From Selenomonas sp. F0473 (GTDB lineage Bacteria > Bacillota > Negativicutes > Selenomonadales > Selenomonadaceae): a DNA stretch of 64,000 nucleotides. The position numbers were made by a program, and so were the translations under genes. The stretch is from contig NZ_JH992902.1 of NCBI RefSeq assembly GCF_000315545.1, positions 1,858,638 to 1,922,637 of the forward strand. Reading direction: 5' to 3'. Below the pieces are notes generated by a model. The model was not told the origin of the DNA, did no database searches, and saw only the letters and a list, made by a program, of their open reading frames with translations. The stretch's first letter is position 1. Each line of letters opens with the position of its first letter. Shown piece by piece: positions 1 through 64,000 of this stretch.

Positions 1-281
1 TGCGTGTGGAGAGCATGTTTCCCGCGGATGTGCGCGACGCCGTGCGGGCACAGTTTGCAGACGTCGTGACGGGGATCTTTGCCCAGCGGCTCGTACCGGG
101 AAAGGACGGCGGCCGCGTTGCCGTGATCGAGGCGCTCTGCGCGACGCCCGCGGTGCGCAACATGATCCGCCAAGGGCATTACGGGCAGCTCGGCTCCGTG
201 ATGATGAGCGGCGCCGCACAGGGGATGCAGACGTCCGCGATGGCCGAGGCGGCGCTGCGTGCCGCGGGGCTTATCCTATGA
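1..281 (+). CDS. pilT: Twitching-motility ATPase PilT, C-terminal fragment
   Basis: This is the last ~92 residues of a PilT-type hexameric ATPase that powers type IV pilus retraction at the inner membrane. The gene runs in from before the window, with its first whole codon at base 3. Visible family features are the MFP segment that follows the ATPase core, the QRLVPGKDGGRVAVIEAL strand that matches the conserved PilT run, the ATPAVRNMIRQG helix, and the final GMQT motif followed by a helical tail. The Walker motifs lie outside the window, so PilT is distinguished from PilB or GspE only by these C-terminal signatures. The stop codon overlaps the pilC start (ATGA), so the two are translationally coupled. 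Identity is fairly sure. Confidence 0.82.
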   Translation, partial: RVESMFPADVRDAVRAQFADVVTGIFAQRLVPGKDGGRVAVIEALCATPAVRNMIRQGHYGQLGSVMMSGAAQGMQTSAMAEAALRAAGLIL

Positions 282-1495
282 AGCCCTTTTCCTATCGTGC
301 CTGTACGTCGGACGGCCGGCGCGTTAAAGGGCGGATCGAGGCGGAGACCGCGGTTGCTGCGGCGCGCGCTCTTGCCGCCGACGGGTTGGTCGTCGTGCAA
401 ATCGAGGAGCGGCGGCATATTTTTCCGATGAGGCGCATGCCTTTGCAGCTGCGCGGCCGCGTGGCGGAGGAGGAACGGATCGCTCTTTTTCAAGAGCTTG
501 CCGCGCTTCTTGCCGCGGGGCTGCCTCTCCATGAGGCGTTGGGCAGGCTTGCGGACGGAACGAACGAAACGTCTGCGTTCGGCAGACTTGTCCGCGCGCT
601 GCATGCAGAGGTGCTGCGCGGCACCGCATTGTCGCGGGCGATGGAACGGCACCCCGAGGATTTTCCGCCCAGTATTGTCGGTATGGTGCGCGCGGGCGAG
701 GAGAGCGGAACGCTGGACGTAATCTTTGCCGAGGCGGCGGCGTTTTTGACCGAGGCGCATACGCTGCGGGAGTCTCTCAAGAGCGCGTTGGCTTATCCGA
801 TTTTTCTCCTTGCGGCAACGGCATGTTCTATTGTGTTGATGACGATATTTGTGCTGCCTGTGTTTGCCTCGCTCCTGCGGGATCTTGGCACGGAGCCGCC
901 GCTGCCGACGCGGATCCTGCTGACGGCCGCGGATACGGCCGCCGCGCATCCCTATCTCTTGATTTTTGCACTCTCGGCACTGCTCATGGGAGGCGTTGTC
1001 TTAGTGCGTATCCCCGCGCTGCGGTTCCGGATCGACGCCGCGCTCCTGCGTATTCCTATCCTCGGACGTTTCATTCGCTTTGCGGCCTGGGGGATGATCC
1101 TGCGGACGCTTGCCATCCTCATGCACAGCGGCATCCGCCTCGATCGCGCCGTGCATCTAGCGCGGTCCGTGGCGGGGAACCGTGTGCTCGCCCGCTCGTT
1201 GGAACGGGTGGAGCGAGGGCTCCTTCAGGGGCAGACCCTGGCGCGGGCGCTGTCTCGGGAAAATCAGCTGCCGCAGATCCTGCAGGGAATGCTTGCGGCC
1301 GGGGAGTCCGCCGGGGATCTTGAACGCCTCCTGCGTCAGGCGGCGGAGTATTGTAAACGCATGTCGCAGCAGCTCTCCGCGCGTATGGAATCATTGGCCG
1401 AGCCTGTGATGATCGTCATGATTGCGTGCGTCATCTTCTTTGGCGTTCTTTCCTTTTTGCTGCCGGTTTTTGAGGCGATGGATCAATTGATGTAG
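278..1495 (+). CDS. pilC: Type IV pilus / type II secretion inner-membrane protein PilC (GspF family)
   Basis: This 405-residue polytopic protein is the inner-membrane platform that couples the pilus ATPases to pilin assembly. It shows the two repeated T2SSF domains of the family, roughly residues 70-190 and 275-395. Each has the pattern of a soluble helical bundle with an AGEESG / AGESAG signature (residues about 145 and 340), followed by a hydrophobic segment. Membrane segments are visible near residues 170-195, 222-247 and 375-398. Length is normal for PilC/GspF. The start overlaps the pilT stop by four bases, which fits a pil operon beginning upstream of the window. No prepilin peptidase or pilin gene follows here. 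It could instead serve a type II or competence system, but the PilT neighbour favours pili. Confidence 0.88.
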   Translation: MKPFSYRACTSDGRRVKGRIEAETAVAAARALAADGLVVVQIEERRHIFPMRRMPLQLRGRVAEEERIALFQELAALLAAGLPLHEALGRLADGTNETSAFGRLVRALHAEVLRGTALSRAMERHPEDFPPSIVGMVRAGEESGTLDVIFAEAAAFLTEAHTLRESLKSALAYPIFLLAATACSIVLMTIFVLPVFASLLRDLGTEPPLPTRILLTAADTAAAHPYLLIFALSALLMGGVVLVRIPALRFRIDAALLRIPILGRFIRFAAWGMILRTLAILMHSGIRLDRAVHLARSVAGNRVLARSLERVERGLLQGQTLARALSRENQLPQILQGMLAAGESAGDLERLLRQAAEYCKRMSQQLSARMESLAEPVMIVMIACVIFFGVLSFLLPVFEAMDQLM

Positions 1496-1590
1496 AGGGG
1501 AACGCGCTCCGCGCCCCGCCTTATACGTCGGCGACGATTTTCAGATCAGCCGTATGGAAAATGCGGCATTGAACAGCGGGAAATAAACGC

Positions 1591-1635
1591 ACTAAAAAAC
1601 CGGCAACCGCTCTCTTTCGAACAGGCTGCCGGTTT
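1591..1635 (-). terminator. Rho-independent terminator, minus strand
   Basis: A 9-bp perfect inverted repeat (AAACCGGCA at 1597-1605 with TGCCGGTTT at 1627-1635) can be extended by CC/GG with one mismatch. Read on the minus strand the stem is followed by a run of six T. The plus-strand read has no T tract, so it most likely ends a minus-strand transcript coming from about 2038. Confidence 0.6.
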
Positions 1636-2038
1636 ATACCGATATCATCATAAAACTTAGATCCGTCCTTATTCAGTTGTGGCGGCTCGTCTCCGTCGTG
1701 CGAATCGCCGCGTGCGTTCGCGCCGGCGGAACCGGTCTATTTTGTACGTTCAGCTGAAACCGTTTTGGAGATCTCGTAGATTCATCCAATTTGCGCGCTT
1801 GGTTTTCGAAATCGAATCGTACAGATGGACATGTCATCTGCCCCGACAGTCGGGGAGTGACGACGCTGCGACCAGCCTTGCTGACACTATGCCATGGGAG
1901 CGCCGATGTGTCGTGCGCTCGTTGATTCTTCAAAGATGCATTCCCGTCAAGGGGCCCGGTCGCCGCGCTGAAGAATTTGTGTCAATAGACATTCTCCTTT
2001 CTGCTACTGTCGAACTGAGGAGATATATCTCTTTTCTG
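1591..2038 (-). ncRNA. Candidate structured RNA or small orphan transcript
   Basis: No credible protein is encoded on either strand here, yet the minus strand has a promoter-like pair just upstream and a T-tailed terminator at its end, giving a ~445-nt unit. Read 5' to 3' on the minus strand it folds into many local hairpins: GAGATATATCTC, ATTCTTC/GAAGAAT around a CCC/GGG hairpin, GAGCGC/GCGCTC, CCCCGA-ctg-TCGGGG and CAGATG/CATCTG. It lacks the landmark sequences of tmRNA, RNase P RNA, SRP RNA and 6S RNA that I could check by eye. A 12-codon reading frame (TTG start, eight bases after AAGGAG) lies near its 5' end and could be a leader peptide. The function is unknown. Confidence 0.4.
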
Positions 2039-2043
2039 TGTTT

Positions 2044-2072
2044 ATCATAGCATAAATGCGTATCCGGAGCAA
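2044..2072 (-). promoter_or_regulatory. Sigma-A-type promoter for the orphan transcript
   Basis: On the minus strand TTGCTC (-35) is followed by a 17-bp spacer and TATGAT (-10). The -10 box matches five of six consensus positions and the -35 box three. It points into the protein-free stretch that ends at the terminator near 1591. Confidence 0.5.
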
Positions 2073-2206
2073 GCTTTTTTTGCAAAATTACAGGATATTT
2101 GATACGATGGGTTATACTAAATACAGTCTAGATTTTTCTCCGGGAATCTCGCTTGCTGCCGCAATTCAGGGTCGACCGGCTAAAGCGATGCCGCGGGATT
2201 TTAGAC

Positions 2207-2235
2207 TTGACAGCATTCCTGATTGTGGCTATAAT
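2207..2235 (+). promoter_or_regulatory. Consensus sigma-A promoter of the tRNA-Gly/tRNA-Cys operon
   Basis: TTGACA, a 17-bp spacer and TATAAT match the consensus exactly. Transcription would start about 30 bases before the first tRNA, which fits a highly expressed stable-RNA unit. Confidence 0.9.
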
Positions 2236-2272
2236 ATCCCATGTCGCGCATAACGCGGCGGGAAGACATTGT

Positions 2273-2347
2273 GCGGAAGTAGCTCAGTGGTAGAGCACCA
2301 CCTTGCCAAGGTGGGGGTCGCGAGTTCGAGCCTCGTTTTCCGCTCCA
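2273..2347 (+). tRNA. tRNA-Gly (GCC)
   Basis: A cloverleaf can be drawn: acceptor GCGGAAG with TTTCCGC, a D-arm with the AGCTCAGTGGTAGAGC pattern, anticodon stem CCACC/GGTGG holding loop TTGCCAA (anticodon GCC at 2305-2307), and a T-arm with GTTCGAG. The 3' CCA is encoded. It is the first gene of a two-tRNA unit. Confidence 0.96.
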
Positions 2348-2353
2348 TTGTTC

Positions 2354-2427
2354 GGCGACATAGCCAAGTGGTAAGGCCGAGGTCTGCAAAACCTTTATCC
2401 CCAGTTCGATTCTGGGTGTCGCCTCCA
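2354..2427 (+). tRNA. tRNA-Cys (GCA)
   Basis: Acceptor GGCGACA pairs with TGTCGCC. The anticodon loop CTGCAAA gives GCA at 2396-2398, and the T-arm carries GTTCGATT. The CCA end is encoded. Six bases separate it from tRNA-Gly, so both come from one precursor. Confidence 0.96.
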
Positions 2428-2439
2428 AATAAGAAACAC

Positions 2440-2468
2440 AGTCCGGAAAGCGTCTTCCGGACTTTTTT
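2440..2468 (+). terminator. Terminator after the tRNA pair
   Basis: AGTCCGGAA (2440-2448) pairs with TTCCGGACT (2455-2463) around a 6-nt loop and is followed by six T. It sits only about 30 bases before the miaB start, so miaB needs read-through or its own promoter. Confidence 0.85.
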
Positions 2469-2496
2469 ACTATCTGTGTCATGGGGAAGGAAACGA

Positions 2497-3807
2497 ATGT
2501 CCACGGGACGCTATAAGATACTCGTCTACGGATGCCAAATGAATATCGCGGATGCCGAGCGCATGGAGGGGCAGCTCCAATCGGTCGGCTACGCGCGGTC
2601 GGAGGATATGGAGACCGCCGACGTGATTCTCATCAACACATGCTGTGTGCGCGAGTCCGCGGAGGATAAAGTCTACGGCAAGATTGGCGAGATAAAAAAA
2701 CTCAAAGAGCGAAATCCGAATCTCATCTTCGGCATCGCGGGCTGCATGGCGCAGAAGGAGGGCGACCGCCTCATGCACCGCGCGCCGCACATCGACTTCG
2801 TGCTCGGCACGGGCAAGGTCCAGGAGCTGACGCGCATCATCGCGGAGATCGGCGCGGAACGCTCGCCCGTCGTCGATACGGCGATTGGGAGTGCCATTGC
2901 GGAGAACCTTCCCATCGCGCGCGGCGGCCGGTTCTCGGCGTGGGTGCCGATCATGTACGGCTGCAATAATTTCTGTACGTTCTGCATCGTCCCCTATGTG
3001 CGCGGGCGCGAGCGCAGCCGCACGCCCGGGGACGTCGTGGCGGAGGTGCGCCGCGCGGTCGAGGGGGGGTATACCGAGGTGACGCTCCTCGGGCAGAATG
3101 TGAACTCCTACGGAAAGGACCACAAGCAGGCAGACTTTGCCGACCTCCTGCGCATGGTGGACGAGGTGGAGGGCATCCGTCGTGTGCGCTTTATGACGTC
3201 GCATCCGAAGGACATCAGCGATAAACTCATCGATACCATCAAAAACGGGCGGCACATCTGCGAGCATATCCATCTCCCCGTGCAGTACGGCAGCAACCGC
3301 ATCCTGAAGGCGATGAACCGCGTCTACACGGTGGAGTCCTACCGCGAGCGCGTGCGGCGCGTGCGTGAGGCGCTGCCCGAAGCGAGTCTCACGACCGATC
3401 TCATCGTGGGGTTCCCGGGGGAGACGGAGGAGGATTTCGCCGCAACGCTCGACTTCCTGCGCGAGATCCGCTACGACTCGGCGTATACGTTTCTCTACTC
3501 GAAACGTTCGGGCACGCCCGCGGCGCGCATGGAGGATCAGGTGCCGGACGACGTGAAGCACGCGCGGCTGAACCGCCTCATGGAGGAGCAGAACAGAATC
3601 AGCCGCGCGATCAACGAACGGCTTGCGGGTGAGACGCTCGAGGTCATGGTCGAGGGGGAGAGCAAGAACGACCCGGCCGTTTGGAGCGGGCGTACGCGCA
3701 CGAATAAGATCGTGCTCTTCCCCCACGGCACGGAGCGGGCGGGCGATTTCGTCCGCGTGCATATCGACCGCGCGCAGACATGGGTGCTGAAGGGCGAAAT
3801 CTGTTAA
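2497..3807 (+). CDS. miaB: tRNA-2-methylthio-N6-dimethylallyladenosine synthase MiaB
   Basis: This 436-residue radical-SAM methylthiotransferase adds the methylthio group to i6A37 of tRNAs reading UNN codons. It has the N-terminal UPF0004 domain with cluster cysteines C13, C49 and C83, and the radical-SAM motif at C156, C160 and C163 (CNNFCTFC, followed by VPYVRGRERSR, typical of MiaB). A TRAM domain follows at about residues 370-436. An open frame continues further upstream but would run through both tRNAs. The ATG chosen here has GGGGAAGG seven bases before it and begins directly at the conserved KILVYGCQMN segment. It is followed after about 60 bases by mutS, an order common in Firmicutes. 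Confidence 0.96.
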   Translation: MSTGRYKILVYGCQMNIADAERMEGQLQSVGYARSEDMETADVILINTCCVRESAEDKVYGKIGEIKKLKERNPNLIFGIAGCMAQKEGDRLMHRAPHIDFVLGTGKVQELTRIIAEIGAERSPVVDTAIGSAIAENLPIARGGRFSAWVPIMYGCNNFCTFCIVPYVRGRERSRTPGDVVAEVRRAVEGGYTEVTLLGQNVNSYGKDHKQADFADLLRMVDEVEGIRRVRFMTSHPKDISDKLIDTIKNGRHICEHIHLPVQYGSNRILKAMNRVYTVESYRERVRRVREALPEASLTTDLIVGFPGETEEDFAATLDFLREIRYDSAYTFLYSKRSGTPAARMEDQVPDDVKHARLNRLMEEQNRISRAINERLAGETLEVMVEGESKNDPAVWSGRTRTNKIVLFPHGTERAGDFVRVHIDRAQTWVLKGEIC

Positions 3808-3870
3808 GGGTGCAGAAACAGACGCAAAAGAATCCGATGTGAAGAACATACCATAATAAGGAGGATCGCC

Positions 3871-6483
3871 GTGGAGCAACAGAATATCACGCCGATGATG
3901 CAGCAGTATCTCGCGGCAAAAGAAGCGCATCCGGGCGAGCTGCTCTTTTTCCGTCTCGGCGATTTCTACGAGATGTTCTTCGACGACGCGAAGATCGCGG
4001 CGAAGGAGCTCGGCCTGACGCTGACGAGCCGCAGCGGCGATCTCGACAAGAATCCCATGTGCGGCGTGCCCTACCATGCGGCCGACAGCTATATCGCGCG
4101 CCTCGTTGCGAAGGGGTTCAAGGTCGCGATCGCCGAGCAGATCGGCGATCCGAAGGCGAAGGGGCTGACGCCGCGCGAGGTGGTCAAGGTCGTGACGCCC
4201 GGCACCGCCCTCTCCGACGAAGTGTTAAAGGATGCGTCGAACGTCTACATTGCCCTCCTGCACGAGACGGCGCCGGGATGCTGCGCGCTCGCGGGGGCGG
4301 ATATTTCGACGGGCGAATGCTTCTACGCCGCGTATGCGGGGGAGAGCGCCGCGCAGCAGATCCTCGACGAACTCTATCGGCGGATGACGGCGGAGCTGCT
4401 CTTTACCGAGGGACTGTCGATTGCGGACGATGTGCGCGCGTTTGTACGGCAGCGCCTGCCGCACTGCGCGATTTCGATCGTCTCGGCGGATGCGGGGGCG
4501 GAGGCTCTGCTCGCGCGGCATTTCCCGCCGGAGGAGATTCCGGCGGATGCGGGCGCGCGTACGGCGGTCGCGGCGCTTCTGCGCTATCTGCACGACACGG
4601 TCATGGCCGATCTCTCGCAGATCAATCGCCTTGCCTTCCTCGATGCGGCGGCGAGCATGCAGCTTGACACCTACACGCTGCGCAATCTCGAGATTACGCG
4701 CAGCCTGCGGGACGGCGGCAAGAAGAACACCCTCTTTGACGTGCTCGACTTCACGCGCACGCCGATGGGGACGCGTCTCCTCAAATCGTGGCTCGAGCAC
4801 CCGCTGCTTGCGCCGCACCGCATCGACGCGCGGCTTGACGCCGTGGCGGAACTCGCGGATGCGTCGTCCCTGCGCGGCGCGCTGCGTGAACACCTGCGCT
4901 CGGTCTACGACTTCGAGCGCCTTTTGACGCGCATCGAAACGCAGTCCGCGAACGCCCGCGATCTCGTCGCGCTGCGCGTGTCTCTGGCGGCGCTCCCCGC
5001 TGTGCGCGAGACGCTTGCAGCGGCACGGAGCCGTTTGCTCATGCGCGCCGCCGCAGGCATCGAGACTTTTGACGACCTGCAGGGTCTCCTCATGCGGGCG
5101 ATCGTCGACGAGCCGGGGCTTTCCGTTCGCGATGGAGACATCATCCGCAGGGGCTACAACGCGGAGCTCGACGAGCTGCACCGCTTTTCCCATGACAGCA
5201 AGTCGCTCCTGCAGGAGATGGAGGAGCGCGAGCGGGAACGCACGGGCATCAAGACGCTCAAGATCGGCTACAATAAGGTGTTCGGCTATTATATAGAAGT
5301 GCGCCACAGCGGCAGCGACCGCGTGCCCGCGGACTACATCCGAAAGCAGACGCTCGCGAATGCGGAGCGTTTCATCACCGAGGAGCTGAAGGAGTTCGAG
5401 ACGAAGATTCTCGGCGCACAGGAAAAGATTACTGCGCTCGAGTACCATTTGTTCACCGAACTGCGGGACCGCGTGAAGGAGCGGCTCGTCCCCATTCAAG
5501 CCGTCGCCCGCACAATTGCGCGCGTCGACGTTCTCCAGAGCATGGCGGAGGCTGCCGCATCGTACCGCTACGTGCGCCCCGTAATCCGCCCCGCATCCGA
5601 CGGCGAGATCGTCATCAAGGACGGGCGGCATCCGCTCGTGGAGCGGCTCCTGGGGCGCGACATCTTCGTGCCGAACGACACGCACCTCAGCCACGGCGGG
5701 ACGGAGACCATGCTCATCACGGGGCCGAACATGGCGGGCAAATCCACCTATATGCGGCAGGTCGCGCTCTTAACGCTCATGGCGCAGGTCGGCAGTTTCG
5801 TTCCCGCGCGGTCGGCGGAGATCGCGCCCGTCGACCGCATCTTTACGCGCATCGGCGCGAGCGACGACCTCGTGAGCGGGCAGAGCACGTTCATGGTCGA
5901 GATGAACGAGGTCGCGCAGATTCTGCGCGAGGCGACGCGGGACAGCCTCGTCATTCTCGATGAGATCGGACGCGGGACGAGCACGTTCGACGGCATGAGC
6001 ATCGCGCGCGCGGTCGTGGAGCATATCGACGCGCGCATCCATGCCAAGACGCTCTTTGCAACGCATTATCACGAGCTCACGGAGATGGCGAATGAGCGTA
6101 TCCGCAACTACTGCATCGCCGTACGCGAAAAGGGGCGCCGGGTCGTGTTCCTGCGGCGCATCGTCGCGGGGGCGGCGGATAAATCCTACGGCATTCATGT
6201 CGCGCGGCTCGCGGGACTCCCGCCGAAGGTAACGGAGCGTGCAGAGGAGATTCTGCATACGCTCGAGCAATGCGCCGTGGGGCAGCGTGCCGCGGCGGCT
6301 GCGGGGCAGCCAGAGCCGGATATGCCGCCCGCGCCGGAGGAGCCGGGGATGGCGTCGCTCTTTGAAGGCGGCATGCTTGAAGAGCTGCGCGGACTCGACG
6401 TGATGACGATGACGCCGCTCGAGGCGATGAACACACTCTACCGCCTGCAGGAGCAGGCGCGGAAGGAGGCGGGGCAGATATGA
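3871..6483 (+). CDS. mutS: DNA mismatch repair protein MutS
   Basis: This 870-residue protein recognises mismatches and small loops and recruits MutL. The mismatch-binding F-Y-E motif is at residues 32-34. Connector, lever and clamp regions follow, then the ABC-type ATPase with Walker A GPNMAGKST near residue 617, the signature and Walker B (LVILDEIGRGTSTFDG), and the FATHYHELTE segment. A C-terminal helix-turn-helix and a Pro/Glu-rich tail are present. The start is GTG with AAGGAGGA about five bases upstream. Length is normal for MutS1. The stop overlaps the mutL start by four bases (ATGA), so the pair is translationally coupled. Confidence 0.98.
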   Translation: MEQQNITPMMQQYLAAKEAHPGELLFFRLGDFYEMFFDDAKIAAKELGLTLTSRSGDLDKNPMCGVPYHAADSYIARLVAKGFKVAIAEQIGDPKAKGLTPREVVKVVTPGTALSDEVLKDASNVYIALLHETAPGCCALAGADISTGECFYAAYAGESAAQQILDELYRRMTAELLFTEGLSIADDVRAFVRQRLPHCAISIVSADAGAEALLARHFPPEEIPADAGARTAVAALLRYLHDTVMADLSQINRLAFLDAAASMQLDTYTLRNLEITRSLRDGGKKNTLFDVLDFTRTPMGTRLLKSWLEHPLLAPHRIDARLDAVAELADASSLRGALREHLRSVYDFERLLTRIETQSANARDLVALRVSLAALPAVRETLAAARSRLLMRAAAGIETFDDLQGLLMRAIVDEPGLSVRDGDIIRRGYNAELDELHRFSHDSKSLLQEMEERERERTGIKTLKIGYNKVFGYYIEVRHSGSDRVPADYIRKQTLANAERFITEELKEFETKILGAQEKITALEYHLFTELRDRVKERLVPIQAVARTIARVDVLQSMAEAAASYRYVRPVIRPASDGEIVIKDGRHPLVERLLGRDIFVPNDTHLSHGGTETMLITGPNMAGKSTYMRQVALLTLMAQVGSFVPARSAEIAPVDRIFTRIGASDDLVSGQSTFMVEMNEVAQILREATRDSLVILDEIGRGTSTFDGMSIARAVVEHIDARIHAKTLFATHYHELTEMANERIRNYCIAVREKGRRVVFLRRIVAGAADKSYGIHVARLAGLPPKVTERAEEILHTLEQCAVGQRAAAAAGQPEPDMPPAPEEPGMASLFEGGMLEELRGLDVMTMTPLEAMNTLYRLQEQARKEAGQI

Positions 6484-8354
6484 CGCGGATTCATGTGCTG
6501 GACGATGCGACCATCAATAAGATCGCGGCGGGCGAGGTCGTTGAACGCCCCGCCTCCGTCGTGAAGGAACTCGTGGAGAACGCGATCGACGCGGGCGCAA
6601 CCGCCGTTGAGGTGGAAATCATGGGCGGCGGAACGAGCTTCATCCGCGTGACGGACAACGGGCGCGGCATGGCGCGCGCGGACGCCGAGACGGCGATTCT
6701 GCGCCATGCGACGAGTAAAATCGCCTCCGCCGCCGATTTGCAGACGGTCGGCACGCTCGGCTTCCGCGGCGAGGCGCTGCCGACGATCGCCTCCGTATCG
6801 CGCTTTTCCCTCCTCACGCGTACGGCGGACGCCGACCTCGGCACGCGTGTCGACATCATCGGCGGCAAGCCGCCCGAGATCGAGGAGGCGGGCTGCGACG
6901 CCGGAACGACCGTGCGCGTTGAGGAGCTCTTTTTCAACACGCCCGCGCGGAAAAAGTTCCTCAAAACGGACCGCACGGAGGCGGGCAAAATCAGCGACTA
7001 CGTGATCATGCTCGCCCTTTCGCGCCCCGATATTGCGTTCCGGTTCGTCAACAACAACCGGCTGACCCTCATGACGGCGGGGGACGACAGCCTCCGTCGG
7101 ACGATCGAGAGCATCTACGGCGGCGACGCCGCGGGGGCGCTCATCCCGCTCGACTTTACGGACGAGGCGGGGGACATCCGCATCACGGGGTACATCTCAA
7201 AGCCCTCCATGATCCGCAGTAGCCGCGCGTGGCAGACCTACATCGTCAACGGGCGCACGATTCAAAACCGTGCGATCGCGAAAGCCGTCGACAACGTCTA
7301 TCGCTCCCTCGTGCCGAAGATGGGCTTCCCGCTCGCGGTGCTGCGCATCGAGGTGCCGCAGCGCACGATCGACGTGAACGTGCATCCGCAGAAGACGGAG
7401 ATGAAATTCGAGGACGAGGGGCGCATCTTCAAGGCCGTCTATAAGGCTGTGCTCGACGCCGTACGCGGCGCAGCGGGCGAGACGGCGGCGATCGCGGCGG
7501 CGGTCGAGAAGCCGAAGTTCCGCTGCGAGGCGATGCCGCTGAACATTCCCGCCGCCGCCCCGCCCCGCATATCCGCGGCGCGCCCTTACGCGGTGCCGGA
7601 GACGCGCCCGCAGACCGTTCACGAGGCGGTCCGGCGGGCAGCGGGCGGCGTCGACCTGCGGACGGCGCAGGATGCGATCGGCAGGGCGCGGGCAGAGGAC
7701 CGCGTGGCGCTCGCGGCGGCGGAGGACGCATCGCCCTACGGCCGGCGGGAGAATCATCCGGAGGGGACGATCGAGGGCGGCCTCCTGCCCATCGGACAGG
7801 TGGACCTCACCTACATCGTCGCGCAGAGCGCGCAGGCGCTCTATATCATCGATCAGCACGCGGCGCACGAGCGCATTCTCTTTGACCGATTTTCCGCGCG
7901 CGCGGAGGGGATCCCGTCGCAGCAGATGCTCGTCCATGCGATCCTTTCGTTCGATGCGCGCGAGGCCCAATATATTGAAGAAAACAGCGAACTCTTTTCC
8001 CGTTTAGGGTTTCGGTTAGAGCCGGCAGGCGACCGCGAATACCGTCTCACGGAGGCGCCCGCCGACGTGCCGACGGACGAGGCGGAGCACGTGATCCGCG
8101 AGATTCTCGTTTCGCTCGGCGATCTTCATGCGGCGACGCCCGCCGAGCTGCGGCAGGCGGCGCTTGCAACGATGGCATGCCGCGCCGCGATCAAGGCGGG
8201 CGAGGAACTGAACTTTCGTCAGATGGAAATTCTACTCGAGGAGCTGCGCGGGACGCCGTTCCCCTTCACCTGCCCGCACGGACGGCCGACAATTCTCAAA
8301 TTCGACACGACGGATCTCGCGAAGATGTTCAAGCGCACGGGGTTCAACCTATGA
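6480..8354 (+). CDS. mutL: DNA mismatch repair protein MutL
   Basis: This 624-residue protein links mismatch recognition to strand processing. The N-terminal GHKL ATPase shows VKELVENAIDAGA, DNGRGM and GFRGEAL. A Pro/Ala-rich linker covers about residues 335-430. The C-terminal dimerisation domain keeps the metal-endonuclease region: DQHAAHERILFD from residue 458, a following ACRAAIKAGE segment and CPHGRP near the end. In the usual DQHA(X)2E(X)4E motif the last Glu is Asp here, a conservative change, so nicking activity is likely but should not be assumed. It is coupled to mutS upstream and overlaps the following methyltransferase start by four bases. Confidence 0.97.
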   Translation: MTRIHVLDDATINKIAAGEVVERPASVVKELVENAIDAGATAVEVEIMGGGTSFIRVTDNGRGMARADAETAILRHATSKIASAADLQTVGTLGFRGEALPTIASVSRFSLLTRTADADLGTRVDIIGGKPPEIEEAGCDAGTTVRVEELFFNTPARKKFLKTDRTEAGKISDYVIMLALSRPDIAFRFVNNNRLTLMTAGDDSLRRTIESIYGGDAAGALIPLDFTDEAGDIRITGYISKPSMIRSSRAWQTYIVNGRTIQNRAIAKAVDNVYRSLVPKMGFPLAVLRIEVPQRTIDVNVHPQKTEMKFEDEGRIFKAVYKAVLDAVRGAAGETAAIAAAVEKPKFRCEAMPLNIPAAAPPRISAARPYAVPETRPQTVHEAVRRAAGGVDLRTAQDAIGRARAEDRVALAAAEDASPYGRRENHPEGTIEGGLLPIGQVDLTYIVAQSAQALYIIDQHAAHERILFDRFSARAEGIPSQQMLVHAILSFDAREAQYIEENSELFSRLGFRLEPAGDREYRLTEAPADVPTDEAEHVIREILVSLGDLHAATPAELRQAALATMACRAAIKAGEELNFRQMEILLEELRGTPFPFTCPHGRPTILKFDTTDLAKMFKRTGFNL

Positions 8355-9148
8355 CGGCGGAGATTGACGCCGTCGTGACGACCGTGCGGCGCGGACATCG
8401 ATTCGCGGAGGCGAATCGGCGGCTTGCGGCCGAGACGGCGGCGCGGCTCGGCATTCCGAACGTGCCGCGCGGGAACGATTCGCTCGACGATCTGCGCGCG
8501 CGCTGCGGCGTGCGGAATGTTCTTGTGGCGCGCAATGGACGCCTTACCCTCGACACGCCGTCGGGGGCACTTTTTTTTCACCCCGGCATGTCGCATCTGC
8601 GCATCAAGAACCTCACGCGCGGACAGGGGGATCATCTCGTCGCAGCGCTTGCGCTCTCGGAGGGGATGCGCGTGCTTGACTGTACGCTCGGCGCCGGGGC
8701 GGACGCCATCGTCGAGAGTTATGCCGTCGGGGAGACCGGGCGCGTCACGGCGCTCGAGTCGAATCCGCTCATAGCGGCGGTGATCGGCGACGGGCTTGCG
8801 CACGCCGCGGGGGACAACTACGAGATGCACGCCGCCATGCGGCGCATCGCCGTGCATGCGGCGGATGCGCTGACCTATCTGCGGGAGCAGCCTGACGGCA
8901 GCTTTGACGTCGTGTACTTTGATCCCATGTTCCGCCGTCCCCTGCATGAGAGCGCGGGGATGAACGCCCTGCGGGCGAGCGCCGACATGCGCGCGCTCAC
9001 CCCCGAGACCGTCGCTGCCGCGTACCGCGTTGCCCGCCGGCGTGTCGTGATGAAGGAGCGGCGCGGGAGCGGCGAGTTTGAACGGCTCGGATTTAGTGAG
9101 GTTGTGGGAGGGAGGTATAGCAGAGTTGCTTACGGCGTGATGACGTGA
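8351..9148 (+). CDS. Class I SAM-dependent methyltransferase, RsmJ-like
   Basis: This 265-residue protein has a Rossmann-type SAM-binding core: the glycine motif LDCTLGAGADA (about residues 114-124), an acidic strand end near TALESNPL, and DVVYFDPMFRRP as the catalytic-loop region. The DPMF signature and overall arrangement resemble the RsmJ/DUF548 family, which includes the 16S rRNA m2G1516 methyltransferase. That family is known mainly from proteobacteria, so the substrate here is uncertain. The start is an ATG overlapping the mutL stop (ATGA), so it is probably made with MutL. Nothing in the sequence shows whether RNA or something else is methylated. Confidence 0.7.
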   Translation: MTAEIDAVVTTVRRGHRFAEANRRLAAETAARLGIPNVPRGNDSLDDLRARCGVRNVLVARNGRLTLDTPSGALFFHPGMSHLRIKNLTRGQGDHLVAALALSEGMRVLDCTLGAGADAIVESYAVGETGRVTALESNPLIAAVIGDGLAHAAGDNYEMHAAMRRIAVHAADALTYLREQPDGSFDVVYFDPMFRRPLHESAGMNALRASADMRALTPETVAAAYRVARRRVVMKERRGSGEFERLGFSEVVGGRYSRVAYGVMT

Positions 9149-9429
9149 CAGCCGATCTTGGCGCCTAGCGTCGTTATTCGTCGAATACTTCGCTCGACAT
9201 AGCTCTTAACTACGCCTTCGCTTGTATTCTCCTCATGCCTAGCTATGCATCCAAGCTTGACTGTCACTCGGGTTGCGGTATGACGTTGCGGCGTAACGCG
9301 GTATTTTCACACCTAGCATCGTCATTTTGTACGGGGATACGTTATGTCGCCCTCTTCCGAACGATGCGCGCCTTACATCGTGGGCAAATGCGCCTCACTG
9401 CAACGCGCCGAAAAACCTTCACCTAAATT
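9149..9429. other. Non-coding spacer with repeat-like, inverted-repeat sequence
   Basis: About 280 bases without a credible gene. It holds short imperfect repeats: CCTAGCGTCGTTATT and CCTAGCATCGTCATT about 140 bases apart, GCGGTAT twice, CTTCGCT twice, and inverted pairs such as GTCGA/TCGAC and CATAGCT/AGCTATG. The string ATCTTGGCGCCT near its start recurs at about 53295 in another intergenic gap. This suggests a degenerate dispersed intergenic repeat. Confidence 0.35.
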
Positions 9430-9456
9430 TAAGTTTTTCCAATATCCTGCCGATAT
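9430..9456 (+). promoter_or_regulatory. Sigma-28 (SigD/FliA) promoter
   Basis: TAAG, 15 bases, then GCCGATAT. This matches the flagellar sigma-28 pattern TAAA-N15-GCCGATAT at all but one position. It lies about 50 bases before a flagellar-operon gene. The matching sigma factor gene is in this window at 47319. Confidence 0.78.
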
Positions 9457-9505
9457 ACACGGTGGAGCATTTTATTTATTTACATAGACCGGAGGAGGTG
9501 ATGCG

Positions 9506-9883
9506 ATGAGAATTGCAGACGAGCTGACGGCGCTGGTCGGGCAGGGAAGCGGGGGGACCCGACAGGGACGAAGAGCGATAGGCGGCAGCAAAGCGTCGTT
9601 TGCACAGGTACTCGAGGGAGAGAGACAGCGCGTCCGTTTCTCGCAGCATGCGGAAGAGCGGCTGCAAAAGCGCGGCGTGATGCTCACGAACAGCGAGCTC
9701 GAGAAGCTCGCCGGTACGATTGACCGCATGCGGGAAAAGGGCGCGAGGGAAGCCCTGATCTACATGAAGGACAGTACGGCGATGGTCGTCTCCGTGACGA
9801 ACCGCACCGTGATTACGGCGCTTGACGACGTGACCGCGGCAGACAGTATTTTTACGAACATTGACAGTGCAGCCATTATCTGA
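9506..9883 (+). CDS. Flagellar-operon protein, TIGR02530 family
   Basis: This small 125-residue protein is of a family that in Firmicutes and some other flagellates sits between flgD and flgE. Its role is not well defined, but the position links it to hook assembly. The recognisable part is the C-terminal two-thirds, with RFSQHAEERLQKRGV, a conserved ALIYMKDSTAMVVSV strand pair and a final TNIDSAAII. A strong GGAGGAGGTGA ribosome binding site lies just before the ATG. A sigma-28-type promoter is immediately upstream, so it is probably a late-class motility gene. The usual neighbours fliK and flgD are absent, which makes this pair with flgE a detached piece of the flagellar locus. Confidence 0.8.
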   Translation: MRIADELTALVGQGSGGTRQGRRAIGGSKASFAQVLEGERQRVRFSQHAEERLQKRGVMLTNSELEKLAGTIDRMREKGAREALIYMKDSTAMVVSVTNRTVITALDDVTAADSIFTNIDSAAII

Positions 9884-9903
9884 GAAAGCTGGACCTACGG
9901 GAG

Positions 9904-10005
9904 GCTTTTGACCGCGCTCGACTAGTGCGGTCGGCATGGGGACACTGCGTATGATCGGTGTTTCCCGCGGCGATACGGACCTATAGGGATCCCGTCCGCC
10001 GCAAA
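9904..10005 (+). promoter_or_regulatory. Structured spacer or leader ahead of flgE
   Basis: Three hairpins can be drawn in a row: GACCGC/GCGGTC, GGG-ACAC/GTGT-CCC, and GCGG/CCGC plus CGGAC/GTCCG separated by a bulge. None has a T tract, so they look like RNA structure in a transcript running from the upstream gene into flgE rather than terminators. Confidence 0.4.
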
Positions 10006-10013
10006 GATAACGG

Positions 10014-10048
10014 CTCTTCCTTTGCACTGTCGCACAAGCAAAGGAGAG
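10014..10048 (+). promoter_or_regulatory. Hairpin sequestering the flgE ribosome binding site
   Basis: CTCTTCCTTTGC (10014-10025) is complementary to GCAAAGGAGAG (10038-10048) with one bulged base, giving eleven pairs around a 12-nt loop. The 3' arm contains the whole AAGGAGAG Shine-Dalgarno of flgE, whose ATG is seven bases further on. In this fold ribosomes could not reach the site. Confidence 0.55.
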
Positions 10049-10055
10049 ATTCATT

Positions 10056-12086
10056 ATGATGCGTTCCATGTTCTCGGGTGTTTCGGGCCTCAAGGGCCAT
10101 CAGACCCGCATGGATGTGATCGGCAACAACATCGCGAACGTCAACACGACGGGCTTTAAGGCGAGCCGCGTGACGTTTGCGGATATGATTTCGCAGAACC
10201 TTTCGGGCGCGTCCGCACCGCAGGGGACGATCGGCGGCGTGAACCCGAAGCAGGTCGGTCTCGGCATGTCGGTGGCGAGCACCGATCTCCTCTATACGAA
10301 CGGTTCCGTGCAGTCCACGGGCAAGAATACGGATATCGCGATCTCGCGCGGCGACGGCCTTTTCGTCGTCTCGCGCGGCGAGCAGAAATACTATACGCGC
10401 AACGGTGCGTTCGAGTTCGACGCGCAGGGCAACCTCACGATCCCGAGCACGGGTCTCTATGTGCAGGGCTATATGGCGAACAACGGCGTTGTGCGGCCTG
10501 CGGGCGAGAATACGACAAAGATTAACGTCCCCGCGGGCAAGTCGATGGAGGCGACGACGACAACGACGGCGTCCTTTACGAAGAATCTCAATGCGAGCAC
10601 GCCGGGCTACGAAGTGGCGAATACGCTCGTGCGCTATGCGGACGGCACGACGGGCACGGTCAGTTCCTATACGCCGACGGAGTCCGGCAGCTATATTCTG
10701 ACGACCAGCACGGGGAAGAAAATCAGAATCGCAAATACGGCGCCGGCACAGGCAATCGGTTCCGCGCCCACCGGTACGCTCTATACGTCCAACATCTCCA
10801 ATATCACGGCGAAAACCGGCGGTACGGTGGATTTGCAGCTCGACGTAGATACTTCCAATCCGTCGAGCCCACTCTCTATCGGCGGTGCGGCTACGGCGAA
10901 CCGTACGGGGCTGACGACGGGCACCTATGCCTTCGGCGACACCTACAATATCAGCGGCTCGATCACGGCGGCCACGACGATTGCGGGGACGCCGCCGACA
11001 GTGAAGCTGACACTTGACACGGACAATAACATCAATCCGGGATCTACCGTCGACGTGGTCGTCCCCAACCCGACGAGTTTCACTTATAAAGTGGGAGATA
11101 AGTATACGGGCCAGCTCAAAATCAAAAAGGTTACGGGTCATAGTGGCGCCACGGTGACGACGGCAGACGGCAATAAAGCCGAACTCACCGGAACGCTTGC
11201 CGTGACGAGCGCGACGCAGTCATACTCGCATACGGGCAGCGCAACGGACGGCACGATCACGGCGATTACGCGCGAATCCTCCTATGAGTTTGGCGGAAAA
11301 ACCGTATCCAGTATTTCGCTGAATACGAAGAGCGGCACCACTGTCGACGGTCTTGTCGGCCATAACTATGCTGCGGGAGATACGTTCTATCCTTCCGTCA
11401 CGGCGATGATCGAGGTGTATGACTCGCTCGGCGCGAAGCACTCCGTGCCCGTGGTATTTACCAAATCGGCAAACAACAAGTGGACGATGTCGCTCGGCAG
11501 CGGCGGAGACACCTACAATATTACCGAGGCGGACGGGACCACGACGACCGTCGCGCTCACAAAGACCGATCTGACATTCGATACGTCGGGCGCTTATGTG
11601 AGCGGATCGGCATCGCTCAATATGACCTATACGAACGGCGCCGCGCCGCAGCAGCTGACGCTGAATCTGTCTCCCATCACGCAGTACTCGGGTACGAGCA
11701 CGGTCTCGGGGACGGCGGACGGCAACGCGGCGGGCACGCTCTCGAAGGTCGAGATCGACAGCGCGGGCGTCATCACGGGCGTCTATACCAACGGCGTGCG
11801 TCGGACCGAGGCGCAGATCGCCATGGCGCAGTTCAACAACCCCTCGGGTCTGACGAAGATGGGCGGCAATCTCTATCAGGAGTCGAACAACTCCGGCACG
11901 CGCACGGTGAGCGGCGCGGCGGATATCGGATCGGAGCTGACGACTTCGGCACTCGAGATGTCAAACGTCGATATCGCGGATCAGTTCTCCGACATGATCA
12001 TCACGCAGCGCGGATTCCAGTCGAACTCGAAGATCATCACGGTCTCCGACGAGATGCTGGAGACGCTCATCAACATGAAGCGGTAA
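10056..12086 (+). CDS. flgE: Flagellar hook protein FlgE
   Basis: This 676-residue protein polymerises into the flexible hook outside the cell. The N-terminal rod-family motif is clear (MDVIGNNIANVNTTGFKASR, residues about 19-38), as is the C-terminal D0 helix (MSNVDIADQFSDMIITQRGF ending MLETLINMKR). Between them lies a long Thr/Ser/Gly-rich variable region, about residues 165-560, which explains the large size compared with ~400 residues in enterics. The first of two adjacent ATGs is used, seven bases after AAGGAGAG. That site is buried in a hairpin. A T-tailed terminator follows, so flgE ends its operon. Hook genes usually sit inside the basal-body operon, but here flgE lies near mutSL. 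Confidence 0.95.
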   Translation: MMRSMFSGVSGLKGHQTRMDVIGNNIANVNTTGFKASRVTFADMISQNLSGASAPQGTIGGVNPKQVGLGMSVASTDLLYTNGSVQSTGKNTDIAISRGDGLFVVSRGEQKYYTRNGAFEFDAQGNLTIPSTGLYVQGYMANNGVVRPAGENTTKINVPAGKSMEATTTTTASFTKNLNASTPGYEVANTLVRYADGTTGTVSSYTPTESGSYILTTSTGKKIRIANTAPAQAIGSAPTGTLYTSNISNITAKTGGTVDLQLDVDTSNPSSPLSIGGAATANRTGLTTGTYAFGDTYNISGSITAATTIAGTPPTVKLTLDTDNNINPGSTVDVVVPNPTSFTYKVGDKYTGQLKIKKVTGHSGATVTTADGNKAELTGTLAVTSATQSYSHTGSATDGTITAITRESSYEFGGKTVSSISLNTKSGTTVDGLVGHNYAAGDTFYPSVTAMIEVYDSLGAKHSVPVVFTKSANNKWTMSLGSGGDTYNITEADGTTTTVALTKTDLTFDTSGAYVSGSASLNMTYTNGAAPQQLTLNLSPITQYSGTSTVSGTADGNAAGTLSKVEIDSAGVITGVYTNGVRRTEAQIAMAQFNNPSGLTKMGGNLYQESNNSGTRTVSGAADIGSELTTSALEMSNVDIADQFSDMIITQRGFQSNSKIITVSDEMLETLINMKR

Positions 12087-12107
12087 GAATTTCATAGGAT
12101 TTACGGG

Positions 12108-12142
12108 CGAGCCTGCTGCAATATGCGGCGGGCTCGTTTTTT
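12108..12142 (+). terminator. Terminator after flgE
   Basis: CGAGCCTGCTGC pairs with GCGGCGGGCTCG (12 pairs, two of them T-G) around a 5-nt loop and is followed by six T. Confidence 0.9.
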
Positions 12143-12178
12143 GTTTGTAAGTATAGATTTTATTTATATATACGATAC

Positions 12179-12207
12179 TTTACCTATAAAATGATCTGAT
12201 GTATAAT
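12179..12207 (+). promoter_or_regulatory. Sigma-A promoter for dcuB
   Basis: TTTACC, a 17-bp spacer and TATAAT lie in AT-rich DNA about 95 bases before the dcuB start. The -10 box is perfect and the -35 matches four of six positions. Confidence 0.72.
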
Positions 12208-12300
12208 GAGGACATTGTGAGGACTGCATATAAGATGAAGAACTTGTGTGGGAAGCGTTGCGGGCGCGATGCTTTCTAAAAGAATGGAGGAATTATATTC

Positions 12301-13644
12301 ATGGAAATGCTGTTAGGCTTCATCGTCCTCCTCGTCTGTCTGATCGTCGGCGTACGGCACGGCGGACTTGGTCTCGCGGTGATCAGCGGCTTCGGCCTCG
12401 TGATCTACACGTTCGGGTTCGGCTATCAGCCGGGCAAACCGCCCGTTGACGTCATGCTGATCATCCTCGCGGTCGTCACCTGCGCGGGATTCCTGCAAAC
12501 CTCGGGCGGCCTTACGGTCATGCTGAAATATGCGGAGAGATTTCTGCGGAACAATCCGAAGCATATCACCATCCTCGCGCCGCTCACGACGTGGTTCCTG
12601 ACGGTGCTTTGCGGGACGGGACACGTCGTCTATACGATGTTCCCGATCATCTACGATATCGCGATCAAGCAGAACATCCGTCCGGAACGTCCGATGGCGG
12701 TTGCGTCGGTCGCTTCGCAGATGGCGATCTGCGCGTCCCCCGTCTCCGTGGCCGTCGTTTCGCTCGTCGCATTTCTCTCGGTATCGGGGCATGAGTTCAC
12801 GGTGTTCCAGGTGCTCTCGGTGTCGATTCCGGCGACGTTCTGCGGCGTGCTTTGTGCGGCGCTTTGGAGTTACCGCCGCGGCAAGGATCTGGATCAGGAC
12901 GAACGGTTCCAAGAGTTCATCCGCGACCCGGAGAACAAGCAGTATGTCTACGGCGACTCCGAGACGCTGCTCGATAAGGAGCTCCCGAGGGAATATTACC
13001 GCGCGATGTTTATTTTCTTCGCGGGCATCATCGCTATTGCACTGCTCGGCAATTTCCCCGAACTCCTGCCGAAATTCGCCGCAAAGGAGGGCGCGGCGCC
13101 GAAGCCGATCTCGATGGTCGTGGTCATTCAGATGATCATGTTGCTTGTCGGCGGTTTGATTCTCGTCAGCTGCAAACTCAAGGCGAAGGATGTCGGCAAC
13201 TCGCAGGTATTCCGCTCGGGCATCGTTGCGCTTGTCTCCGTCTACGGCGTCGCATGGATGGCCGACACCTATTTTATGAATCATATTACTTTCCTGAAGG
13301 GCTTCCTCGGTTCCGCGGTGCAGACGTATCCCTGGGCCTATGCGGTGCTGGTATTCCTGACGTCGAAACTTGTCAACTCGCAGGGGGCGGCGATCGCGAT
13401 TGTTGTGCCGATGGCGATTAACGTGGGCATGGATCCCGTGCTCATCCTGTCGTTCGTATCGGCGTGCTACGGCTACTTCTTCCTGCCGACCTATCCGTCC
13501 GATCTCGCGTGTATCGGGTTTGACCGCTCGGGTACGACGCGCATCGGCAAATACATCCTGAACCATTCGTTCATGATCCCCGGCCTGATCGGCGTTATTT
13601 CGGGCTGCTGCGTCGGGTATGTCGTCGCGCATCTGCTCTTCTGA
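12301..13644 (+). CDS. dcuB: Anaerobic C4-dicarboxylate transporter, Dcu family
   Basis: This 447-residue inner-membrane carrier has about ten to twelve hydrophobic segments. Dcu carriers exchange fumarate, malate or aspartate for succinate, supporting fumarate respiration or succinate metabolism in anaerobes. Family features include the N-terminal FIVLLVCLIVGVRHGG segment, GFLQTSGGL, and the conserved CGTGHVVYTMFPIIYDIAI region (about residues 105-123). The C-terminal half shows YFFLPTYPSDLACIGFDRSG, typical of DcuA/DcuB. It has its own promoter and ends at a terminator shared with a convergent LysR gene. DcuA and DcuB cannot be separated firmly by eye. The loop length and the C-terminus slightly favour DcuB. 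Confidence 0.9.
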   Translation: MEMLLGFIVLLVCLIVGVRHGGLGLAVISGFGLVIYTFGFGYQPGKPPVDVMLIILAVVTCAGFLQTSGGLTVMLKYAERFLRNNPKHITILAPLTTWFLTVLCGTGHVVYTMFPIIYDIAIKQNIRPERPMAVASVASQMAICASPVSVAVVSLVAFLSVSGHEFTVFQVLSVSIPATFCGVLCAALWSYRRGKDLDQDERFQEFIRDPENKQYVYGDSETLLDKELPREYYRAMFIFFAGIIAIALLGNFPELLPKFAAKEGAAPKPISMVVVIQMIMLLVGGLILVSCKLKAKDVGNSQVFRSGIVALVSVYGVAWMADTYFMNHITFLKGFLGSAVQTYPWAYAVLVFLTSKLVNSQGAAIAIVVPMAINVGMDPVLILSFVSACYGYFFLPTYPSDLACIGFDRSGTTRIGKYILNHSFMIPGLIGVISGCCVGYVVAHLLF

Positions 13645-13725
13645 GCATAAGGCAAGGCGCGCGCGGCTTCCGGTAAGGAACGGCAGCGCCGCGCTCCTGC
13701 GAGATACATCATATAAATGTGCGCA

Positions 13726-13759
13726 AAAAATCCCATGCACCGTTGTGCATGGGATTTTT
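13726..13759. terminator. Bidirectional terminator between dcuB and lysR
   Basis: AATCCCATGCAC and GTGCATGGGATT form a 12-bp perfect stem with loop CGTT, with an A tract before and a T tract after. It can stop both convergent transcripts. Confidence 0.9.
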
Positions 13760-13789
13760 ATATTTATGGGTATTGTTTTTCGCCGCGGT

Positions 13790-14686
13790 TCAGAGTATGC
13801 TGTGATCGTCGCTGCGGCTGAGGGTATCCTTGCTAAAGTCGATGAAGGACTGCGCCGCGCGCGAGATGTAGCGGTCGCGCTTCCACGCGAGCCCCACGTC
13901 GACATAGGTGGGCGTCGCGAGCGGAACGGCGCGGATGCCGGGCACCTCGCGGACGACCATATCGAGCAGGAAAGCGATGCCGACGCCGCTCGCCACGAGT
14001 CCCATGATGGTGACCACCTGGTTGGACTCGAGGACGATGTTTGGGGTGATGTCCGCCGTTTTCATTTTTTGCAGCATCGTCTGACGGAGGAAGGATCCCT
14101 CTTTGAGCATGATGAGGCTGCTGCCCTCGATGTCCTGCATCGTGATCGCCTTGCGGGCGGCCAACGGACTGTCCTCCGGGACACAGCAGACGACCTGGCT
14201 GCGTGCCATCGGCAGCAGCTGAAGACTGGGCGACGCCTCCGGGATGATGATGATGCCGAAGTCCAGTTCGTCGCGTTCAAGCTGCTCCCGGATCGCGACG
14301 GAGCCCTCTTCATGAAGATAGACCTCGAGGTGCGAGTAACGCCGTTGGAAGCTCGAGAAAATCTTCGGGAAGAGATACGCGCCCATCATGGGCGGGATGC
14401 CGATCTTGATCGTGCCTTTCTGGAGCTGCTTGTAATCGTTCACTTCGAGCACAGCATCCTGTATGCTGCGCAGCGCGACCTCGACGCGGCCGAGAAAGAC
14501 GGCGCCCTCGGGTGTGAGCGCGAGCTGTTTCTGGCTGCGGTCGAAGAGTTGGATACCAAGCTCATTTTCCAGTTTTTTGATGGCAACGGTGATGTTCGGC
14601 TGGGAGACGCGAAGGCGTTCGGCGGCGCGCGTGATATTCTTCAAGCGGCTCGCCATTTGGAAATATTCCAATTGCCGTAGTTCCAT
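13790..14686 (-). CDS. LysR-family transcriptional regulator
   Basis: This 298-residue protein has the standard LysR layout. The winged helix-turn-helix is at about residues 1-60, with AAERLRVSQPNITVAIKKLE as the recognition helix region. A linker helix and a periplasmic-binding-type effector domain follow (about residues 90-290, starting KGTIKIGIPP). Length is normal. The gene is convergent with dcuB and divergent from motAB. LysR proteins often control an adjacent gene, but no divergent metabolic target is present, so its regulon cannot be told. The effector domain resembles the CidR/CynR-like branch seen in Firmicutes. It starts at ATG with AGGAGG about six bases upstream. Confidence 0.9.
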   Translation of the reverse strand: MELRQLEYFQMASRLKNITRAAERLRVSQPNITVAIKKLENELGIQLFDRSQKQLALTPEGAVFLGRVEVALRSIQDAVLEVNDYKQLQKGTIKIGIPPMMGAYLFPKIFSSFQRRYSHLEVYLHEEGSVAIREQLERDELDFGIIIIPEASPSLQLLPMARSQVVCCVPEDSPLAARKAITMQDIEGSSLIMLKEGSFLRQTMLQKMKTADITPNIVLESNQVVTIMGLVASGVGIAFLLDMVVREVPGIRAVPLATPTYVDVGLAWKRDRYISRAAQSFIDFSKDTLSRSDDHSIL

Positions 14687-14725
14687 GAAACCATCCTCCT
14701 AATAATTTTTTTTTATATGGGTTCT

Positions 14726-14734
14726 ATTATATCA
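14726..14734 (-). promoter_or_regulatory. Extended -10 promoter for the LysR gene
   Basis: On the minus strand TGATATAAT gives a perfect -10 with an upstream TG extension, about 40 bases before the gene start, in very AT-rich DNA. No good -35 box is visible, as is usual for extended -10 promoters. Confidence 0.5.
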
Positions 14735-14944
14735 TATTTTTGACGAATATATGATTGGATAATGTAAATTTATTGAAAAAATTTCTAGGATTTTTGAGAG
14801 TTTTTTTAAAAAGCAGGTAGGATTTTTCGGGGAATTATGGAATAATATAGGAAGATGTGGACGTGCGTCCGATACCTACGCTGTATGGGGCAGTCATGAG
14901 ACGCGCGTTCGACGACCGCGAGAAATGGATTGGGGGCTTTTGCG

Positions 14945-15721
14945 TTGGAAAAATCAACGGTCATCGGGATTTGCATGGGACTTATCTCGGTCTTTGTTGG
15001 TATGATCCTAAAAGGCGCGCCGCTGACGGCAATGAACAACCCGGCGGCGTTCCTCATCATCATCGGAGGTACGTTCTCGTGCCTCTTTATCGGCTTCCGT
15101 ATGGAGCAGCTGGGGAATTTTCTTAATCTCATCAAGAAGACCTGTAAGGTTCCGCAGCTCCAGGAAAAGGGACAGCTGGTACAGCAATTCATCGAACTGT
15201 CGCAGATTGCGCGGCGCGAGGGGATCCTCGCGCTCGAGAGCAAGGCGCAGGAGATAGAGGATCCGTTCTTCCGCACGGGCCTCGGCATGGTCATCGACGG
15301 CATGGACCCGGACTTTGTCGGCGACGTGCTCGATGCCGAGCTCGCCATCATGCAGGAACGTCACGCCGAGGGGCGTTCGATGTTCACGCAGGCCGGCACC
15401 TATGCCCCGACGCTGGGCGTTTTGGGCGCCGTCGTCGGTCTGATCGCGGCGCTCGGCAACCTGAACGATATCGATAAGCTCGGTCACTCCATTGCGGCGG
15501 CATTCGTCGCGACGATTCTCGGTATCTTCACGGGCTACGTTCTGTGGATGCCGTTCGCGAACAAACTCAAGATCATGTCCGAACAGGAAGTCAGTCAGAA
15601 ACGCATGATCATTGAGGGGATTCTCTCGCTCCAAGCGGGCGACTCGCCCACGGCGATTGAGGCGAAACTCATGGTCTTTATCCCCCAGACGGAGCGTGAG
15701 GCGCTGAAGGGAGAGGGCTGA
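14945..15721 (+). CDS. motA: Flagellar stator protein MotA
   Basis: This 258-residue proton-channel stator subunit forms the MotA5MotB2 ring around the rotor with MotB. It begins MEKSTVIGICMGL, close to the Bacillus MotA N-terminus. There are four membrane segments (about residues 3-20, 30-50, 145-170 and 178-200) and a large cytoplasmic loop carrying REGILALESKAQEIEDPFFRTG. A GxxAPTLGVLGAVVGLI-type segment and the terminal MIIEGILSLQAG region are typical. The start chosen is a TTG eight bases after GGGGG. An in-frame TTG 15 bases earlier is possible but lacks a site. motB follows after one base, so the two are co-translated. The pair stands alone rather than in a fla operon. Confidence 0.93.
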   Translation: MEKSTVIGICMGLISVFVGMILKGAPLTAMNNPAAFLIIIGGTFSCLFIGFRMEQLGNFLNLIKKTCKVPQLQEKGQLVQQFIELSQIARREGILALESKAQEIEDPFFRTGLGMVIDGMDPDFVGDVLDAELAIMQERHAEGRSMFTQAGTYAPTLGVLGAVVGLIAALGNLNDIDKLGHSIAAAFVATILGIFTGYVLWMPFANKLKIMSEQEVSQKRMIIEGILSLQAGDSPTAIEAKLMVFIPQTEREALKGEG

Positions 15722-15722
15722 T

Positions 15723-16658
15723 ATGGCACGGAAAAAGCATCCGAAACCCCATGAGGAGGAAGTGGGTGAGGCTTGGCTGCTGCCTTATTCCGATCTGATG
15801 ACGCTGCTGCTCGCGCTCTTTATCGCGCTGTTCGCCATGTCCCAAACCGACGCGTCGAAGATGCAGGCGCTTGCGGAGGCCTTTACGGCGGCGTTCAATA
15901 TGGGCGGGCCGTCGTTCTTCTCGGGCATGGGGCCTTCGACGTCGCAGAACGCGCCGCTGGTGAGCGGCTCCGATAACGGCAACGGCGCCTATCTGAAGGA
16001 AAATGAAAACCTCTCGGAGGTACAGGAAAAGCTCGATCAGTATATCAAGGAACATGACCTCCAGGATCAAGTGAGTACGGAACTGTCCGAAGACGGACTG
16101 ATGATCCGGCTCAAGGAGAGGGCTCTGTTCGAGTCGGGCTCGGCCGAACTGCAGGGACAGGCGGAGCAGATCGTTCCCGTGATCGCGGCGCTGCTCACGT
16201 CGTTGCCGGAGCGTGTGACGATCTCCGGACATACGGATAATGTGCCGATTTCTACGGCGCAGTTCCCGTCCAACTGGGAACTGAGTTCGGCGCGCGCCGT
16301 CAGCCTCATGCGCGGCCTGATGAGCGCGCAGCCGTCGCTCAATCCGGCGCGGTTCAGCGCGCTCGGCTACAGCGAATACCGTCCGATTGCAAGCAACGAT
16401 ACGGACGAGGGGCGCGCGCAGAACCGCCGCGTCGAGGTGCTCATCGCGCGGAGCATGCGGTTCAGTCAGGAGGATTCGGCGGCCTCCTCCGACGGGCAGG
16501 TCAAGACGAGCGCGAACGCGCCTTCGACATCGCTGCCGAAACAGGCGGCGACCACCCAGACGTCGGGGAACACGGGCGGCGGCGTCGCGCCGATGGGCGC
16601 GGAACAGCGGCCGATGCCGGCGACGCCGGGCGTTGTGCCGGCGCCGCTGCAGCATTGA
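15723..16658 (+). CDS. motB: Flagellar stator protein MotB
   Basis: This 311-residue stator subunit anchors the motor to peptidoglycan. A basic cytoplasmic N-terminus precedes one membrane helix. The helix holds the essential proton-carrying Asp24 in PYSDLMTLLLALFIALFAMSQ, at the same position as in Bacillus MotB. The periplasmic OmpA-like peptidoglycan-binding domain covers about residues 130-245, with TISGHTDNVPI, NWELSSARA and NRRVEVLI. After it comes a low-complexity tail of about 60 residues rich in Ser, Thr, Ala and Pro, longer than in Bacillus. It starts one base after motA, with GGGAGAG inside the motA end as ribosome binding site. Confidence 0.94.
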   Translation: MARKKHPKPHEEEVGEAWLLPYSDLMTLLLALFIALFAMSQTDASKMQALAEAFTAAFNMGGPSFFSGMGPSTSQNAPLVSGSDNGNGAYLKENENLSEVQEKLDQYIKEHDLQDQVSTELSEDGLMIRLKERALFESGSAELQGQAEQIVPVIAALLTSLPERVTISGHTDNVPISTAQFPSNWELSSARAVSLMRGLMSAQPSLNPARFSALGYSEYRPIASNDTDEGRAQNRRVEVLIARSMRFSQEDSAASSDGQVKTSANAPSTSLPKQAATTQTSGNTGGGVAPMGAEQRPMPATPGVVPAPLQH

Positions 16659-16687
16659 GCGCATGGGAAATACAAGAGAGATTGAAA

Positions 16688-16717
16688 GGGGCTGTTGCGG
16701 GCGCAATGGCTCCTTTT
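16688..16717 (+). terminator. Possible weak terminator after motB
   Basis: GGGGC-TG-TTGC pairs with GCAA-TG-GCTCC around a short loop and is followed by four T. The T tract is short, so this may only partly stop transcription before acpS. Confidence 0.35.
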
Positions 16718-16745
16718 CGTATCATTTTGAGGCGGAGGAGCACGC

Positions 16746-17123
16746 ATGATTTTGGGCATCGGCAGCGATATCGTTCACGTGCCGCGTATAGCGCGCGCGA
16801 TGGAGAAACCGCGCTTTCTCGCCCGGGTCTACACGCCGGGGGAACGCGCATATGCGCAGGGACGCCGCGCGGGTGCCGCCGCAAGTTTTGCCGCGCGGTT
16901 CGCGGGCAAGGAAGCCGTGCTCAAGGCGTTCGGCACGGGGCTGCGCGACGGAACGCTGCGCGATATCGAGATCCTGCCCGACGCGCTCGGCGCGCCGCAG
17001 GTGACTCTCGCGGGGCGATTTGCAGAGCGGGCGGCGAAGCTCGGCGTTGCAAAGATATGGATGACGCTCAGTCATGAGCGAGAGTATGCGACGGCATATT
17101 GTGTTTTGGAGGGACAGCGATGA
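16746..17123 (+). CDS. acpS: Holo-[acyl-carrier-protein] synthase AcpS
   Basis: This 125-residue phosphopantetheinyl transferase moves 4'-phosphopantetheine from CoA to the serine of acyl carrier protein and is needed for fatty acid synthesis. The two magnesium-binding motifs are present: GIGSDIV with Asp8, and FAGKEAVLKAFGTG with Glu56. The C-terminal strand (KIWMTLSHEREYATAYCV) is typical. Size is normal. It overlaps the next gene by four bases. The pair acpS with the NAD(P)HX repair gene is a common Firmicutes arrangement. Confidence 0.96.
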   Translation: MILGIGSDIVHVPRIARAMEKPRFLARVYTPGERAYAQGRRAGAAASFAARFAGKEAVLKAFGTGLRDGTLRDIEILPDALGAPQVTLAGRFAERAAKLGVAKIWMTLSHEREYATAYCVLEGQR

Positions 17124-18667
17124 ATATAGCGTTTGCGGCGGATATGCGCGCCATCGACGAGCGTGTTGCGGGCGAGTACGGCCTGCCCGCTCTTGCACTC
17201 ATGGAGAACGCGGGGCGGCGCACGGCCGAAGAGACGGCGACGCTTGTCGGCGACGCCCGGGGAAAGGCGATCTGCGTCTTTGCCGGCGGGGGCAACAACG
17301 GCGGCGACGCGTTTGCGGCGGCACGCCACCTCATGAATATGGGGGCGCGCGTGAAGCTCTTTTTCACCGGCCGCGCGGAACATCTCGGCGATGCCGCGCG
17401 CGCGATGCACGAGGCGGTCCGCGCGATGGGCGCGGAGGTGCGGCCGCTCGAGAGCGACCGCGACTGGGATCGGCTGCGCGTGTCGCTGCGATTTGCGGAC
17501 GGCGTTGTGGACGGAGTCCTCGGCACGGGGGTGCAGGGAGAACTGCGCAAGCCCGTGCTGCGCCTGATTGAGGAAATCAATACGGCGGGGAAGCCGACGT
17601 TCTCCATCGATATGCCGAGCGGCGTGGAGGCGGATACCGGGCGCGTCGCTTCCCTCGCGGTGCAGGCAAATCGGACGCTCGCGCTGGGCCTCGCCAAGGT
17701 CGGGCATTTCCTCGGGCAGGGCGCAAACTATACGGGCGAACTGCTCGTCGACGATATCGGCATTCCGCACGCGCTTCTCGCGGGGAACGCGCTGCGCCAG
17801 TCGTTGATTACCGCGTCGGCGGCCGCCAAACTCCTGCCCGCACGCCGCCGCGATGTGCATAAGGGAGACTGCGGCCGGATCCTCGTCGTCGCGGGCTCCG
17901 TCGGGATGACGGGGGCTGCGGCGCTCGCCTCAGAGGCGGCGCTGCGCGTCGGCGCGGGGCTTGTGACGCTCGCCGTGCCGGAACGCGTTTACGAGGTGCT
18001 CGCCGCGAAGATGCAGGAGGTCATGGTCGTGCCGATTCCCGACGAGGGGAAAGGCTGCTTCGGCGGTATGGACGGACTGCAAAAGACGCTCTCGCGCGCG
18101 GCGGAGGCCGATGCGGTACTGATCGGCCCCGGCATCGGCCGCGCGCCGGAGACGGCGGAGTTTGTCCGCCTCTTTGCCGCGGACGTAAAGGCGCCGCTCG
18201 TGATGGACGCGGATGCGATTTGGGCATTTGCGGGACAGACGGGAGCCCTGCGCGAACTGCCGCAGGTGCCGATCCTCACGCCGCATATCGGAGAGTTCGC
18301 ACATCTCCTCGGCAAGCCTGCCGACGAGGTGCGCGGGAACCTCCTGCAGACGGCGCGGGATGCCGCCCGCGAGTGCCAAGCGGTCTTTGTCGTCAAGAGC
18401 GAGTGCACGATTGTCGTCTATCCCGACGGCGACGCGTTCTTCACCTCCTGCGGCAACGCGGGGATGGCGACGGCGGGGAGCGGCGATGTGCTCGCGGGCA
18501 CGATCGCGGGTCTGATGCGCCAGATGGAGAGCGGTATGACGCCGATCGTCGGCGTGCACCTGCACGGCCGCGCAGGGGATCTGACCTACGAGAGAAAAGG
18601 CAACGGTCTCATGGCGCGGGATATTTTGATGAAGCTCCCGAAGGCATTGAAAGAGTTGACAATGTAG
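17120..18667 (+). CDS. nnrD: Bifunctional NAD(P)H-hydrate epimerase / ADP-dependent dehydratase
   Basis: This 515-residue metabolite-repair enzyme has two fused activities. The N-terminal YjeF_N domain (about residues 1-205; FAGGGNNGGDAF, FSIDMPSGVEADTG) epimerises damaged hydrated NAD(P)H. The C-terminal ribokinase-like domain (about 225-510) dehydrates the S form using ADP. Its hallmarks are HKGDCGRILVVAGS, a DADAIWAF strand, and NAGMATAGSGDVLAGTIAGL with the anion-hole GSGD. The ATG overlaps the acpS stop and has GGAGGGA about five bases before it. The full length matches bacterial fusion proteins. A promoter for ilvE overlaps its last codons. Confidence 0.95.
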   Translation: MNIAFAADMRAIDERVAGEYGLPALALMENAGRRTAEETATLVGDARGKAICVFAGGGNNGGDAFAAARHLMNMGARVKLFFTGRAEHLGDAARAMHEAVRAMGAEVRPLESDRDWDRLRVSLRFADGVVDGVLGTGVQGELRKPVLRLIEEINTAGKPTFSIDMPSGVEADTGRVASLAVQANRTLALGLAKVGHFLGQGANYTGELLVDDIGIPHALLAGNALRQSLITASAAAKLLPARRRDVHKGDCGRILVVAGSVGMTGAAALASEAALRVGAGLVTLAVPERVYEVLAAKMQEVMVVPIPDEGKGCFGGMDGLQKTLSRAAEADAVLIGPGIGRAPETAEFVRLFAADVKAPLVMDADAIWAFAGQTGALRELPQVPILTPHIGEFAHLLGKPADEVRGNLLQTARDAARECQAVFVVKSECTIVVYPDGDAFFTSCGNAGMATAGSGDVLAGTIAGLMRQMESGMTPIVGVHLHGRAGDLTYERKGNGLMARDILMKLPKALKELTM

Positions 18668-18685
18668 TTTCAACGGTACTATGAT
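18656..18685 (+). promoter_or_regulatory. Sigma-A promoter for ilvE
   Basis: TTGACA, an 18-bp spacer and TATGAT, beginning inside the last codons of the preceding gene. The -35 box is perfect and the -10 matches five of six positions. Confidence 0.75.
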
Positions 18686-18747
18686 AGGTTTTAAAATTTG
18701 AGGAGGCACAACCGTGCTTCTTAACGATAGGAAAGAGGCGTCGATCT

Positions 18748-19773
18748 ATGGCAAAGGCGGATATCGATTGGGGGAATCTCGGATTTGCATATCGCACTCT
18801 GCCGCAGCGCTACGTGGCGCGTTATGCGGACGGTGCATGGGACGAGGGCGGACTGTCCTCCGATGCGACGGTGGCAATCAGCGAGTGCGCGGGCATTCTT
18901 CAATACTGCCAGGAGGTATTCGAGGGACTGAAGGCATATGAGACGGCAGACGGGCACATTGTGACGTTCCGGCCGGATCTCAACGCGGCGCGCATGTATG
19001 ATTCGGCGGCGTATCTTGAGATGCCGTCCTTTCCCAAAGAGCGCTTCCTCGAGGCCGTCGACGCCGTCGTCTCGGCGAACAGGGACTACGTGCCCCCATA
19101 CGGATCGGATGCCTCGCTCTATCTGCGGCCGTTCATGTTCGCCTCGGGTGAGGTGATCGGCGTGAAGCCTGCGGACGCCTACGAGTTCAGGCTCTTCGGG
19201 ACGCCCGTGGGGCCGTATTTCAAGGGCGGCGCGAAGCCCGTCCGCCTTTGCGTGAGCGCGTTTGACCGCGCGGCGCCGCACGGCACGGGGCATATCAAGG
19301 CGGGGCTGAACTACGCGATGAGCCTCCATGCCTACATGGCGGCACATGCGGCGGGATTCGACGAGAATATGTTCCTCGACGCGGCGACGCGCACCTATGT
19401 CGAGGAGACGGGCGGCGCAAACTTCCTCTTCGTGACGGCGGACGGTACGGTCGTCACGCCGAAATCGGAGTCTATTCTGCCGTCGATTACGCGGCGCTCG
19501 CTCGTCTATATCGCGGAGCACATCCTCGGCATGAAGGTCGAGCATCGGCCCGTACCGTTCGAGGAAGTTGCCTCGTTCACGGAGTGCGGCCTCTGCGGGA
19601 CGGCGGCGGTGATTTCGCCCGTCGGCTCCGTGACGCATGGGGACCGTGTGATTTCGTTCCCGAGCGGTTCGGAGCATATGGGCCCCGTACTGCAGAAACT
19701 CTACGATACGCTGCGCGGCATTCAGCTCGGCACCGTACCCGCGCCCGCGGGGTGGATCCGCAGGATTTGCTGA
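18748..19773 (+). CDS. ilvE: Branched-chain amino-acid aminotransferase IlvE
   Basis: This 341-residue PLP enzyme interconverts leucine, isoleucine and valine with their 2-oxo acids, using 2-oxoglutarate/glutamate. It is the longer class (type II, Bacillus YwaA-like). It shows LQYCQEVFEGLKAY near the N-terminus, SLYLRPFMFASGE, the PLP lysine at residue 184 in GHIKAGLNYA, the EETGGANFLFV segment that binds cofactor phosphate, and SFTECGLCGTAAVISPVG near the end. It has its own promoter and a T-tailed terminator, so it is a single-gene unit. The ATG is served by AAAGAGG. A second, stronger GAGGAGG lies upstream before a GTG in another frame. Confidence 0.95.
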   Translation: MAKADIDWGNLGFAYRTLPQRYVARYADGAWDEGGLSSDATVAISECAGILQYCQEVFEGLKAYETADGHIVTFRPDLNAARMYDSAAYLEMPSFPKERFLEAVDAVVSANRDYVPPYGSDASLYLRPFMFASGEVIGVKPADAYEFRLFGTPVGPYFKGGAKPVRLCVSAFDRAAPHGTGHIKAGLNYAMSLHAYMAAHAAGFDENMFLDAATRTYVEETGGANFLFVTADGTVVTPKSESILPSITRRSLVYIAEHILGMKVEHRPVPFEEVASFTECGLCGTAAVISPVGSVTHGDRVISFPSGSEHMGPVLQKLYDTLRGIQLGTVPAPAGWIRRIC

Positions 19774-19790
19774 AATCAATAAGACATGTA

Positions 19791-19824
19791 TTCGTCCTTC
19801 GCTTGCGGGGGACGAAATTTTTTT
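19791..19824 (+). terminator. Terminator after ilvE
   Basis: TTCGTCCTTCGC pairs with GCGGGGGACGAA, allowing two T-G pairs, and is followed by a run of seven T. Confidence 0.85.
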
Positions 19825-19909
19825 ACAAAGAAAAGAAAAGATGAAAAGGATTTTTAGATGTTTTGAGAGAATCTCTAAAATATATCGGTTACAATCATTT
19901 GAAACGACG

Positions 19910-19942
19910 GGTGCGCCGCGTGGGGAAGCCGCGGACCGCACC
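19910..19942 (+). promoter_or_regulatory. Leader hairpin ahead of cdaA
   Basis: GGTGCG-CCGCG and CGCGG-CGCACC form a stable stem with a 2-nt bulge and a 9-nt loop, about 50 bases before cdaA. No T tract follows, so it is an RNA leader structure rather than a terminator. A possible -10 box (TACAAT) lies just upstream at about 19889 without a clear -35. Confidence 0.35.
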
Positions 19943-19989
19943 GCGGACACGGAGAGACGGAGAGGGATTTCTAACGCTTGGGGGTTCAT

Positions 19990-20829
19990 ATGCCGTTTGA
20001 TTTTACGATGCCGACGCAGTTTCGCGGCATCCTTTCAACGATTACGCCGCTCGATGTCATCGACATTCTCATCGTTGCGGTCATTCTCTATCGCGTCTAT
20101 ATTATGCTCGAGGATACCCGCGCCATTACGCTGGCGAAGGGAATCCTCGTGCTGCTCGGCGTCACGGTTGTGGCGAGCTGGTTTGATCTGCATGTGATCT
20201 CGTGGCTCCTGCAAAAAGCCGTGACGCTTCTCTTTGTCGCGCTGCCGATCGTCTTTCAGCCGGAACTCCGCCGCGCGCTCGAGCATCTCGGACAGGGGCG
20301 CTTCCTGGGATCGGGGCGGCTGCTGGACGACGAGGAGGCGCAGAGCACGATCCGCGAGATCCGCAGCGCGGTGAAGATCCTCTCGACGAATAAAATCGGC
20401 GCGCTGCTGGTCATTGAACGCAATATGGGGCTCAACGACATCAGCGCGACGGGCATACAGATCGACGGACTCATCACATCGGATTTTTTGATCAACGTGT
20501 TTATTCCAAACACGCCGCTGCACGACGGCGCCGCCGTGATCCGGGGCAAGCGGCTCATCGCGGCGGGCTGTCTTCTGCCGCTGACGGAGAACCGCACGCT
20601 CTCGACGGAGCTCGGCACGCGGCACCGCGCGGCGATCGGACTCTCGGAGCAGTGCGACGCGCTCATCGTCGTCGTCAGCGAGGAGACGGGGACGATCTCG
20701 ATCGCGGAGAACGGCCGCATTCATCGGCACTTGGACGAGGATCAACTCACGCATATCCTCACCCCCGCGTTTGCGTACAGCGCGCGTTCGTCGATCTTTG
20801 AGATGCTTCGGGGGTGGAGGAGGAAATGA
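19990..20829 (+). CDS. cdaA: Diadenylate cyclase CdaA
   Basis: This 279-residue membrane enzyme makes c-di-AMP from two ATP. Three hydrophobic segments occupy about residues 25-40, 50-66 and 68-90. The DAC domain follows, with the catalytic DGA at residues 179-181 (TPLHDGAAVIRG) and RHR at 211-213 (GTRHRAAIG). Start choice: the ATG has GGGGG six bases upstream, and a TTG 12 bases earlier is less likely. The next gene overlaps its stop and encodes the CdaA regulator. glmM lies two genes on, matching the conserved cdaA-cdaR-glmM unit that ties c-di-AMP to cell-wall precursor synthesis and osmotic balance. Confidence 0.96.
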   Translation: MPFDFTMPTQFRGILSTITPLDVIDILIVAVILYRVYIMLEDTRAITLAKGILVLLGVTVVASWFDLHVISWLLQKAVTLLFVALPIVFQPELRRALEHLGQGRFLGSGRLLDDEEAQSTIREIRSAVKILSTNKIGALLVIERNMGLNDISATGIQIDGLITSDFLINVFIPNTPLHDGAAVIRGKRLIAAGCLLPLTENRTLSTELGTRHRAAIGLSEQCDALIVVVSEETGTISIAENGRIHRHLDEDQLTHILTPAFAYSARSSIFEMLRGWRRK

Positions 20830-21758
20830 TGACGGATCTTCGCAACATGCTGCAGCACAATCTGCCCATGAAAATCCTCGCGCTCGTGATCGCCATTGTG
20901 CTCTGGCTCTACGTGATGAACGATCAAAATCCCGCGATCGAGGGGAGTTACTCGGTGCCGGTGTCGATGGCCGACGCGCCGGAGGGCTATCAAATACACG
21001 CCGGCACGGATACGGTGACGATCCGCGTGCGCGGACCGCGTTCTCTGTTCGTCGCGGCGGACCGCGGGGATTTCCACGCGAAGCTGAATTTTACGGACTA
21101 TGCCGAGGGAGAGAAACTCTACGCGGTCGAGACGACCGTTCCCAACGGATTCGAACTGATCGGAACGTCTCCGGATAAAATCTCGGTCACGTTGGACCGT
21201 ATCGTGCAGAAGACGTTTAAGGTGGAGGTCCTGAGCAGCGGTACGCCGGCGAGCGGGGCTGCCGTGGATCAGATTACGCAGTCGACGGATGCCGCGACGG
21301 TCGAAGGGCCGCGCGCCGCAGTGGATCATGTGACGCGCATCGTGGCGCATGTGAATCTCGGCGGGCAGGGGCAGGACTTCTCGGTGATCGCGCCGCTCTT
21401 CGCGCTGAACGGCGACGGGCGGGAAGCGTCGGATGTGACGGTGGCGCCGGATCAGACGGAGATCGCGGTGAAACTCGCGAAAGGGCTTTCGCGCAAGATC
21501 GTCGAGATCAAGGTGAAATCGCGCAGCGACCTCCCGCCTACGATGAAGCTCGAGAGCATCTCCGCGGATCCGACGCGCATCGAGATCGCGGGCGCAGAGG
21601 ACGTATTGAAGTCGATCGCAAGCATTGAGACGGAGGAACTCTCCCTTGCGGACGTGAAGGAAAATGAAACGCGCCGTGTGAAGCTCCGCCTGCCCGCGGG
21701 CGTGACAGTCACCGATCCGAACGTGACGGTAGAGATCAAGGTCGGAGCGATGAAATGA
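20826..21758 (+). CDS. cdaR: CdaA regulatory protein CdaR (YbbR-domain protein)
   Basis: This 310-residue protein has one N-terminal membrane helix (about residues 14-32, MKILALVIAIVLWLYV) and an extracytoplasmic part made of repeated YbbR-like beta domains. Three repeats are suggested, near residues 40-120, 130-215 and 220-305, each with an IRVRGP or VEGPRA type strand. In other Firmicutes CdaR binds and modulates CdaA. Its ATG overlaps the cdaA stop (ATGA) with GGAGGAGG upstream, so it is translationally coupled to the cyclase. The stop overlaps the next start by four bases. The modulating role is inferred from family and position. Confidence 0.9.
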   Translation: MMTDLRNMLQHNLPMKILALVIAIVLWLYVMNDQNPAIEGSYSVPVSMADAPEGYQIHAGTDTVTIRVRGPRSLFVAADRGDFHAKLNFTDYAEGEKLYAVETTVPNGFELIGTSPDKISVTLDRIVQKTFKVEVLSSGTPASGAAVDQITQSTDAATVEGPRAAVDHVTRIVAHVNLGGQGQDFSVIAPLFALNGDGREASDVTVAPDQTEIAVKLAKGLSRKIVEIKVKSRSDLPPTMKLESISADPTRIEIAGAEDVLKSIASIETEELSLADVKENETRRVKLRLPAGVTVTDPNVTVEIKVGAMK

Positions 21759-23365
21759 TCCGGATTAAAAATCTGCGGGTTCCGTACGACGACCCGCAGC
21801 CGATTGCGGCGCATGCCGCAGAACGCCTTTCGATATCACCCCGGGCCGTGCACGGGGTGATTGTCGTTCATGAGGCGCTCGACGCGCGCCGGCACCGCGG
21901 CGCGCCCATCGTCCGGGTCTACGCGCTGGACGTGCAGGCGGAGGGGGAGGCCGCGGTGCTGAGGAAGCTGCGCCGTGATAAAAACGTCGCGCCGGCGCCG
22001 GATGAGACGGTACCCGATATACCGCCGCCCGATATCATGTGGAACAACCGCATGCGCCGCCGCCCCGTCGTTGTCGGATTCGGCCCCGCGGGTATCTTTG
22101 CCGCGTGGGTGCTGGCTCGGGCCGGCGCGGCGCCGCTCGTCCTCGAGCGCGGGCGGGACGTCGACCGGCGCACGCGCGACGCGGCGCACTTTTGGCAGAC
22201 GGGGCGGCTCGATCCCGCGTCCAACGTGCAGTTCGGCGAAGGCGGGGCGGGGACGTTCTCCGACGGGAAACTGACGGCACGCAGCGGCGATCCGCGGATG
22301 CGGACCGTCGTTGAGGCATTGATCGCGGCGGGGGCGCCCGAGGAGATCCGGTACCTTCAAAAGCCGCACATCGGGACGGATATCCTGCGCACCGTTGTGA
22401 AGAATCTGCGCGCCGAGATCATCCGCCGCGGCGGCACGGTACGGTTCGAGGCGCAGGCAACGGGTATCGAGCGCAGGGACGGGCGCATTGCGGCGCTGGT
22501 TGTCAACGGGGAAGAACGCATTCCCGTCGACGCCGTCTTTATGGGCATCGGACACTCGGCGCGCGATACTTATGCGATGCTGCACGGCGCGGGCGTTGCT
22601 ATGGCGCCGAAGGCGTTTGCCGTCGGCGTGCGCATCGAACATCCGCAGGACTTCATCGACCGCATGCAGTACGGCGCGGCCGCGGGGAGCGGACGGCTGC
22701 CGACGGCCGACTATGCGCTGACCTATCGCGACGAGGCGGGCGGGCGCGGCGTCTATTCGTTCTGTATGTGCCCCGGCGGCACGGTGGTCGCGGCGGCGTC
22801 CGAAGAAGGGGGCCTCGCGACCAACGGTATGAGCAATTATCGGCGCGATTCGGGGACGGCGAACAGCGCGCTCCTCGTACAGGTAAGCCCCGCGGATTGG
22901 GGCGGCGATACGCTGGGCGGGATACGCTTTCAGCGGGCGCTGGAGGCGCGGGCTTTTCGTGCCGGCGGCGGAGACTATTGCGCGCCCGTACAGGCGGTCG
23001 GCGATTTCCTCGCGCGGCGGACGGGGACGCGCGATTTTGCCGTGCGGCCGACCTATGCGCCCGGCGTACGGTGCGCCGGCCTGCATGAGATCCTGCCGTC
23101 ATATGCGTCCGCGTCGCTTGCGCGGGCGCTCCGGCACTGGGGGGAGCGCATGAAGGGATTTGGGGCGGACGATGTTCCGCTGACGGGGGTTGAACCGCGT
23201 TCCTCCGCGCCCTGCCGGATCGTGCGCGATGCGCTGACAATGGAGGCAGAGGGCACGGCGGGGCTCTATCCCGTCGGCGAGGGCGCGGGCTATGCGGGCG
23301 GCATCATGAGCGCGGCGCTCGACGGAATGAAAGCCGCGCTTGCTTTTTTGACGAAGATACAGTAG
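21755..23365 (+). CDS. FAD-dependent dehydrogenase, COG2509 family
   Basis: This 536-residue flavoprotein has a small N-terminal domain (about residues 1-95) followed by an FAD-binding Rossmann fold with VVGFGPAGIFAAWVLARAG at about residue 105. A FGEGGAGTFSDGKL segment and a C-terminal GEGAGYAGGIMSAALDGMKA that closes the FAD site are also present. These match the uncharacterised COG2509 oxidoreductases, whose substrate is unknown. It overlaps cdaR by four bases and is followed by glmM, so it is inserted into the usual cdaA-cdaR-glmM unit. Whether it acts in cell-wall or nucleotide metabolism cannot be told from the sequence. Confidence 0.85.
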   Translation: MIRIKNLRVPYDDPQPIAAHAAERLSISPRAVHGVIVVHEALDARRHRGAPIVRVYALDVQAEGEAAVLRKLRRDKNVAPAPDETVPDIPPPDIMWNNRMRRRPVVVGFGPAGIFAAWVLARAGAAPLVLERGRDVDRRTRDAAHFWQTGRLDPASNVQFGEGGAGTFSDGKLTARSGDPRMRTVVEALIAAGAPEEIRYLQKPHIGTDILRTVVKNLRAEIIRRGGTVRFEAQATGIERRDGRIAALVVNGEERIPVDAVFMGIGHSARDTYAMLHGAGVAMAPKAFAVGVRIEHPQDFIDRMQYGAAAGSGRLPTADYALTYRDEAGGRGVYSFCMCPGGTVVAAASEEGGLATNGMSNYRRDSGTANSALLVQVSPADWGGDTLGGIRFQRALEARAFRAGGGDYCAPVQAVGDFLARRTGTRDFAVRPTYAPGVRCAGLHEILPSYASASLARALRHWGERMKGFGADDVPLTGVEPRSSAPCRIVRDALTMEAEGTAGLYPVGEGAGYAGGIMSAALDGMKAALAFLTKIQ

Positions 23366-23410
23366 ATTATGGTAGAGCAAAAGATACCAAAGAATAAGGG
23401 GCGGTTCATA

Positions 23411-24763
23411 GTGAGACTTTTTGGGACGGACGGCGTACGCGGCGAGGCCAATACGGAGCTGACGCCGGAGCTGGCATACCGGCTGGGGCGCGCGGCGACG
23501 CTCTATTTCGGAGCGCATTCGGAGGTGCGGCCGCGTATTCTGATCGGACGCGATACGCGCATCTCGGGCGAGATGTTCGAGGCTGCGCTCACGTCGGGCA
23601 TCTGTTCGGCCGGCGGCGTCGCGCTCCTGGCGGGGATCGTTCCGACGCCTGCAGTCGCCTATCTTGCGCGCAAGCACAAGGCGCAGGCCGGCATCGTGAT
23701 CTCCGCGTCCCACAATCCGTTCGGCGACAACGGCATCAAGTTCTTCGGCGGCGACGGCTATAAGCTCCCCGACGCGGTGGAGGATGAACTCGAGGCGCTC
23801 GTATGCCGCCTTGCTTCCCATGATGACGAGGCGCGCCCGATCGGCGGGAAGATCGGCATTGTGGAGCACCGCGGCGATCTCGTCAATCAGTACGTGGACT
23901 ATGTGACCGGCACCTGCGCGGAGCGGCTGGACGGCATGAAGATCGTGCTCGACTGTGCGAACGGCGCCGCCTATGAGACGATGCCAAGGATCCTGCGCCG
24001 CCTCGGCGCGGATCTGAAGGTCATCCACGCGCTGCCGAACGGCGTCAATATCAACGACAACTGCGGTTCGACGCATCTGGACTCTCTGCGCCGCACGGTA
24101 GTCGAGACGGGGGCGGACATCGGCATCGCGCATGACGGCGACGCCGACCGTTGTCTCTGCATCGACGAGAAGGGAGAACTCATCGACGGCGACCATATTC
24201 TCGTGGCATGCGTCGCGGAAATGCTGCGCGCGGGCAGACTCCCGCACAAGACGGTGGTCTCCACAGTGATGGCAAATATCGGATTCCATAAGGCGATTAC
24301 GGCGCTCGGCGCGCGTGTCGAGGTAACGCAGGTGGGCGACCGCTATGTGCTCGAGGCAATGCGGCGCGGCGGCTATACGATCGGCGGCGAGCAGTCGGGG
24401 CACATCATCTTCGCGGACTACGGCACGACGGGCGACGGCCCGGTAACGGCGCTGCAAGTCCTGGCGGCGCTCAAGCGCAGCGGGAAAAAAGCGTCCGAAC
24501 TGAGCGCGATGATGACGACCTATCCGCAGCTGCTCGTCAATGTACGGGTCAAAACGAAAGAGGGATGGGCGGAGAACGAGGCGATCCGCGCCGCGATCCG
24601 TGCGGGAGAGGAGCGCCTCGGGGCGGACGGGCGCGTGCTGGTGCGCCCTTCGGGGACGGAACCGCTCATCCGCGTGATGGCGGAGGGCGCCGACAACAAA
24701 CAGCTCGAAGAGGTCTGCGGCGCGATCGCGGACGTCGTCCTGCGGGAACAGGGAGAGGCGTAA
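23411..24763 (+). CDS. glmM: Phosphoglucosamine mutase GlmM
   Basis: This 450-residue enzyme converts glucosamine-6-phosphate to glucosamine-1-phosphate for UDP-GlcNAc and hence peptidoglycan and lipopolysaccharide. It starts MRLFGTDGVRGEAN. The phosphorylated serine is Ser100 in ISASHNP, the metal loop is DGDADR (about residue 240), the sugar loop is GGEQSGHI, and the phosphate-binding loop is RPSGTEPLIRVM near the end. The start is a GTG nine bases after AAGGGG. An upstream in-frame ATG would add 14 unlike residues. In other Firmicutes GlmM binds and restrains CdaA, and the gene order here agrees. Confidence 0.97.
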   Translation: MRLFGTDGVRGEANTELTPELAYRLGRAATLYFGAHSEVRPRILIGRDTRISGEMFEAALTSGICSAGGVALLAGIVPTPAVAYLARKHKAQAGIVISASHNPFGDNGIKFFGGDGYKLPDAVEDELEALVCRLASHDDEARPIGGKIGIVEHRGDLVNQYVDYVTGTCAERLDGMKIVLDCANGAAYETMPRILRRLGADLKVIHALPNGVNINDNCGSTHLDSLRRTVVETGADIGIAHDGDADRCLCIDEKGELIDGDHILVACVAEMLRAGRLPHKTVVSTVMANIGFHKAITALGARVEVTQVGDRYVLEAMRRGGYTIGGEQSGHIIFADYGTTGDGPVTALQVLAALKRSGKKASELSAMMTTYPQLLVNVRVKTKEGWAENEAIRAAIRAGEERLGADGRVLVRPSGTEPLIRVMAEGADNKQLEEVCGAIADVVLREQGEA

Positions 24764-24769
24764 AACGCT

Positions 24770-25675
24770 ATGTCACACGTATCGGCGATCCTGTTCGTAC
24801 TCATCGCCGGCATTATGTGGGCGGCAAGCGGTACGGCGGCACAGCATTTTTACACACAGTCCACACATACGCCGATCGAACTAACGCAGGTGCGGCTGTT
24901 CCTCTCGAGCGGCCTCTTTTTCCTGCTCGCGTGGTGGAGCGGCGGCCTCCGCCGCGGCATTCGCTCGCTGCGGCGCAATCCGCCGATTTTGATGAAACTC
25001 GCGATCTTCGGGGGCGTCGGCATCATGTCGGTGCAGTATACGTATTTCGAGGGGATCGCGGCGGGCGATGCGGCGGCGACGACGGTCATCACCTATACGA
25101 GCCCGGTGATCATGATCTTCTATCTTGCGGCGCGGCATCGGCGGCTGCCGACGCACGCGGAGACGGTGACGGTTGCCGCGGCTGTGACGGGGGTCTTTCT
25201 GCTTGTGACGGGGGGCAATCCGGAGCGGCTCACGGTGCCGATCGCCTGCGTCGTGTGGAGCCTTGCCTCGGCGACGACGTTCACGTTTGCGATGATCTAC
25301 CCCGTGCATCTCCTGCATCTCTTCGACCGTTTCTTCCTTTTGGCGGTTTGTATGCTGATCGGCGGTCTTGCGCTGCTGCCCGTCACGCGTGCGGTATTGG
25401 ACGCGCCGAGCTTCTTTACGCCGCAGACGTGGGCCGATCTCTTCATTATCGTCGTGCTCGGCACGGTGGTCGCATTCTTTTCTTTCAATGTGGGTCTGCG
25501 CTGGCTTTCGCCCGAGACGGCCGCCGTTACGGCGACGATCGAGCCTGTGGCGAGCGTCTTGTTCGCTTGGTTTTTCTTTGACACGCACTTTGTGCCGATG
25601 CAGGCGGCGGGGATTTTCCTCGTCGTTGCGGCGATCGCCGTACCCAATATTCAAAAGAAGAGGAGAGCCGCATGA
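24770..25675 (+). CDS. EamA/DMT-family transporter
   Basis: This 301-residue inner-membrane protein has about ten hydrophobic helices arranged as two EamA repeats (about residues 5-145 and 155-295), the usual drug/metabolite transporter plan. Typical bits are FVLIAGIMWAASGTAAQHF at the start, TVITYTSPVIMIFYL at the end of the first repeat, and ATIEPVASVLFAWFFFDT in the second. It follows glmM after six bases and overlaps the next start (ATGA), so it is part of the operon. The substrate cannot be inferred; DMT members export or import amino acids, nucleotides or sugars. Confidence 0.88.
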   Translation: MSHVSAILFVLIAGIMWAASGTAAQHFYTQSTHTPIELTQVRLFLSSGLFFLLAWWSGGLRRGIRSLRRNPPILMKLAIFGGVGIMSVQYTYFEGIAAGDAAATTVITYTSPVIMIFYLAARHRRLPTHAETVTVAAAVTGVFLLVTGGNPERLTVPIACVVWSLASATTFTFAMIYPVHLLHLFDRFFLLAVCMLIGGLALLPVTRAVLDAPSFFTPQTWADLFIIVVLGTVVAFFSFNVGLRWLSPETAAVTATIEPVASVLFAWFFFDTHFVPMQAAGIFLVVAAIAVPNIQKKRRAA

Positions 25676-26301
25676 AGATCCCGCTGCGCTACCAGATGTC
25701 GGAGTACGACTGCGGTCCGACGGCGCTGCTCAACGGCGTGAGCTACCTCTTCGATCGGTCGGAGATTCCGCCCGAGATCATCCGCAGCGTCATGCTCTAC
25801 TCGCTCGACTGCTACGGGACGGACGGGCATGCGTGCAAGGCGGGGACGTCGCGCATGGCGATGATGTATCTCGCGAACTGGCTCGAGGGCTTCGGCCGCG
25901 CGACGGGGTTCCCGATCTCGTGCCGCTATATTGCGGGGCGCGCCGTACACATTGGGCGCGACAGCTATATCAACGACGCCGTCCTGCGCGGAGGCGCGGC
26001 GGTCGTGCGCCTCTTTTACGAAGTGGAGCACTATGCGCTGATTACGGGGGCGGATGCGGATCGTATCTATCTCTTCGATCCCTATTATCTGGCGAAAGCC
26101 GAGACTGCGTTCCTGCGCGATCGCATCGGCGTGACCTGCGCACATCCGCACGCATATAACCGTATCGTTCCGTTCTCATGCTTCAACCGCGAGACGAAGG
26201 AACTCTACGCGTTTGGAAAGACGGACGAGCGCGAAGCGATCCTGCTGTTCGACGAGCGGACGCGCAGGGAACCCGGCGATATGATCGAATACTTTATTTA
26301 G
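25672..26301 (+). CDS. Peptidase C39-like (papain-fold) protein
   Basis: This 209-residue soluble protein has the start of a C39-type cysteine peptidase: Gln8 and Cys14 in YQMSEYDCGPTALLNG. A later EHYALITGADADRIYLFDPYY gives the likely His and Asp of the triad (about residues 123 and 140). C39 domains usually cleave double-glycine leaders inside ABC exporters, but free-standing C39-like proteins are common and mostly uncharacterised. No signal peptide, transporter domain or GG-leader peptide gene is visible nearby. It is coupled to the EamA transporter by an ATGA overlap. A role in processing whatever that transporter handles is possible but is only inference. Confidence 0.65.
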   Translation: MKIPLRYQMSEYDCGPTALLNGVSYLFDRSEIPPEIIRSVMLYSLDCYGTDGHACKAGTSRMAMMYLANWLEGFGRATGFPISCRYIAGRAVHIGRDSYINDAVLRGGAAVVRLFYEVEHYALITGADADRIYLFDPYYLAKAETAFLRDRIGVTCAHPHAYNRIVPFSCFNRETKELYAFGKTDEREAILLFDERTRREPGDMIEYFI

Positions 26302-26336
26302 GATATGAAAAATTAGGACGGACGGGAGGCCGGCAC

Positions 26337-27308
26337 TTGCAGGAGATCACAGAGGAGATTTCATTTCAGGATCAACAGGAGGCGTACGCGGTTCTCGGCG
26401 ACCGCGACGCGCTCCTGCGGCGTATAGAAGAGAGCTTTGACTGCCGGATCGTGAGCAGGGGCATGTCCCTTGCCGTAACGGGCACGCCCGAGGAGGTCGC
26501 CACGGTGCGGACGCTCGTGCGCGAACTCTTGTTTTTCCACCGTCAAGGGGCGAAGCCGACGACGCACGAGGCGACGTACGGCGCGCGGCTCGTCAAAGAA
26601 GGGCGTGCGGAAGAGCTGCACGAGCTCTTTTCCGAAGTGCTGCTCGTCACGGCGAAGGGAAAAGAGGTGCGCGCCAAGACGGCGGGACAACGCGACTATC
26701 TCGAAAAGATCCGCCGGAATGCGGTGACCCTCGGCGTTGGGCCCGCGGGAACGGGCAAGACCTATCTGGCGGTCGTCATGGCGGTGGCAGCGCTGCGCAG
26801 CCGCGCGGTCAACCGCATCATTCTCACGCGCCCCGCGGTGGAAGCGGGCGAACATCTCGGCTTTCTGCCCGGGGACCTGACGGAAAAGATCAACCCGTAT
26901 CTGCGCCCGCTGTACGATGCGCTCCGGGACCTTCTCGGTACGGAGGCGTACCAGAAGATGATGAGCCGCGGCCTCATCGAGGTGGCGCCGCTCGCCTATA
27001 TCCGCGGGCGGACGCTCGAGGATGCGTTCATCATCCTCGACGAGGCGCAGAACACGACGGGCGCGCAGATGAAGATGTTCCTCACGCGCCTCGGCTTCGG
27101 CTCGCGCATGGTGGTGACGGGGGATCTCGAGCAGGTGGACCTCCCGCACGGCGCGGTGTCGGGGCTGAAACAGGCGTGCCGGATCCTGCGCGGCGTGAAG
27201 GGGGTCGGCATCATAAAACTCGAGCCGGTCGACATCATCCGGCACGAGGTCGTGACGCGCATCGTCGAGGCGTACGGCGCGTGGGAGAAGAGACGGGGGC
27301 GCGCATGA
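26337..27308 (+). CDS. phoH: PhoH-like ATPase
   Basis: This 323-residue P-loop ATPase of the PhoH/YlaK family has Walker [15 protein letters not shown] (about residues 136-149), [17 protein letters not shown], and Walker [13 protein letters not shown]. An N-terminal KH-like region covers about residues 1-95. PhoH proteins are linked to RNA processing and ribosome maturation by their constant neighbour ybeY. The chosen start is TTG, seven bases after GGGAGG. A longer frame would overlap the preceding gene by over 120 bases and reads as nonsense there. The stop overlaps ybeY by four bases. Confidence 0.93.
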
Positions 27309-27769
27309 TGGAGATCACGATTTCGACCGAACCGGAAGAGCCGGCCGCCGTGCCGGAGGACGCGGCCGCAGTGCGCCGCGCGATCGAGACGGTGGGACGG
27401 CTCTACGGAGCGGAGGATGCCGAGGTCAGCGTGACGCTGACGAACGACGACTATATCCATACGCTGAACAGGCAATACCGTGGCGTTGACCGGCCGACGG
27501 ACGTGCTCTCGTTTGCCCTTGCGGAGAGCGAGGAGCCGGAGATTTTAGGAAGTCCCGCGGGGGCGGTGCTCGGCGATCTCGTTATCTCCCTCGAACGCGC
27601 GCGGGCACAGGCGGAGGAATACGGGCACAGCTATCTGCGCGAACTCTCTTTTCTCACCGTACACGGAATGCTGCACCTCCTCGGATGCGATCACATGGAG
27701 GAAGCGGAGCGGCTGGAGATGGAGGAGCGGCAGCGGCATGTGATGGAGGCCTTGGGGATACTGCGATGA
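27305..27769 (+). CDS. ybeY: Endoribonuclease YbeY
   Basis: This 154-residue metal-dependent RNase acts in 16S rRNA 3'-end maturation and ribosome quality control. The three-histidine metal motif is intact in [11 protein letters not shown] (about residues 118-128), preceded by the conserved TDVLSFAL and VLGDLVISL segments. ATGA overlaps tie it to phoH before it and era after it, so all three are translated as a set. In many Firmicutes an HD-domain protein, dgkA and cdd lie between these genes; here they are missing. Confidence 0.96.
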
Positions 27770-28662
27770 ATACCTATCAATCGGGGTTTGCCGCCGTCAT
27801 CGGACGGCCGAATGTCGGCAAGTCCACGCTGATCAACGCGCTCGTCGGGCAGAAGATCGCGATCATGAGCGATAAACCGCAGACGACCCGCAGCCGCATC
27901 CTCTGCATCCTGACGCAGGAGGACGCGCAGATTATCTTCCTCGATACGCCGGGCGTCCACAAGCCGAAGCACAAACTCGGCGGCCACATGGCCAAGGCGA
28001 CGGAAGGCGCGCTGCACGGTGTGGACGTCGTCGTCTTCGTCGTGGACGCGACGGAGAAACCGGGGGCGGGCGAGCGGTATATTTTAAAACGGCTCGAAAA
28101 TGTGCGCGTTCCCGTCGTGCTCGCGGTCAACAAGATCGATCTGCTCCCGCGCGCACGGACGCTGCCGATCATTGCGGACTATGCGCGGCGGTACGACTTC
28201 GCGGGCATCGTTCCCATCTCGGCGCGCGAAGAAGAGAATCTCGCGGGGCTGCTCTCGGAGATTAAGAAACACCTGCCCGAGGGACCGCGCTACTATCCCG
28301 AGGATATGGTGACGGATCAGCCCAAGCGGCTCATCATTGCGGAACTGGTACGGGAAAAGGCGCTCGAACTGACGCGGGACGAGATCCCGCACGCGGTTGC
28401 GGTGGATATCGAGGAGATCGCGGCGCGTCCCAAGGGGGATGTCTACGTCCGCGCGGCGATCTATGTCGAACGCGAATCGCAGAAGGGGATCGTCATCGGC
28501 GCGCACGGGGCGCTTCTGCGGACGATCGGCGCGCGCGCGCGCGCGGATATCGAAACGCTGCTCGGCGCGAAGGTTTATCTCGATCTTTGGGTTAAAACCC
28601 GCAAGGATTGGCGCAACCGCGAGAGCGCGCTGCGCCAGTTCGGACTCTCCGGGGACGACTGA
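27766..28662 (+). CDS. era: GTPase Era
   Basis: This 298-residue essential GTPase binds 16S rRNA in late 30S assembly. The GTPase domain (about residues 5-170) has [26 protein letters not shown] and NKIDLL. The C-terminal KH domain (about 205-285) includes [19 protein letters not shown]. Length is normal. The start overlaps the ybeY stop (ATGA). Confidence 0.97.
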
Positions 28663-28677
28663 GGAAGGGAGAAGGGG

Positions 28678-29385
28678 ATGACAATCAAATTGAATCGTAT
28701 GTACCGCAAAGCGGTAAACCGGATGTCGCGGCGTTTTATCAACGGTCTCCTGGTGATCGTGCCCCTCATCATCACGGTTTTCGTGATCGAGTGGACGCTG
28801 CGCTTCACGGAGGGCGTGCTCGGCCAGTATCTGCCCTTTTATTTCCCGGGGATGGGGATCATCACGCTCGTTATCATCATCTACGGCGTCGGCTGGGCGT
28901 CGACCAACTGGGTGCTCGCTTCGGTCATTTCCTTCGGGGAGAATATGATCGGCACGATCCCGTTTGTGAAATTCATTTATACCAGCGTCAAGCGCCTCTC
29001 GGAGGCCGTGCTCGATTCGAGCAGCAACTTCAAGCGCGTCGTGCATGTGCCGTTCCAAGGGGCGCGCGCCCTCGGGTTCGTCATGGCGGATCTGCCGCCG
29101 CGCTTTCGGGAGGCGATGGGCGGAGAAGACTATATCTGCGTGTTCATCCCGTGGAGCCTGAATATGACGTCGGGCACGACGCTTCTCGTGCGCGCGGAGG
29201 ACGTCGTCGATATCGATATCTCAAAGGAGGACGCGCTGCGGTACATGCTGACCGCGGGGGCAGTGATGCCGTTTTCGGACACGAAGGAAACGCCCGCACA
29301 GAAGGCCGTACAGAAAAAAATGGAACAGCTCGCGGTCCTTGCCGCAGCGCAGGCCGCCGAACAGCGCGCCGCGCGGGAGGAGTAG
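28678..29385 (+). CDS. DUF502 membrane protein
   Basis: This 235-residue protein has two N-terminal hydrophobic segments (about residues 20-42 and 55-85) and a soluble C-terminal domain. The pattern GLLVIVPLIITVFVIEW, IPFVKFIYTSVKR, VFIPWSLNMTSGTTLLV and MLTAGAVMP is that of DUF502, a widespread family of unknown function in bacteria and plants. The last 25 residues are an Ala/Gln/Glu helix. It lies 15 bases after era and three before recO, so it is made with both. Nothing indicates a more precise role. Confidence 0.85.
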   Translation: MTIKLNRMYRKAVNRMSRRFINGLLVIVPLIITVFVIEWTLRFTEGVLGQYLPFYFPGMGIITLVIIIYGVGWASTNWVLASVISFGENMIGTIPFVKFIYTSVKRLSEAVLDSSSNFKRVVHVPFQGARALGFVMADLPPRFREAMGGEDYICVFIPWSLNMTSGTTLLVRAEDVVDIDISKEDALRYMLTAGAVMPFSDTKETPAQKAVQKKMEQLAVLAAAQAAEQRAAREE

Positions 29386-29388
29386 CCC

Positions 29389-30117
29389 GTGCTCTATGCG
29401 GCGGAGGGCATCGTTCTCGGCGCGCGGAACTGGGGCGAGGCGGATAAGGTCGTGACGGTATTTACCCGCGAGCGGGGGATGCTGCGCGCCGCGGCATTCG
29501 GCTGCCGCCGGCCGCGCAGCGCGCTGGCGAGCGCGATGCAGATGTTCGTTCATGCGGAACTTCAGCTCGCGGAAGGAACGCGTCTCGAGACGGTCAAAAC
29601 CGCCGCTGTGCGGGCACATCACGCAAAACTCACGGCGGATCTCACGGCGCTCGCTTATGCCACCTTTGTCGCCGAAGTCGTGCGCGAATTCCTGCCCGAG
29701 GGCGTGCCGGACGAGGCGTTTTTTGACCGTCTCGTACTGATCCTAACGGCGTTTGAAACGCGGAACCCGCGCGTCACGGCCTTGGCCGCCGTGCTTCAGG
29801 TTCTGACGGCGGCCGGCCTCCAGCAGAGTTACGAGCGCTGTCTGCACTGCGGCGCGGACATCGCGGGGGATGCGTTCTTCCTCGCCGGCGAGGGCGGCGT
29901 GCTTTGCCCGGCCTGCCGCACGGCGGATGCGGCGGCGTTCCCGGCGGAACTGCGGGAACTTTTAACGGGCCTTGCGCGGTTCGACTGGGAACATCCCGGG
30001 TCGCTGCATGTGCGCGGCGGAACGCTGATGAGCGCCGAAGCGATCGTGCTCGCGCATGTGCGGGAACTGACGGGGCGGCCGCTGCATTCCTTGGACTTTT
30101 TAGCGCAGCTCGGATGA
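29389..30117 (+). CDS. recO: DNA repair protein RecO
   Basis: This 242-residue RecFOR-pathway protein loads RecA onto SSB-coated DNA. The N-terminal OB fold shows EGIVLGARNWGEADKVVTVFTRERG. A helical domain follows, and a zinc-finger pair CLHCG / CPACR lies at about residues 146 and 170. It starts with GTG three bases after the DUF502 gene. The era-recO association is common in Firmicutes. It appears to be the last gene of the phoH-era run, since a spacer of 150 bases follows. Confidence 0.95.
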   Translation: MLYAAEGIVLGARNWGEADKVVTVFTRERGMLRAAAFGCRRPRSALASAMQMFVHAELQLAEGTRLETVKTAAVRAHHAKLTADLTALAYATFVAEVVREFLPEGVPDEAFFDRLVLILTAFETRNPRVTALAAVLQVLTAAGLQQSYERCLHCGADIAGDAFFLAGEGGVLCPACRTADAAAFPAELRELLTGLARFDWEHPGSLHVRGGTLMSAEAIVLAHVRELTGRPLHSLDFLAQLG

Positions 30118-30138
30118 CGCGCACGGAAATATTTAAGA

Positions 30139-30144
30139 TATAAT
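30139..30144 (+). promoter_or_regulatory. Possible -10 box before flbD
   Basis: A perfect TATAAT stands about 125 bases before flbD, but the expected -35 position holds only a poor match (GACGCG or TGACGC). It is the best candidate start for the main motility block. Confidence 0.3.
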
Positions 30145-30267
30145 GAAAAAATCGTTCATAAAAAAAGGAAAAGAGAAAGAGACGGCGAAGATATACAAGT
30201 ACTCATTTGCATGTAGTTTTTATATGCGAAGGGAGAGACTGAAAAGGGAACGGAGGGGGAGCCTGTC

Positions 30268-30468
30268 ATGATCATGCTGACGAAGTTCAACTCCAAGACG
30301 AACAAGAAAGGCGAGTTCGTCCTCAATGCAGAAATCATTGAGAGCATCGAAGAGACGCCGGACACCGTAGTGACGCTCACCAACGGGAAGAAGCTGATCG
30401 TCGAGGAGCCGATGGAGGAGATCGTGAAGCGTACGATCAAGTATCGCCGCGCACTTCATCAAAATTAG
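30268..30468 (+). CDS. flbD: Flagellar protein FlbD family
   Basis: This 66-residue protein of the small FlbD/YlzI family usually lies directly after flgE in Firmicutes flagellar operons and has been linked to swarming. It matches the family pattern: an N-terminal LTKFNSK segment, NAEIIESIEETPDTVVTLTNGKKLIVEE, and a helical end EEIVKRTIKYRRAL. GGAGGGGG lies eight bases before the ATG; a second ATG six bases later is possible. Here flbD opens the large motility block although flgE is 18 kb away, a sign of rearrangement. A promoter for fliL begins immediately after its stop. Confidence 0.85.
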   Translation: MIMLTKFNSKTNKKGEFVLNAEIIESIEETPDTVVTLTNGKKLIVEEPMEEIVKRTIKYRRALHQN

Positions 30469-30497
30469 TTGGCGAATTTCCATTCCTTTGGTATAAT
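30469..30497 (+). promoter_or_regulatory. Sigma-A promoter before fliL
   Basis: TTGGCG, a 17-bp spacer and TATAAT with an upstream TG (extended -10). It starts at the base after the flbD stop and would drive the fliL-fliM-fliY part of the block. Confidence 0.75.
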
Positions 30498-30503
30498 GGA
30501 GGG

Positions 30504-30550
30504 ACGGTGTTCCTTCACACGGCAAGGGAGTGCCCCAATGTGAAGTCCGT
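30504..30550 (+). promoter_or_regulatory. Nested hairpin in the fliL leader
   Basis: Three concentric stems can form: ACGG/CCGT, CTTCACA/TGTGAAG and GGCA/TGCC. It starts within ten bases of the expected transcription start. No T tract follows. It could stabilise the mRNA or hold a regulatory site. Confidence 0.4.
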
Positions 30551-30587
30551 ATGGCTTCGTAGTCATTTTTAGGGAGGGAATTAACTC

Positions 30588-31106
30588 ATGGCGGAGGAAA
30601 AGGAAGAACAGGCGGCGGAGCAGTCCACGCAAAAATCGCCGATGCTCATGATGATCGTCGTGGTCGTTGTGGCGGTTCTTGTCGCGGTGGCGGCGGCCGG
30701 CGGTATTTCGTACTATATCTTTTCACAGGAGGGATCGACCTCTCATGGAGAGGACTCTTCGGGCGGTTCGCATCATGACCCGGGCGTGTTCTACAAACTC
30801 GGCGACGCGAAAGAGGGGGTTCTTGTCAATGTCGGCGGCGGCCGCGCGGGCAAGTTCCTCAAGGCGGGCATCGTGCTGGAACTCAACCCCGGCAAGAAGG
30901 ACAACGTGATCGACGGCAAGGTCGGCTCCGTCGCGGAGACGAAGATCCTCGACACGACCATGCAGTTCCTGCGTGCGGCGCCGCTCGAGGAGTTCGACGC
31001 TTCGAAGCAGGACGAACTGAAAAAGCAGCTCAAGGACGCCCTGAACGATCGTCTTGGGCAAGGCTCTGTCTACGATGTTTACATCACGAGCTTCCTGCTG
31101 CAGTAA
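30588..31106 (+). CDS. fliL: Flagellar basal-body protein FliL
   Basis: This 172-residue single-pass membrane protein surrounds or stabilises the stator. A short acidic cytoplasmic start is followed by one helix (about residues 19-48, MLMMIVVVVVAVLVAVAAAGG) and a periplasmic domain with VFYKLGDAKEGVLVNVGG, the ALNDRLGQGSVYDVYITSFLLQ end and a family-typical length. GGGAGGG lies before the ATG. fliM follows after about 40 bases, as in most Firmicutes fla operons. Confidence 0.92.
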   Translation: MAEEKEEQAAEQSTQKSPMLMMIVVVVVAVLVAVAAAGGISYYIFSQEGSTSHGEDSSGGSHHDPGVFYKLGDAKEGVLVNVGGGRAGKFLKAGIVLELNPGKKDNVIDGKVGSVAETKILDTTMQFLRAAPLEEFDASKQDELKKQLKDALNDRLGQGSVYDVYITSFLLQ

Positions 31107-31145
31107 GCAACATGAAACACTGCACAAAGGGAAGGGGGAAGAGTC

Positions 31146-32150
31146 TTGGCTGAAGACGTACTGTCTCAATCCGAAATAGATAAGCTGCTCTCAGCGCTTT
31201 CGGACGGCTCGGTTTCCGCCGAGGAAGTCAAGGCGGAGGAAGAAGAGCGCAAGGTCAAGGTCTATGACTTCAAGCGGCCGGATAAGTTCTCCAAGGACCA
31301 GATTCGAACGCTCTTCATGCTGCACGAGAGTTTTTCGCGTCTGTTGAACACCTATCTGTCGGCGAGCCTGCGCACGATGGTCGACATCGAGGTCCTGTCC
31401 GTCGAGCAGATGACGTATCAGGAATTCGTCCAGTCTATGGCGAATCCCGCGGTGATCGGCATCCTCGCGCTGCCGCCGCTGAAGGGGAACATCATCATCG
31501 AGGTGGGGACGGATATCGCGTTCGCGTATATCGACCGTATCTTTGGCGGCGAGGGAAAACCCGGCGTCAAATCGCGTGCGCTGACCGACATCGAGTCGGC
31601 CGTCATGCGGCGCTTCATCGATACGATCATCAATCATTTCAGGGAGGCGTGGAGCAACGTCGTCGAGTTCCGCCCGAGCTTCGAGACGATGGAAACGAAT
31701 CCGCAGTTTGCGCAGATCGTGCCGCCCAGCGATATGGTCGTGCTGATCACGATCCACATGAAGATCGGCGACGTCGAGGGAATGATGAATATCTGCATTC
31801 CCTATCTGGTCCTCGAGCCGGTCATGTCGAAACTCACGACCTCGTTCTGGGTGGCGTCCTCCGTGGATAAGGAGAGTACGCCGGAACAGGTTGCGGCGCT
31901 GCAGCGCAAGATCGAACGGACTTGGGTACCGTTCTCTGTGGAACTCGGAACCGTTGATATTACGATCAGCGAGTTCCTGACCCTCGGTTTCGGCGACGTG
32001 CTCCAGCTCGACACGCCGGCGAAGGATGAGCTGGTCTGCTATGTCGGCACGAACCCCAAGTTCCGTGCGCATCCCGGAACGACGGGAAAACACATGGCCG
32101 TCCAAATATCGGGCATTATAGAAGGGGATGAGGACGCGAATGAGCGATGA
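31146..32150 (+). CDS. fliM: Flagellar motor switch protein FliM
   Basis: This 334-residue C-ring protein receives CheY-P. The N-terminal peptide LSQSEIDKLLSAL is the CheY-P-binding motif. The middle CheC-like domain (about residues 45-235) includes NTYLSASLRTMVDIEV and a GGEGKPG loop, and a C-terminal SpoA domain covers about 250-330. The start is TTG preceded by GGGAAGGGGG. The frame overlaps fliY by 11 bases. Confidence 0.96.
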   Translation: MAEDVLSQSEIDKLLSALSDGSVSAEEVKAEEEERKVKVYDFKRPDKFSKDQIRTLFMLHESFSRLLNTYLSASLRTMVDIEVLSVEQMTYQEFVQSMANPAVIGILALPPLKGNIIIEVGTDIAFAYIDRIFGGEGKPGVKSRALTDIESAVMRRFIDTIINHFREAWSNVVEFRPSFETMETNPQFAQIVPPSDMVVLITIHMKIGDVEGMMNICIPYLVLEPVMSKLTTSFWVASSVDKESTPEQVAALQRKIERTWVPFSVELGTVDITISEFLTLGFGDVLQLDTPAKDELVCYVGTNPKFRAHPGTTGKHMAVQISGIIEGDEDANER

Positions 32151-33324
32151 AATGATCTCACAGGAGGAGATTGATGCTCTCCTGAACGGCGGCGGTGCGG
32201 CCGGCGGCGACGCCCCCGCGGCGGAGGCCCCGTCCGAGGCGGACGCATCTTCTGTCGACGATGTGGGCGTCACCGAGATGGAGCGCGACGCGCTCGGGGA
32301 AATCGGCAATATATCGATGGGCGGCGCGGCGACGACGCTGTCCGTGCTGCTGGGGCGCAAGGTCTCCATTACGACGCCGACGGTATCGATTTCGAATCTG
32401 CGTCAGCTCAAAGAGCGGTACCCCATTCCGTTCCTCGTCGTCGAGGTTGGATACAGCATCGGCATCGAGGGCAACAATGTCCTCTGCATTCAAGCAAAGG
32501 ACGCCGCGATCATTGCCGATCTCATGATGGGCAACGACGGTACGAATCCGGACGAGGAACTCAGCGAAATTCATATGAGTGCGGTTAGCGAGGCCATGAA
32601 CCAGATGATGGGCAGCGTCGCGACCTCGCTTTCCTCAATGTTTAATAAGAAAGTAGACATCACTCCTCCCGTCGTCACGCTCGTCGATCTCGGAACAGAG
32701 GAAGTTGTCTCCAAGCTGTTGGATAAAGCGGATCCCATTGTCCAAGCCTCATTCCGTATGGAAGTAGACGGGCTCATCGACAGTGAGATTATGCAGCTCC
32801 TGCCCCTCGACGTCGCGAAGGACATGGTGAACGCACTGATGAATCAGCAGCCCGATGTGGATAATGAGGAAGCGGCCGTCGAGGCGGCTCAGGCGGCTCC
32901 GCCGCCCGCTTCGGCACCGGCATCCGAGGCCCCCGCGGCAGCGGCGGCCGCATCGGCAAACTATGGATATGGAGCACCACCTATGCAGCCACATGTAGCA
33001 TCAAACGTCCCTGTGCAGTCGGCGCAGTTCACGCCGCTGAGCACCGTTCCCGTACAGGTCAACGACGCAAATATCGGTCTGATTCTCGACGTCCCGCTTC
33101 AGGTCAATGTGGAACTCGGCCGAACGAAGAAGTCCATCAAGGACATTCTCGACCTCACAAAAGGATCGATTGTGGAACTCGACAAGCTTGCCGGCGAGCC
33201 CGTGGATATCATGGTCAACGGCAAGTATCTGGCGAAGGGCGAGGTCGTCGTCATCGACGAAAACTTCGGCGTTCGCATCACGGAGATTGTCAGTCCGCTG
33301 GAACGCGCCGCGCGCCTTCAATAG
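32140..33324 (+). CDS. fliY: Flagellar motor switch phosphatase FliY
   Basis: This 394-residue protein combines a CheC-type phosphatase and a FliN-type switch protein, as in Bacillus. It starts with a CheY-P-binding peptide (MISQEEIDALLNG), then a CheC-like region with the active-site pattern EIGNISMGGAATTLSVLL (about residues 53-70) and a second half-site (SEAMNQMMGSVATSLSS). An Ala/Pro-rich linker (about 240-290) follows. The C-terminal FliN/SpoA domain has GRTKKSIKDILDLTKGSIVELDKLAGEPVDI. FliY dephosphorylates CheY-P at the motor. The ATG overlaps the end of fliM. Confidence 0.95.
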   Translation: MSDEMISQEEIDALLNGGGAAGGDAPAAEAPSEADASSVDDVGVTEMERDALGEIGNISMGGAATTLSVLLGRKVSITTPTVSISNLRQLKERYPIPFLVVEVGYSIGIEGNNVLCIQAKDAAIIADLMMGNDGTNPDEELSEIHMSAVSEAMNQMMGSVATSLSSMFNKKVDITPPVVTLVDLGTEEVVSKLLDKADPIVQASFRMEVDGLIDSEIMQLLPLDVAKDMVNALMNQQPDVDNEEAAVEAAQAAPPPASAPASEAPAAAAAASANYGYGAPPMQPHVASNVPVQSAQFTPLSTVPVQVNDANIGLILDVPLQVNVELGRTKKSIKDILDLTKGSIVELDKLAGEPVDIMVNGKYLAKGEVVVIDENFGVRITEIVSPLERAARLQ

Positions 33325-33365
33325 CGGCATACATGGTGATCTTTTGAAAGAAACGTAGAAAGTCC

Positions 33366-33394
33366 TTGTCACAGACGGCACTTTTCGTTATAAT
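33366..33394 (+). promoter_or_regulatory. Sigma-A promoter before cheY
   Basis: TTGTCA, a 17-bp spacer and TATAAT, about 95 bases before cheY. Five of six -35 and all -10 positions match consensus. It would let cheY and the export genes be transcribed apart from fliLMY. Confidence 0.8.
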
Positions 33395-33411
33395 GAGTAG
33401 CGATTGAAAAC

Positions 33412-33441
33412 GGCACATCGAGGATGTGTACGATCGGTGCC
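33412..33441 (+). promoter_or_regulatory. Alternative-hairpin element in the cheY leader
   Basis: GGCAC can pair with GTGCC, or the inner CACATC with GATGTG; the two share bases and are partly exclusive. It lies about 15 bases after the promoter and about 48 before the start codon. It does not match a riboswitch I know. Confidence 0.35.
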
Positions 33442-33488
33442 CTTTGGAATGGGGATGCTCTGAGTCAAGTGTAAGGAGAGATGAGAAA

Positions 33489-33851
33489 ATGGCAACTCGC
33501 GTTCTGATCGTTGATGATGCGGCGTTTATGCGGATGATGGTCAAGGACATTCTGTCAAAGAACGGCTATGAGATCGTCGGCGAAGCGGAAAACGGTGTGA
33601 AGGCGCTGGAGAAGTACCAGGAGCTCAAGCCGGATCTCGTGACGATGGATATCACGATGCCGGAGATGGACGGGATCACCGCCGTGAAGGAAATTAAGAA
33701 AGTGGATCCCGCGGCGAAGGTCGTCATGTGCAGCGCCATGGGTCAGCAGGCGATGGTCATCGAAGCGATCCAGGCGGGCGCGCGCGACTTTATCGTTAAG
33801 CCGTTCCAGGCGGATCGCGTGCTGGAGGCGATTCGCAAAGCCGTCGGCTGA
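33489..33851 (+). CDS. cheY: Chemotaxis response regulator CheY
   Basis: This 120-residue single receiver domain, phosphorylated by CheA, binds the FliM and FliY N-termini to set motor rotation. The acidic pair is in ILIVDD-type LIVDDAAF (residues 6-13). The phospho-acceptor Asp54 is in LVTMDITMPEMDG, followed by the switch residue of CSAMGQQ and the conserved Lys in FIVKPFQADRV (about residue 104). AGGAGAG lies eight bases before the ATG. A promoter is upstream. fliO overlaps its stop (TGATG). Confidence 0.97.
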   Translation: MATRVLIVDDAAFMRMMVKDILSKNGYEIVGEAENGVKALEKYQELKPDLVTMDITMPEMDGITAVKEIKKVDPAAKVVMCSAMGQQAMVIEAIQAGARDFIVKPFQADRVLEAIRKAVG

Positions 33852-34366
33852 TGAAAGAACGGATTTTTTTTCTGTCCTTGCTGCTCGGATGTGCTCTCTT
33901 TGCGCTATGTATAGGGGACGTATCCGCCGCAGGCGAGACGGGCGGCGGATACCTAGCCGGTTATGAAGAGGCTGACCCGCGCCCGTCGGCCGTATCATGG
34001 TGGTCGACGGTCGCCTATGTGGTCAGCCTCTTTGCCGTTTTTGCATTCGTGGTTATTCTCGCCTACTTTGTTGCGCGCGCCTTTGGCAAAAGCTCTATGC
34101 GGACGTTTGCGGCACGCGGCGGACAGGTCTATATGCAGCTTCCGCTCGGGCCGAACCGCTCGGTCTGCGTCGTGGAACTTTTCGGGCGCGTTTTTGTGTT
34201 GGGGGTAACGGAGCACAGCGTTCGTCTGATCACGGAGATCGACGATCCGGAGGCCATCGAAGAGATCCGCACAAATGCCGCCGCGGGACAGACGGGCGTA
34301 TTCAGCGAACAGTTCGGTTCGCTGTCGGATTTTGTTCGGAAGATACCGCCGCTCTTTCGGAAATGA
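33851..34366 (+). CDS. fliO: Flagellar biosynthesis protein FliO (FliZ)
   Basis: This 171-residue protein helps assemble the FliP-FliR export gate. A cleavable-looking N-terminal hydrophobic segment (about residues 4-26, ending VSAAG) precedes a short periplasmic stretch. One membrane helix (about 51-76, VAYVVSLFAVFAFVVILAYF) and a cytoplasmic beta domain with VYMQLPLGPNRSVCVVELFGRVFVLGVTEH follow; this cytoplasmic pattern defines the family. It lies between cheY and fliP, as in Bacillus, and overlaps both. Confidence 0.88.
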   Translation: MKERIFFLSLLLGCALFALCIGDVSAAGETGGGYLAGYEEADPRPSAVSWWSTVAYVVSLFAVFAFVVILAYFVARAFGKSSMRTFAARGGQVYMQLPLGPNRSVCVVELFGRVFVLGVTEHSVRLITEIDDPEAIEEIRTNAAAGQTGVFSEQFGSLSDFVRKIPPLFRK

Positions 34367-35148
34367 GCGGGGTGAGAGGAATGGGGGGGACGGTTTTGCA
34401 TCGGCGCAGTTTGCTCGCTCTGGGAGGAGCGGCGCTCTTTCTCATGCTTGCGGGAGACGCAAGCGCCGCGCCGCTCGTACCTACCGTCAGCGTCGGCGTT
34501 GGGACGTCGGAGAACCCGCAGGATGTCGCGACGAGCATGCAGCTGCTCGCCGTCCTTACGGTGCTGTCGCTTGCGCCCGCAATGCTCATCATGACGACGT
34601 CCTTTGTGCGCATCGTCGTCGTGATCGGCTTTTTGCGCAATGCGCTCTCGACGCAGAATGTGCCGCCCAACCAGGTGGTGATCGCGCTGTCCCTCTTCTT
34701 GACGTTCTATATCATGGCGCCCTATTGGGGACAAGCGAACGAGAACGGCATTCAGCCCTATCTGGAGGGGCAGATTTCGCAGGAGCAGGCGCTCGAAAAT
34801 GTTGCGGAGCCTATGCGCGAATTCATGTTCCGCCAGACGCGGGAATCGGATCTCGCGCTCTTTGTGAACCTGTCGGATGCCGAGCGCCCCAATTCGCAGG
34901 ACGACGTTTCGACGTTTACGCTCATCCCGGCATTCATCATCAGCGAACTCAAAACGGCGTTTCAGATCGGTTTTATGATCTATATTCCGTTCATCGTCAT
35001 CGATATGATCGTCGCAAGCACGCTCATGTCGATGGGCATGATGATGCTGCCGCCGGTGATGATCTCGCTGCCGTTCAAGATACTGCTGTTCGTGATGGTC
35101 GACGGGTGGCATCTGCTGATCCAGTCGCTCATCATGAGCTTCCGCTGA
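34363..35148 (+). CDS. fliP: Flagellar export gate protein FliP
   Basis: This ~261-residue core protein of the flagellar type III export gate has a signal-like N-terminus (HRRSLLALGGAALFLML ending GDASA), then four membrane helices. It shows LTVLSLAPAMLIMTTSFVRI, IALSLFLTFYIMAPYW, the TLIPAFIISELKTAFQIGF segment and MVDGWHLLIQSL at the end. The ATG overlapping the fliO stop (ATGA) is taken as the start. An in-frame GTG nine bases later and an ATG 18 bases later with nearby GGGGTGAG are real alternatives. Confidence 0.95.
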   Translation: MSGVRGMGGTVLHRRSLLALGGAALFLMLAGDASAAPLVPTVSVGVGTSENPQDVATSMQLLAVLTVLSLAPAMLIMTTSFVRIVVVIGFLRNALSTQNVPPNQVVIALSLFLTFYIMAPYWGQANENGIQPYLEGQISQEQALENVAEPMREFMFRQTRESDLALFVNLSDAERPNSQDDVSTFTLIPAFIISELKTAFQIGFMIYIPFIVIDMIVASTLMSMGMMMLPPVMISLPFKILLFVMVDGWHLLIQSLIMSFR

Positions 35149-35163
35149 CGGGGAGGCGACGCG

Positions 35164-35433
35164 ATGTCCGGAGATTTGGTCATCCAGCTTGCCCAGGAAG
35201 CGCTCATGGTCGTGCTCTTGGTGTCCGCCCCCATGCTCGGTCTGGGACTCATCGTCGGCCTCTTGGTCGCGGTGTTCCAGGCGACGACATCGATTCAGGA
35301 GCAGACGCTCGCGTTCATCCCGAAGATCGTGGCGGTGTTCGTCGCGATTCTCATCTTCGGTCCGTGGATGCTGCGCATCATGGTCGAATATGTGACGAAT
35401 GTGTTCGTTAATCTGCCGCAGTATCTGCGGTGA
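35164..35433 (+). CDS. fliQ: Flagellar export gate protein FliQ
   Basis: This 89-residue protein has two membrane helices (about residues 14-38 and 52-76) and is part of the FliPQR gate. The sequence LVIQLAQEALMVVLLVSAPMLG and the central FQATTSIQEQTLAFIPK are the family signatures. GGGGAGG lies before the ATG. It lies between fliP and fliR in the usual order. Confidence 0.95.
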   Translation: MSGDLVIQLAQEALMVVLLVSAPMLGLGLIVGLLVAVFQATTSIQEQTLAFIPKIVAVFVAILIFGPWMLRIMVEYVTNVFVNLPQYLR

Positions 35434-35445
35434 AAGGGGCTTCAC

Positions 35446-36228
35446 ATGGATCTCTATGAGCTGCTCCAAGGCCATATCGCAGCGTTCCTGCTCACGCTCA
35501 CGCGCATCAGCGGCATCTTTCTCATATCGCCGTTCTTCGGCAGTATGAACATCCCCATGTTCTTTCGCGTTGGGACTGCCCTCGCGATGACCGTTGTGCT
35601 CTTTCCCGTCGTGGACGGACTCGGCACACCGGCGGCGCCGCCGAGCGTCATGATGTTTGCCGCGGCGGCCGTCGGGGAGCTGTTCGTCGGCTGGCTGATC
35701 GGTTTTGTGGCGTACGTTTCGTTCGCCGCTATCACAATGGCGGGCAAGGTCATGGACATGCAGGTGGGCTTTGCCGTCGTCAATGTTGTGGATCCGACTT
35801 CCGGTCAGCAGATACCGCTCATCGGAAGTTTTCTTTATAATTTGGCTGTGATCATCTTTCTCGTGACAAACGGGCATCATATGCTCATCGCCGCGCTCGC
35901 CGAGAGTTTTCGCGCGGTGTCGCTGGGGGGGCCGGAGGCCAATATTTCCCTTGCGCTTATGATTGCGAAATTCACGGGAGATATTTTCCTCACGGGAATG
36001 AAGATCGCGATGCCGATCACATTTGCGATTCTCCTCACGAACGTGGGGCTCGGGATCCTTTCGCGCACGATGCCGCAGATGAACATCTTCGTCGTCGGCA
36101 TCCCCATGCAGCTGATGATCGGCATTATTGTGCTCTCGATGATCATCCCGTTTTATGTTTTATTCCTGGATGTGCTGTTCAATGAAATGTATGGAAACAT
36201 ATCGCTTGCGGTGCGCGCCCTCCAATAG
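35446..36228 (+). CDS. fliR: Flagellar export gate protein FliR
   Basis: This 260-residue integral membrane protein completes the FliPQR gate. It has about six hydrophobic segments. Family features are LTRISGIFLISPFFG near the start, GELFVGWLIGFVAYV, a GKVMDMQVGFAVVNVVDP segment, and GIPMQLMIGIIVLSMIIPFYV near the end. Its last codons overlap the probable start of flhB, and a GCGCCC/GGGCGC hairpin spans its stop codon. Confidence 0.94.
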   Translation: MDLYELLQGHIAAFLLTLTRISGIFLISPFFGSMNIPMFFRVGTALAMTVVLFPVVDGLGTPAAPPSVMMFAAAAVGELFVGWLIGFVAYVSFAAITMAGKVMDMQVGFAVVNVVDPTSGQQIPLIGSFLYNLAVIIFLVTNGHHMLIAALAESFRAVSLGGPEANISLALMIAKFTGDIFLTGMKIAMPITFAILLTNVGLGILSRTMPQMNIFVVGIPMQLMIGIIVLSMIIPFYVLFLDVLFNEMYGNISLAVRALQ

Positions 36229-37315
36229 GGCGCCGTTCGTCTTCGACCTCCAGCGTTTCGCGGGCGGGGAAAAGACGGAAGAGCCGACCGCTAAAAAACG
36301 TGCCGATGCGCGAAAAAAAGGACAGGTCGGCCGCAGTCAGGAACTGAACACGGCGTTTGTCCTGCTGGTCGGTTTTTTTTCGCTGAAGCTCCTGTGGGAT
36401 TCGATCTACCTATCGATTGCAACGTATACGACCTATGTGTTCGGCAATCTCAATCAAACGGTCGATACGGAGAACATCACGCGCATCTTCATCGGCATTA
36501 TGACGCTGCTCGCGCAGACGGCGCTCCCGATCATGCTCTTCATCATGCTCATCGGGCTGGCGATAAATTTTTTCCAAGTCGGTTTGACATTCAACACGGA
36601 ATCCATCGAGTTTAAACTGGATAAGCTCAACCCCATCAACGGGTTCGGCCGCATCTTTTCGAAGCGTTCCCTCGTGGAGCTGGTAAAATCCTTCTTCAAG
36701 ATTCTCGTCATCGGGTTTTTCCTCTATCGCTTCATCCATGAGCAGATCCTCGCGATGCCGCAGTTCATGTTCTTTGACCTGACGACGAGCCTCGCGCTCG
36801 TGGCCGATCTCATTTTCAAGATGGCCTTCATCGTTATCGGCGTCATTATGATCATGGCGATCTGCGACTACGGTTATCAAAACTGGCAGACGACCCAGGA
36901 CCTTAAGATGACGAAGCAGGAAGTCAAGGACGAGATGAAGCAGACGGAGGGCGACCCGCAGATCAAGGGGAAGATCCGGCAGAAGCAGCGTCAGATGGCG
37001 ATGGCGCGTATGATGAAGGAAGTGCCGAAAGCGGACGTCATCATCACGAACCCGACGCATTACGCAGTCGCGCTCTCCTATGAAAAGGGCATGACCGCGC
37101 CGACGGTCGTTGCGAAAGGGCAGGACCTTGTCGCGCAGCGCATCAAGGACCTCGGCCGTGAGGCGCGCGTCCCCATCGTCGAGAACAAACCGCTCGCACG
37201 CACCCTGTACGCCGCCGTGCAGGTGGGCGACGCGGTGCCGCAGGAGCTGTATCAAGCGGTCGCCGAGGTGCTCGCGTATGTCTACCGTCTCAAGCATGCG
37301 AGACGCGGCGCATAA
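36191..37315 (+). CDS. flhB: Flagellar export switch protein FlhB
   Basis: This ~374-residue protein switches export from hook to filament substrates. It has four membrane helices (about residues 35-235) and a cytoplasmic domain that self-cleaves within NPTH (Asn near residue 287, in ITNPTHYAVALSYEKG). The conserved start region is FDLQRFAGGEKTEEPTAKKR. Where translation begins is unclear. ATGs at 36155, 36182 and 36191 and a TTG at 36206 are in frame, all inside fliR and none with a good ribosome binding site. The TTG would give an N-terminus closest in length to the Bacillus protein. Coupling to fliR translation is likely. Confidence 0.92.
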   Translation: METYRLRCAPSNRAPFVFDLQRFAGGEKTEEPTAKKRADARKKGQVGRSQELNTAFVLLVGFFSLKLLWDSIYLSIATYTTYVFGNLNQTVDTENITRIFIGIMTLLAQTALPIMLFIMLIGLAINFFQVGLTFNTESIEFKLDKLNPINGFGRIFSKRSLVELVKSFFKILVIGFFLYRFIHEQILAMPQFMFFDLTTSLALVADLIFKMAFIVIGVIMIMAICDYGYQNWQTTQDLKMTKQEVKDEMKQTEGDPQIKGKIRQKQRQMAMARMMKEVPKADVIITNPTHYAVALSYEKGMTAPTVVAKGQDLVAQRIKDLGREARVPIVENKPLARTLYAAVQVGDAVPQELYQAVAEVLAYVYRLKHARRGA

Positions 37316-37340
37316 TCCATGACAAAAGTCATATTAGCAT

Positions 37341-37368
37341 TTGACGTGATTCCAATATTTGGTATAAT
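37341..37368 (+). promoter_or_regulatory. Sigma-A promoter before flhA
   Basis: TTGACG, a 16-bp spacer and TATAAT with an upstream TG (extended -10), about 70 bases before flhA. It would give flhA-flhF-flhG and the downstream chemotaxis genes an independent start. Confidence 0.75.
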
Positions 37369-37436
37369 ATTAAGGAGATCGTAGCGAAGCGCATCGATCT
37401 TCGCAGGGGAAAGGGAAAGAAGGGGGGCGTAAGGGC

Positions 37437-39521
37437 ATGGCGGCACCGCAGTCGGGAAGCGTCAATCCGCTTTCATCCGGCAACCTCATACAACGGTACA
37501 GCGATGTCCTGATCGCCGTCGCCATCGTGACGATCGTCATCATGATGATCATCCCGCTGCCGACGATGATTTTGGATGTCCTCATCTGTCTCAATATCAC
37601 GATTGCCCTGCTCGTCGTCATGTCGGCCATCTACAACGTGGAGGCGCTCGATCTCTCGGTGTTCCCGTCGCTCCTCCTCATTACGACGCTCTTCCGATTG
37701 GCGCTCAACATTTCGTCGACCCGCCTCATCCTGCTCAACGGCTATGCGGGAGAGGTCATCACCGCATTCGGCAACTTTGTCGTCGGCGGCAACGCGGTCG
37801 TCGGATTTATCGTGTTCGTTATTCTCGTTATCGTGAACTTTATCGTCATCACCAAGGGCTCCGAACGCGTCGCGGAGGTTTCGGCACGCTTCACGCTCGA
37901 CGCGATGCCCGGCAAACAGATGGCGATCGACGCCGACCTCAACCAAGGCGCGATCTCCGATGCGGAGGCAAAGCGGCGCCGCGAAAAAGTCCAGCGCGAG
38001 TCCGATTTCTTCGGCGCGATGGACGGCGCTTCAAAGTTCGTGAAGGGCGACGCCATTGCGGCCATCGTCATCATGATGATCAATATCGGCGGCGGCTTTG
38101 TTATCGGCATGCTGCAGCGCGGCATGGACGCGGGACAGGCGCTGCAGACCTATACGCTCCTGACCGTCGGCGAAGGCCTCGTCGCACAGATCCCCGCGCT
38201 GCTTATCTCAACGGCAACCGGTATCATTGTCACACGTTCCGCTGCGGAGGGGAACCTCGGCAGCGATCTCGTGCGCCAGCTCTTTAAAAACGAACGCATC
38301 TTTATGATCCTCGCGGGCGTTCTGGTCTTCCTCGCCATTATGCCGGGGCTGCCGGGGCTCCCGTTTTCCGCGCTTGCCTTACTCTGCGGCTTCATCGCCT
38401 GGAACCTCCACCGTGGACAGACCGTGGAGCAGGAGGTGCAAAAGGTCGAACAGAAGGCCAAAGCCAAAAAGGAGGCGACGACGCCCGAGAATATCGTCTC
38501 CCTCCTGCAGGTGGACCCGATGGAACTCGAGATCGGCTACAGCCTGATTCCTCTCGTCGATACGGGGCAGGGCGGCGATCTCCTCGACCGCATCGTCATG
38601 ATCCGGCGGCAGTGCGCCTTGGAGCTCGGCCTCGTCGTGCCGACCATCCGCATCCGCGACAACATTCAGATCAAGCCCAACGCCTATATCATTAAACTCA
38701 AGGGCATCGAGATCGCGCGCGGCGAGTTGATGCTCGACCATTATCTCGCGATGAATTCCGGCACCGTCTTTGAGGAGGTGCCGGGGATCGAAACGGTGGA
38801 ACCCGCCTTCGGCCTCCCCGCGCTTTGGATTTCGGAGAACGAGCGCGAACAGGCGGAGCTGAACGGTTATACCGTCGTCGATGCGGTCTCCGTGCTTGCG
38901 ACACATCTGACGGAGATTATCAAGCAGCATGCCGACGAGATTCTCGGGCGCCAGGAAACGCAGAACCTCCTTGACAACCTGCGCAAGACGAACGCCGCCT
39001 TGGTGGACGAGGTCGTCCCGAATCTGCTCAGCGTGGGCGAGGTACAGAAAGTGCTCGCGAACCTGCTGCACGAGCGTATTTCCATCCGCGATATGAGCAC
39101 GATCCTCGAGGTGCTGGCCGACTACGGCACGGCGACCAAGGATACGGATATCCTTACGGAATACGTGCGTCATACGATGGCGCGGCACATTACGCAGCAA
39201 AACGTACAGAACGGCGTCCTGCCCTGCATCACGCTGGATCCCGCCCTCGAGAACAAGATTGCGGGCGGCGTGCAGCGCACGGAGCACGGTTCCTACGTCA
39301 GCCTGGATCCGGACTCGATGCAGAAGCTCCTCACGGCGCTGCAGGAAGAACTGAACAAACTGACGGATCAGGGGTATCAGCCCATCGTGCTCACGAGCCC
39401 GACGGTACGGCCGTATTTCCGCAATCTCGTCGAGCGGTCCATCTCCGGCCTGATCGTGCTATCGCACGCGGAAATTGAACAGAACGTTGAAATCCAGATC
39501 CTAGGGGTGGTGAGAATCTAA
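37437..39521 (+). CDS. flhA: Flagellar export apparatus protein FlhA
   Basis: This 694-residue protein forms the nonameric export ring. About eight membrane helices fill residues 20-320, with the conserved FHIPEP-type loop (VSARFTLDAMPGKQMAIDADL at about residue 150). The cytoplasmic domain (about 350-694) has four subdomains that dock chaperone-substrate complexes, with MLDHYLAMN and VLTSPTVRPYFRNLVE. Length is standard. It is preceded by its own promoter and abuts flhF with no gap. Confidence 0.96.
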   Translation: MAAPQSGSVNPLSSGNLIQRYSDVLIAVAIVTIVIMMIIPLPTMILDVLICLNITIALLVVMSAIYNVEALDLSVFPSLLLITTLFRLALNISSTRLILLNGYAGEVITAFGNFVVGGNAVVGFIVFVILVIVNFIVITKGSERVAEVSARFTLDAMPGKQMAIDADLNQGAISDAEAKRRREKVQRESDFFGAMDGASKFVKGDAIAAIVIMMINIGGGFVIGMLQRGMDAGQALQTYTLLTVGEGLVAQIPALLISTATGIIVTRSAAEGNLGSDLVRQLFKNERIFMILAGVLVFLAIMPGLPGLPFSALALLCGFIAWNLHRGQTVEQEVQKVEQKAKAKKEATTPENIVSLLQVDPMELEIGYSLIPLVDTGQGGDLLDRIVMIRRQCALELGLVVPTIRIRDNIQIKPNAYIIKLKGIEIARGELMLDHYLAMNSGTVFEEVPGIETVEPAFGLPALWISENEREQAELNGYTVVDAVSVLATHLTEIIKQHADEILGRQETQNLLDNLRKTNAALVDEVVPNLLSVGEVQKVLANLLHERISIRDMSTILEVLADYGTATKDTDILTEYVRHTMARHITQQNVQNGVLPCITLDPALENKIAGGVQRTEHGSYVSLDPDSMQKLLTALQEELNKLTDQGYQPIVLTSPTVRPYFRNLVERSISGLIVLSHAEIEQNVEIQILGVVRI

Positions 39522-40907
39522 GTGCAGGTCAAAACGGTACGCGCTTCCTCTGTGAAGGAGGCGATGGAACAGATTAAGGACGAACTCGGCAGCGACGCCG
39601 TTCTACTCCATACGAAAAAATACCGTGAGGGCGGCATGCTTGGCGGGGAGGAGATGATCGAAGTGACGGCAGCGGTCGACGAGACGCAGGCGCGCGTGCC
39701 TCGGTCGGCATCCGCCTACGTGCCGCCGCCCGCACCGATTCTCCCCACGAATGCGGCCGACCGCTATCGGATGAACGAGATGTCTCCGCAGGAGGAGGCC
39801 GTTTCTCTTACGGCCGCAGGAGCCGCGCTGCCGGCCTATGGCGCCTATACGGCGGCACCGGTGCCGCCGTCGGCCTATGTGCCGCCGGAGCCCGCATACA
39901 TGCCGGAGGGATACGGTGCGGCGGGCACCGCCTCCGTCGTTCCTCCCGCGCCCGCCCCGTCGCCGCCCGTACGTCAAGCCGCCTATGAGGCGCCTCCCGC
40001 CGAACCGCTCCCGGCACAGGAGGCGGCGGCCGGGGAAGACGACGCATCGGCCGCGCGCATCCGCCTCCTGGAGGATGAGCTGGCACAGATGAAGACGATG
40101 CTCGCCTCGATGATTGCTGCGGCCCAGCCGAAAGAGGTCGTTTCTATCCGAGACGCCCTGCGCAGACAGGATGTGCGCGAAGAACTCGGCGAAGATCTCG
40201 CGGCCAAGGTCCCCGTTGCCGACATCAATCTGGACAGTCTCGATCCGCGCGCAAAAGATGTGCTCGCGGGTTATCTCGCGCAGGTGATGAAGTTCACGGA
40301 CGGACTCCGGCCCAACCCGCACGGCTCGCGTGTGGTCGCATTCATCGGCACGACGGGGGTCGGCAAGACTACGACGCTTGCCAAAATTGCCGCCCATTTC
40401 GTTCTCGAGCAGAATCTCAAGGGCGCCCTCATCACGGCGGACACCTACCGCATTTCGGCGGTGGAGCAGCTCAAAAAATACGCCGAGATATTAGGGCTCC
40501 CCGTCGAGGTCGTCTACTCGGCCGCAGACCTGAAAAAGGCGATCACACGTCACCGCGGCAAGGATTTTATCCTCGTCGATACGGCGGGGCGCAGTCAGTA
40601 CAACGAGTTCCAAATGGACGAACTCAAGGAACTCCTCGCCGCGCATCCGCGCATGGAGAAGCATCTCGTCGTGAGCGCGACGACGAAGGAACAGGATGCT
40701 TCCGAAATCATGATGCGGTTTTCCGCATGCAAGCCCGACCGCATCATCTTTACGAAGACGGACGAGACGCGTACGATCGGTATGGTGCTGAATCTCCTCG
40801 CCGGCAAAGAACTGCCGCTTTCCTTCCTGTCCAACGGGCAGAGCGTGCCGGACGATATCATTCCGGCGACGGCACAGCGATTGGCGGAACTGCTGTTGAG
40901 GGAATGA
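39522..40907 (+). CDS. flhF: Flagellar SRP-type GTPase FlhF
   Basis: This 461-residue GTPase directs the site and number of flagella. The N-terminal B domain (about residues 1-55) has KTVRASSVKEAMEQIKDELG. A long Ala/Pro/Glu-rich linker covers about 60-180. The NG GTPase domain runs from about residue 190, with FIGTTGVGKTTTLAKIAAHF (near 268), DTYRISAVEQLKKYA and LVDTAGRSQ. The start is GTG directly after the flhA stop. The partner ATPase flhG follows after one base. Confidence 0.95.
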   Translation: MQVKTVRASSVKEAMEQIKDELGSDAVLLHTKKYREGGMLGGEEMIEVTAAVDETQARVPRSASAYVPPPAPILPTNAADRYRMNEMSPQEEAVSLTAAGAALPAYGAYTAAPVPPSAYVPPEPAYMPEGYGAAGTASVVPPAPAPSPPVRQAAYEAPPAEPLPAQEAAAGEDDASAARIRLLEDELAQMKTMLASMIAAAQPKEVVSIRDALRRQDVREELGEDLAAKVPVADINLDSLDPRAKDVLAGYLAQVMKFTDGLRPNPHGSRVVAFIGTTGVGKTTTLAKIAAHFVLEQNLKGALITADTYRISAVEQLKKYAEILGLPVEVVYSAADLKKAITRHRGKDFILVDTAGRSQYNEFQMDELKELLAAHPRMEKHLVVSATTKEQDASEIMMRFSACKPDRIIFTKTDETRTIGMVLNLLAGKELPLSFLSNGQSVPDDIIPATAQRLAELLLRE

Positions 40908-40908
40908 T

Positions 40909-41823
40909 ATGACAGATCAGGCAACGCGTCTGCGCCAAATGGTCGAACCGGCGCACACGGGCGTCGTACCCGCCGTCCCTGCGCCCGCACCTCTCGCACC
41001 GGCACAGACGGAGGCATGGTCGAACGTGCGCGTCGTCGCGGTCACGAGCGGCAAGGGCGGCGTCGGGAAAACGAATATTGCCGTCAACCTTGCGATTGCA
41101 ATCAAGCGCATAGGATACCGCGTCCTCGTCATCGACGCCGATCTCGGCATGGCCAACGTGGATGTGCTCCTCGGCACAGCCTCCCGCAGGCACTTGCTGG
41201 ACCTTCTGCAGCCCGAGGTAACGCTCGACGACGTCATTGTCGAGACGCCGCAGGGGATTCAGTACATCTCGGGCGGCTCGGGCATCGAGAAGGCGATGCA
41301 CTACGATCATGCCGAAAAACTGCTGCTCCAGCAGAAACTTGCGGACTGTGCCGGGCGTGCGGATATCATCATCGTGGATACGGGGGCGGGCCTCGGGCGC
41401 AATGTGATGGATTTTATTCTCGCGGCGGACGAGGTGCTGCTCGTTACGACGCCCGAACCGACCTCGCTGACGGACGCCTATGCCGTCATGAAGGCCTACA
41501 GCATCTATGCCGCGCAGAAGAACCTCCGGCTCATCATCAACCGCGTGTACGAGCAGAAGGAAAGCCGCGAGGTCGCGCTCAAACTCCGGCGGGCGGCGGA
41601 AAAGTTCCTGCACATGCCGGTCGATTGTCTCGGCTACGTGTTCGAGGATACTGCCGTAACGAAGGCGGTCCGCCGGCAGACGCCGCTCATCGAGGCCGAT
41701 CCGGACAGTGCGGCGGGGCGCTGCATCGAGGCGTTGGCGGAGGCGCTGATCACGGGGACAAAGATGAAAGTCAAACGCGGATGGAAAGGTTTTTTACAAC
41801 AAATTTTTAAGTTTTCAACCTAA
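40909..41823 (+). CDS. flhG: MinD-like flagellar number regulator FlhG (YlxH/FleN)
   Basis: This 304-residue ParA/MinD-type ATPase stimulates FlhF and limits flagellar number. The deviant Walker A VTSGKGGVGKTNIAVNL is at about residue 43. Walker B-like IDADLGMANVDVLLG and IIVDTGAGLG follow. An N-terminal segment rich in Ala and Pro (about 15-30) precedes the ATPase core, and a basic, aromatic C-terminus (KRGWKGFLQQIFKF) may form the membrane-binding helix. Confidence 0.93.
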   Translation: MTDQATRLRQMVEPAHTGVVPAVPAPAPLAPAQTEAWSNVRVVAVTSGKGGVGKTNIAVNLAIAIKRIGYRVLVIDADLGMANVDVLLGTASRRHLLDLLQPEVTLDDVIVETPQGIQYISGGSGIEKAMHYDHAEKLLLQQKLADCAGRADIIIVDTGAGLGRNVMDFILAADEVLLVTTPEPTSLTDAYAVMKAYSIYAAQKNLRLIINRVYEQKESREVALKLRRAAEKFLHMPVDCLGYVFEDTAVTKAVRRQTPLIEADPDSAAGRCIEALAEALITGTKMKVKRGWKGFLQQIFKFST

Positions 41824-41841
41824 ACAGGGAGGATATTTTAG

Positions 41842-42534
41842 ATGGCGGGCGAATTGGTACAGGCAAGGAATATTTTGGCCATTGGGCAGCGGCTCGAAAT
41901 ATTTTTTGAAAACAGCGAGGAGGGAACCGCCGGCTATACGAGCCGCGTGGAAGATATCGTCGGGGACGATCTCGTTGTTGCCATGCCGGTGGATGAGCGG
42001 CATGTGCCGGTCATTCCGCACGCGCGCGAGAACCTTTACGTGCTTGCCGCCGGCGACGGGTGCCACTTCCGTTTTTTCAGCACCTATCGTTCGCACGGCC
42101 GGCACGAGGGACGCCTTCCCGTTCTGCACATATCCATCCCTGAGATCGCCGAGCGGTTCCAGAAGCGCGGCCTGTTCCGCGTGAAGGTGAACCTCATCGT
42201 GACGGTGCGTCTCGTGGATCAGGTGGGACAGATCGATGCCCCCGTGCGTGCGCGCGCCGTCGACCTGAGCGGCAGCGGCATGGCGTTTGTATGGCCGAAG
42301 GCCGTTCCGCTCGATTCGGATGCGGCGCTCGAGATCAACGACATCCCGGGCATCGGCACGCTCGAACTCATGTCGCGTATCGTGCGCTGCACACGGATTG
42401 AGCGCGAGGAGGAACTGCCCATCTACCACGTCGGGGTACAATTCCAAAGCCTCTCGCGCGCCCTGCGGGACAAGATCGTACGCTATCTCTTCCAGGTACA
42501 GCGCGCGCAGGTGGGACGGGCAAACAATGATTGA
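41842..42534 (+). CDS. PilZ-domain c-di-GMP receptor, YcgR/YpfA-like flagellar brake
   Basis: This 230-residue protein has an N-terminal YcgR-type beta domain (about residues 5-100) and a C-terminal PilZ domain (about 105-225). The c-di-GMP contacts are present: the RxxxR motif in KRGLFRV (about 113-117) and DLSGSGMAF as the (D/N)xSxxG element. In other bacteria such proteins slow the motor when c-di-GMP is high. Its place between flhG and cheB supports a role in motility control. The FIST-GGDEF protein at 56301 is a possible source of the ligand. The assignment is good, but the brake role is inferred. Confidence 0.88.
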   Translation: MAGELVQARNILAIGQRLEIFFENSEEGTAGYTSRVEDIVGDDLVVAMPVDERHVPVIPHARENLYVLAAGDGCHFRFFSTYRSHGRHEGRLPVLHISIPEIAERFQKRGLFRVKVNLIVTVRLVDQVGQIDAPVRARAVDLSGSGMAFVWPKAVPLDSDAALEINDIPGIGTLELMSRIVRCTRIEREEELPIYHVGVQFQSLSRALRDKIVRYLFQVQRAQVGRANND

Positions 42535-43156
42535 ACGGGATCGGAGTCAGCCGTCCGGAAATCGGGGCGCGCCCGGCGCGCGTGCAGGGATGCGTTTGGT
42601 TGTGATCGGTTCCTCGACAGGGGGACCGCAGGCGCTTCAAACCGTGATCATGGGGTTTCCCAAAAATCTCCCATGTCCCGTTGTCGTCGTTCAGCACATG
42701 CCCGCAGGTTTTACGGGAGCCCTGGCGGAGCGTCTGCACGGCATGGCGCAGGTCGCGGTCAAAGAGGCGCGGGACGGCGATATGCTGGCGCCCGGATGCG
42801 TTTACATCGCGCCCGGGAATCATCATTTGCGGATTCTTGACGATACGGGAGGCCGGCGTATTGCGCTCAGCGATGAACCGCCCGTTGGAAACCACCGTCC
42901 GGCGGTCAACGTGATGTACGAGTCCGCCGCACATTTCGGCAAGGACGTCGTCGCGGTCATTCTCACGGGAATGGGGCACGACGGACGGGATGGGATGTAT
43001 AAAATCAAGGAAAACGGCGGCTACTGCATTGCGCAGGATGAAGCGACCTGTGTCGTCTACGGAATGCCAAAATCCGTAATCGACGCAGGGCTGGCCGATG
43101 AGATATGCCCATTGCCGCGGATCGCCGGGGCGATTGAGGCGGCTGTGAGAAGATAG
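42527..43156 (+). CDS. cheB: CheB-type methylesterase lacking a receiver domain
   Basis: This 209-residue protein consists only of the methylesterase/deamidase domain that removes methyl groups from chemoreceptors. The catalytic triad is visible: Ser30 (GSSTGGPQ), His57 (VVQHMPAGFT) and Asp152 (LTGMGHDGRDG). The ~110-residue N-terminal receiver domain and hinge of ordinary CheB are missing; instead there are about 20 polar residues. The preceding DNA encodes the PilZ protein in another frame, so no receiver has been lost by frameshift next to it. The ATG overlaps the end of the PilZ gene. No cheR is present in the window. Confidence 0.88.
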   Translation: MIERDRSQPSGNRGAPGARAGMRLVVIGSSTGGPQALQTVIMGFPKNLPCPVVVVQHMPAGFTGALAERLHGMAQVAVKEARDGDMLAPGCVYIAPGNHHLRILDDTGGRRIALSDEPPVGNHRPAVNVMYESAAHFGKDVVAVILTGMGHDGRDGMYKIKENGGYCIAQDEATCVVYGMPKSVIDAGLADEICPLPRIAGAIEAAVRR

Positions 43157-43174
43157 GAAATAGGGGGAATATCA

Positions 43175-45220
43175 ATGGATAACCAGTATATGGACATGTT
43201 CTTGGACGAGTCGCACGAGCATTTGCAGTCCCTCAACGAAGGTCTGCTGCGTCTCGAAGAGAATATGGAAGAGATCGGTGCCGTCAACGACATCTTCCGC
43301 AATGCGCATACGCTGAAGGGAATGTCGGCGACCATGGGCTTTGCTAAGATTGCCGAATTGACGCATGAGATGGAAGACGTTCTCGATCTCGTCCGCAAAG
43401 AGCAGCTCAAGCTCAATGAGGACATTATGGATACGCTGTTCAAATGTCTGGACTCCCTGGAGCAGATGGTAGACAGCGTGGGCAACGGTGAGGCTGAGGA
43501 TGTCGTCGACGTGACGGACCTCGTCGCAAAGCTGAGTTCCATCTCCAAGGGAACCCCCGCACCGGCCGCACCCGCCGCGGCGGCGCCCTCCGCCGCGGAA
43601 AGCGCCGCAGCCTCCGCAAACGGCGATCTCGGCATCGACGAGATCGACCTCGACGTCATGAAAAAGGCCAAGGAGAGCGGCCTGCGCATTTTCCACGTCA
43701 AGGTGACGCTCATGGAGACCTGCGTCCTCAAGGCGGCGCGGGCCGTGATGGTCATGCACGCCCTCGACGAAGTGGGCGATGTGATCAAGAGCGTTCCGGA
43801 TGCCGAAGATCTCGAACAAGAGAAATTTGAACGCAGTTTCGACGTTGTCGTTACGACGGCAAGCGATGCCGAAGCGGTACAGAATGCGGTCGATACGGTC
43901 TCGGAGATCGAGGACATCCAGGTGGAAGAGCTGGATCCGGATCAGCTGAGCAAGGCGGCCGAAGCGGCACAGACGACCTCGGCAGCCGGCGCACCGGCAG
44001 CCGGGGCGCCGGCGAAGAAGCCTGCCGCCGCGGCAAAGCCCGCGGCAGGCGGACCTGCGAAGAAGCAGCATCAGAGCCAGAGCGTACGCGTGGATATCGA
44101 AAAACTCGACACCCTGATGAATCTGATGGGCGAACTGGTTATCAACAAGGTGCGCCTCGAGCAGATCGGCCAGACGCACCGTATGAGCGATCTCATGGAG
44201 ACGCTCGAGCAGATGGACCGCGTGACGGGCGATCTCCAGAACATCGTTATGAAGGTCCGCATGGTCCCCGTCAGCGCCGTGTTCAATCGTTTCCCCCGTA
44301 TGGTACGCGACGTTTCCAAAGAGTTGGGCAAAGAGATCAATCTAACCATCGAGGGTGAGGAGACGGAGCTGGATCGTACCGTTATCGACGAGATCGGCGA
44401 TCCGATCATGCATCTCCTGCGCAACTCTCTCGATCACGGTGTCGAGAGTCCCGAGAAGCGCGAGGCGAAGGGCAAGCCCCGCATCGGCGAAGTCGGTCTG
44501 ATCGCGCGTCACGAAGGCAATAACGTCGTCATTATGATTACGGACGACGGCGCCGGCATCGATGCGGAGGTCATTCGCCGTAAGGCCGTTGAAAAGGGCA
44601 TGATCTCGCAGGAAGAGGCGGATCGCCTCGATGATGCGGAAGCCGTCCGGCTCATCTTCCTGCCGGGGTTTTCCACGGCGGAGAAAATCACCGATATTTC
44701 GGGACGTGGCGTCGGTATGGATGTTGTGCGCAGCAAGATTGAGGCGCTTTCGGGGCATGTCGACGTCGAGACGCATATTGATAAGGGCTCTATTTTCAAG
44801 ATCAAGCTGCCGCTGACCCTCGCCATTATCCAGGCGATGCTTGTGCAGGTGCAGGGGGAGATGTACGCCATTCCGCTCGGTTCCATCGACAGTACGATCA
44901 ACATCGAGCCGACGGATATCCAGACCATTCAGAACAAGGAAGTCATCGTCCTGCGTGGCGAGATCATCCCGATCATCCGCATGGAAGAGGCGCTGCAGGT
45001 GCCGCATACGAAGGATGCAGACGAGCTCTTCGTCGTCGTCGTTCATGCGGGCGAGGCGAAAGCGGGCATTGTCGTAGATAATCTCATCGGACAGCAGGAA
45101 ATCGTCATCAAGACGCTGGGGAATCTCTTCGCCGGACTCAAACTCTTCGGCGGCGCAACGGTGCTCGGCGACGGCAGGGTCGCGCTGATTCTCGACGTCG
45201 CGACGATGATACAGCAGTAA
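43175..45220 (+). CDS. cheA: Chemotaxis histidine kinase CheA
   Basis: This 681-residue kinase couples receptors to CheY. P1 (Hpt) has His45 in NAHTLKGMSATMGF. A P2 CheY-binding domain lies at about residues 150-250 between two Ala/Pro-rich linkers. P3 dimerisation runs from about 305 (VRVDIEKLDTLMNLMGELVI). The P4 ATPase has HLLRNSLDHGVE, DDGAGID and GRGVGMDVV, and P5 is CheW-like from about 545 to the end. Length is normal. AGGGGGA lies before the ATG. cheW follows after about 20 bases. Confidence 0.97.
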   Translation: MDNQYMDMFLDESHEHLQSLNEGLLRLEENMEEIGAVNDIFRNAHTLKGMSATMGFAKIAELTHEMEDVLDLVRKEQLKLNEDIMDTLFKCLDSLEQMVDSVGNGEAEDVVDVTDLVAKLSSISKGTPAPAAPAAAAPSAAESAAASANGDLGIDEIDLDVMKKAKESGLRIFHVKVTLMETCVLKAARAVMVMHALDEVGDVIKSVPDAEDLEQEKFERSFDVVVTTASDAEAVQNAVDTVSEIEDIQVEELDPDQLSKAAEAAQTTSAAGAPAAGAPAKKPAAAAKPAAGGPAKKQHQSQSVRVDIEKLDTLMNLMGELVINKVRLEQIGQTHRMSDLMETLEQMDRVTGDLQNIVMKVRMVPVSAVFNRFPRMVRDVSKELGKEINLTIEGEETELDRTVIDEIGDPIMHLLRNSLDHGVESPEKREAKGKPRIGEVGLIARHEGNNVVIMITDDGAGIDAEVIRRKAVEKGMISQEEADRLDDAEAVRLIFLPGFSTAEKITDISGRGVGMDVVRSKIEALSGHVDVETHIDKGSIFKIKLPLTLAIIQAMLVQVQGEMYAIPLGSIDSTINIEPTDIQTIQNKEVIVLRGEIIPIIRMEEALQVPHTKDADELFVVVVHAGEAKAGIVVDNLIGQQEIVIKTLGNLFAGLKLFGGATVLGDGRVALILDVATMIQQ

Positions 45221-45239
45221 GTAAGGGGAGGGTAAAGAA

Positions 45240-45713
45240 ATGGCAGAAGATATGAATCAGATTGAGACGGGGACGCCGCAGAATTCGCAGTATGTGGCGT
45301 TTAACCTTCGCGACGAGGAATACGGCGTCAGCATTCTGAACGTGCAGGAGATCCGGAACCTGACGGATATCACGCGCGTTCCGTTCGCTGCAGATTTTAT
45401 CAAGGGCGTCATCAATCTGCGCGGCTCCGTTCTCCCCGTCATTGATCTCAAGAAGCGCCTTGGGCTTGCGGAGACGCCGTATACCGACCGTACCCGTATC
45501 GTCACGGTATCCGTGGACGACGTGCACGTCGGCATGCTCGTCGACGCCGTGACGGAGGTGCTCAGCCTCGATGATGAACCCGTCGACACCAAGAAAGCCA
45601 CCAATGCGCGTGAAAACAGCCGTTTTCTCAGCGGTATCGGCAACATCGACGGAAGGCTGATCGTCCTTCTCAATCTCGAGGAGATTGTCGGGCTTCCGAA
45701 GGAAACGAAGTGA
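45240..45713 (+). CDS. cheW: Chemotaxis adaptor CheW
   Basis: This 157-residue single CheW domain bridges chemoreceptors and CheA P5. The pattern QYVAFNLRDEEYGVSILNV, the central FIKGVINLRGSVLPVIDLKKRLGL and the closing DGRLIVLLNLEEI are typical. GGGGAGGG lies about six bases before the ATG. It directly follows cheA and precedes cheC. Confidence 0.96.
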   Translation: MAEDMNQIETGTPQNSQYVAFNLRDEEYGVSILNVQEIRNLTDITRVPFAADFIKGVINLRGSVLPVIDLKKRLGLAETPYTDRTRIVTVSVDDVHVGMLVDAVTEVLSLDDEPVDTKKATNARENSRFLSGIGNIDGRLIVLLNLEEIVGLPKETK

Positions 45714-45748
45714 TGAAAATCCTTTACCCGTAAGGAGAGGTAGCGCCA

Positions 45749-46372
45749 ATGGCAGTAGACGATGATCTGACACAATTGTCAGAGATGCAGCTGGACGTAC
45801 TCCAGGAGATCGGGAACGTCGGCGCGGGCAACTCCGCGACGGCTCTTTCCCGTCTTATCCAGCGCCGCATAGAGATGAACGTGCCGCATGTGGCACTTGT
45901 TAAAATCGAAGATGTGCCGGAATATGTCGGCGGACCGGAACTGGTCGTCGTCGGCATTTTTCTGCGCGTCTACGGTAAGGCGCCGAGCAACATCCTCTTC
46001 CTTATCCCGCGGGAAAGCGCATTTGCGCTTGTCGATACGCTGCTCGGGCGGGAGCGGGGGGCAACGACGGAACTTGACGCGATGGATGAATCCGCACTCA
46101 TGGAAATCGGCAATATCCTTGCCGGTTCCTATCTGAACGCGTTTTATACGTTCACAGGGATGAGCATGCTGCCTTCAACGCCGGCTCTTGCCGTGGATAT
46201 GGCGGGCGCGATTCTCAACGTGGTACTCGTTCAGCTTGGCGAGATGGGAGATCATGCGCTCCTCATCGAGACGAACTTCCAGGCCGATGACCAAAGCATC
46301 AGCGGACATTTCTTCCTCGTTCCTGATCCGGGCTCGCTGAGCACTATTATGAATGCGGTAGGAGTTGGATGA
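45749..46372 (+). CDS. cheC: CheY-P phosphatase CheC
   Basis: This 207-residue protein has two pseudo-symmetric active sites: DVLQEIGNVGAGNSATALS (about residues 16-34) and ALMEIGNILAGSYLNAF (about 115-131), each with the Glu-Asn pair used to hydrolyse CheY-P. It has no FliN domain, so it is CheC rather than FliY. AAGGAGAGG lies before the ATG. It overlaps nothing but is one base from cheD, its partner in Bacillus-type adaptation. Confidence 0.95.
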   Translation: MAVDDDLTQLSEMQLDVLQEIGNVGAGNSATALSRLIQRRIEMNVPHVALVKIEDVPEYVGGPELVVVGIFLRVYGKAPSNILFLIPRESAFALVDTLLGRERGATTELDAMDESALMEIGNILAGSYLNAFYTFTGMSMLPSTPALAVDMAGAILNVVLVQLGEMGDHALLIETNFQADDQSISGHFFLVPDPGSLSTIMNAVGVG

Positions 46373-46373
46373 T

Positions 46374-46859
46374 ATGCCGGATTTGATAAAAGTCGGTATG
46401 GCCGACTACAAAGTCGGCGCGGCTCCATCCACTTTGATCAGTTACGGATTGGGCTCCTGTATCGGCCTTTCGCTTTACGATCCGAAGGCGCAGGTGGGCG
46501 GACTGCTCCACTATATGCTGCCCGACAGCAAGCAGGCGAGAGCTTCCGATACGCCGGCAAAATTTATCGACACGGGATTTCCGCTGATGCTTGCGGATGT
46601 CTTGAAACTCGGTGCCGTCAAGTCGCGTCTCGTGGCAAAGATTGCGGGCGGCGCCCAGATGTTTGCGTTCTCGAATACGACGAGCGTGATGCGCGTCGGC
46701 GAGCGCAACGCGCAGGCGGCGAAGGAACTGCTCGCGCAGCACGGTATCCGGATCGTTGCCGAAGACACCGGGCTCAATTACGGCCGTACGGTTTCGATCG
46801 ATCTGAACGACGGCACCTATACGGTGAAGACCGTCAGCAAGGGAGATAAGATCATCTAG
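46374..46859 (+). CDS. cheD: Chemoreceptor glutamine deamidase CheD
   Basis: This 161-residue enzyme deamidates receptor glutamines and stimulates CheC. The active-site cysteine Cys29 lies in YGLGSCIGLSLYDP and the catalytic His46 in GGLLHYMLPD, with KIAGGAQMF as the later conserved strand. The ATG follows the cheC stop by one base, with GGAG about ten bases upstream. Confidence 0.95.
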   Translation: MPDLIKVGMADYKVGAAPSTLISYGLGSCIGLSLYDPKAQVGGLLHYMLPDSKQARASDTPAKFIDTGFPLMLADVLKLGAVKSRLVAKIAGGAQMFAFSNTTSVMRVGERNAQAAKELLAQHGIRIVAEDTGLNYGRTVSIDLNDGTYTVKTVSKGDKII

Positions 46860-46875
46860 GAGGCGGGTGAGGATT

Positions 46876-47280
46876 ATGTTCAAACTGGGTATGGCGATCG
46901 TTTTTGCCGTTATTGCGGCGCTTGTCATATTCCTGACGGGACTCTTCTCCGACGCGCGCCTTTTAACGGCGTTCCTGCGCAGCCTCGTGGGATTCGTCTG
47001 TGCCGGCGCGTTTACCTACCTCGTTACGTTTATTCTCGAAGCGAAAGGATGGGCAGCCTTTGATAAGTTCCCGGATGAGCGCATGACGGATATGCAAAAC
47101 GTGCTCTATGGAGCGGATGATATCGACTTTGATGCCGACGCGCCCGGGGACGATACCGAAAAGGAATTTGCGGAGCCCACGAATTTTCGGCCGCTTGCGG
47201 AGGAAGAGCTCGTTCACATGAGAACGCCGGAAGAAGAGGCCGACGCGCAGGGCGGAGAGGAAACTCCCGCGCCGGCATAA
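46876..47280 (+). CDS. Uncharacterised small membrane protein in the motility operon
   Basis: This 134-residue protein lies between cheD and the sigma-28 gene. Two hydrophobic helices fill about residues 5-28 and 34-56; the rest is strongly acidic (DDIDFDADAPGDDTEKEFAEP). I do not recognise a named domain. The ATG is preceded by AGGAGG eleven bases away; a GTG nine bases earlier sits too close to that site. Proteins of similar size occur at this place in other Firmicutes motility operons, which suggests a motility role, but none can be stated. Confidence 0.75.
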   Translation: MFKLGMAIVFAVIAALVIFLTGLFSDARLLTAFLRSLVGFVCAGAFTYLVTFILEAKGWAAFDKFPDERMTDMQNVLYGADDIDFDADAPGDDTEKEFAEPTNFRPLAEEELVHMRTPEEEADAQGGEETPAPA

Positions 47281-47318
47281 ATCAAGCGGACGATCAGCGG
47301 TGAGAGGGGGCGGCGGAG

Positions 47319-48059
47319 ATGGAGCAGCGGGAAGATATCAAAGCGCTGTGGCAGGCCTATGAAGAGAAAAAGACCGTCGATGTGCGCAATCGCATCGCCG
47401 AATACTATCTTCCTCTTGTCCGTCTCGTTGCCGGACGCATTGCGATCAGTCTGCCGCAGCATGTGGATCGGGAGGATTTGCTGAGCAGCGGTTTCTTCGG
47501 TCTCTTGGATGCCATTGAGCGCTACGAACTCACGCGCGGCAATAAGTTTGAAACCTATGCGGGCGTGCGTGTGCGCGGCGCGATGCTCGACCATCTGCGC
47601 GCAAAGGACTGGATCCCGGTCAGCGTGCGGCAGAACATCAAGAAATATGAAAAGGCCGTCGCGGAGCTCGAAGGCCGGCTCGGCCGGACGGCGACGGACG
47701 AGGAGCTCGCGCACGAACTTGGCCTGACGCGCGAGGGTCTCCGTCATTTGGAGAGCCAAGTCAGTGCCGCGACTGTGATCCCGCTGGAGGAATATCTGCG
47801 TACCGACACGCCCGTCTCGTTAGAGGACGGACCCGTCGAACACGCGGAATGGACCGAGGTCAAGGAAACGCTTGCCGCGGCCATTGAGAAGCTCCCCGAA
47901 AAGGAGCGGACGGTTGTGGCGCTCTATTATTACGATGAGATGACGCTTAAGGAGATCGCGGCGATCCTGCACCTCTCCGAGGCACGGATCTCACAGCTGC
48001 ATACGAAAGCCATCTTTCGCATGCGGGGGTCTCTCGCGCGAATGAACGAAACGGAATAA
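47319..48059 (+). CDS. fliA: RNA polymerase sigma-28 factor (SigD/FliA)
   Basis: This 246-residue flagellar sigma factor shows region 2 at about residues 20-95 (EYYLPLVRLVAGRIAISLP, DLLSSGFFGLLDAIERYE, FETYAGVRVRGAMLDHLR). Region 3 is at about 100-150 with TDEELAHELGLT. Region 4 is at about 185-240, with VVALYYYDEMTLKEIAAILHLSEARISQLH as recognition helix-turn-helix (motif split across helices). It is expected to read sites such as 9430-9456. No FlgM anti-sigma gene was found in the window. GGCGGAG lies before the ATG. Confidence 0.95.
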   Translation: MEQREDIKALWQAYEEKKTVDVRNRIAEYYLPLVRLVAGRIAISLPQHVDREDLLSSGFFGLLDAIERYELTRGNKFETYAGVRVRGAMLDHLRAKDWIPVSVRQNIKKYEKAVAELEGRLGRTATDEELAHELGLTREGLRHLESQVSAATVIPLEEYLRTDTPVSLEDGPVEHAEWTEVKETLAAAIEKLPEKERTVVALYYYDEMTLKEIAAILHLSEARISQLHTKAIFRMRGSLARMNETE

Positions 48060-48068
48060 AGCCGATAA
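48043..48068 (+). promoter_or_regulatory. Possible sigma-28 promoter before the FapA gene
   Basis: GCCGATAA, a perfect sigma-28 -10 box, with TGAA 14 bases upstream as a weak -35. It overlaps the end of the sigma-28 gene itself, about 65 bases before the next start. Confidence 0.35.
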
Positions 48069-48132
48069 TGTAAAATTTTATGTTGAATCGTTGTAATAGC
48101 GGCGCAATTTTGATTGATGGGGAGTTGGTCTT

Positions 48133-49737
48133 GTGGATAAAACCGTTGGGAGCAGGCATGAGGGATATTTGCTCGCGCTGAGGACGGATGGAAACTATCT
48201 CACCATCTATCCGGAGGATGAGGGCGGCGCGATCGTTGAACTCGCCGATATCCGCAAATACCTCGAGGCCGCGGGCGTGACAGATTACGACGTCCTCCAG
48301 GTTGCGCGCATTATCCGTGTGGCGGACGGGACGGAGACGAAACTTGACCCCGCGCCGCCCGAGGATGTCGCGGACGAGGCCAACAAGCCCGTCCCCTTCG
48401 GCATCGAGATCGCACGCGACGCGATGAGCGTTACCGTGCGGTTCGATGAGAAACAGGGGAATATCCCGCCTAGTACGTCCGATATTCTCGCCGCATTGGC
48501 GGAGAAGGGGATTGTCTACGGCATTGACCGCGAGGCGATCAGCCGCGGGGTGGCGCGTATGAACACCTTCGTGGCGGCACGCGGCACGGCGCCCGAAGCG
48601 GGGACGGACGCCCGCATCGAGAAGAAATTCGACATGGGAGAGAAGGGGCGACCCGCGGCCCGCGCCTATGATCGTGTCGATTACAAGGATATGAATATCT
48701 TTATCCGGACGCAGACCGGCGACGTGCTTGCCGTTCGGATCCCGGAGACCCCGGGGGTTCCGGGGAAGAACGTGTTGGGGGAAGAGGTTGCCCCCAAGCC
48801 CGGAAAGCCCGCGCAGCTGCCGCAGGGAAAGAACACGAAAGTGGTCAACGATCACGAACTCGTCGCGATGATCGACGGACAGATTGTAGACGACGGCAAG
48901 ATCAGTGTGGATCCCCATCTCGTCATTGATAAGAGTGTCGACGTCGGAACGGGCAACGTCGATTTTGCCGGCAGCATTGAGATCCGCGGAGATGTGGAGA
49001 GCGGATTCACCGTGAAGGCCGCGGGGGATGTTGAGATCAAGGGCATGGTCGGCGGCGCGGAGGTCACCGGGCGCAACGTCATCGTCCACGGCGGCATTCG
49101 AGGGATGAATGTGGGAAAAATTCACGCGGAAGAGGATGTGAGCATCTCCTTTGTCGAGAACGCGAACATTTCCGCGGGCCGCGATATCTTCGTCAACGAT
49201 GTCGTACTGCATTCGGAGGTGCGAGCGGGGCATCATCTCCGCGTCGAGGGGAAGCGCGGCATCATCACGGGCGGTTCCGTCGGGGCGGGAGAGTCCATTC
49301 AGGCGAGCGTACTTGGCAACAGTTTCTACGTGCAGACGAATCTGCTCGTCGGTATTGATCCGAATCTGCAGCATAACTATGAGGCGCTCGAAAAAGAATG
49401 CAAAGAGGACGAGAGGCGTCTGACGGAGATCAAACTTTCCCTCGAGACGCTCAAGAAGCAGGATCTCTCAAAACTCTCGGATAAGCGTAAAGAGCAGATG
49501 CTGCAGCTGACGAAGGTACAGTTCCCGCTCGCCGGGAAGATCAAGCAGATGCGGGAAGATCTCGCCGCCATGCGTGCGGAACTGGATGAGATGAAGCAGG
49601 GCTCCGTGTCCGCTTCGGATACGATCTTCCCGGGGGTCAGCATTACCATTAACGGGATCAAGCGGAAGGTCGAGGAGGAACTGCGTCACACGAAAATGCG
49701 CGTAGTCGACGGAGAGGTCGTCACATCCATCCTATAG
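48133..49737 (+). CDS. FapA/DUF342 polymer-forming family protein
   Basis: This 534-residue protein has the DUF342 layout: an N-terminal domain (about residues 1-170), then a right-handed beta-helix of repeated short strands (about 190-410; DVGTGNVDFAGSIEIRGDV, GFTVKAAGDVEIKG, RNVIVHGGI). A coiled coil follows (about 415-500), then a small C-terminal strand pair. Members are common in Firmicutes motility operons and in polymer-forming cytoskeletal contexts; the function is not firmly known. The start is GTG with GGGGAG about seven bases upstream. A possible sigma-28 site precedes it, which would link expression to late flagellar genes. Confidence 0.82.
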   Translation: MDKTVGSRHEGYLLALRTDGNYLTIYPEDEGGAIVELADIRKYLEAAGVTDYDVLQVARIIRVADGTETKLDPAPPEDVADEANKPVPFGIEIARDAMSVTVRFDEKQGNIPPSTSDILAALAEKGIVYGIDREAISRGVARMNTFVAARGTAPEAGTDARIEKKFDMGEKGRPAARAYDRVDYKDMNIFIRTQTGDVLAVRIPETPGVPGKNVLGEEVAPKPGKPAQLPQGKNTKVVNDHELVAMIDGQIVDDGKISVDPHLVIDKSVDVGTGNVDFAGSIEIRGDVESGFTVKAAGDVEIKGMVGGAEVTGRNVIVHGGIRGMNVGKIHAEEDVSISFVENANISAGRDIFVNDVVLHSEVRAGHHLRVEGKRGIITGGSVGAGESIQASVLGNSFYVQTNLLVGIDPNLQHNYEALEKECKEDERRLTEIKLSLETLKKQDLSKLSDKRKEQMLQLTKVQFPLAGKIKQMREDLAAMRAELDEMKQGSVSASDTIFPGVSITINGIKRKVEEELRHTKMRVVDGEVVTSIL

Positions 49738-49753
49738 AGAGGCAGGTAGCGCC

Positions 49754-50092
49754 ATGAACGTCACGCCGATCAGTATGCAGATGATGTTCCCGCAGTCAAA
49801 TGAAGCGGGCAATGTCCAGAGCAACATCCAGAACCAGGTCAACATCCAGCAGAGCTTTGAATCCATCCGTCAGAAGGAGGATGCGGAGCTCGCGCGCCGG
49901 CAGGTACGCGCCAAGGAAGAGGCCAGCAATGATGCGCGCGTCAAGGAGGATCCGGACCGCGAGCGGCGGCAGGGCCGCGGCGGGCAAGGAGACCGGGGGC
50001 GCGGAAACGACGGTGAGGATCACGGCCAAGAACTGCTGCAGCGCCTTGCGGCGGATCCGAATCGCGGCGTGCACCTCGATATCAGTTTCTAA
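49754..50092 (+). CDS. Small hydrophilic protein of the motility operon, unknown function
   Basis: This 112-residue protein has no membrane segment. The N-terminus (MNVTPISMQMMFPQSNEAG) is followed by Gln/Asn-rich and strongly charged stretches, including a Gly/Arg/Asp-rich low-complexity region (about residues 70-92), and it ends GVHLDISF. Similar short proteins between the FapA and SwrB-like genes occur in other Negativicutes and Clostridia operons, judged from memory of operon layouts only. No function is suggested by the sequence. GAGAGGCAGG lies before the ATG. Confidence 0.7.
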   Translation: MNVTPISMQMMFPQSNEAGNVQSNIQNQVNIQQSFESIRQKEDAELARRQVRAKEEASNDARVKEDPDRERRQGRGGQGDRGRGNDGEDHGQELLQRLAADPNRGVHLDISF

Positions 50093-50120
50093 ACGATGCG
50101 GATAAGGGAGGCGTCTGGTT

Positions 50121-50957
50121 ATTATTTCCATCACTGAAATTCTCGGTGCGCTCATCATTCTCGGCGCCGTCCTCCTCCTTATCGTCCGTTTCGTCATTCA
50201 TCGCCGCCAGCGCAGCGAGGAGGATGAGGAGGATCTCGCCGCCTCGATTGAGAAGCTGAAAAAGGAACTCCAACAGTCGGCCGACACAATCATCAAACGG
50301 CTCGGCAGTCATGTGACAAAGCTCGAGGGACTTCTGCGCGAGGCAGACGATCGGCGCGTGCGCCTTGAGACGCGCGTGGCCGACGCCCAACGACTCGAGT
50401 GGGCGCTCCGCCAGCGTATCGAAGAACTCGAACGGCGCCTGCGCGATCTCGGCCGGACGGCAGCGCCCGCGCAGGGACAACCGCAAATGCCGATGCGGCA
50501 AGCGGCGCAGGCGGGGACGATCCCCGTACCGCCGCCGTCCGTGTCGGAATCCGAGGCGCAGCGCGTGGACGGCGACGACTTTGCGGCCGTCCTGCATCAG
50601 TCTATCCTGCGCGAGCAGGCGCAGCATGCGGGAAAAGCTTCGACAGCGCCGATGCAGCCCATACCGCTTTCTCCGCGGGAGCAGGCACAGGCGTATCTGC
50701 AGCAGATGCCGCAGGAGGGCGCGCCGCGCCGTGATGCGGCCGTACCTCCCGCACGGATGCATCCGCCGGCCGCCGCGGCTGCCGTACCGGCCGCGCCGTC
50801 AGTGCGGCAGGAAGACCCCGCGCCACAGGAAAACGAGGCGATCGTCAAGGCGCGCGCTCTCCTGCGTGCGGGCCGCAGCATCGAGCAGGTCGCACGCGAG
50901 ACGGGGGTTGAGATCGGCGCCCTGCGTCTCATGCGGCAGATGACGGCAAGGGATTGA
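50121..50957 (+). CDS. SwrB-like (DUF6115) membrane protein with a non-standard start
   Basis: This ~278-residue protein has an N-terminal membrane helix (ILGALIILGAVLLLIVRFVI), a coiled coil (about residues 30-110), a long Ala/Pro/Gln-rich linker and a C-terminal helical segment (AIVKARALLRAGRSIEQVAR, then VEIGALRLM). That plan matches SwrB, which in Bacillus follows sigD and promotes basal-body maturation. No ATG, GTG or TTG lies upstream of the membrane helix in this frame after the TAA at 50103. AAGGGAGG (50104-50111) is correctly placed for an ATT at 50121; a CTG at 50115 is less well spaced. The first standard start, GTG at 50313, would delete the membrane helix. Confidence 0.7.
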   Translation: MISITEILGALIILGAVLLLIVRFVIHRRQRSEEDEEDLAASIEKLKKELQQSADTIIKRLGSHVTKLEGLLREADDRRVRLETRVADAQRLEWALRQRIEELERRLRDLGRTAAPAQGQPQMPMRQAAQAGTIPVPPPSVSESEAQRVDGDDFAAVLHQSILREQAQHAGKASTAPMQPIPLSPREQAQAYLQQMPQEGAPRRDAAVPPARMHPPAAAAAVPAAPSVRQEDPAPQENEAIVKARALLRAGRSIEQVARETGVEIGALRLMRQMTARD

Positions 50958-50982
50958 CAAAAATGTGAAATACGGCTATAAT
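50954..50982 (+). promoter_or_regulatory. Consensus sigma-A promoter of tRNA-Pro
   Basis: TTGACA, a 17-bp spacer and TATAAT, a perfect match. The -35 box contains the stop codon of the SwrB-like gene. Confidence 0.9.
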
Positions 50983-50992
50983 ATCTTTCGTT

Positions 50993-51069
50993 CGGGACGT
51001 AGCTCAGCTTGGTAGAGCGCTTCCTTGGGGTGGAAGAGGTCGTGAGTTCAAATCTCGTCGTTCCGACCA
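50993..51069 (+). tRNA. tRNA-Pro (GGG)
   Basis: Acceptor CGGGACG pairs with CGTTCCG. The D-arm follows the AGCTCAGCTTGGTAGAGC pattern. Anticodon stem CTTCC/GGAAG holds loop TTGGGGT (anticodon GGG at 51027-51029), and the T-arm has GTTCAAAT. The CCA end is encoded. It is a single-tRNA unit with its own promoter and terminator. Confidence 0.96.
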
Positions 51070-51085
51070 TTTTTCTGCATAGGAA

Positions 51086-51114
51086 CCTCCGCGCGGCTGC
51101 GTGGAGGATTTTTT
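51086..51114 (+). terminator. Terminator after tRNA-Pro
   Basis: CCTCCGCGC pairs with GCGTGGAGG (nine pairs, one G-T) around GGCT and is followed by A and six T. Confidence 0.88.
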
Positions 51115-51155
51115 GTTGTAAGAAATGACGTATGGAATGAGAAGGAGGCGATCTC

Positions 51156-51788
51156 ATGGATTTCATTGTCGATATCGGCGCGCTTCAAGTACTGCTCCTC
51201 GCCGTCATGTTCCTCTCCGTCATGGTGGAGATTAAGACGGGCGGCATGGGCGTCGGCGTCCTGCTCGGCCTCGTCGCGGCGGGCGTTTTTTGGAGCAGTC
51301 AGTATACGCGCGGACTTGTAGAGTTCTATCATATCGCGGTATTTCTCGCGGGGATTCTGATGATCATCGTGGAGATTCTGCTGCCGACCGTGGGCCTGCT
51401 CGCGGGGCTTGGCATTGCCGCGATGTTTTACAGCATCGTGCTTGCGCTCGGCGGGGATATCGGCGCGCTGGCGGCGCTCGGCATCGCGCTCGTCATCTCC
51501 GTCGCCGCGTTCATGCTGATCGTCTCGCGCCTGCCGTCGAGCAGACTGTGGAACAAAGTGGTGCTGCATGACAGCTCCCGTTCCGAGCGCGGCTTTGTGA
51601 GCGCGGAGGAGCAGCCGGACCTCGTAGGGAAAGTCGGCGAAGTCCTCACCGAACTCCGTCCGTCGGGGACGGCGCGCATCGACGGACGCCCGGTCGACGT
51701 GATATCCGAAGGGGCGTTTATTTCAAAGGGAACGCAGGTTGTCGTCCTGTCCGTGCACGGCAGCCGCGTCATCGTACGCACAGTATAG
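51156..51788 (+). CDS. NfeD-family membrane protein
   Basis: This 210-residue protein has about four hydrophobic helices in residues 8-130 and a C-terminal OB-fold NfeD domain (about 145-210; DLVGKVGEVLTELRPSGTARIDG, VDVISEGAFISKGTQVVVL). It is of the short type without a ClpP-like protease domain. NfeD proteins pair with flotillins, and a floA gene follows after 41 bases. The two probably act together in membrane microdomains. Confidence 0.9.
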   Translation: MDFIVDIGALQVLLLAVMFLSVMVEIKTGGMGVGVLLGLVAAGVFWSSQYTRGLVEFYHIAVFLAGILMIIVEILLPTVGLLAGLGIAAMFYSIVLALGGDIGALAALGIALVISVAAFMLIVSRLPSSRLWNKVVLHDSSRSERGFVSAEEQPDLVGKVGEVLTELRPSGTARIDGRPVDVISEGAFISKGTQVVVLSVHGSRVIVRTV

Positions 51789-51829
51789 CGCACGCATCGC
51801 AGACGGACGATATCGTTTAGGAGGTTATT

Positions 51830-52828
51830 ATGGGAACATTATTCGGTGGAGCATTCCTCATTGTTATCGTTGTCCTTGCCGTGTCGATTTTCCTGCATTT
51901 TGTGCCGCTCGGCCTCTGGGTATCCGCGATCTCGGCCAACGTCCCGGTCAGCATCATGTCGCTGATCGGCATGCGCCTGCGCCGCGTGCCGCCCAGCCGC
52001 ATCGTCTTGCCCCTGATCAAGGCAAACAAGGCCGGCCTCGACGTCAGCGTCAATCAACTCGAGGCGCATTACCTCGCGGGCGGCAACGTGGACAAGGTTG
52101 TCGACGCGCTGATCGCATCGCATCGGGCGCAGATTGCCCTCCCCTTTGAACGGGCCGCCGCGATCGATCTTGCGGGGCGCGACGTGCTTGACGCCGTGCA
52201 GATGAGCGTCAACCCGAAGGTCATTGAGACGCCGATTGTGTCCGCCGTCGCGGCCAACGGCATCGAACTCAAGATCAAGGCGCGCGTCACCGTGCGTGCG
52301 AATATCGACCGCCTCGTCGGCGGTGCGGGCGAGCCGACCATCATTGCCCGCGTCGGCGAAGGCATCGTCACGACCGTCGGCTCTTCTCAGAGTCATAACG
52401 ACGTCCTCGCCAACCCCGACGATATTTCCAAGACCGTCCTCGGTAAAGGGCTTGACGCGGGGACGGCATTTGAGATCCTCTCCATCGATATCGCCGACGT
52501 CGACGTCGGGCGCAACATCGGCGCGGAACTGCAGACCGACCAGGCCGAGGCCGACAAGCGTATCGCGCAGGCAAAGGCGGAGGAGCGCCGCGCGATGGCC
52601 GTGGCCCGCGAGCAGGAGATGAAGGCCTATACGCAGGAAATGGAGGCAAAGGTCGTCGAGGCACAGGCGGAAGTGCCGCATGCAATGGCGCAGGCGCTGC
52701 GCGAAGGCAAGCTCGGCGTTATGGACTATTATCAGCTGAACAACATCCAGTCGGATACGGATATGCGCCATGCAATCAGTACGGCCGGGAAAGCCGACGA
52801 GAAACATCCCGGACCTCCCGTGAAGTGA
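51830..52828 (+). CDS. floA: Flotillin-like protein FloA
   Basis: This 332-residue SPFH-type scaffold of membrane microdomains has a hydrophobic N-terminal hairpin (about residues 3-45), then the conserved [19 protein letters not shown] region. The SPFH core has [17 protein letters not shown] and [22 protein letters not shown] charged coiled coil (about 235-300) rich in Ala, Glu and Gln follows. This fits the Bacillus YqfA (FloA) type rather than YuaG. AGGAGG lies before the ATG. Confidence 0.94.
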
Positions 52829-52838
52829 GGCGAGCGCG

Positions 52839-53288
52839 ATGGAATATCTTCTGATCATCGTGATTGCAGTCGTCGTATCGCTGCTCGACGATAAGATTCG
52901 CGGAAAGAAAAAAGTGCCGCCGCCGACGCTCCCGCGCGAGATTCCAAAGCCGAAGAAGAAAGAGCAAAGGGCGCGGACCGGGACGTTTGAGATTCCGCCG
53001 ATGCGCAACGTGCCGCGGGATTCTCAGACGGCAGCCGATGCCGAAGTGTTCCGCGCGCAGGAAGAGATGCGCGCGAAATGGGAAGAGGCGCGCCGTGCAG
53101 AGGAGCAGCGGAAACGCCGCCTTCGGCGGGAAGAGGAACTGCGCCTTGCCGCAGAACAGACGGCGGCAGTCACGCCCGCACGGCAGCACATACGCGCCAT
53201 CCTGCCGCAACTGACGCCGGCGGCGATGCGGCAGGCGGTTGTGGCGGCCGAGGTGCTGGGGAAGCCGCTTGCGCTCCGTAAGCGGTGA
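52839..53288 (+). CDS. Uncharacterised membrane-anchored charged protein
   Basis: This 149-residue protein has a short hydrophobic N-terminus (about residues 2-16), a Lys/Pro-rich stretch (KKKVPPPTLPREIPKPKKK) and a long Glu/Arg/Ala helix likely to form a coiled coil (about 70-110). A small C-terminal segment ends LTPAAMRQAVVAAEVLGKP. No known domain is recognised. It lies 10 bases after floA and ends at a strong terminator, so it belongs to the nfeD-floA unit and may be an accessory of it. That is inference from position. Confidence 0.65.
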   Translation: MEYLLIIVIAVVVSLLDDKIRGKKKVPPPTLPREIPKPKKKEQRARTGTFEIPPMRNVPRDSQTAADAEVFRAQEEMRAKWEEARRAEEQRKRRLRREEELRLAAEQTAAVTPARQHIRAILPQLTPAAMRQAVVAAEVLGKPLALRKR

Positions 53289-53310
53289 AGTCCTATCTTG
53301 GCGCCTTTTC

Positions 53311-53365
53311 ACACAGCATAAAAAGAGACGACTACAATGTGTAGTCGTCTCTTTTTATGCTGTGT
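53311..53365. terminator. Very long bidirectional terminator
   Basis: A perfect 26-bp inverted repeat with a 3-nt loop lies between two convergent genes. The core stem GAGACGACTACA/TGTAGTCGTCTC is flanked by A5 and T5, so it can end transcripts from both strands. The outer AT-containing part extends pairing well beyond the usual. Confidence 0.9.
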
Positions 53366-53374
53366 TACGGGAAT

Positions 53375-54451
53375 TTACTTAATCTGATTCAGCAGCGCCG
53401 CGATCTCGGCCGCGCTGCGGTCGCCGCTCGCGGCGGTCATGATGGGCTGCGCGCCGAGCATCACCGTGTTGCCGTCGGCATAAGCGTCGGAGGCCGCGTG
53501 ACCGTTCTTATAGGCTGCGGCGAGGTTGCCCATAACGAAGTAGGTGCGCTCCGCGGAGGTCATATTCCCCACCGGCGCGGGGACGACGAATTCCTTTTTG
53601 TTGATGCGGAGCGTGCCGTTATCGACCGCGACGCGGCCGCCGCTCATCTCGGTGAGCTTCTTGGCGTAGTTGTCGCGGCGTGCGGTATTCGACGGATGAT
53701 CCGCGGCGCCGGACATGATGGCGAATACGTTGGAACCGTTGTTGCCCTCAAGGTCGATGAGACGCTGCCAAACGGCCGCCGTAGCGCCCGGGTTGTAATT
53801 CGAATGCGAGATGTATTCGAATGCGAGATTGTCCGCCTCCCACTCCATCGGCTTTGTGAGGCCTTGGCCGCTCCAGATGTTTGCGGCGATGGCGCCGAGC
53901 ACCGTGCCGGTCGCACTGGCAAGTATCGCGGGCCCGAGGGATTTTTTCATTCCCTTGGCCGGATGATCCTTCTGCCCGTGCCCCATCTCATGGGCGAGCA
54001 CGACGGCAATTTCGTCTTCGCTTGTGAGATAATCGTAGAGACCGACGTTGACGCTCATATTGTGCCCGAGCGTGCAGAACGCATTGAAACTCTCTTCGTT
54101 ATTGATGAAGTAATTGTACGGGCGATCGTAGACGGTCGCGTCCGTTGCGCCGATCGCCGACGTAAGGTTCGAGAAGATGCGGCGCAGCTGCTCGTTGCGC
54201 GCCTCGCCGTAGTAGACGCCGTACTTTTCCTTGAGCTCTTGAAAAAGTGCCTGACGGCCTTCTTCTGTTCCGTTGTAGTATTTGATCTGCTTATTCATCT
54301 CGGACGCCGCCACCGCGCCGCCCACGACCGCGCCGACGATATTGCCCCAGCCCGCCTCGGCAACCGCCGGCTTCGTCAGCGTGGCGCCCGCGGCCATCGA
54401 TGCCGAGAGGGCAAGGGTCATGCCGACGCGCAGAAAGATATTTTTTCCCAT
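53375..54451 (-). CDS. Secreted or envelope M48-family metalloprotease
   Basis: This 358-residue protein has an N-terminal signal peptide (GKNIFLRVGMTLALSASMAAG, cleavage likely after AVAEA near residue 33). The zinc motif is His154-Glu155-x-x-His158 (VLAHEMGHGQKDH), with a third ligand in PMEWEADNLAFEY (about residue 213). The TM-spanning helices of HtpX are absent, so it is the soluble M48 type, like periplasmic LoiP/BepA without TPR repeats. AAGGAGGT lies five bases before the chosen ATG; an earlier ATG would add eight residues ahead of the site. It is a single-gene unit on the minus strand. A quality-control role in the periplasm is inferred. Confidence 0.88.
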   Translation of the reverse strand: MGKNIFLRVGMTLALSASMAAGATLTKPAVAEAGWGNIVGAVVGGAVAASEMNKQIKYYNGTEEGRQALFQELKEKYGVYYGEARNEQLRRIFSNLTSAIGATDATVYDRPYNYFINNEESFNAFCTLGHNMSVNVGLYDYLTSEDEIAVVLAHEMGHGQKDHPAKGMKKSLGPAILASATGTVLGAIAANIWSGQGLTKPMEWEADNLAFEYISHSNYNPGATAAVWQRLIDLEGNNGSNVFAIMSGAADHPSNTARRDNYAKKLTEMSGGRVAVDNGTLRINKKEFVVPAPVGNMTSAERTYFVMGNLAAAYKNGHAASDAYADGNTVMLGAQPIMTAASGDRSAAEIAALLNQIK

Positions 54452-54483
54452 CACGTACCTCCTTCTTATGAACACGTGAATAA

Positions 54484-54512
54484 ATTATAAACAAAAGAAC
54501 GGCGGATGTCTA
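54484..54512 (-). promoter_or_regulatory. Sigma-A promoter for the M48 protease gene
   Basis: On the minus strand TAGACA, a 17-bp spacer and TATAAT, about 30 bases before the start codon. It is a strong match with one -35 mismatch. Confidence 0.78.
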
Positions 54513-54603
54513 TAGTAGAAACGTCACGGATTTTTTTGCCGCGGGGAGTTCTTTGCCGCATATGTGCCGCAGGCCGCCGCGGCGGAGCGCGCGCATAGAA
54601 TTC

Positions 54604-54632
54604 TTGACACTATTGTCAAAAACTATTAAAAT
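54604..54632 (+). promoter_or_regulatory. Sigma-A promoter for rny with a palindrome over the -35 box
   Basis: TTGACA, a 17-bp spacer and TAAAAT. The -35 hexamer is half of an inverted repeat TTGACA-CTAT-TGTCAA (54604-54619), which could be a repressor or activator site. Confidence 0.72.
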
Positions 54633-54680
54633 GAATGCGAGTATTTTCTAGTAAGAAATTGGAATTCTGAAAACGAGGAG

Positions 54681-56225
54681 GTGGCCGTTATCGTTACTGA
54701 ACTATTCGCGGTAATTATTGCTGTTATCGTCGGCGGGGGCGCGGGATATTACGCGCGCATGCGCACGGCGGAAGCTAAAATAGGATCAGCCGAAAACGAA
54801 GCGAAACGCATTGTCGAAGATGCTGAAAAACGTGCCGAGACAAAGCAGAAAGAGGTCCTGCTGGAGGCGAAGGAAGAGATTCAGCGCCAGCGGCAGGAGG
54901 TTGAACGGGACGTAAAGGAACGCCGCGGCGAACTCCAGCGATTGGAGCGCCGCGCGATTCAAAAGGAGGAAAATCTCGACCGCAAGCTCGAGTCGCTCGA
55001 GAAGAAGGAGGAAGGCCTTTCGCGCAAGGAGGCGCGCATCGACAAGGCGCAGACCGAGGTTGACGCCCTCTGCGAGCGTCAGCGGGCCGAACTTGAACGT
55101 ATCTCGGGTCTTTCGTCCGAGGACGCGCGCACGGTGCTGATGGCGGAGGCCGAAGAGGAACTGAAGCACGAGAAGGCGCGCAAGATTAAGGAGTATATTC
55201 AACAGACAAAGGATGAGGCGGACAAGGCCGCGCGCGAGATTCTCAGCGTCGCCATCCAGCGCTGTGCCGCCGATCACGTTGCCGAGACGACGGTCTCGGT
55301 CGTCGCGCTCCCGAACGACGAGATGAAGGGGCGCATCATCGGCCGTGAGGGGCGCAATATCCGTACCCTTGAGACGCTGACGGGCATCGATCTCATCATT
55401 GACGATACCCCGGAGGCCGTCATCCTCTCCGGATTCGATCCCGTGCGTCGCGAGATCGCGCGCATTGCGCTCGAGAAACTCATTCAGGACGGGCGGATTC
55501 ACCCGGCCCGCATTGAAGAGATGATCGATAAGGCGCGCCGCGAGGTGGAGCAGCGCATCAAGGAGGCCGGGGAGCAGGCGACGTTCGAGACGGGCGTCCA
55601 CGGCATCCATCCGGAACTCGTACGGCTGCTCGGCCGTATGCGCTATCGAACGAGTTATGGGCAGAACGTTCTCGCGCACTCCATCGAGGTGGCGCATCTT
55701 GCGGGGCTTATGGCAGCGGAACTCGAATGCGACGTCATGCTCGCCAAGCGCGGTGGCCTCCTGCACGATATCGGCAAGGCCGTCAGCCATGAGGTCGAAG
55801 GACCGCATGTAACGGTCGGCGCCGAACTTGCGCGAAAATACCGCGAGTCCAAAGAAGTCATCAACATCATCGCCTCGCATCACGGCGATGTGGAGGCGAC
55901 GACCGTCGAGGCCGTGCTTGTCGCGGCGGCGGATGCCGTCTCGGCGGCGCGTCCCGGCGCGCGCAGGGAGAGCCTTGAATCCTATATCAAACGGCTCAAG
56001 GCCCTCGAGGAGATCGCCGAGTCGTTCGACGGGGTCGAGCGCTGCTTTGCGATTCAGGCAGGCCGCGAGATCCGCGTCATGGTACAGCCGGACAAGGTCG
56101 ACGACGCGGGCGCGGCGGTACTCGTGCACAATATCGTGAAAAAGATCGAAGGCGATCTCGAGTATCCCGGCCAGATCAAGGCGACCGTGATCCGCGAGAC
56201 GCGCGTCGTCGACTACGCGAAGTAG
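54681..56225 (+). CDS. rny: Ribonuclease Y
   Basis: This 514-residue membrane-anchored endoribonuclease initiates mRNA decay in Firmicutes. It has an N-terminal membrane helix (about residues 4-24), a long charged coiled coil (25-190), a KH domain (about 205-270; [22 protein letters not shown] split around the GxxG loop) and an HD domain with [11 protein letters not shown]-type [13 protein letters not shown] (about 350-365). Length is normal. The GTG used as start overlaps its own likely ribosome binding site GAGGAGG (54675-54681). No other standard start lies nearby, so initiation may be at a rare codon about nine bases downstream (ATC at 54690). Confidence 0.95.
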
Positions 56226-56300
56226 ATTGGAAAAATAAGGGGCATTACGGCGATTGGAGACGTTTGAGGCGGGCACATCACTATTCTGTGAGGAAATCTT

Positions 56301-58076
56301 ATGCAGCAACTGACATATACTGTCGCCGGTGCGGGAGAAGCGCGCAGAGCGGCCGAACGGGCGAAGGCAAATCTAGATAAGATACCGCACATCGAGACGC
56401 TTCTCATTACCGTCGTAACGCAGTGTTCGCTGCCTCTCCCGGAGGCGCTGAACCTGCGCGACATCCTCCGGGAGATGTTTCCGGCCGCACGCATCCTCAT
56501 CCACACCTGTGCGCTCAAGATGCCGAATATGCGTCTCGATGCCGCGCGGATTATGATAACGTTTACGGCGCTTGAAGCGTCGCGCGCGGATTTTATCATG
56601 ATCGACGGGGATGTTGCCGACGAGGCGTCTCGGCTGCGTTTCTGCGACTTTGTCGGGGAACGCCCGCAGACGAAACTCGTTGAGTTTCTCGTTGTCGGCC
56701 TTATGCATCAGATCGACGATATGCTGGCCTCTTTTTCCGGTATTGACCCGCACATCGAGGTGTTCGGCGCATTCGTCGATGCCGAGCCGATGGATGCCGA
56801 CGGATATGTGATTGCGGACGATGCGTCGACGACACTCGGCATGGCTGCGGTCGTCTTCCACGGGGCGGCGCTCGACGTCTGCGTGACGCGTAATTTCGGC
56901 TGGCACACGCTCGGGCGGGAGATTCAGGCGAGCCGTGTCGACGGCTGCACGATCAAGGAACTGGACGGCGGGATGCCGCTGAAGATCTATGAGCGTTATT
57001 TCGGCATACGGGGAGACGGGAATTTCAGTTCGGACGCGGCGCTCTTTCCGCTTTGCTTTGAAGAGGCGGACGATTCCGTCTCCGCGCGCGTGCCGATTAA
57101 GATCGAGGAGGGGAGCGGAGAGCTGACCTTCGGACTGCCCATGCGGGAGGGGACGAAGTTTCGGCTTGCATACGGCGATCCCTATGCGATCCTTTCGAGG
57201 GCTGCGGAAAACGCGCATGTGCTCGCGGATTTTTCGCCGCAAGCCATTATCGGAACGGCATGCGTCGGGCACTATCTGCTGCTCGGCGACGATGTCGTCT
57301 GTGAAATGACGGCCTGCGAAGGGCTTCCCTCGGCGGTGTCCTTCGTGTTTGGCGAGGTGCGGCGTGCCGGTGAAAAGATTGTGCCGGCGAACCTCAACGT
57401 CATGCTGGTCGGCATGAAGGAAAACCCTGCGAACACGCCGGATATCCGGTTTCAGCCGAAACATGTGGCGCAGCTCTCTTACAACCGGAAGATGCTCGCC
57501 TTTATGTCGCATTTCATCCGTGTGACGGAAGCCGAACTCCACAGTGCAAATCAGCGGCTTACGCAGCTTGCGAGCCGCGACGCCCTGACGAATCTGCTCA
57601 ATCGCCGCGAGATGGAGCGGCTCCTCAAGGACGCCGTCGTATACGCGCAGGAGCATAAGACGCCGCTGTCGGTCATGCTGATCGATATCGACCACTTTAA
57701 GGACGTCAACGACACCTATGGTCACGATATGGGGGACCGAGTCCTATTGACTGTGGCGGAAGCCATCTCGGGGACGATTCGCGGCTCGGATGCCGGCTGC
57801 CGCTGGGGCGGAGACGAGTTTTTCGTTATCCTTCAGGATGCGCCCCTCGAGGTCGCGGGACGGGTTAGCGAGCGGATTCGCCGCAGAGTGGAGGAAGCGC
57901 ATATGCCGTTCGGCAGCTATATTACGGTGAGCGTCGGGGTCGCGCGGTTCGATGCGGCGCACGAGAATGAGCTGCAGCTCTTTAAGAATGCCGACGAGGC
58001 GTTGTACCGGGCCAAGAAAGCCGGCCGCAATGCGGTCTACTGTCTCGGGCTCGGTAAAATCAAGAAGCTCGAATGA
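56301..58076 (+). CDS. FIST-domain diguanylate cyclase (GGDEF)
   Basis: This 591-residue soluble protein has an N-terminal FIST sensor (about residues 25-240) and FIST_C region (about 240-385), recognisable from the GMAAVVFHGAALDVCVTRNF and ELDGGMPLKIYERYF segments. A short helix links to a GGDEF domain (about 420-585). The active site is RWGGDEFF, and the product-inhibition site RGSD lies five residues before it, so it should make c-di-GMP with feedback control. FIST domains are thought to sense small molecules such as amino acids. It follows rny by about 75 bases, between rny and ymdB, an unusual place. Confidence 0.88.
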   Translation: MQQLTYTVAGAGEARRAAERAKANLDKIPHIETLLITVVTQCSLPLPEALNLRDILREMFPAARILIHTCALKMPNMRLDAARIMITFTALEASRADFIMIDGDVADEASRLRFCDFVGERPQTKLVEFLVVGLMHQIDDMLASFSGIDPHIEVFGAFVDAEPMDADGYVIADDASTTLGMAAVVFHGAALDVCVTRNFGWHTLGREIQASRVDGCTIKELDGGMPLKIYERYFGIRGDGNFSSDAALFPLCFEEADDSVSARVPIKIEEGSGELTFGLPMREGTKFRLAYGDPYAILSRAAENAHVLADFSPQAIIGTACVGHYLLLGDDVVCEMTACEGLPSAVSFVFGEVRRAGEKIVPANLNVMLVGMKENPANTPDIRFQPKHVAQLSYNRKMLAFMSHFIRVTEAELHSANQRLTQLASRDALTNLLNRREMERLLKDAVVYAQEHKTPLSVMLIDIDHFKDVNDTYGHDMGDRVLLTVAEAISGTIRGSDAGCRWGGDEFFVILQDAPLEVAGRVSERIRRRVEEAHMPFGSYITVSVGVARFDAAHENELQLFKNADEALYRAKKAGRNAVYCLGLGKIKKLE

Positions 58077-58104
58077 CCGGGCATGCAGTGATGGAGAGAA
58101 TGTC

Positions 58105-58662
58105 ATGTTGGATTTTTTGCGCTCCCGCTTCGTACCGCAAAAAAAAAGGCGGCAGTCGCGGGAACAGGCACGCCCCGGCGTGCAGCTCCTCGCCTCCGTA
58201 CTCGTTTGTTTTCCCGAGATCCAGGCGGTCGCCTACGAGCCCGCGCAGGGCAGCCTTACCATAGACTTCACGGTGCGGGCGGCGCTTCCCGCCGACGAGA
58301 TAGACGCCTTTACCGTATTTCTCGCCGAGAGCATCGAGACCTATCATGCGATCGAGGACGGGATTTCCTGCGACGTTCACAGTTCCTATGAACAGCACGG
58401 CACGCTGACGATGCTGCGCCTCATGCGCCGCATGAACGAGGTGACGGAGGGGGAACTCAGCCTCATCGTACGTCTGATGCACGGAAAATTTGCAGAGCAG
58501 CTGATCGTCGACCCGCATAATATGGATACCCTCGACGCGGAGTTCAGCAGCATCCAGCATGAGACGCTGGAACGCATGCTGACCGCCGTGCGCGAGATGC
58601 CGCTGCACGACTGCCTGGTCGGCATCCGGGAGCGCGATCAAGTGATCGTCTACAATCGTTAA
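58105..58662 (+). CDS. Uncharacterised 185-residue protein
   Basis: This soluble protein has a basic N-terminus (FLRSRFVPQKKRRQSREQ) and no signal peptide or membrane helix. Predicted alternating strands and helices fill about residues 25-180, with LTIDFTVRAALPADEIDAF, LMRRMNEVTEGELSLIVRLM and a final ERDQVIVYNR. I recognise no domain. It starts at an ATG six bases after GGAGAG. It lies between the diguanylate cyclase and ymdB, so it may be a partner of one of them, but nothing in the sequence proves it. Confidence 0.7.
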   Translation: MLDFLRSRFVPQKKRRQSREQARPGVQLLASVLVCFPEIQAVAYEPAQGSLTIDFTVRAALPADEIDAFTVFLAESIETYHAIEDGISCDVHSSYEQHGTLTMLRLMRRMNEVTEGELSLIVRLMHGKFAEQLIVDPHNMDTLDAEFSSIQHETLERMLTAVREMPLHDCLVGIRERDQVIVYNR

Positions 58663-58699
58663 TTTGGACTTTTAGAAGTCTCCCATAGGAGGAAACTGC

Positions 58700-59491
58700 G
58701 TGCGCATCATGCTTGTCGGAGATGTCGTCGGCCGCGCGGGGCGCCGCGCGTTCCGTACGCATACGCCGCGTCTCCGCACAGAGCGGAAGATCGACGTCGT
58801 CATTGTCAACGGAGAGAATTCCGCCGGAGGCAAGGGGTTTACGCGCAAGGCGCTCGACGAACTCTATGCCGGGGGCGCCGATATCGTGACGTCCGGAAAT
58901 CACGTATGGGACAAAAAGGACGTCTTCGATTTCATCGAGGACGAACCGTTTCTCGTGCGGCCGGCAAACTATCCCGAGGGGACGCCGGGGAAGGGATACT
59001 GTATCTTCCCCTTCAAGGCGCGAAATATCGCCGTGGTCAATCTGTCGGGACGCTCCTTTATGCCGCCGCTGGACTGTCCGTTTCAAAAAGCGGAGGAGAT
59101 TCTTGCGGAAATCGGCGATACGGCCGATATCGTCGTGTTGGACTTTCACGCGGAGACAACCTCGGAAAAACTCGCGATGGGGTATTATTTAGACGGCCGC
59201 GCGGATATTGTGGTCGGCACGCATACCCATGTGCAGACGGCGGACGAGCGTATCCTGCCGCACGGCACCGCGTACATCACGGACCTCGGCATGGTAGGGG
59301 CGCACGCGTCCATTCTAGGCGTGCGGAGCGATCTTGTGGTCAAGAAGTTTTTGACGGGCATGCCCGTGCGCTTTGAAATGGCGGAAGGCCCGGCAGAGTA
59401 CGCCGCCGTCATTGCGGATATCGACGATGCGGGGCGGCGCCGCACGAGAATCGAGCGCGTGATGATCCGTGAAGAAGAGCATCGCGCTTAG
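58700..59491 (+). CDS. ymdB: Metallophosphoesterase YmdB (TIGR00282)
   Basis: This 263-residue calcineurin-like phosphodiesterase acts on 2',3'-cAMP in Bacillus, where it affects biofilm and motility gene expression. Metal motifs are intact: GDVVGRAGR (residues 7-15), NGENSAGG, SGNHVWDKKD, DFHAETTSEK and GTHTHVQTAD. The start is GTG with AGGAGG six bases upstream. rny and ymdB are adjacent in many Firmicutes; here two extra genes lie between them. Confidence 0.95.
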   Translation: MRIMLVGDVVGRAGRRAFRTHTPRLRTERKIDVVIVNGENSAGGKGFTRKALDELYAGGADIVTSGNHVWDKKDVFDFIEDEPFLVRPANYPEGTPGKGYCIFPFKARNIAVVNLSGRSFMPPLDCPFQKAEEILAEIGDTADIVVLDFHAETTSEKLAMGYYLDGRADIVVGTHTHVQTADERILPHGTAYITDLGMVGAHASILGVRSDLVVKKFLTGMPVRFEMAEGPAEYAAVIADIDDAGRRRTRIERVMIREEEHRA

Positions 59492-59502
59492 GGAGTTTTT
59501 TT

Positions 59503-60333
59503 ATGCCAAGCGATTTGCATATTCATACGACGTTCTCCGACGGGAAAGATACCCCGGAGGAGATCGTAGAAGCGGCAAAGGCCGCCGGACTGCACTATAT
59601 CTCCATCACCGACCACGACAGCGTGGAGGGCGTGACGGAACTTTACGAGAGCGGCCGTTATCCTTCGAACAGCCTGCGCATTATCCCGGGCGTCGGATTC
59701 AGCGCCGACTATCCGGGGCGTACGGTTCACATTCTCGGCTATGGGATCGACATCTACAACGCGGGGCTCCAGGAAAAACTAGAGGAACTCAGCGAGGCGC
59801 GTTGGACGCGGTTCACCGAGATCGTGGACCGGCTCAAGGCCCTTGGGTACGAGATCGGCGAGACCGAAGTGCTCACCGACGAGGGCATGTGCAAGGCTGT
59901 CGGCCGCTCGCATGTGGCGCGTGTGCTCGTTAAGAAGGGGTATTTCGACTCGATACGCGCGTGTTTCGATCAGCTGCTCATGCGCGGAAAGCCCGCCTAT
60001 GTGCCGCACTTTCGACTAGCGCCCGACGAACTGATATCGATCATCAAGGGAGCCGGCGGTATTCCCGTGCTCGCGGATCCGAAGTCGATCGGAGACGAGA
60101 CCGTCGTGCAGGATCTCATTGTGCGCGGCATCGGCGGTATCGAGGCGTTTTATCCGACCTACGATATGCGGGATACCCAGCATTATCTCGATATCGCGCA
60201 GCGGCACGGCCTATTCGTTTCGGGCGGCTCCGATTACCGCGGCTTTGCGGGGCGGGAGCCGGATGCGCTCGGCCGGTTCACCATAGAGGACATCTATGCG
60301 GAGAATTTTTACAGACCGCCGCACGGCGCATAA
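59503..60333 (+). CDS. PHP-domain phosphoesterase (RNase AM / YciV-like)
   Basis: This 276-residue PHP-fold metal hydrolase has DLHIHTTFSDG (residues 4-14), ITDHDSVEG (about 35-43) and a C-terminal SGGSDYRG. The split PHP layout with an inserted helical region (about 95-160) fits the family that includes the 3',5'-nucleoside bisphosphate phosphatase and RNase AM. The substrate is likely a nucleotide or short RNA. It follows ymdB by 11 bases, placing several RNA- and nucleotide-degrading genes (rny, ymdB, PHP) in one run. Confidence 0.87.
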   Translation: MPSDLHIHTTFSDGKDTPEEIVEAAKAAGLHYISITDHDSVEGVTELYESGRYPSNSLRIIPGVGFSADYPGRTVHILGYGIDIYNAGLQEKLEELSEARWTRFTEIVDRLKALGYEIGETEVLTDEGMCKAVGRSHVARVLVKKGYFDSIRACFDQLLMRGKPAYVPHFRLAPDELISIIKGAGGIPVLADPKSIGDETVVQDLIVRGIGGIEAFYPTYDMRDTQHYLDIAQRHGLFVSGGSDYRGFAGREPDALGRFTIEDIYAENFYRPPHGA

Positions 60334-60365
60334 GATTTCGAAACCATAAAGAGGAGAGAATCGGT

Positions 60366-61214
60366 ATGGACGTAATCGCCCTTGTCGGGCCGAGCGGCAC
60401 CGGAAAAAGTCATCGCGCGCTGTGGGTCGCTCAAAAAAACGGAGCGGACGCCATCATTGACGACGGCATATTGATTAAGGACGGTAAGGTCATCGGCGGA
60501 ATCTCCGCAAAAAAGGAGAAGAACCGCATTATGGCCGTGCGCCGCGCTATTTTTGTGCTGGCGGGACATGCCTCTATGGTGCGCGAGGCGATTGACGCGG
60601 CGCATCCGCGTCGGATTCTTGTCCTCGGCACTTCTGAAAACATGGTGCAAAAAATCGCTAAAACGCTGCGCATTGGCGCCATCAGCAAGATCATCCGCAT
60701 CGAAGACATCGCTTCGAAGAAGGATATGGAGATCGCGCAGTTCCATCGGCGCAGGAAGGGGGAGCACATCATTCCCGTGCCGAGCATCGAACTCAAACCG
60801 CATTTCTCGGGATACCTGATCGATCCCATCAAGAGTTTTTTTAAAACGTCGTCTGCGAAACGGCGCCGCCTTGGGGAACGCTCCATCGTGCGGCCGGTAT
60901 TTAGTTACTACGGCAAACTCGTGATTGACGACTCCGTGATTAAAAATATTGTGCATATCGTTGCCGAGAAACTCGACGAGGTATACCGCGTCGGCGCGAT
61001 GCATGTGCGGCATGTCGTGCGCGGGGACGACGACCTCGGCATCACGGTTTCGATCGAAATCATATTCTCCTACGGGTATGAGATCGCCGAGACCATGGAG
61101 AACCTGCGCAAAGACTTGCAGCGCGAGATCGAACGCATGACCGGGATGGTCGTGCACGAGATCAATATCTTAGTGAAAAGTCTTCATATCGAACAGGCTG
61201 CGGCGCACGCATAA
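60366..61214 (+). CDS. P-loop nucleotide-binding protein fused to an Asp23/Gls24 domain
   Basis: This 282-residue protein has two parts. The N-terminal part (about residues 1-130) has Walker A ALVGPSGTGKS (residues 5-15) and resembles a small kinase/ATPase fold, with RILVLGTSENMVQKIAKTL later. The C-terminal part (about 175-280) looks like an Asp23/Gls24 envelope-stress domain: YGKLVIDDSVIKNIVHIVAE, GITVSIEIIFSYGYEI and MTGMVVHEINILVKSL. A basic linker (KTSSAKRRRLGERS) joins them. The function is unknown; a nucleotide-regulated envelope role is only a guess. It is the last gene before the flgB operon, whose promoter begins within 10 bases of its stop. Confidence 0.78.
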   Translation: MDVIALVGPSGTGKSHRALWVAQKNGADAIIDDGILIKDGKVIGGISAKKEKNRIMAVRRAIFVLAGHASMVREAIDAAHPRRILVLGTSENMVQKIAKTLRIGAISKIIRIEDIASKKDMEIAQFHRRRKGEHIIPVPSIELKPHFSGYLIDPIKSFFKTSSAKRRRLGERSIVRPVFSYYGKLVIDDSVIKNIVHIVAEKLDEVYRVGAMHVRHVVRGDDDLGITVSIEIIFSYGYEIAETMENLRKDLQREIERMTGMVVHEINILVKSLHIEQAAAHA

Positions 61215-61222
61215 AAGGACTC

Positions 61223-61251
61223 TTCACTTTTTGGGGGAAAAGTGCTAGAAT
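61223..61251 (+). promoter_or_regulatory. Sigma-A promoter for the flgB operon
   Basis: TTCACT, a 17-bp spacer and TAGAAT with an upstream TG. A CACTTTT/AAAAGTG inverted repeat lies within the spacer and could serve as an operator. A second AT-rich -10-like string (TAATATA) lies further down. Confidence 0.55.
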
Positions 61252-61347
61252 GAAAAGGATTTTTTTCGGGGATGTAGAAATAATATATAAGTTTTCCTAT
61301 GCACTTTTTTCTACGCACAAGGAAATGGGAAAGGAATGTGACGTTTC

Positions 61348-61770
61348 ATGCTTGAGCAGCTAGTCAGTTCCTCGACGTTCGACATTGGGAGCCGCGCGCT
61401 CGCGGCGGCCTCTTTGCGGCACGAGGTGCTCAGCAACAATATTGCCAATGTGAATACTCCGAACTTTAGGCGGAGTCATGTCCGATTTGAAGATCTTCTG
61501 AAGAAGGAGATGGGGCTTGACGAAGATCCGCTGATGAAAGTCGTGCGCACGCATGACCGGCATTTTCCCATCCCGTTTCACGGGAAAGCGCACGCCGTGA
61601 TCGAGCAGGATCAGACGACCAATATGCGCCTTGACGGAAACAATGTGGATATTGACATCGAAATGGCGGAGGTCGCGAAGAACCAACTCTATTACAGCGC
61701 GCTTGCGCATCAGCTCGGGGGATACATCACCAATCTGAAGAGCGTCATCAATAGTAATCAGGGCAGCTGA
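61348..61770 (+). CDS. flgB: Flagellar basal-body rod protein FlgB
   Basis: This 140-residue proximal rod protein has the rod-family motif HEVLSNNIANVNTPNFRRS (about residues 26-44), a central segment with VDIDIEMAEVAKNQLYYSAL, and a terminal amphipathic helix. The size fits FlgB. It opens the basal-body operon. The ATG is about 10 bases after AAAGGAA. Confidence 0.95.
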   Translation: MLEQLVSSSTFDIGSRALAAASLRHEVLSNNIANVNTPNFRRSHVRFEDLLKKEMGLDEDPLMKVVRTHDRHFPIPFHGKAHAVIEQDQTTNMRLDGNNVDIDIEMAEVAKNQLYYSALAHQLGGYITNLKSVINSNQGS

Positions 61771-61787
61771 ACATAGGGGGAAACGAT

Positions 61788-62243
61788 ATGGGCATGTTTT
61801 TGGGAATTGATGCGGCGGCTTCCGGACTTACGGCAGAGCGGCTGCGCATGGACGTCATCTCCAACAATATCGCGAATGCCAATACGACGCGGGCGCAGGG
61901 GGGCGGCGCCTATCACCGCCGCTATGTGGTATTTCAGCCGCGTGAAAAAGGCAACGGCATCGGTTTTGAGTCGTTCCTCGCGCGCGCATCCGAGCGGATG
62001 CGTCCGGGGGACGGGGTTCGTGCGCTCTCGATTGAGACGGACCGCACGCAAGGGCCGCTCGTCTACGAGCCGGGACATCCGGATGCGAACGCGGACGGCT
62101 ACGTGGAACGGCCGAATGTCAATATCGTCTCCGAGATGGTGGATATGATCTCGGCGTCCCGCGGCTACGAGGCGAATACGACGACCATCAACGCCGCCAA
62201 ATCCATGGTGAACGCCGCGCTGCGCATTGGCAGCGGCAGCTGA
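61788..62243 (+). CDS. flgC: Flagellar basal-body rod protein FlgC
   Basis: This 151-residue rod protein has the N-terminal motif LRMDVISNNIANANTTR (about residues 19-35), the FlgC-typical GYVERPNVNIVSEMVDMISASRGYEAN, and a terminal helix NAAKSMVNAALRIG. It follows flgB after 17 bases with GGGGGAA before the ATG. Confidence 0.96.
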   Translation: MGMFLGIDAAASGLTAERLRMDVISNNIANANTTRAQGGGAYHRRYVVFQPREKGNGIGFESFLARASERMRPGDGVRALSIETDRTQGPLVYEPGHPDANADGYVERPNVNIVSEMVDMISASRGYEANTTTINAAKSMVNAALRIGSGS

Positions 62244-62276
62244 TTCAGCGCTCGTTTGTAAGGGGGATCGACGTAT

Positions 62277-62579
62277 ATGGAAATACAGGCACTGCAAATG
62301 ACACCCGTAACGATGCGCGCGACCAGTCATCTGGGGGAGACCGTCGAAAAGCCGGAACAGAAGAGTTTCGGCACCTATCTGAAAGATGCCCTCTCCGAGG
62401 TCAACCGGCTCCAGCTCGCGTCCGAAAAACAGAACGCGCTGCTCGCGGCGGGGGAAGTCCAGGATGTCTCGCAGGTCATCGTGGCGGGGCAGAAGGCCGA
62501 GATTGCCTTACAGCTGACGCTGCAGATGCGCAACCGCGCCGTTTCTGCCTATCAGGAAATCATGCGGATGCAGGTGTAA
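62277..62579 (+). CDS. fliE: Flagellar hook-basal body protein FliE
   Basis: This 100-residue protein joins the MS ring to the rod. The family pattern is FGTYLKDALSEVNRLQLASEKQ, then GEVQDVSQVIVAGQKAEIAL and a final LQMRNRAVSAYQEIMRMQV. It lies in the standard flgB-flgC-fliE-fliF order. Confidence 0.95.
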   Translation: MEIQALQMTPVTMRATSHLGETVEKPEQKSFGTYLKDALSEVNRLQLASEKQNALLAAGEVQDVSQVIVAGQKAEIALQLTLQMRNRAVSAYQEIMRMQV

Positions 62580-62592
62580 TCGCTTCCCGGAG

Positions 62593-62614
62593 TTTCACGG
62601 AACGTTCCGCGAAA
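62593..62614. repeat. 22-bp palindrome between fliE and fliF
   Basis: TTTCACGGAACGTTCCGCGAAA reads the same on both strands apart from one mismatched pair (halves TTTCACGGAAC and GTTCCGCGAAA). With no loop it looks more like a protein-binding site than an RNA hairpin. Confidence 0.45.
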
Positions 62615-62658
62615 GCCCAGGGAAAGCACATCCATGATGACTTGAAGGGAAAGAGATT

Positions 62659-64000
62659 ATGGGAGAGTGGAAAGAGCGCGCCCGCGCCATGTGGGAACGC
62701 TTTGACAAGCGGCAGCGCTATATCATGCTCGGTTCGGCGCTCGCAATCCTTGTTCTCATCTTTGGACTGAGTTTTTGGTACGGCAGCAAACCGGACATGG
62801 TGCCGCTGTTCACCGATATGGAGACCAAGGATGCGGGCGAGGTCGCGAATCAGCTGAAAGAGGCGAAGATCAGCTACGAAGTGCAGGAGACCAAGGGCGG
62901 CACGACCATCCTTGTTCCGACGGCGAACGTCCACGAAGCGCGGCTGAACCTCGCCACGCAGGGGCTGCCGCGCGGCAACAAGGGGTTTGAGATCTTTGAC
63001 GACAGCAAACTCGGCGTGACCGAGTTTCAGAACCGCGTCAATTATCTTCAGGCGCTGCAGGGCGAGTTGACACGCACGATCGAGCAGATCGAAGCGGTGG
63101 AAAAAGCCCGCGTACATATCGTTTTGCCGGAGGACAGCCTCTACAAAAAAGAAGAAAAACCGGCGACGGCATCCATTATGCTGCGCCTCAAACCGCATGC
63201 GGAGCTGACGAAAAAGGAAATCAAAGGCATTGTGAACCTTGCCGCACACAGCGTCAAGGGGCTGATGCCGGAGAATATCACAATCGTCGACGATACGGGA
63301 AAGATCCTCAACGATCCGGACGACCAGGACGAGAACGCGGTCGGCGTCAAGACGCTCACGCAGCTCGATATGACCCGGAAAGTGCAGGATAATATTGAGA
63401 AAAAAGTGCAGTCCCTCCTGGATCAGACCCTGGGAGAGGGGCGGGCTTTTGCGCGCGTGAGCGTGGAACTCGATTTTGACGACCGCCTGACGGATAAGCA
63501 GACCTTTACCCCCGTGGTGGACGATGCGGGCATCATCCGGAGCCAGCAGGATATTTCCGAGAACTATACGGGCACCTCGACGAATCCCGGCGGTCCGGCC
63601 GGCGTGCAGAGCAACGTGCCCGGATATGTGGAGCAGGAAAACACGGCAAATGCCCAGTACGAGAAAAAAGAATCCACGAAGAACTATGAGATCAACGAGG
63701 AACGCCAACATGTGATCGCTTCTCCCGGATCCATCCGCCGCCTGACGGTTGCCGTCCTCGTCAACGACGACGTGACGCAGCCGCAGCAGGAGAGCATCCT
63801 CCGCACGGTGAGCAGCGCGGCCGGCATCAACCGGGCGCGCGGCGACACGATCTCCGTCGAGCCGCTGCCGTTCAGCAAAGAAGCGGCCGAGCGCCGCGCG
63901 GCGGAAGAACAGGCGGAGAAGGATCGCCAGGACCGCATCTTCTATATGCAGGTCGGCGGAGCGCTCCTCCTGATCGCCCTGATCGTCGGAGGCATCCTGA
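62659..64000 (+). CDS. fliF: Flagellar MS-ring protein FliF, N-terminal part (cut by window end)
   Basis: At least 447 residues of the MS-ring scaffold lie in the window; the usual length is about 520-560, so the C-terminal FliG-binding tail is missing. The first membrane helix is at about residues 22-44 (RYIMLGSALAILVLIFGLSFW). YscJ-like ring-building domains follow (KGFEIFDDSKLGVTEFQNRVNYLQALQGEL split over conserved blocks, VEKARVHIVLPEDSLY). A long periplasmic region includes VPGYVEQENTANAQYEKKE. A second helix is starting at the window edge (MQVGGALLLIALIVGGIL). The ATG has GAAGGGAAAGAG upstream. fliG is expected next. Confidence 0.95.
   Translation, partial: MGEWKERARAMWERFDKRQRYIMLGSALAILVLIFGLSFWYGSKPDMVPLFTDMETKDAGEVANQLKEAKISYEVQETKGGTTILVPTANVHEARLNLATQGLPRGNKGFEIFDDSKLGVTEFQNRVNYLQALQGELTRTIEQIEAVEKARVHIVLPEDSLYKKEEKPATASIMLRLKPHAELTKKEIKGIVNLAAHSVKGLMPENITIVDDTGKILNDPDDQDENAVGVKTLTQLDMTRKVQDNIEKKVQSLLDQTLGEGRAFARVSVELDFDDRLTDKQTFTPVVDDAGIIRSQQDISENYTGTSTNPGGPAGVQSNVPGYVEQENTANAQYEKKESTKNYEINEERQHVIASPGSIRRLTVAVLVNDDVTQPQQESILRTVSSAAGINRARGDTISVEPLPFSKEAAERRAAEEQAEKDRQDRIFYMQVGGALLLIALIVGGIL

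Follow-up and report, generated by a model that had tools for sequence, protein, structure and literature searches.

A conserved two-hairpin RNA before flagellar hook and rod genes, with a predicted switch at the flgE ribosome-binding site in Selenomonas

The leader between a gene of the TIGR02530 family and the hook gene flgE in Selenomonas sp. F0473 can be read, with a probability of about 0.5, as a conserved two-layered cis-regulatory RNA that includes a switch between a long-range helix, P1, and a hairpin over the flgE ribosome-binding site (RBS). The first layer would be an old motif of two hairpins, P2 and P3, placed before flgE and before flgG, the gene of the distal rod protein; in the second, seen in the Selenomonadaceae, the motif would be closed by P1, which joins the last part of the TIGR02530 coding sequence to the leader. 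The first layer is carried by covariation and P1 by matched complementarity across the family, and the switch is suggested by folding.

In the window, by which the whole analysed stretch of 64,000 nucleotides is meant, the TIGR02530 gene (9506-9883, plus strand, 125 aa, stop codon TGA at 9881-9883) and flgE (10056-12086, plus strand, 676 aa) form a two-gene unit with 172 nt between them. The flagellar protein encoded by the first gene, a candidate trans-acting reader of the RNA, belongs to NCBIfam TIGR02530 (95.1 bits, cut-off 83.2) and also matches PF12611 (34.7 bits, cut-off 21.1). The product of flgE, the flagellar hook protein, matches PF07559 FlgE_D2 (55.4 bits, cut-off 22.7) and TIGR03506 (248.3 bits, cut-off 70.25) and lies below the NCBIfam FlgE equivalog cut-offs (best 382.6 against 469). 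The TIGR02530 gene is preceded on the same strand by the sequence TTTAAGTTT-N12-GCCGATAT (9428-9456), which we take to be a sigma-28-like promoter; the pattern recurs in ten of the 12 orthologues of the genus, 45-49 nt 5' of the TIGR02530 start, and is absent in L008 and L009. With a promoter-like sequence in this position the transcript should include the leader, which argues against a transcript start downstream of 10014. An intrinsic terminator of 16 pairs and a T-run is predicted 3' of flgE (12105-12139, plus strand) by a consensus scan that returned nine terminator-like sites in the region against 2.7 expected.

The RBS hairpin (10014-10048, plus strand) can be read directly from the letters: its 5', anti-Shine-Dalgarno (anti-SD) arm CTCTTCCTTTGC (10014-10025) pairs with GCAAAGGAGAG (10038-10048) in 11 pairs with one bulged T, and the flgE Shine-Dalgarno sequence (SD) AAGGAGAG (10041-10048) lies entirely inside the 3' arm. 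Folded by itself, the 45-mer reaches -14.4 kcal/mol (z -3.30), with one of 200 dinucleotide shuffles equally good, and the stretch 9884-10013 scores z -2.83 with none of 200 shuffles equally good. The region from -20 to -5 of the flgE start has a mean unpaired probability of 0.20, and such closure is not special to flgE, since two others of the eight start sites compared in the window stand at 0.23 and 0.26. A preliminary description of this DNA had reported the stem together with three hairpins upstream of it, and all of these are present (9910-9932, 9938-9965 and 9967-10002), as is a fourth that it missed, P2 (9884-9909).

Each of the 14 genomes of the genus has a close flgE, 85-100% identical across the first 150 residues, and 12 of them keep the leader at a length of 160-176 nt, while the other two (G006, G010) have neither an intact TIGR02530 end nor the leader. 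A leader not conserved in relatives and a start downstream of 10014 had been named beforehand as grounds against control at this site; with the leader conserved and a promoter-like sequence upstream, both are avoided as far as sequence can tell. The leaders of the genus have near-invariant blocks at both ends, and the hairpins between them vary freely: C (9938-9965) and D (9967-10002), both on the plus strand and drawn from folding, are genus-specific inserts, and each differs in sequence over the 12 orthologues. Ten of the 11 pairs of the RBS hairpin are invariant in the genus and the remaining pair differs by one unpaired cell, so that covariation speaks neither for nor against this hairpin, and the compensatory changes that had been suggested as a check on it did not appear. 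Its loop bases CUGUC, which the stem could do without, are invariant as well. Among the relatives compared the RBS hairpin is found only in the window genus, where it is a late addition to an RNA structure of greater age; the own genome holds a second TIGR02530-flgE unit, in whose 76-nt leader the older motif is present and the RBS hairpin absent.

In its typical form P2 of this older motif reads GGCU-GGA-CCUC-loop-GAGG-A-AGCC, and P3 bears a 12-nt loop holding GANYGACNGA, the GGA and this loop sequence being the most conserved positions. In the window, P2 (9884-9909, plus strand) has its GGA internal loop at 9891-9893, and P3 (9910-9932, plus strand) has a loop that is degenerate in the genus, where the usual GANYGACNGA is not found and only GACU is constant across the 12 orthologues; one P3 stem pair is GU, GC or AU within the genus. 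Among the best 80 of 525 loci encoding TIGR02530 relatives, the strict loop pattern stands just 3' of the TIGR02530 stop in 59, and the other 21 divide into nine variants recognised by eye and 12 leaders of only 18-57 nt that lack the motif; L092-L094 do not pass the strict pattern.

As a MAFFT alignment of 44 mixed rows had set the 3' strand of P2 wrongly in some of them, covariation was counted on alignment A4, whose 27 rows were taken from the 59 loci with the loop pattern for having the commonest P2-P3 spacing and at least five of six pairs in each stem, L102, L113 and L137 being removed by hand. In A4, 12 of the 14 pairs show double changes, 97.6% of cells are paired, and compensatory cells number 115 against 33 in shuffles, for rows that were partly chosen for good pairing. 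Because of this choice P3 was also counted with its loop as the only anchor, and 315 of 336 cells proved to be paired over 56 distinct rows, against a mean of 213 and a maximum of 240 when the 3' arms were permuted 1000 times. A further 24 flgG-type hits (L244 included), left out of the building of covariance model R1 but aligned by fitting to it, have double changes at nine of 14 pairs and 58 compensatory cells against 16. R1 comprises 51 model positions, and no leader of the window genus is in its alignment; it matches the window leader at 9885-9932 with 37.7 bits (E 1.4e-7), which places that leader in the P2-P3 family, and over the own genome at E <= 1 it finds two places, both of them flgE leaders. 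Taken together, the covariation shows P2-P3 to be a conserved paired RNA before flgE and flgG.

The distribution of the motif was surveyed with R1 at E <= 0.01 in 398 genomes of the phylum (Bacillota) that are at least 90% complete. It is present in 247 of them, and in 244 of the 326 FlhA-positive genomes, about three quarters. With target genes assigned by the N-terminal sequence of the downstream protein, 27 of the 30 best R1 hits lie before flgE, two after TIGR02530 at a contig end and one before flgG, and at 20 more loci the motif precedes flgG in 16 and flgE in four. The eight downstream proteins tested at flgG-type loci are all FlgG above the TIGR02488 cut-off. Directly upstream of 14 of the 16 flgG loci lies a frame that is here labelled flgF-like, since all eight upstream proteins tested belong to the FlgE/F/G subfamily with FlgF as best equivalog and only one exceeds the FlgF cut-off. 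L205 and L217, the remaining two, lack a flagellar gene immediately upstream, so that the motif is a true 5' leader there. Of 19 hits at E <= 0.01 in 12 genomes, 17 are at flgE, at flgG or after TIGR02530; the remaining two, L244, which follows a flgF-like end where no flgG was seen, and L245, which falls within an unrelated reading frame, indicate that R1 at this threshold is not free of false hits.

The second layer appears when the last 33 nt of the TIGR02530 gene are included in the fold. The minimum-energy structure then contains P1 in all 12 orthologues of the genus, and the consensus fold agrees. The 5' arm of P1 (9863-9881, plus strand; segments 9863-9871, 9872-9874 and 9876-9881) lies in the TIGR02530 coding end, and its 3' arm (10005-10031, plus strand; segments 10005-10010, 10012-10014 and 10023-10031) overlaps the RBS hairpin in its 5' arm and its loop; in the fold, GACAGUGCAGCC and the next bases of the coding end pair with that arm and loop and break the hairpin, most anti-SD bases being bulged out of P1. 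Since the anti-SD insert of this genus sits in the 3' strand of P1, the helix would compete with the RBS hairpin, and the two are predicted to be mutually exclusive. The SD, described earlier as locked in its hairpin, is predicted to be closed when that hairpin is folded alone; P1 is the minimum-energy choice in 12 of 12 orthologues when the TIGR02530 end is present.

With the coding end and the leader's first 12 bases blocked, in imitation of a ribosome there, the SD has a mean unpaired probability of 0.02, against 0.35 with the coding end free (12 sequences); in the three sequences compared, the ensemble energy gained by a free coding end is 9 to 13 kcal/mol. The SD core GGAG is unpaired at 0.04 with the coding end free and at 0.01 with it blocked; in the P1 state a weak pairing of this core with flgE codons is still predicted (-6.9 kcal/mol), so that P1 frees the SD core only slightly. 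In these folds a ribosome finishing TIGR02530 is predicted to favour a closed flgE SD. Coupling to upstream translation, one of the modes of control proposed at the outset, gains structural support with the sign inverted, as translation up to the TIGR02530 stop would favour the closed SD.

Evidence for P1 from outside the genus comes from other motif-bearing Selenomonadaceae, where the leader is mostly 73-181 nt long and the P1 strands often match despite third-codon differences (GCAGCA/UGCUGC, GCGGCA/UGCCGC, GCAGCC/GGCUGC). A permutation test, in which relatedness among loci is included, was applied to loci with an identified P3 end and a leader of 60-190 nt after removal of two duplicates, and these were sorted, by the titles of their records and by taxonomy, into 33 of the family and 22 outside it as control. 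In the 33 Selenomonadaceae loci the strands' own complementarity is 20.2 against 17.8 permuted and none of 2000 permutations is as high, while P1 is unsupported in the 22 outside loci, where the observed value is equalled or exceeded in 120 of 2000 permutations. Sequence comparison in this way supports P1 in the Selenomonadaceae. Within the genus P1 hardly varies and hence shows no covariation; its coding strand contains a run of five identical codons, against a background of 29 identical among 78 degenerate codons (12 genomes), which is at most suggestive of synonymous constraint.

The protein encoded upstream is a candidate for the factor that reads the motif. Among the 398 genomes TIGR02530 is found in 272, csrA in 291 and FlhA in 326. 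In raw genome counts, which include shared ancestry and the fact that TIGR02530 adjoins flgE, the motif occurs in 242 of the 268 FlhA-positive genomes with TIGR02530 and in two of the 58 without it; the corresponding figures are 216 of 241 and one of 42 where csrA is present, and 26 of 27 and one of 16 where csrA is absent. Since the motif tracks TIGR02530 with or without csrA, we infer that the TIGR02530 protein is a candidate trans-acting reader of P2/P3, and it is through this co-occurrence that the control by a protein envisaged in the preliminary description finds partial backing. The 97 genomes with two or more R1 hits all have TIGR02530, the flgG position having been established in the loci looked at individually, which are fewer than all 97. 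The possibility that the motif is a mere neighbour of TIGR02530 was discarded, as the flgG copies looked at do not adjoin TIGR02530 and linkage alone cannot account for them; shared ancestry of flagellar systems may lie behind these copies. At the threshold used, 27 TIGR02530-positive genomes have no motif hit; G155, G197 and G411, when rescored, gave weak matches just 3' of TIGR02530 (E 0.01-0.24), and some of the 27 may be misses. The motif without a TIGR02530 match was seen in G433 and G537, with a single hit each, at flgG. These two count against TIGR02530 as a necessary reader, and since they are multi-contig assemblies, loss of TIGR02530 is not proven there.

A structural model of TIGR02530 built from 54 sequences (pLDDT 73, core about 90) has two helices followed by strands, an order that fits the BECR fold of RelE/ParE; a single-sequence model was poor (pLDDT 49.9) and was left unused. 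Weak matches to DUF4258 are found in 47 of the 54 proteins (E <= 1, best 1.1e-4), the window protein having none at E <= 1, and DUF4258 is listed as a BECR-fold toxin family, RelE/ParE (PMC11980606). A VIA-align list is led by HigB2, RelE and ParE at noise level (Z at most 5.5, with an unrelated kinase at 5.2), Foldseek of the model against the PDB returned nothing at E <= 0.001, and a profile search of solved structures with TIGR02530 gave three hits at chance level. By its model TIGR02530 is perhaps RelE-like in fold, which may serve as a lead; in contrast to RelE/ParE and DUF4258 it has no toxin-antitoxin setting and carries a conserved C-terminal IFTNIDSAAI tail. The wider proposal that TIGR02530 is a domesticated RelE-fold RNA-binder which reads the flgE and flgG motif, forming a rod-hook regulon across the sampled phylum that is largely apart from CsrA, and that its own coding end has become a switch strand in Selenomonas relatives, is tentative and must be called doubtful as a whole.

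In the mechanism proposed for the two-layer RNA, formation of P1 would prevent the strong RBS hairpin and leave flgE translatable, and a ribosome on the TIGR02530 end would block P1, let the anti-SD pair with the SD and turn flgE off. A trans-acting factor bound to P2/P3 would bias this choice, the TIGR02530 protein being the best candidate, and in that case the protein would regulate the synthesis of hook and rod after transcription. The likely purpose would be to set the output of FlgE and FlgG against that of other flagellar proteins and the stage of assembly.

The motif could also be a stability or processing element, its hairpins outlasting an RNase cut 3' of the upstream gene and so shifting the balance from TIGR02530 and FlgF towards FlgE and FlgG, with neither ligand nor switch. 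FlgE and FlgG do have the higher copy numbers, and in most loci looked at the motif is intercistronic, just past the upstream stop; yet an element of this kind requires stems, while it is the internal and terminal loops that are most conserved, L205 and L217 have no upstream flagellar cistron to separate, and the presence of the motif follows one gene family, which leaves such an element rather improbable. Unlikely, too, is the reading in which P2 displays GGA to CsrA and CsrA, with FliW, represses translation of flgE and flgG as it does that of flagellin in Bacillus and Campylobacter. The own genome and 219 of the 247 motif-bearing genomes have csrA, P2 holds GGA, the CsrA core, in its internal loop, and several C. 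jejuni flagellar mRNAs are repressed by CsrA (PMC4894983). Were CsrA the reader, csrA should occur wherever the motif does, but 28 of the 247 genomes have no csrA match, the association is weaker than that with TIGR02530 (odds ratio 8.6 against 563, 398 genomes), and csrA adds nothing once TIGR02530 is known (216 of 241 FlhA-positive genomes with csrA, 26 of 27 without), so that CsrA as a general reader was rejected; moreover, the P3 loop consensus contains no GGA, and B. subtilis has csrA and no TIGR02530 match. The likeness to the control of flagellin mRNA by CsrA-FliW (hag in B. subtilis, flaA in C. jejuni) is that translation of an axial protein is tied to assembly stage (PMC4894983), whereas here the targets are hook and rod, the RNA is a covarying two-hairpin structure with a second conserved loop, and csrA is not required. 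In C. jejuni an sRNA arises by processing from the flgE transcript (PMC11187230).

Two other explanations concern the switch. P2-P3 might be the aptamer of a metabolite riboswitch for a small molecule, with P1 against the RBS hairpin as expression platform in an on-switch layout. Translational riboswitches that sequester the SD are a known class, and the overlap of the P1 strand with the anti-SD arm in this genus, like the predicted mutual exclusion of P1 and SD hairpin, resembles them; the loops are conserved, and the absence of an Rfam match would suit a new aptamer. Here, by contrast with that class, the P1 5' arm lies within the upstream coding region and no Rfam family matches; P1 is supported in one family only, the core is small at 51 model positions, the genes concerned code for structural proteins and the motif goes with a protein family, all of which render a riboswitch very unlikely. 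Alternatively, the RBS hairpin might be a thermometer, or just a hairpin of this genus that weakens initiation, with no relation to the older motif; in favour of this is that the local hairpin is strong, holds the SD and was seen only in this genus. Against both stand the facts that in all 12 orthologues its 5' arm and loop double as the P1 strand, that the stem-dispensable loop CUGUC is invariant and that the leader has no Rfam match, so that the probability of this reading is low; control by temperature or by a small RNA, both raised in the preliminary description, drew no support here. That description's general proposal of translational control at flgE is partly supported, the RNA motif common to flgE and flgG leaders having gone unnoticed in it.

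Scans with Rfam 15 recovered only three tRNAs in the window at gathering score, one chance snoRNA hit (9467-9529) in 9200-10200 at E <= 10, and nothing at E <= 1 in 20 loci of the family or in 10 others, and the leader as a known Rfam element was rejected on these scans. The c-di-GMP riboswitch (GEMM) had no match in the window, the leader or the 30 loci, and the ROSE and FourU thermometers had none in the window or the leader, all three being among the Rfam families. In the open-licence literature consulted no RNA motif is reported before flgE or flgG, and the main text of the structured-RNA surveys consulted does not mention flgE, flgG, flagell- or motility; the P2-P3 motif is apparently undescribed so far. 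Bonifield and co-workers are said to have found in 2000 that Salmonella FlgE is adjusted post-transcriptionally to assembly stage; we know of no such RNA motif for FlgE control in Salmonella, which belongs to a different phylum.

How hook and rod synthesis is matched to assembly is an old question that has mostly been studied in a few model species. With the motif standing before hook and rod genes in many bacteria, a control step in the building of the flagellum may have been overlooked. P2-P3 is a small and directly testable RNA, and TIGR02530 is its candidate protein partner. The Selenomonas genus would provide a case in which such an element acquires a lock on the ribosome site, together with a competitor helix that has one of its strands in coding sequence.

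The genome of Selenomonas sp. F0473 carries two separate TIGR02530-flgE units, one in the window (9506-12086) and the other at G000:C1:669427-671560 of the same genome, and the FlgE proteins that they encode measure 676 aa in the window unit versus 526 aa in the second. Such second copies are present in 9 of the 14 genomes of the genus. Within the window, R1, the model of the two-hairpin motif, returned a second, weak match at 43087-43144 (8.9 bits, E 1.9), which is taken as chance.

Among the TIGR02530 leaders of relatives, those of loci L111, L137, L167 and L170 contain additional insertions of about 30-100 nt that separate the TIGR02530 stop codon from hairpin P2 of the motif, and some of these insertions are repetitive in sequence. 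L167 stems from a MAG labelled Geobacteraceae, in which both TIGR02530 and the motif are present; this may reflect either misbinning or an occurrence outside the sampled phylum. A second recurring leader type, with a GGA hairpin of the GACANGGARCGUC type, lies 5' of flgE in the Selenomonadaceae loci L057, L064, L065, L067-L070 and L080, with close variants in L040 and L051; these are flgE copies for which no upstream TIGR02530 was found, and the hairpin is similar to CsrA sites.

At the leader 3' ends of L045, L048, L117 and L120, which belong to other genera, stretches complementary to the Shine-Dalgarno sequence stand immediately 5' of it (for example UUUCCUUC, then AAGAAAGGAAG), and this suggests that ribosome-site hairpins have been gained repeatedly.
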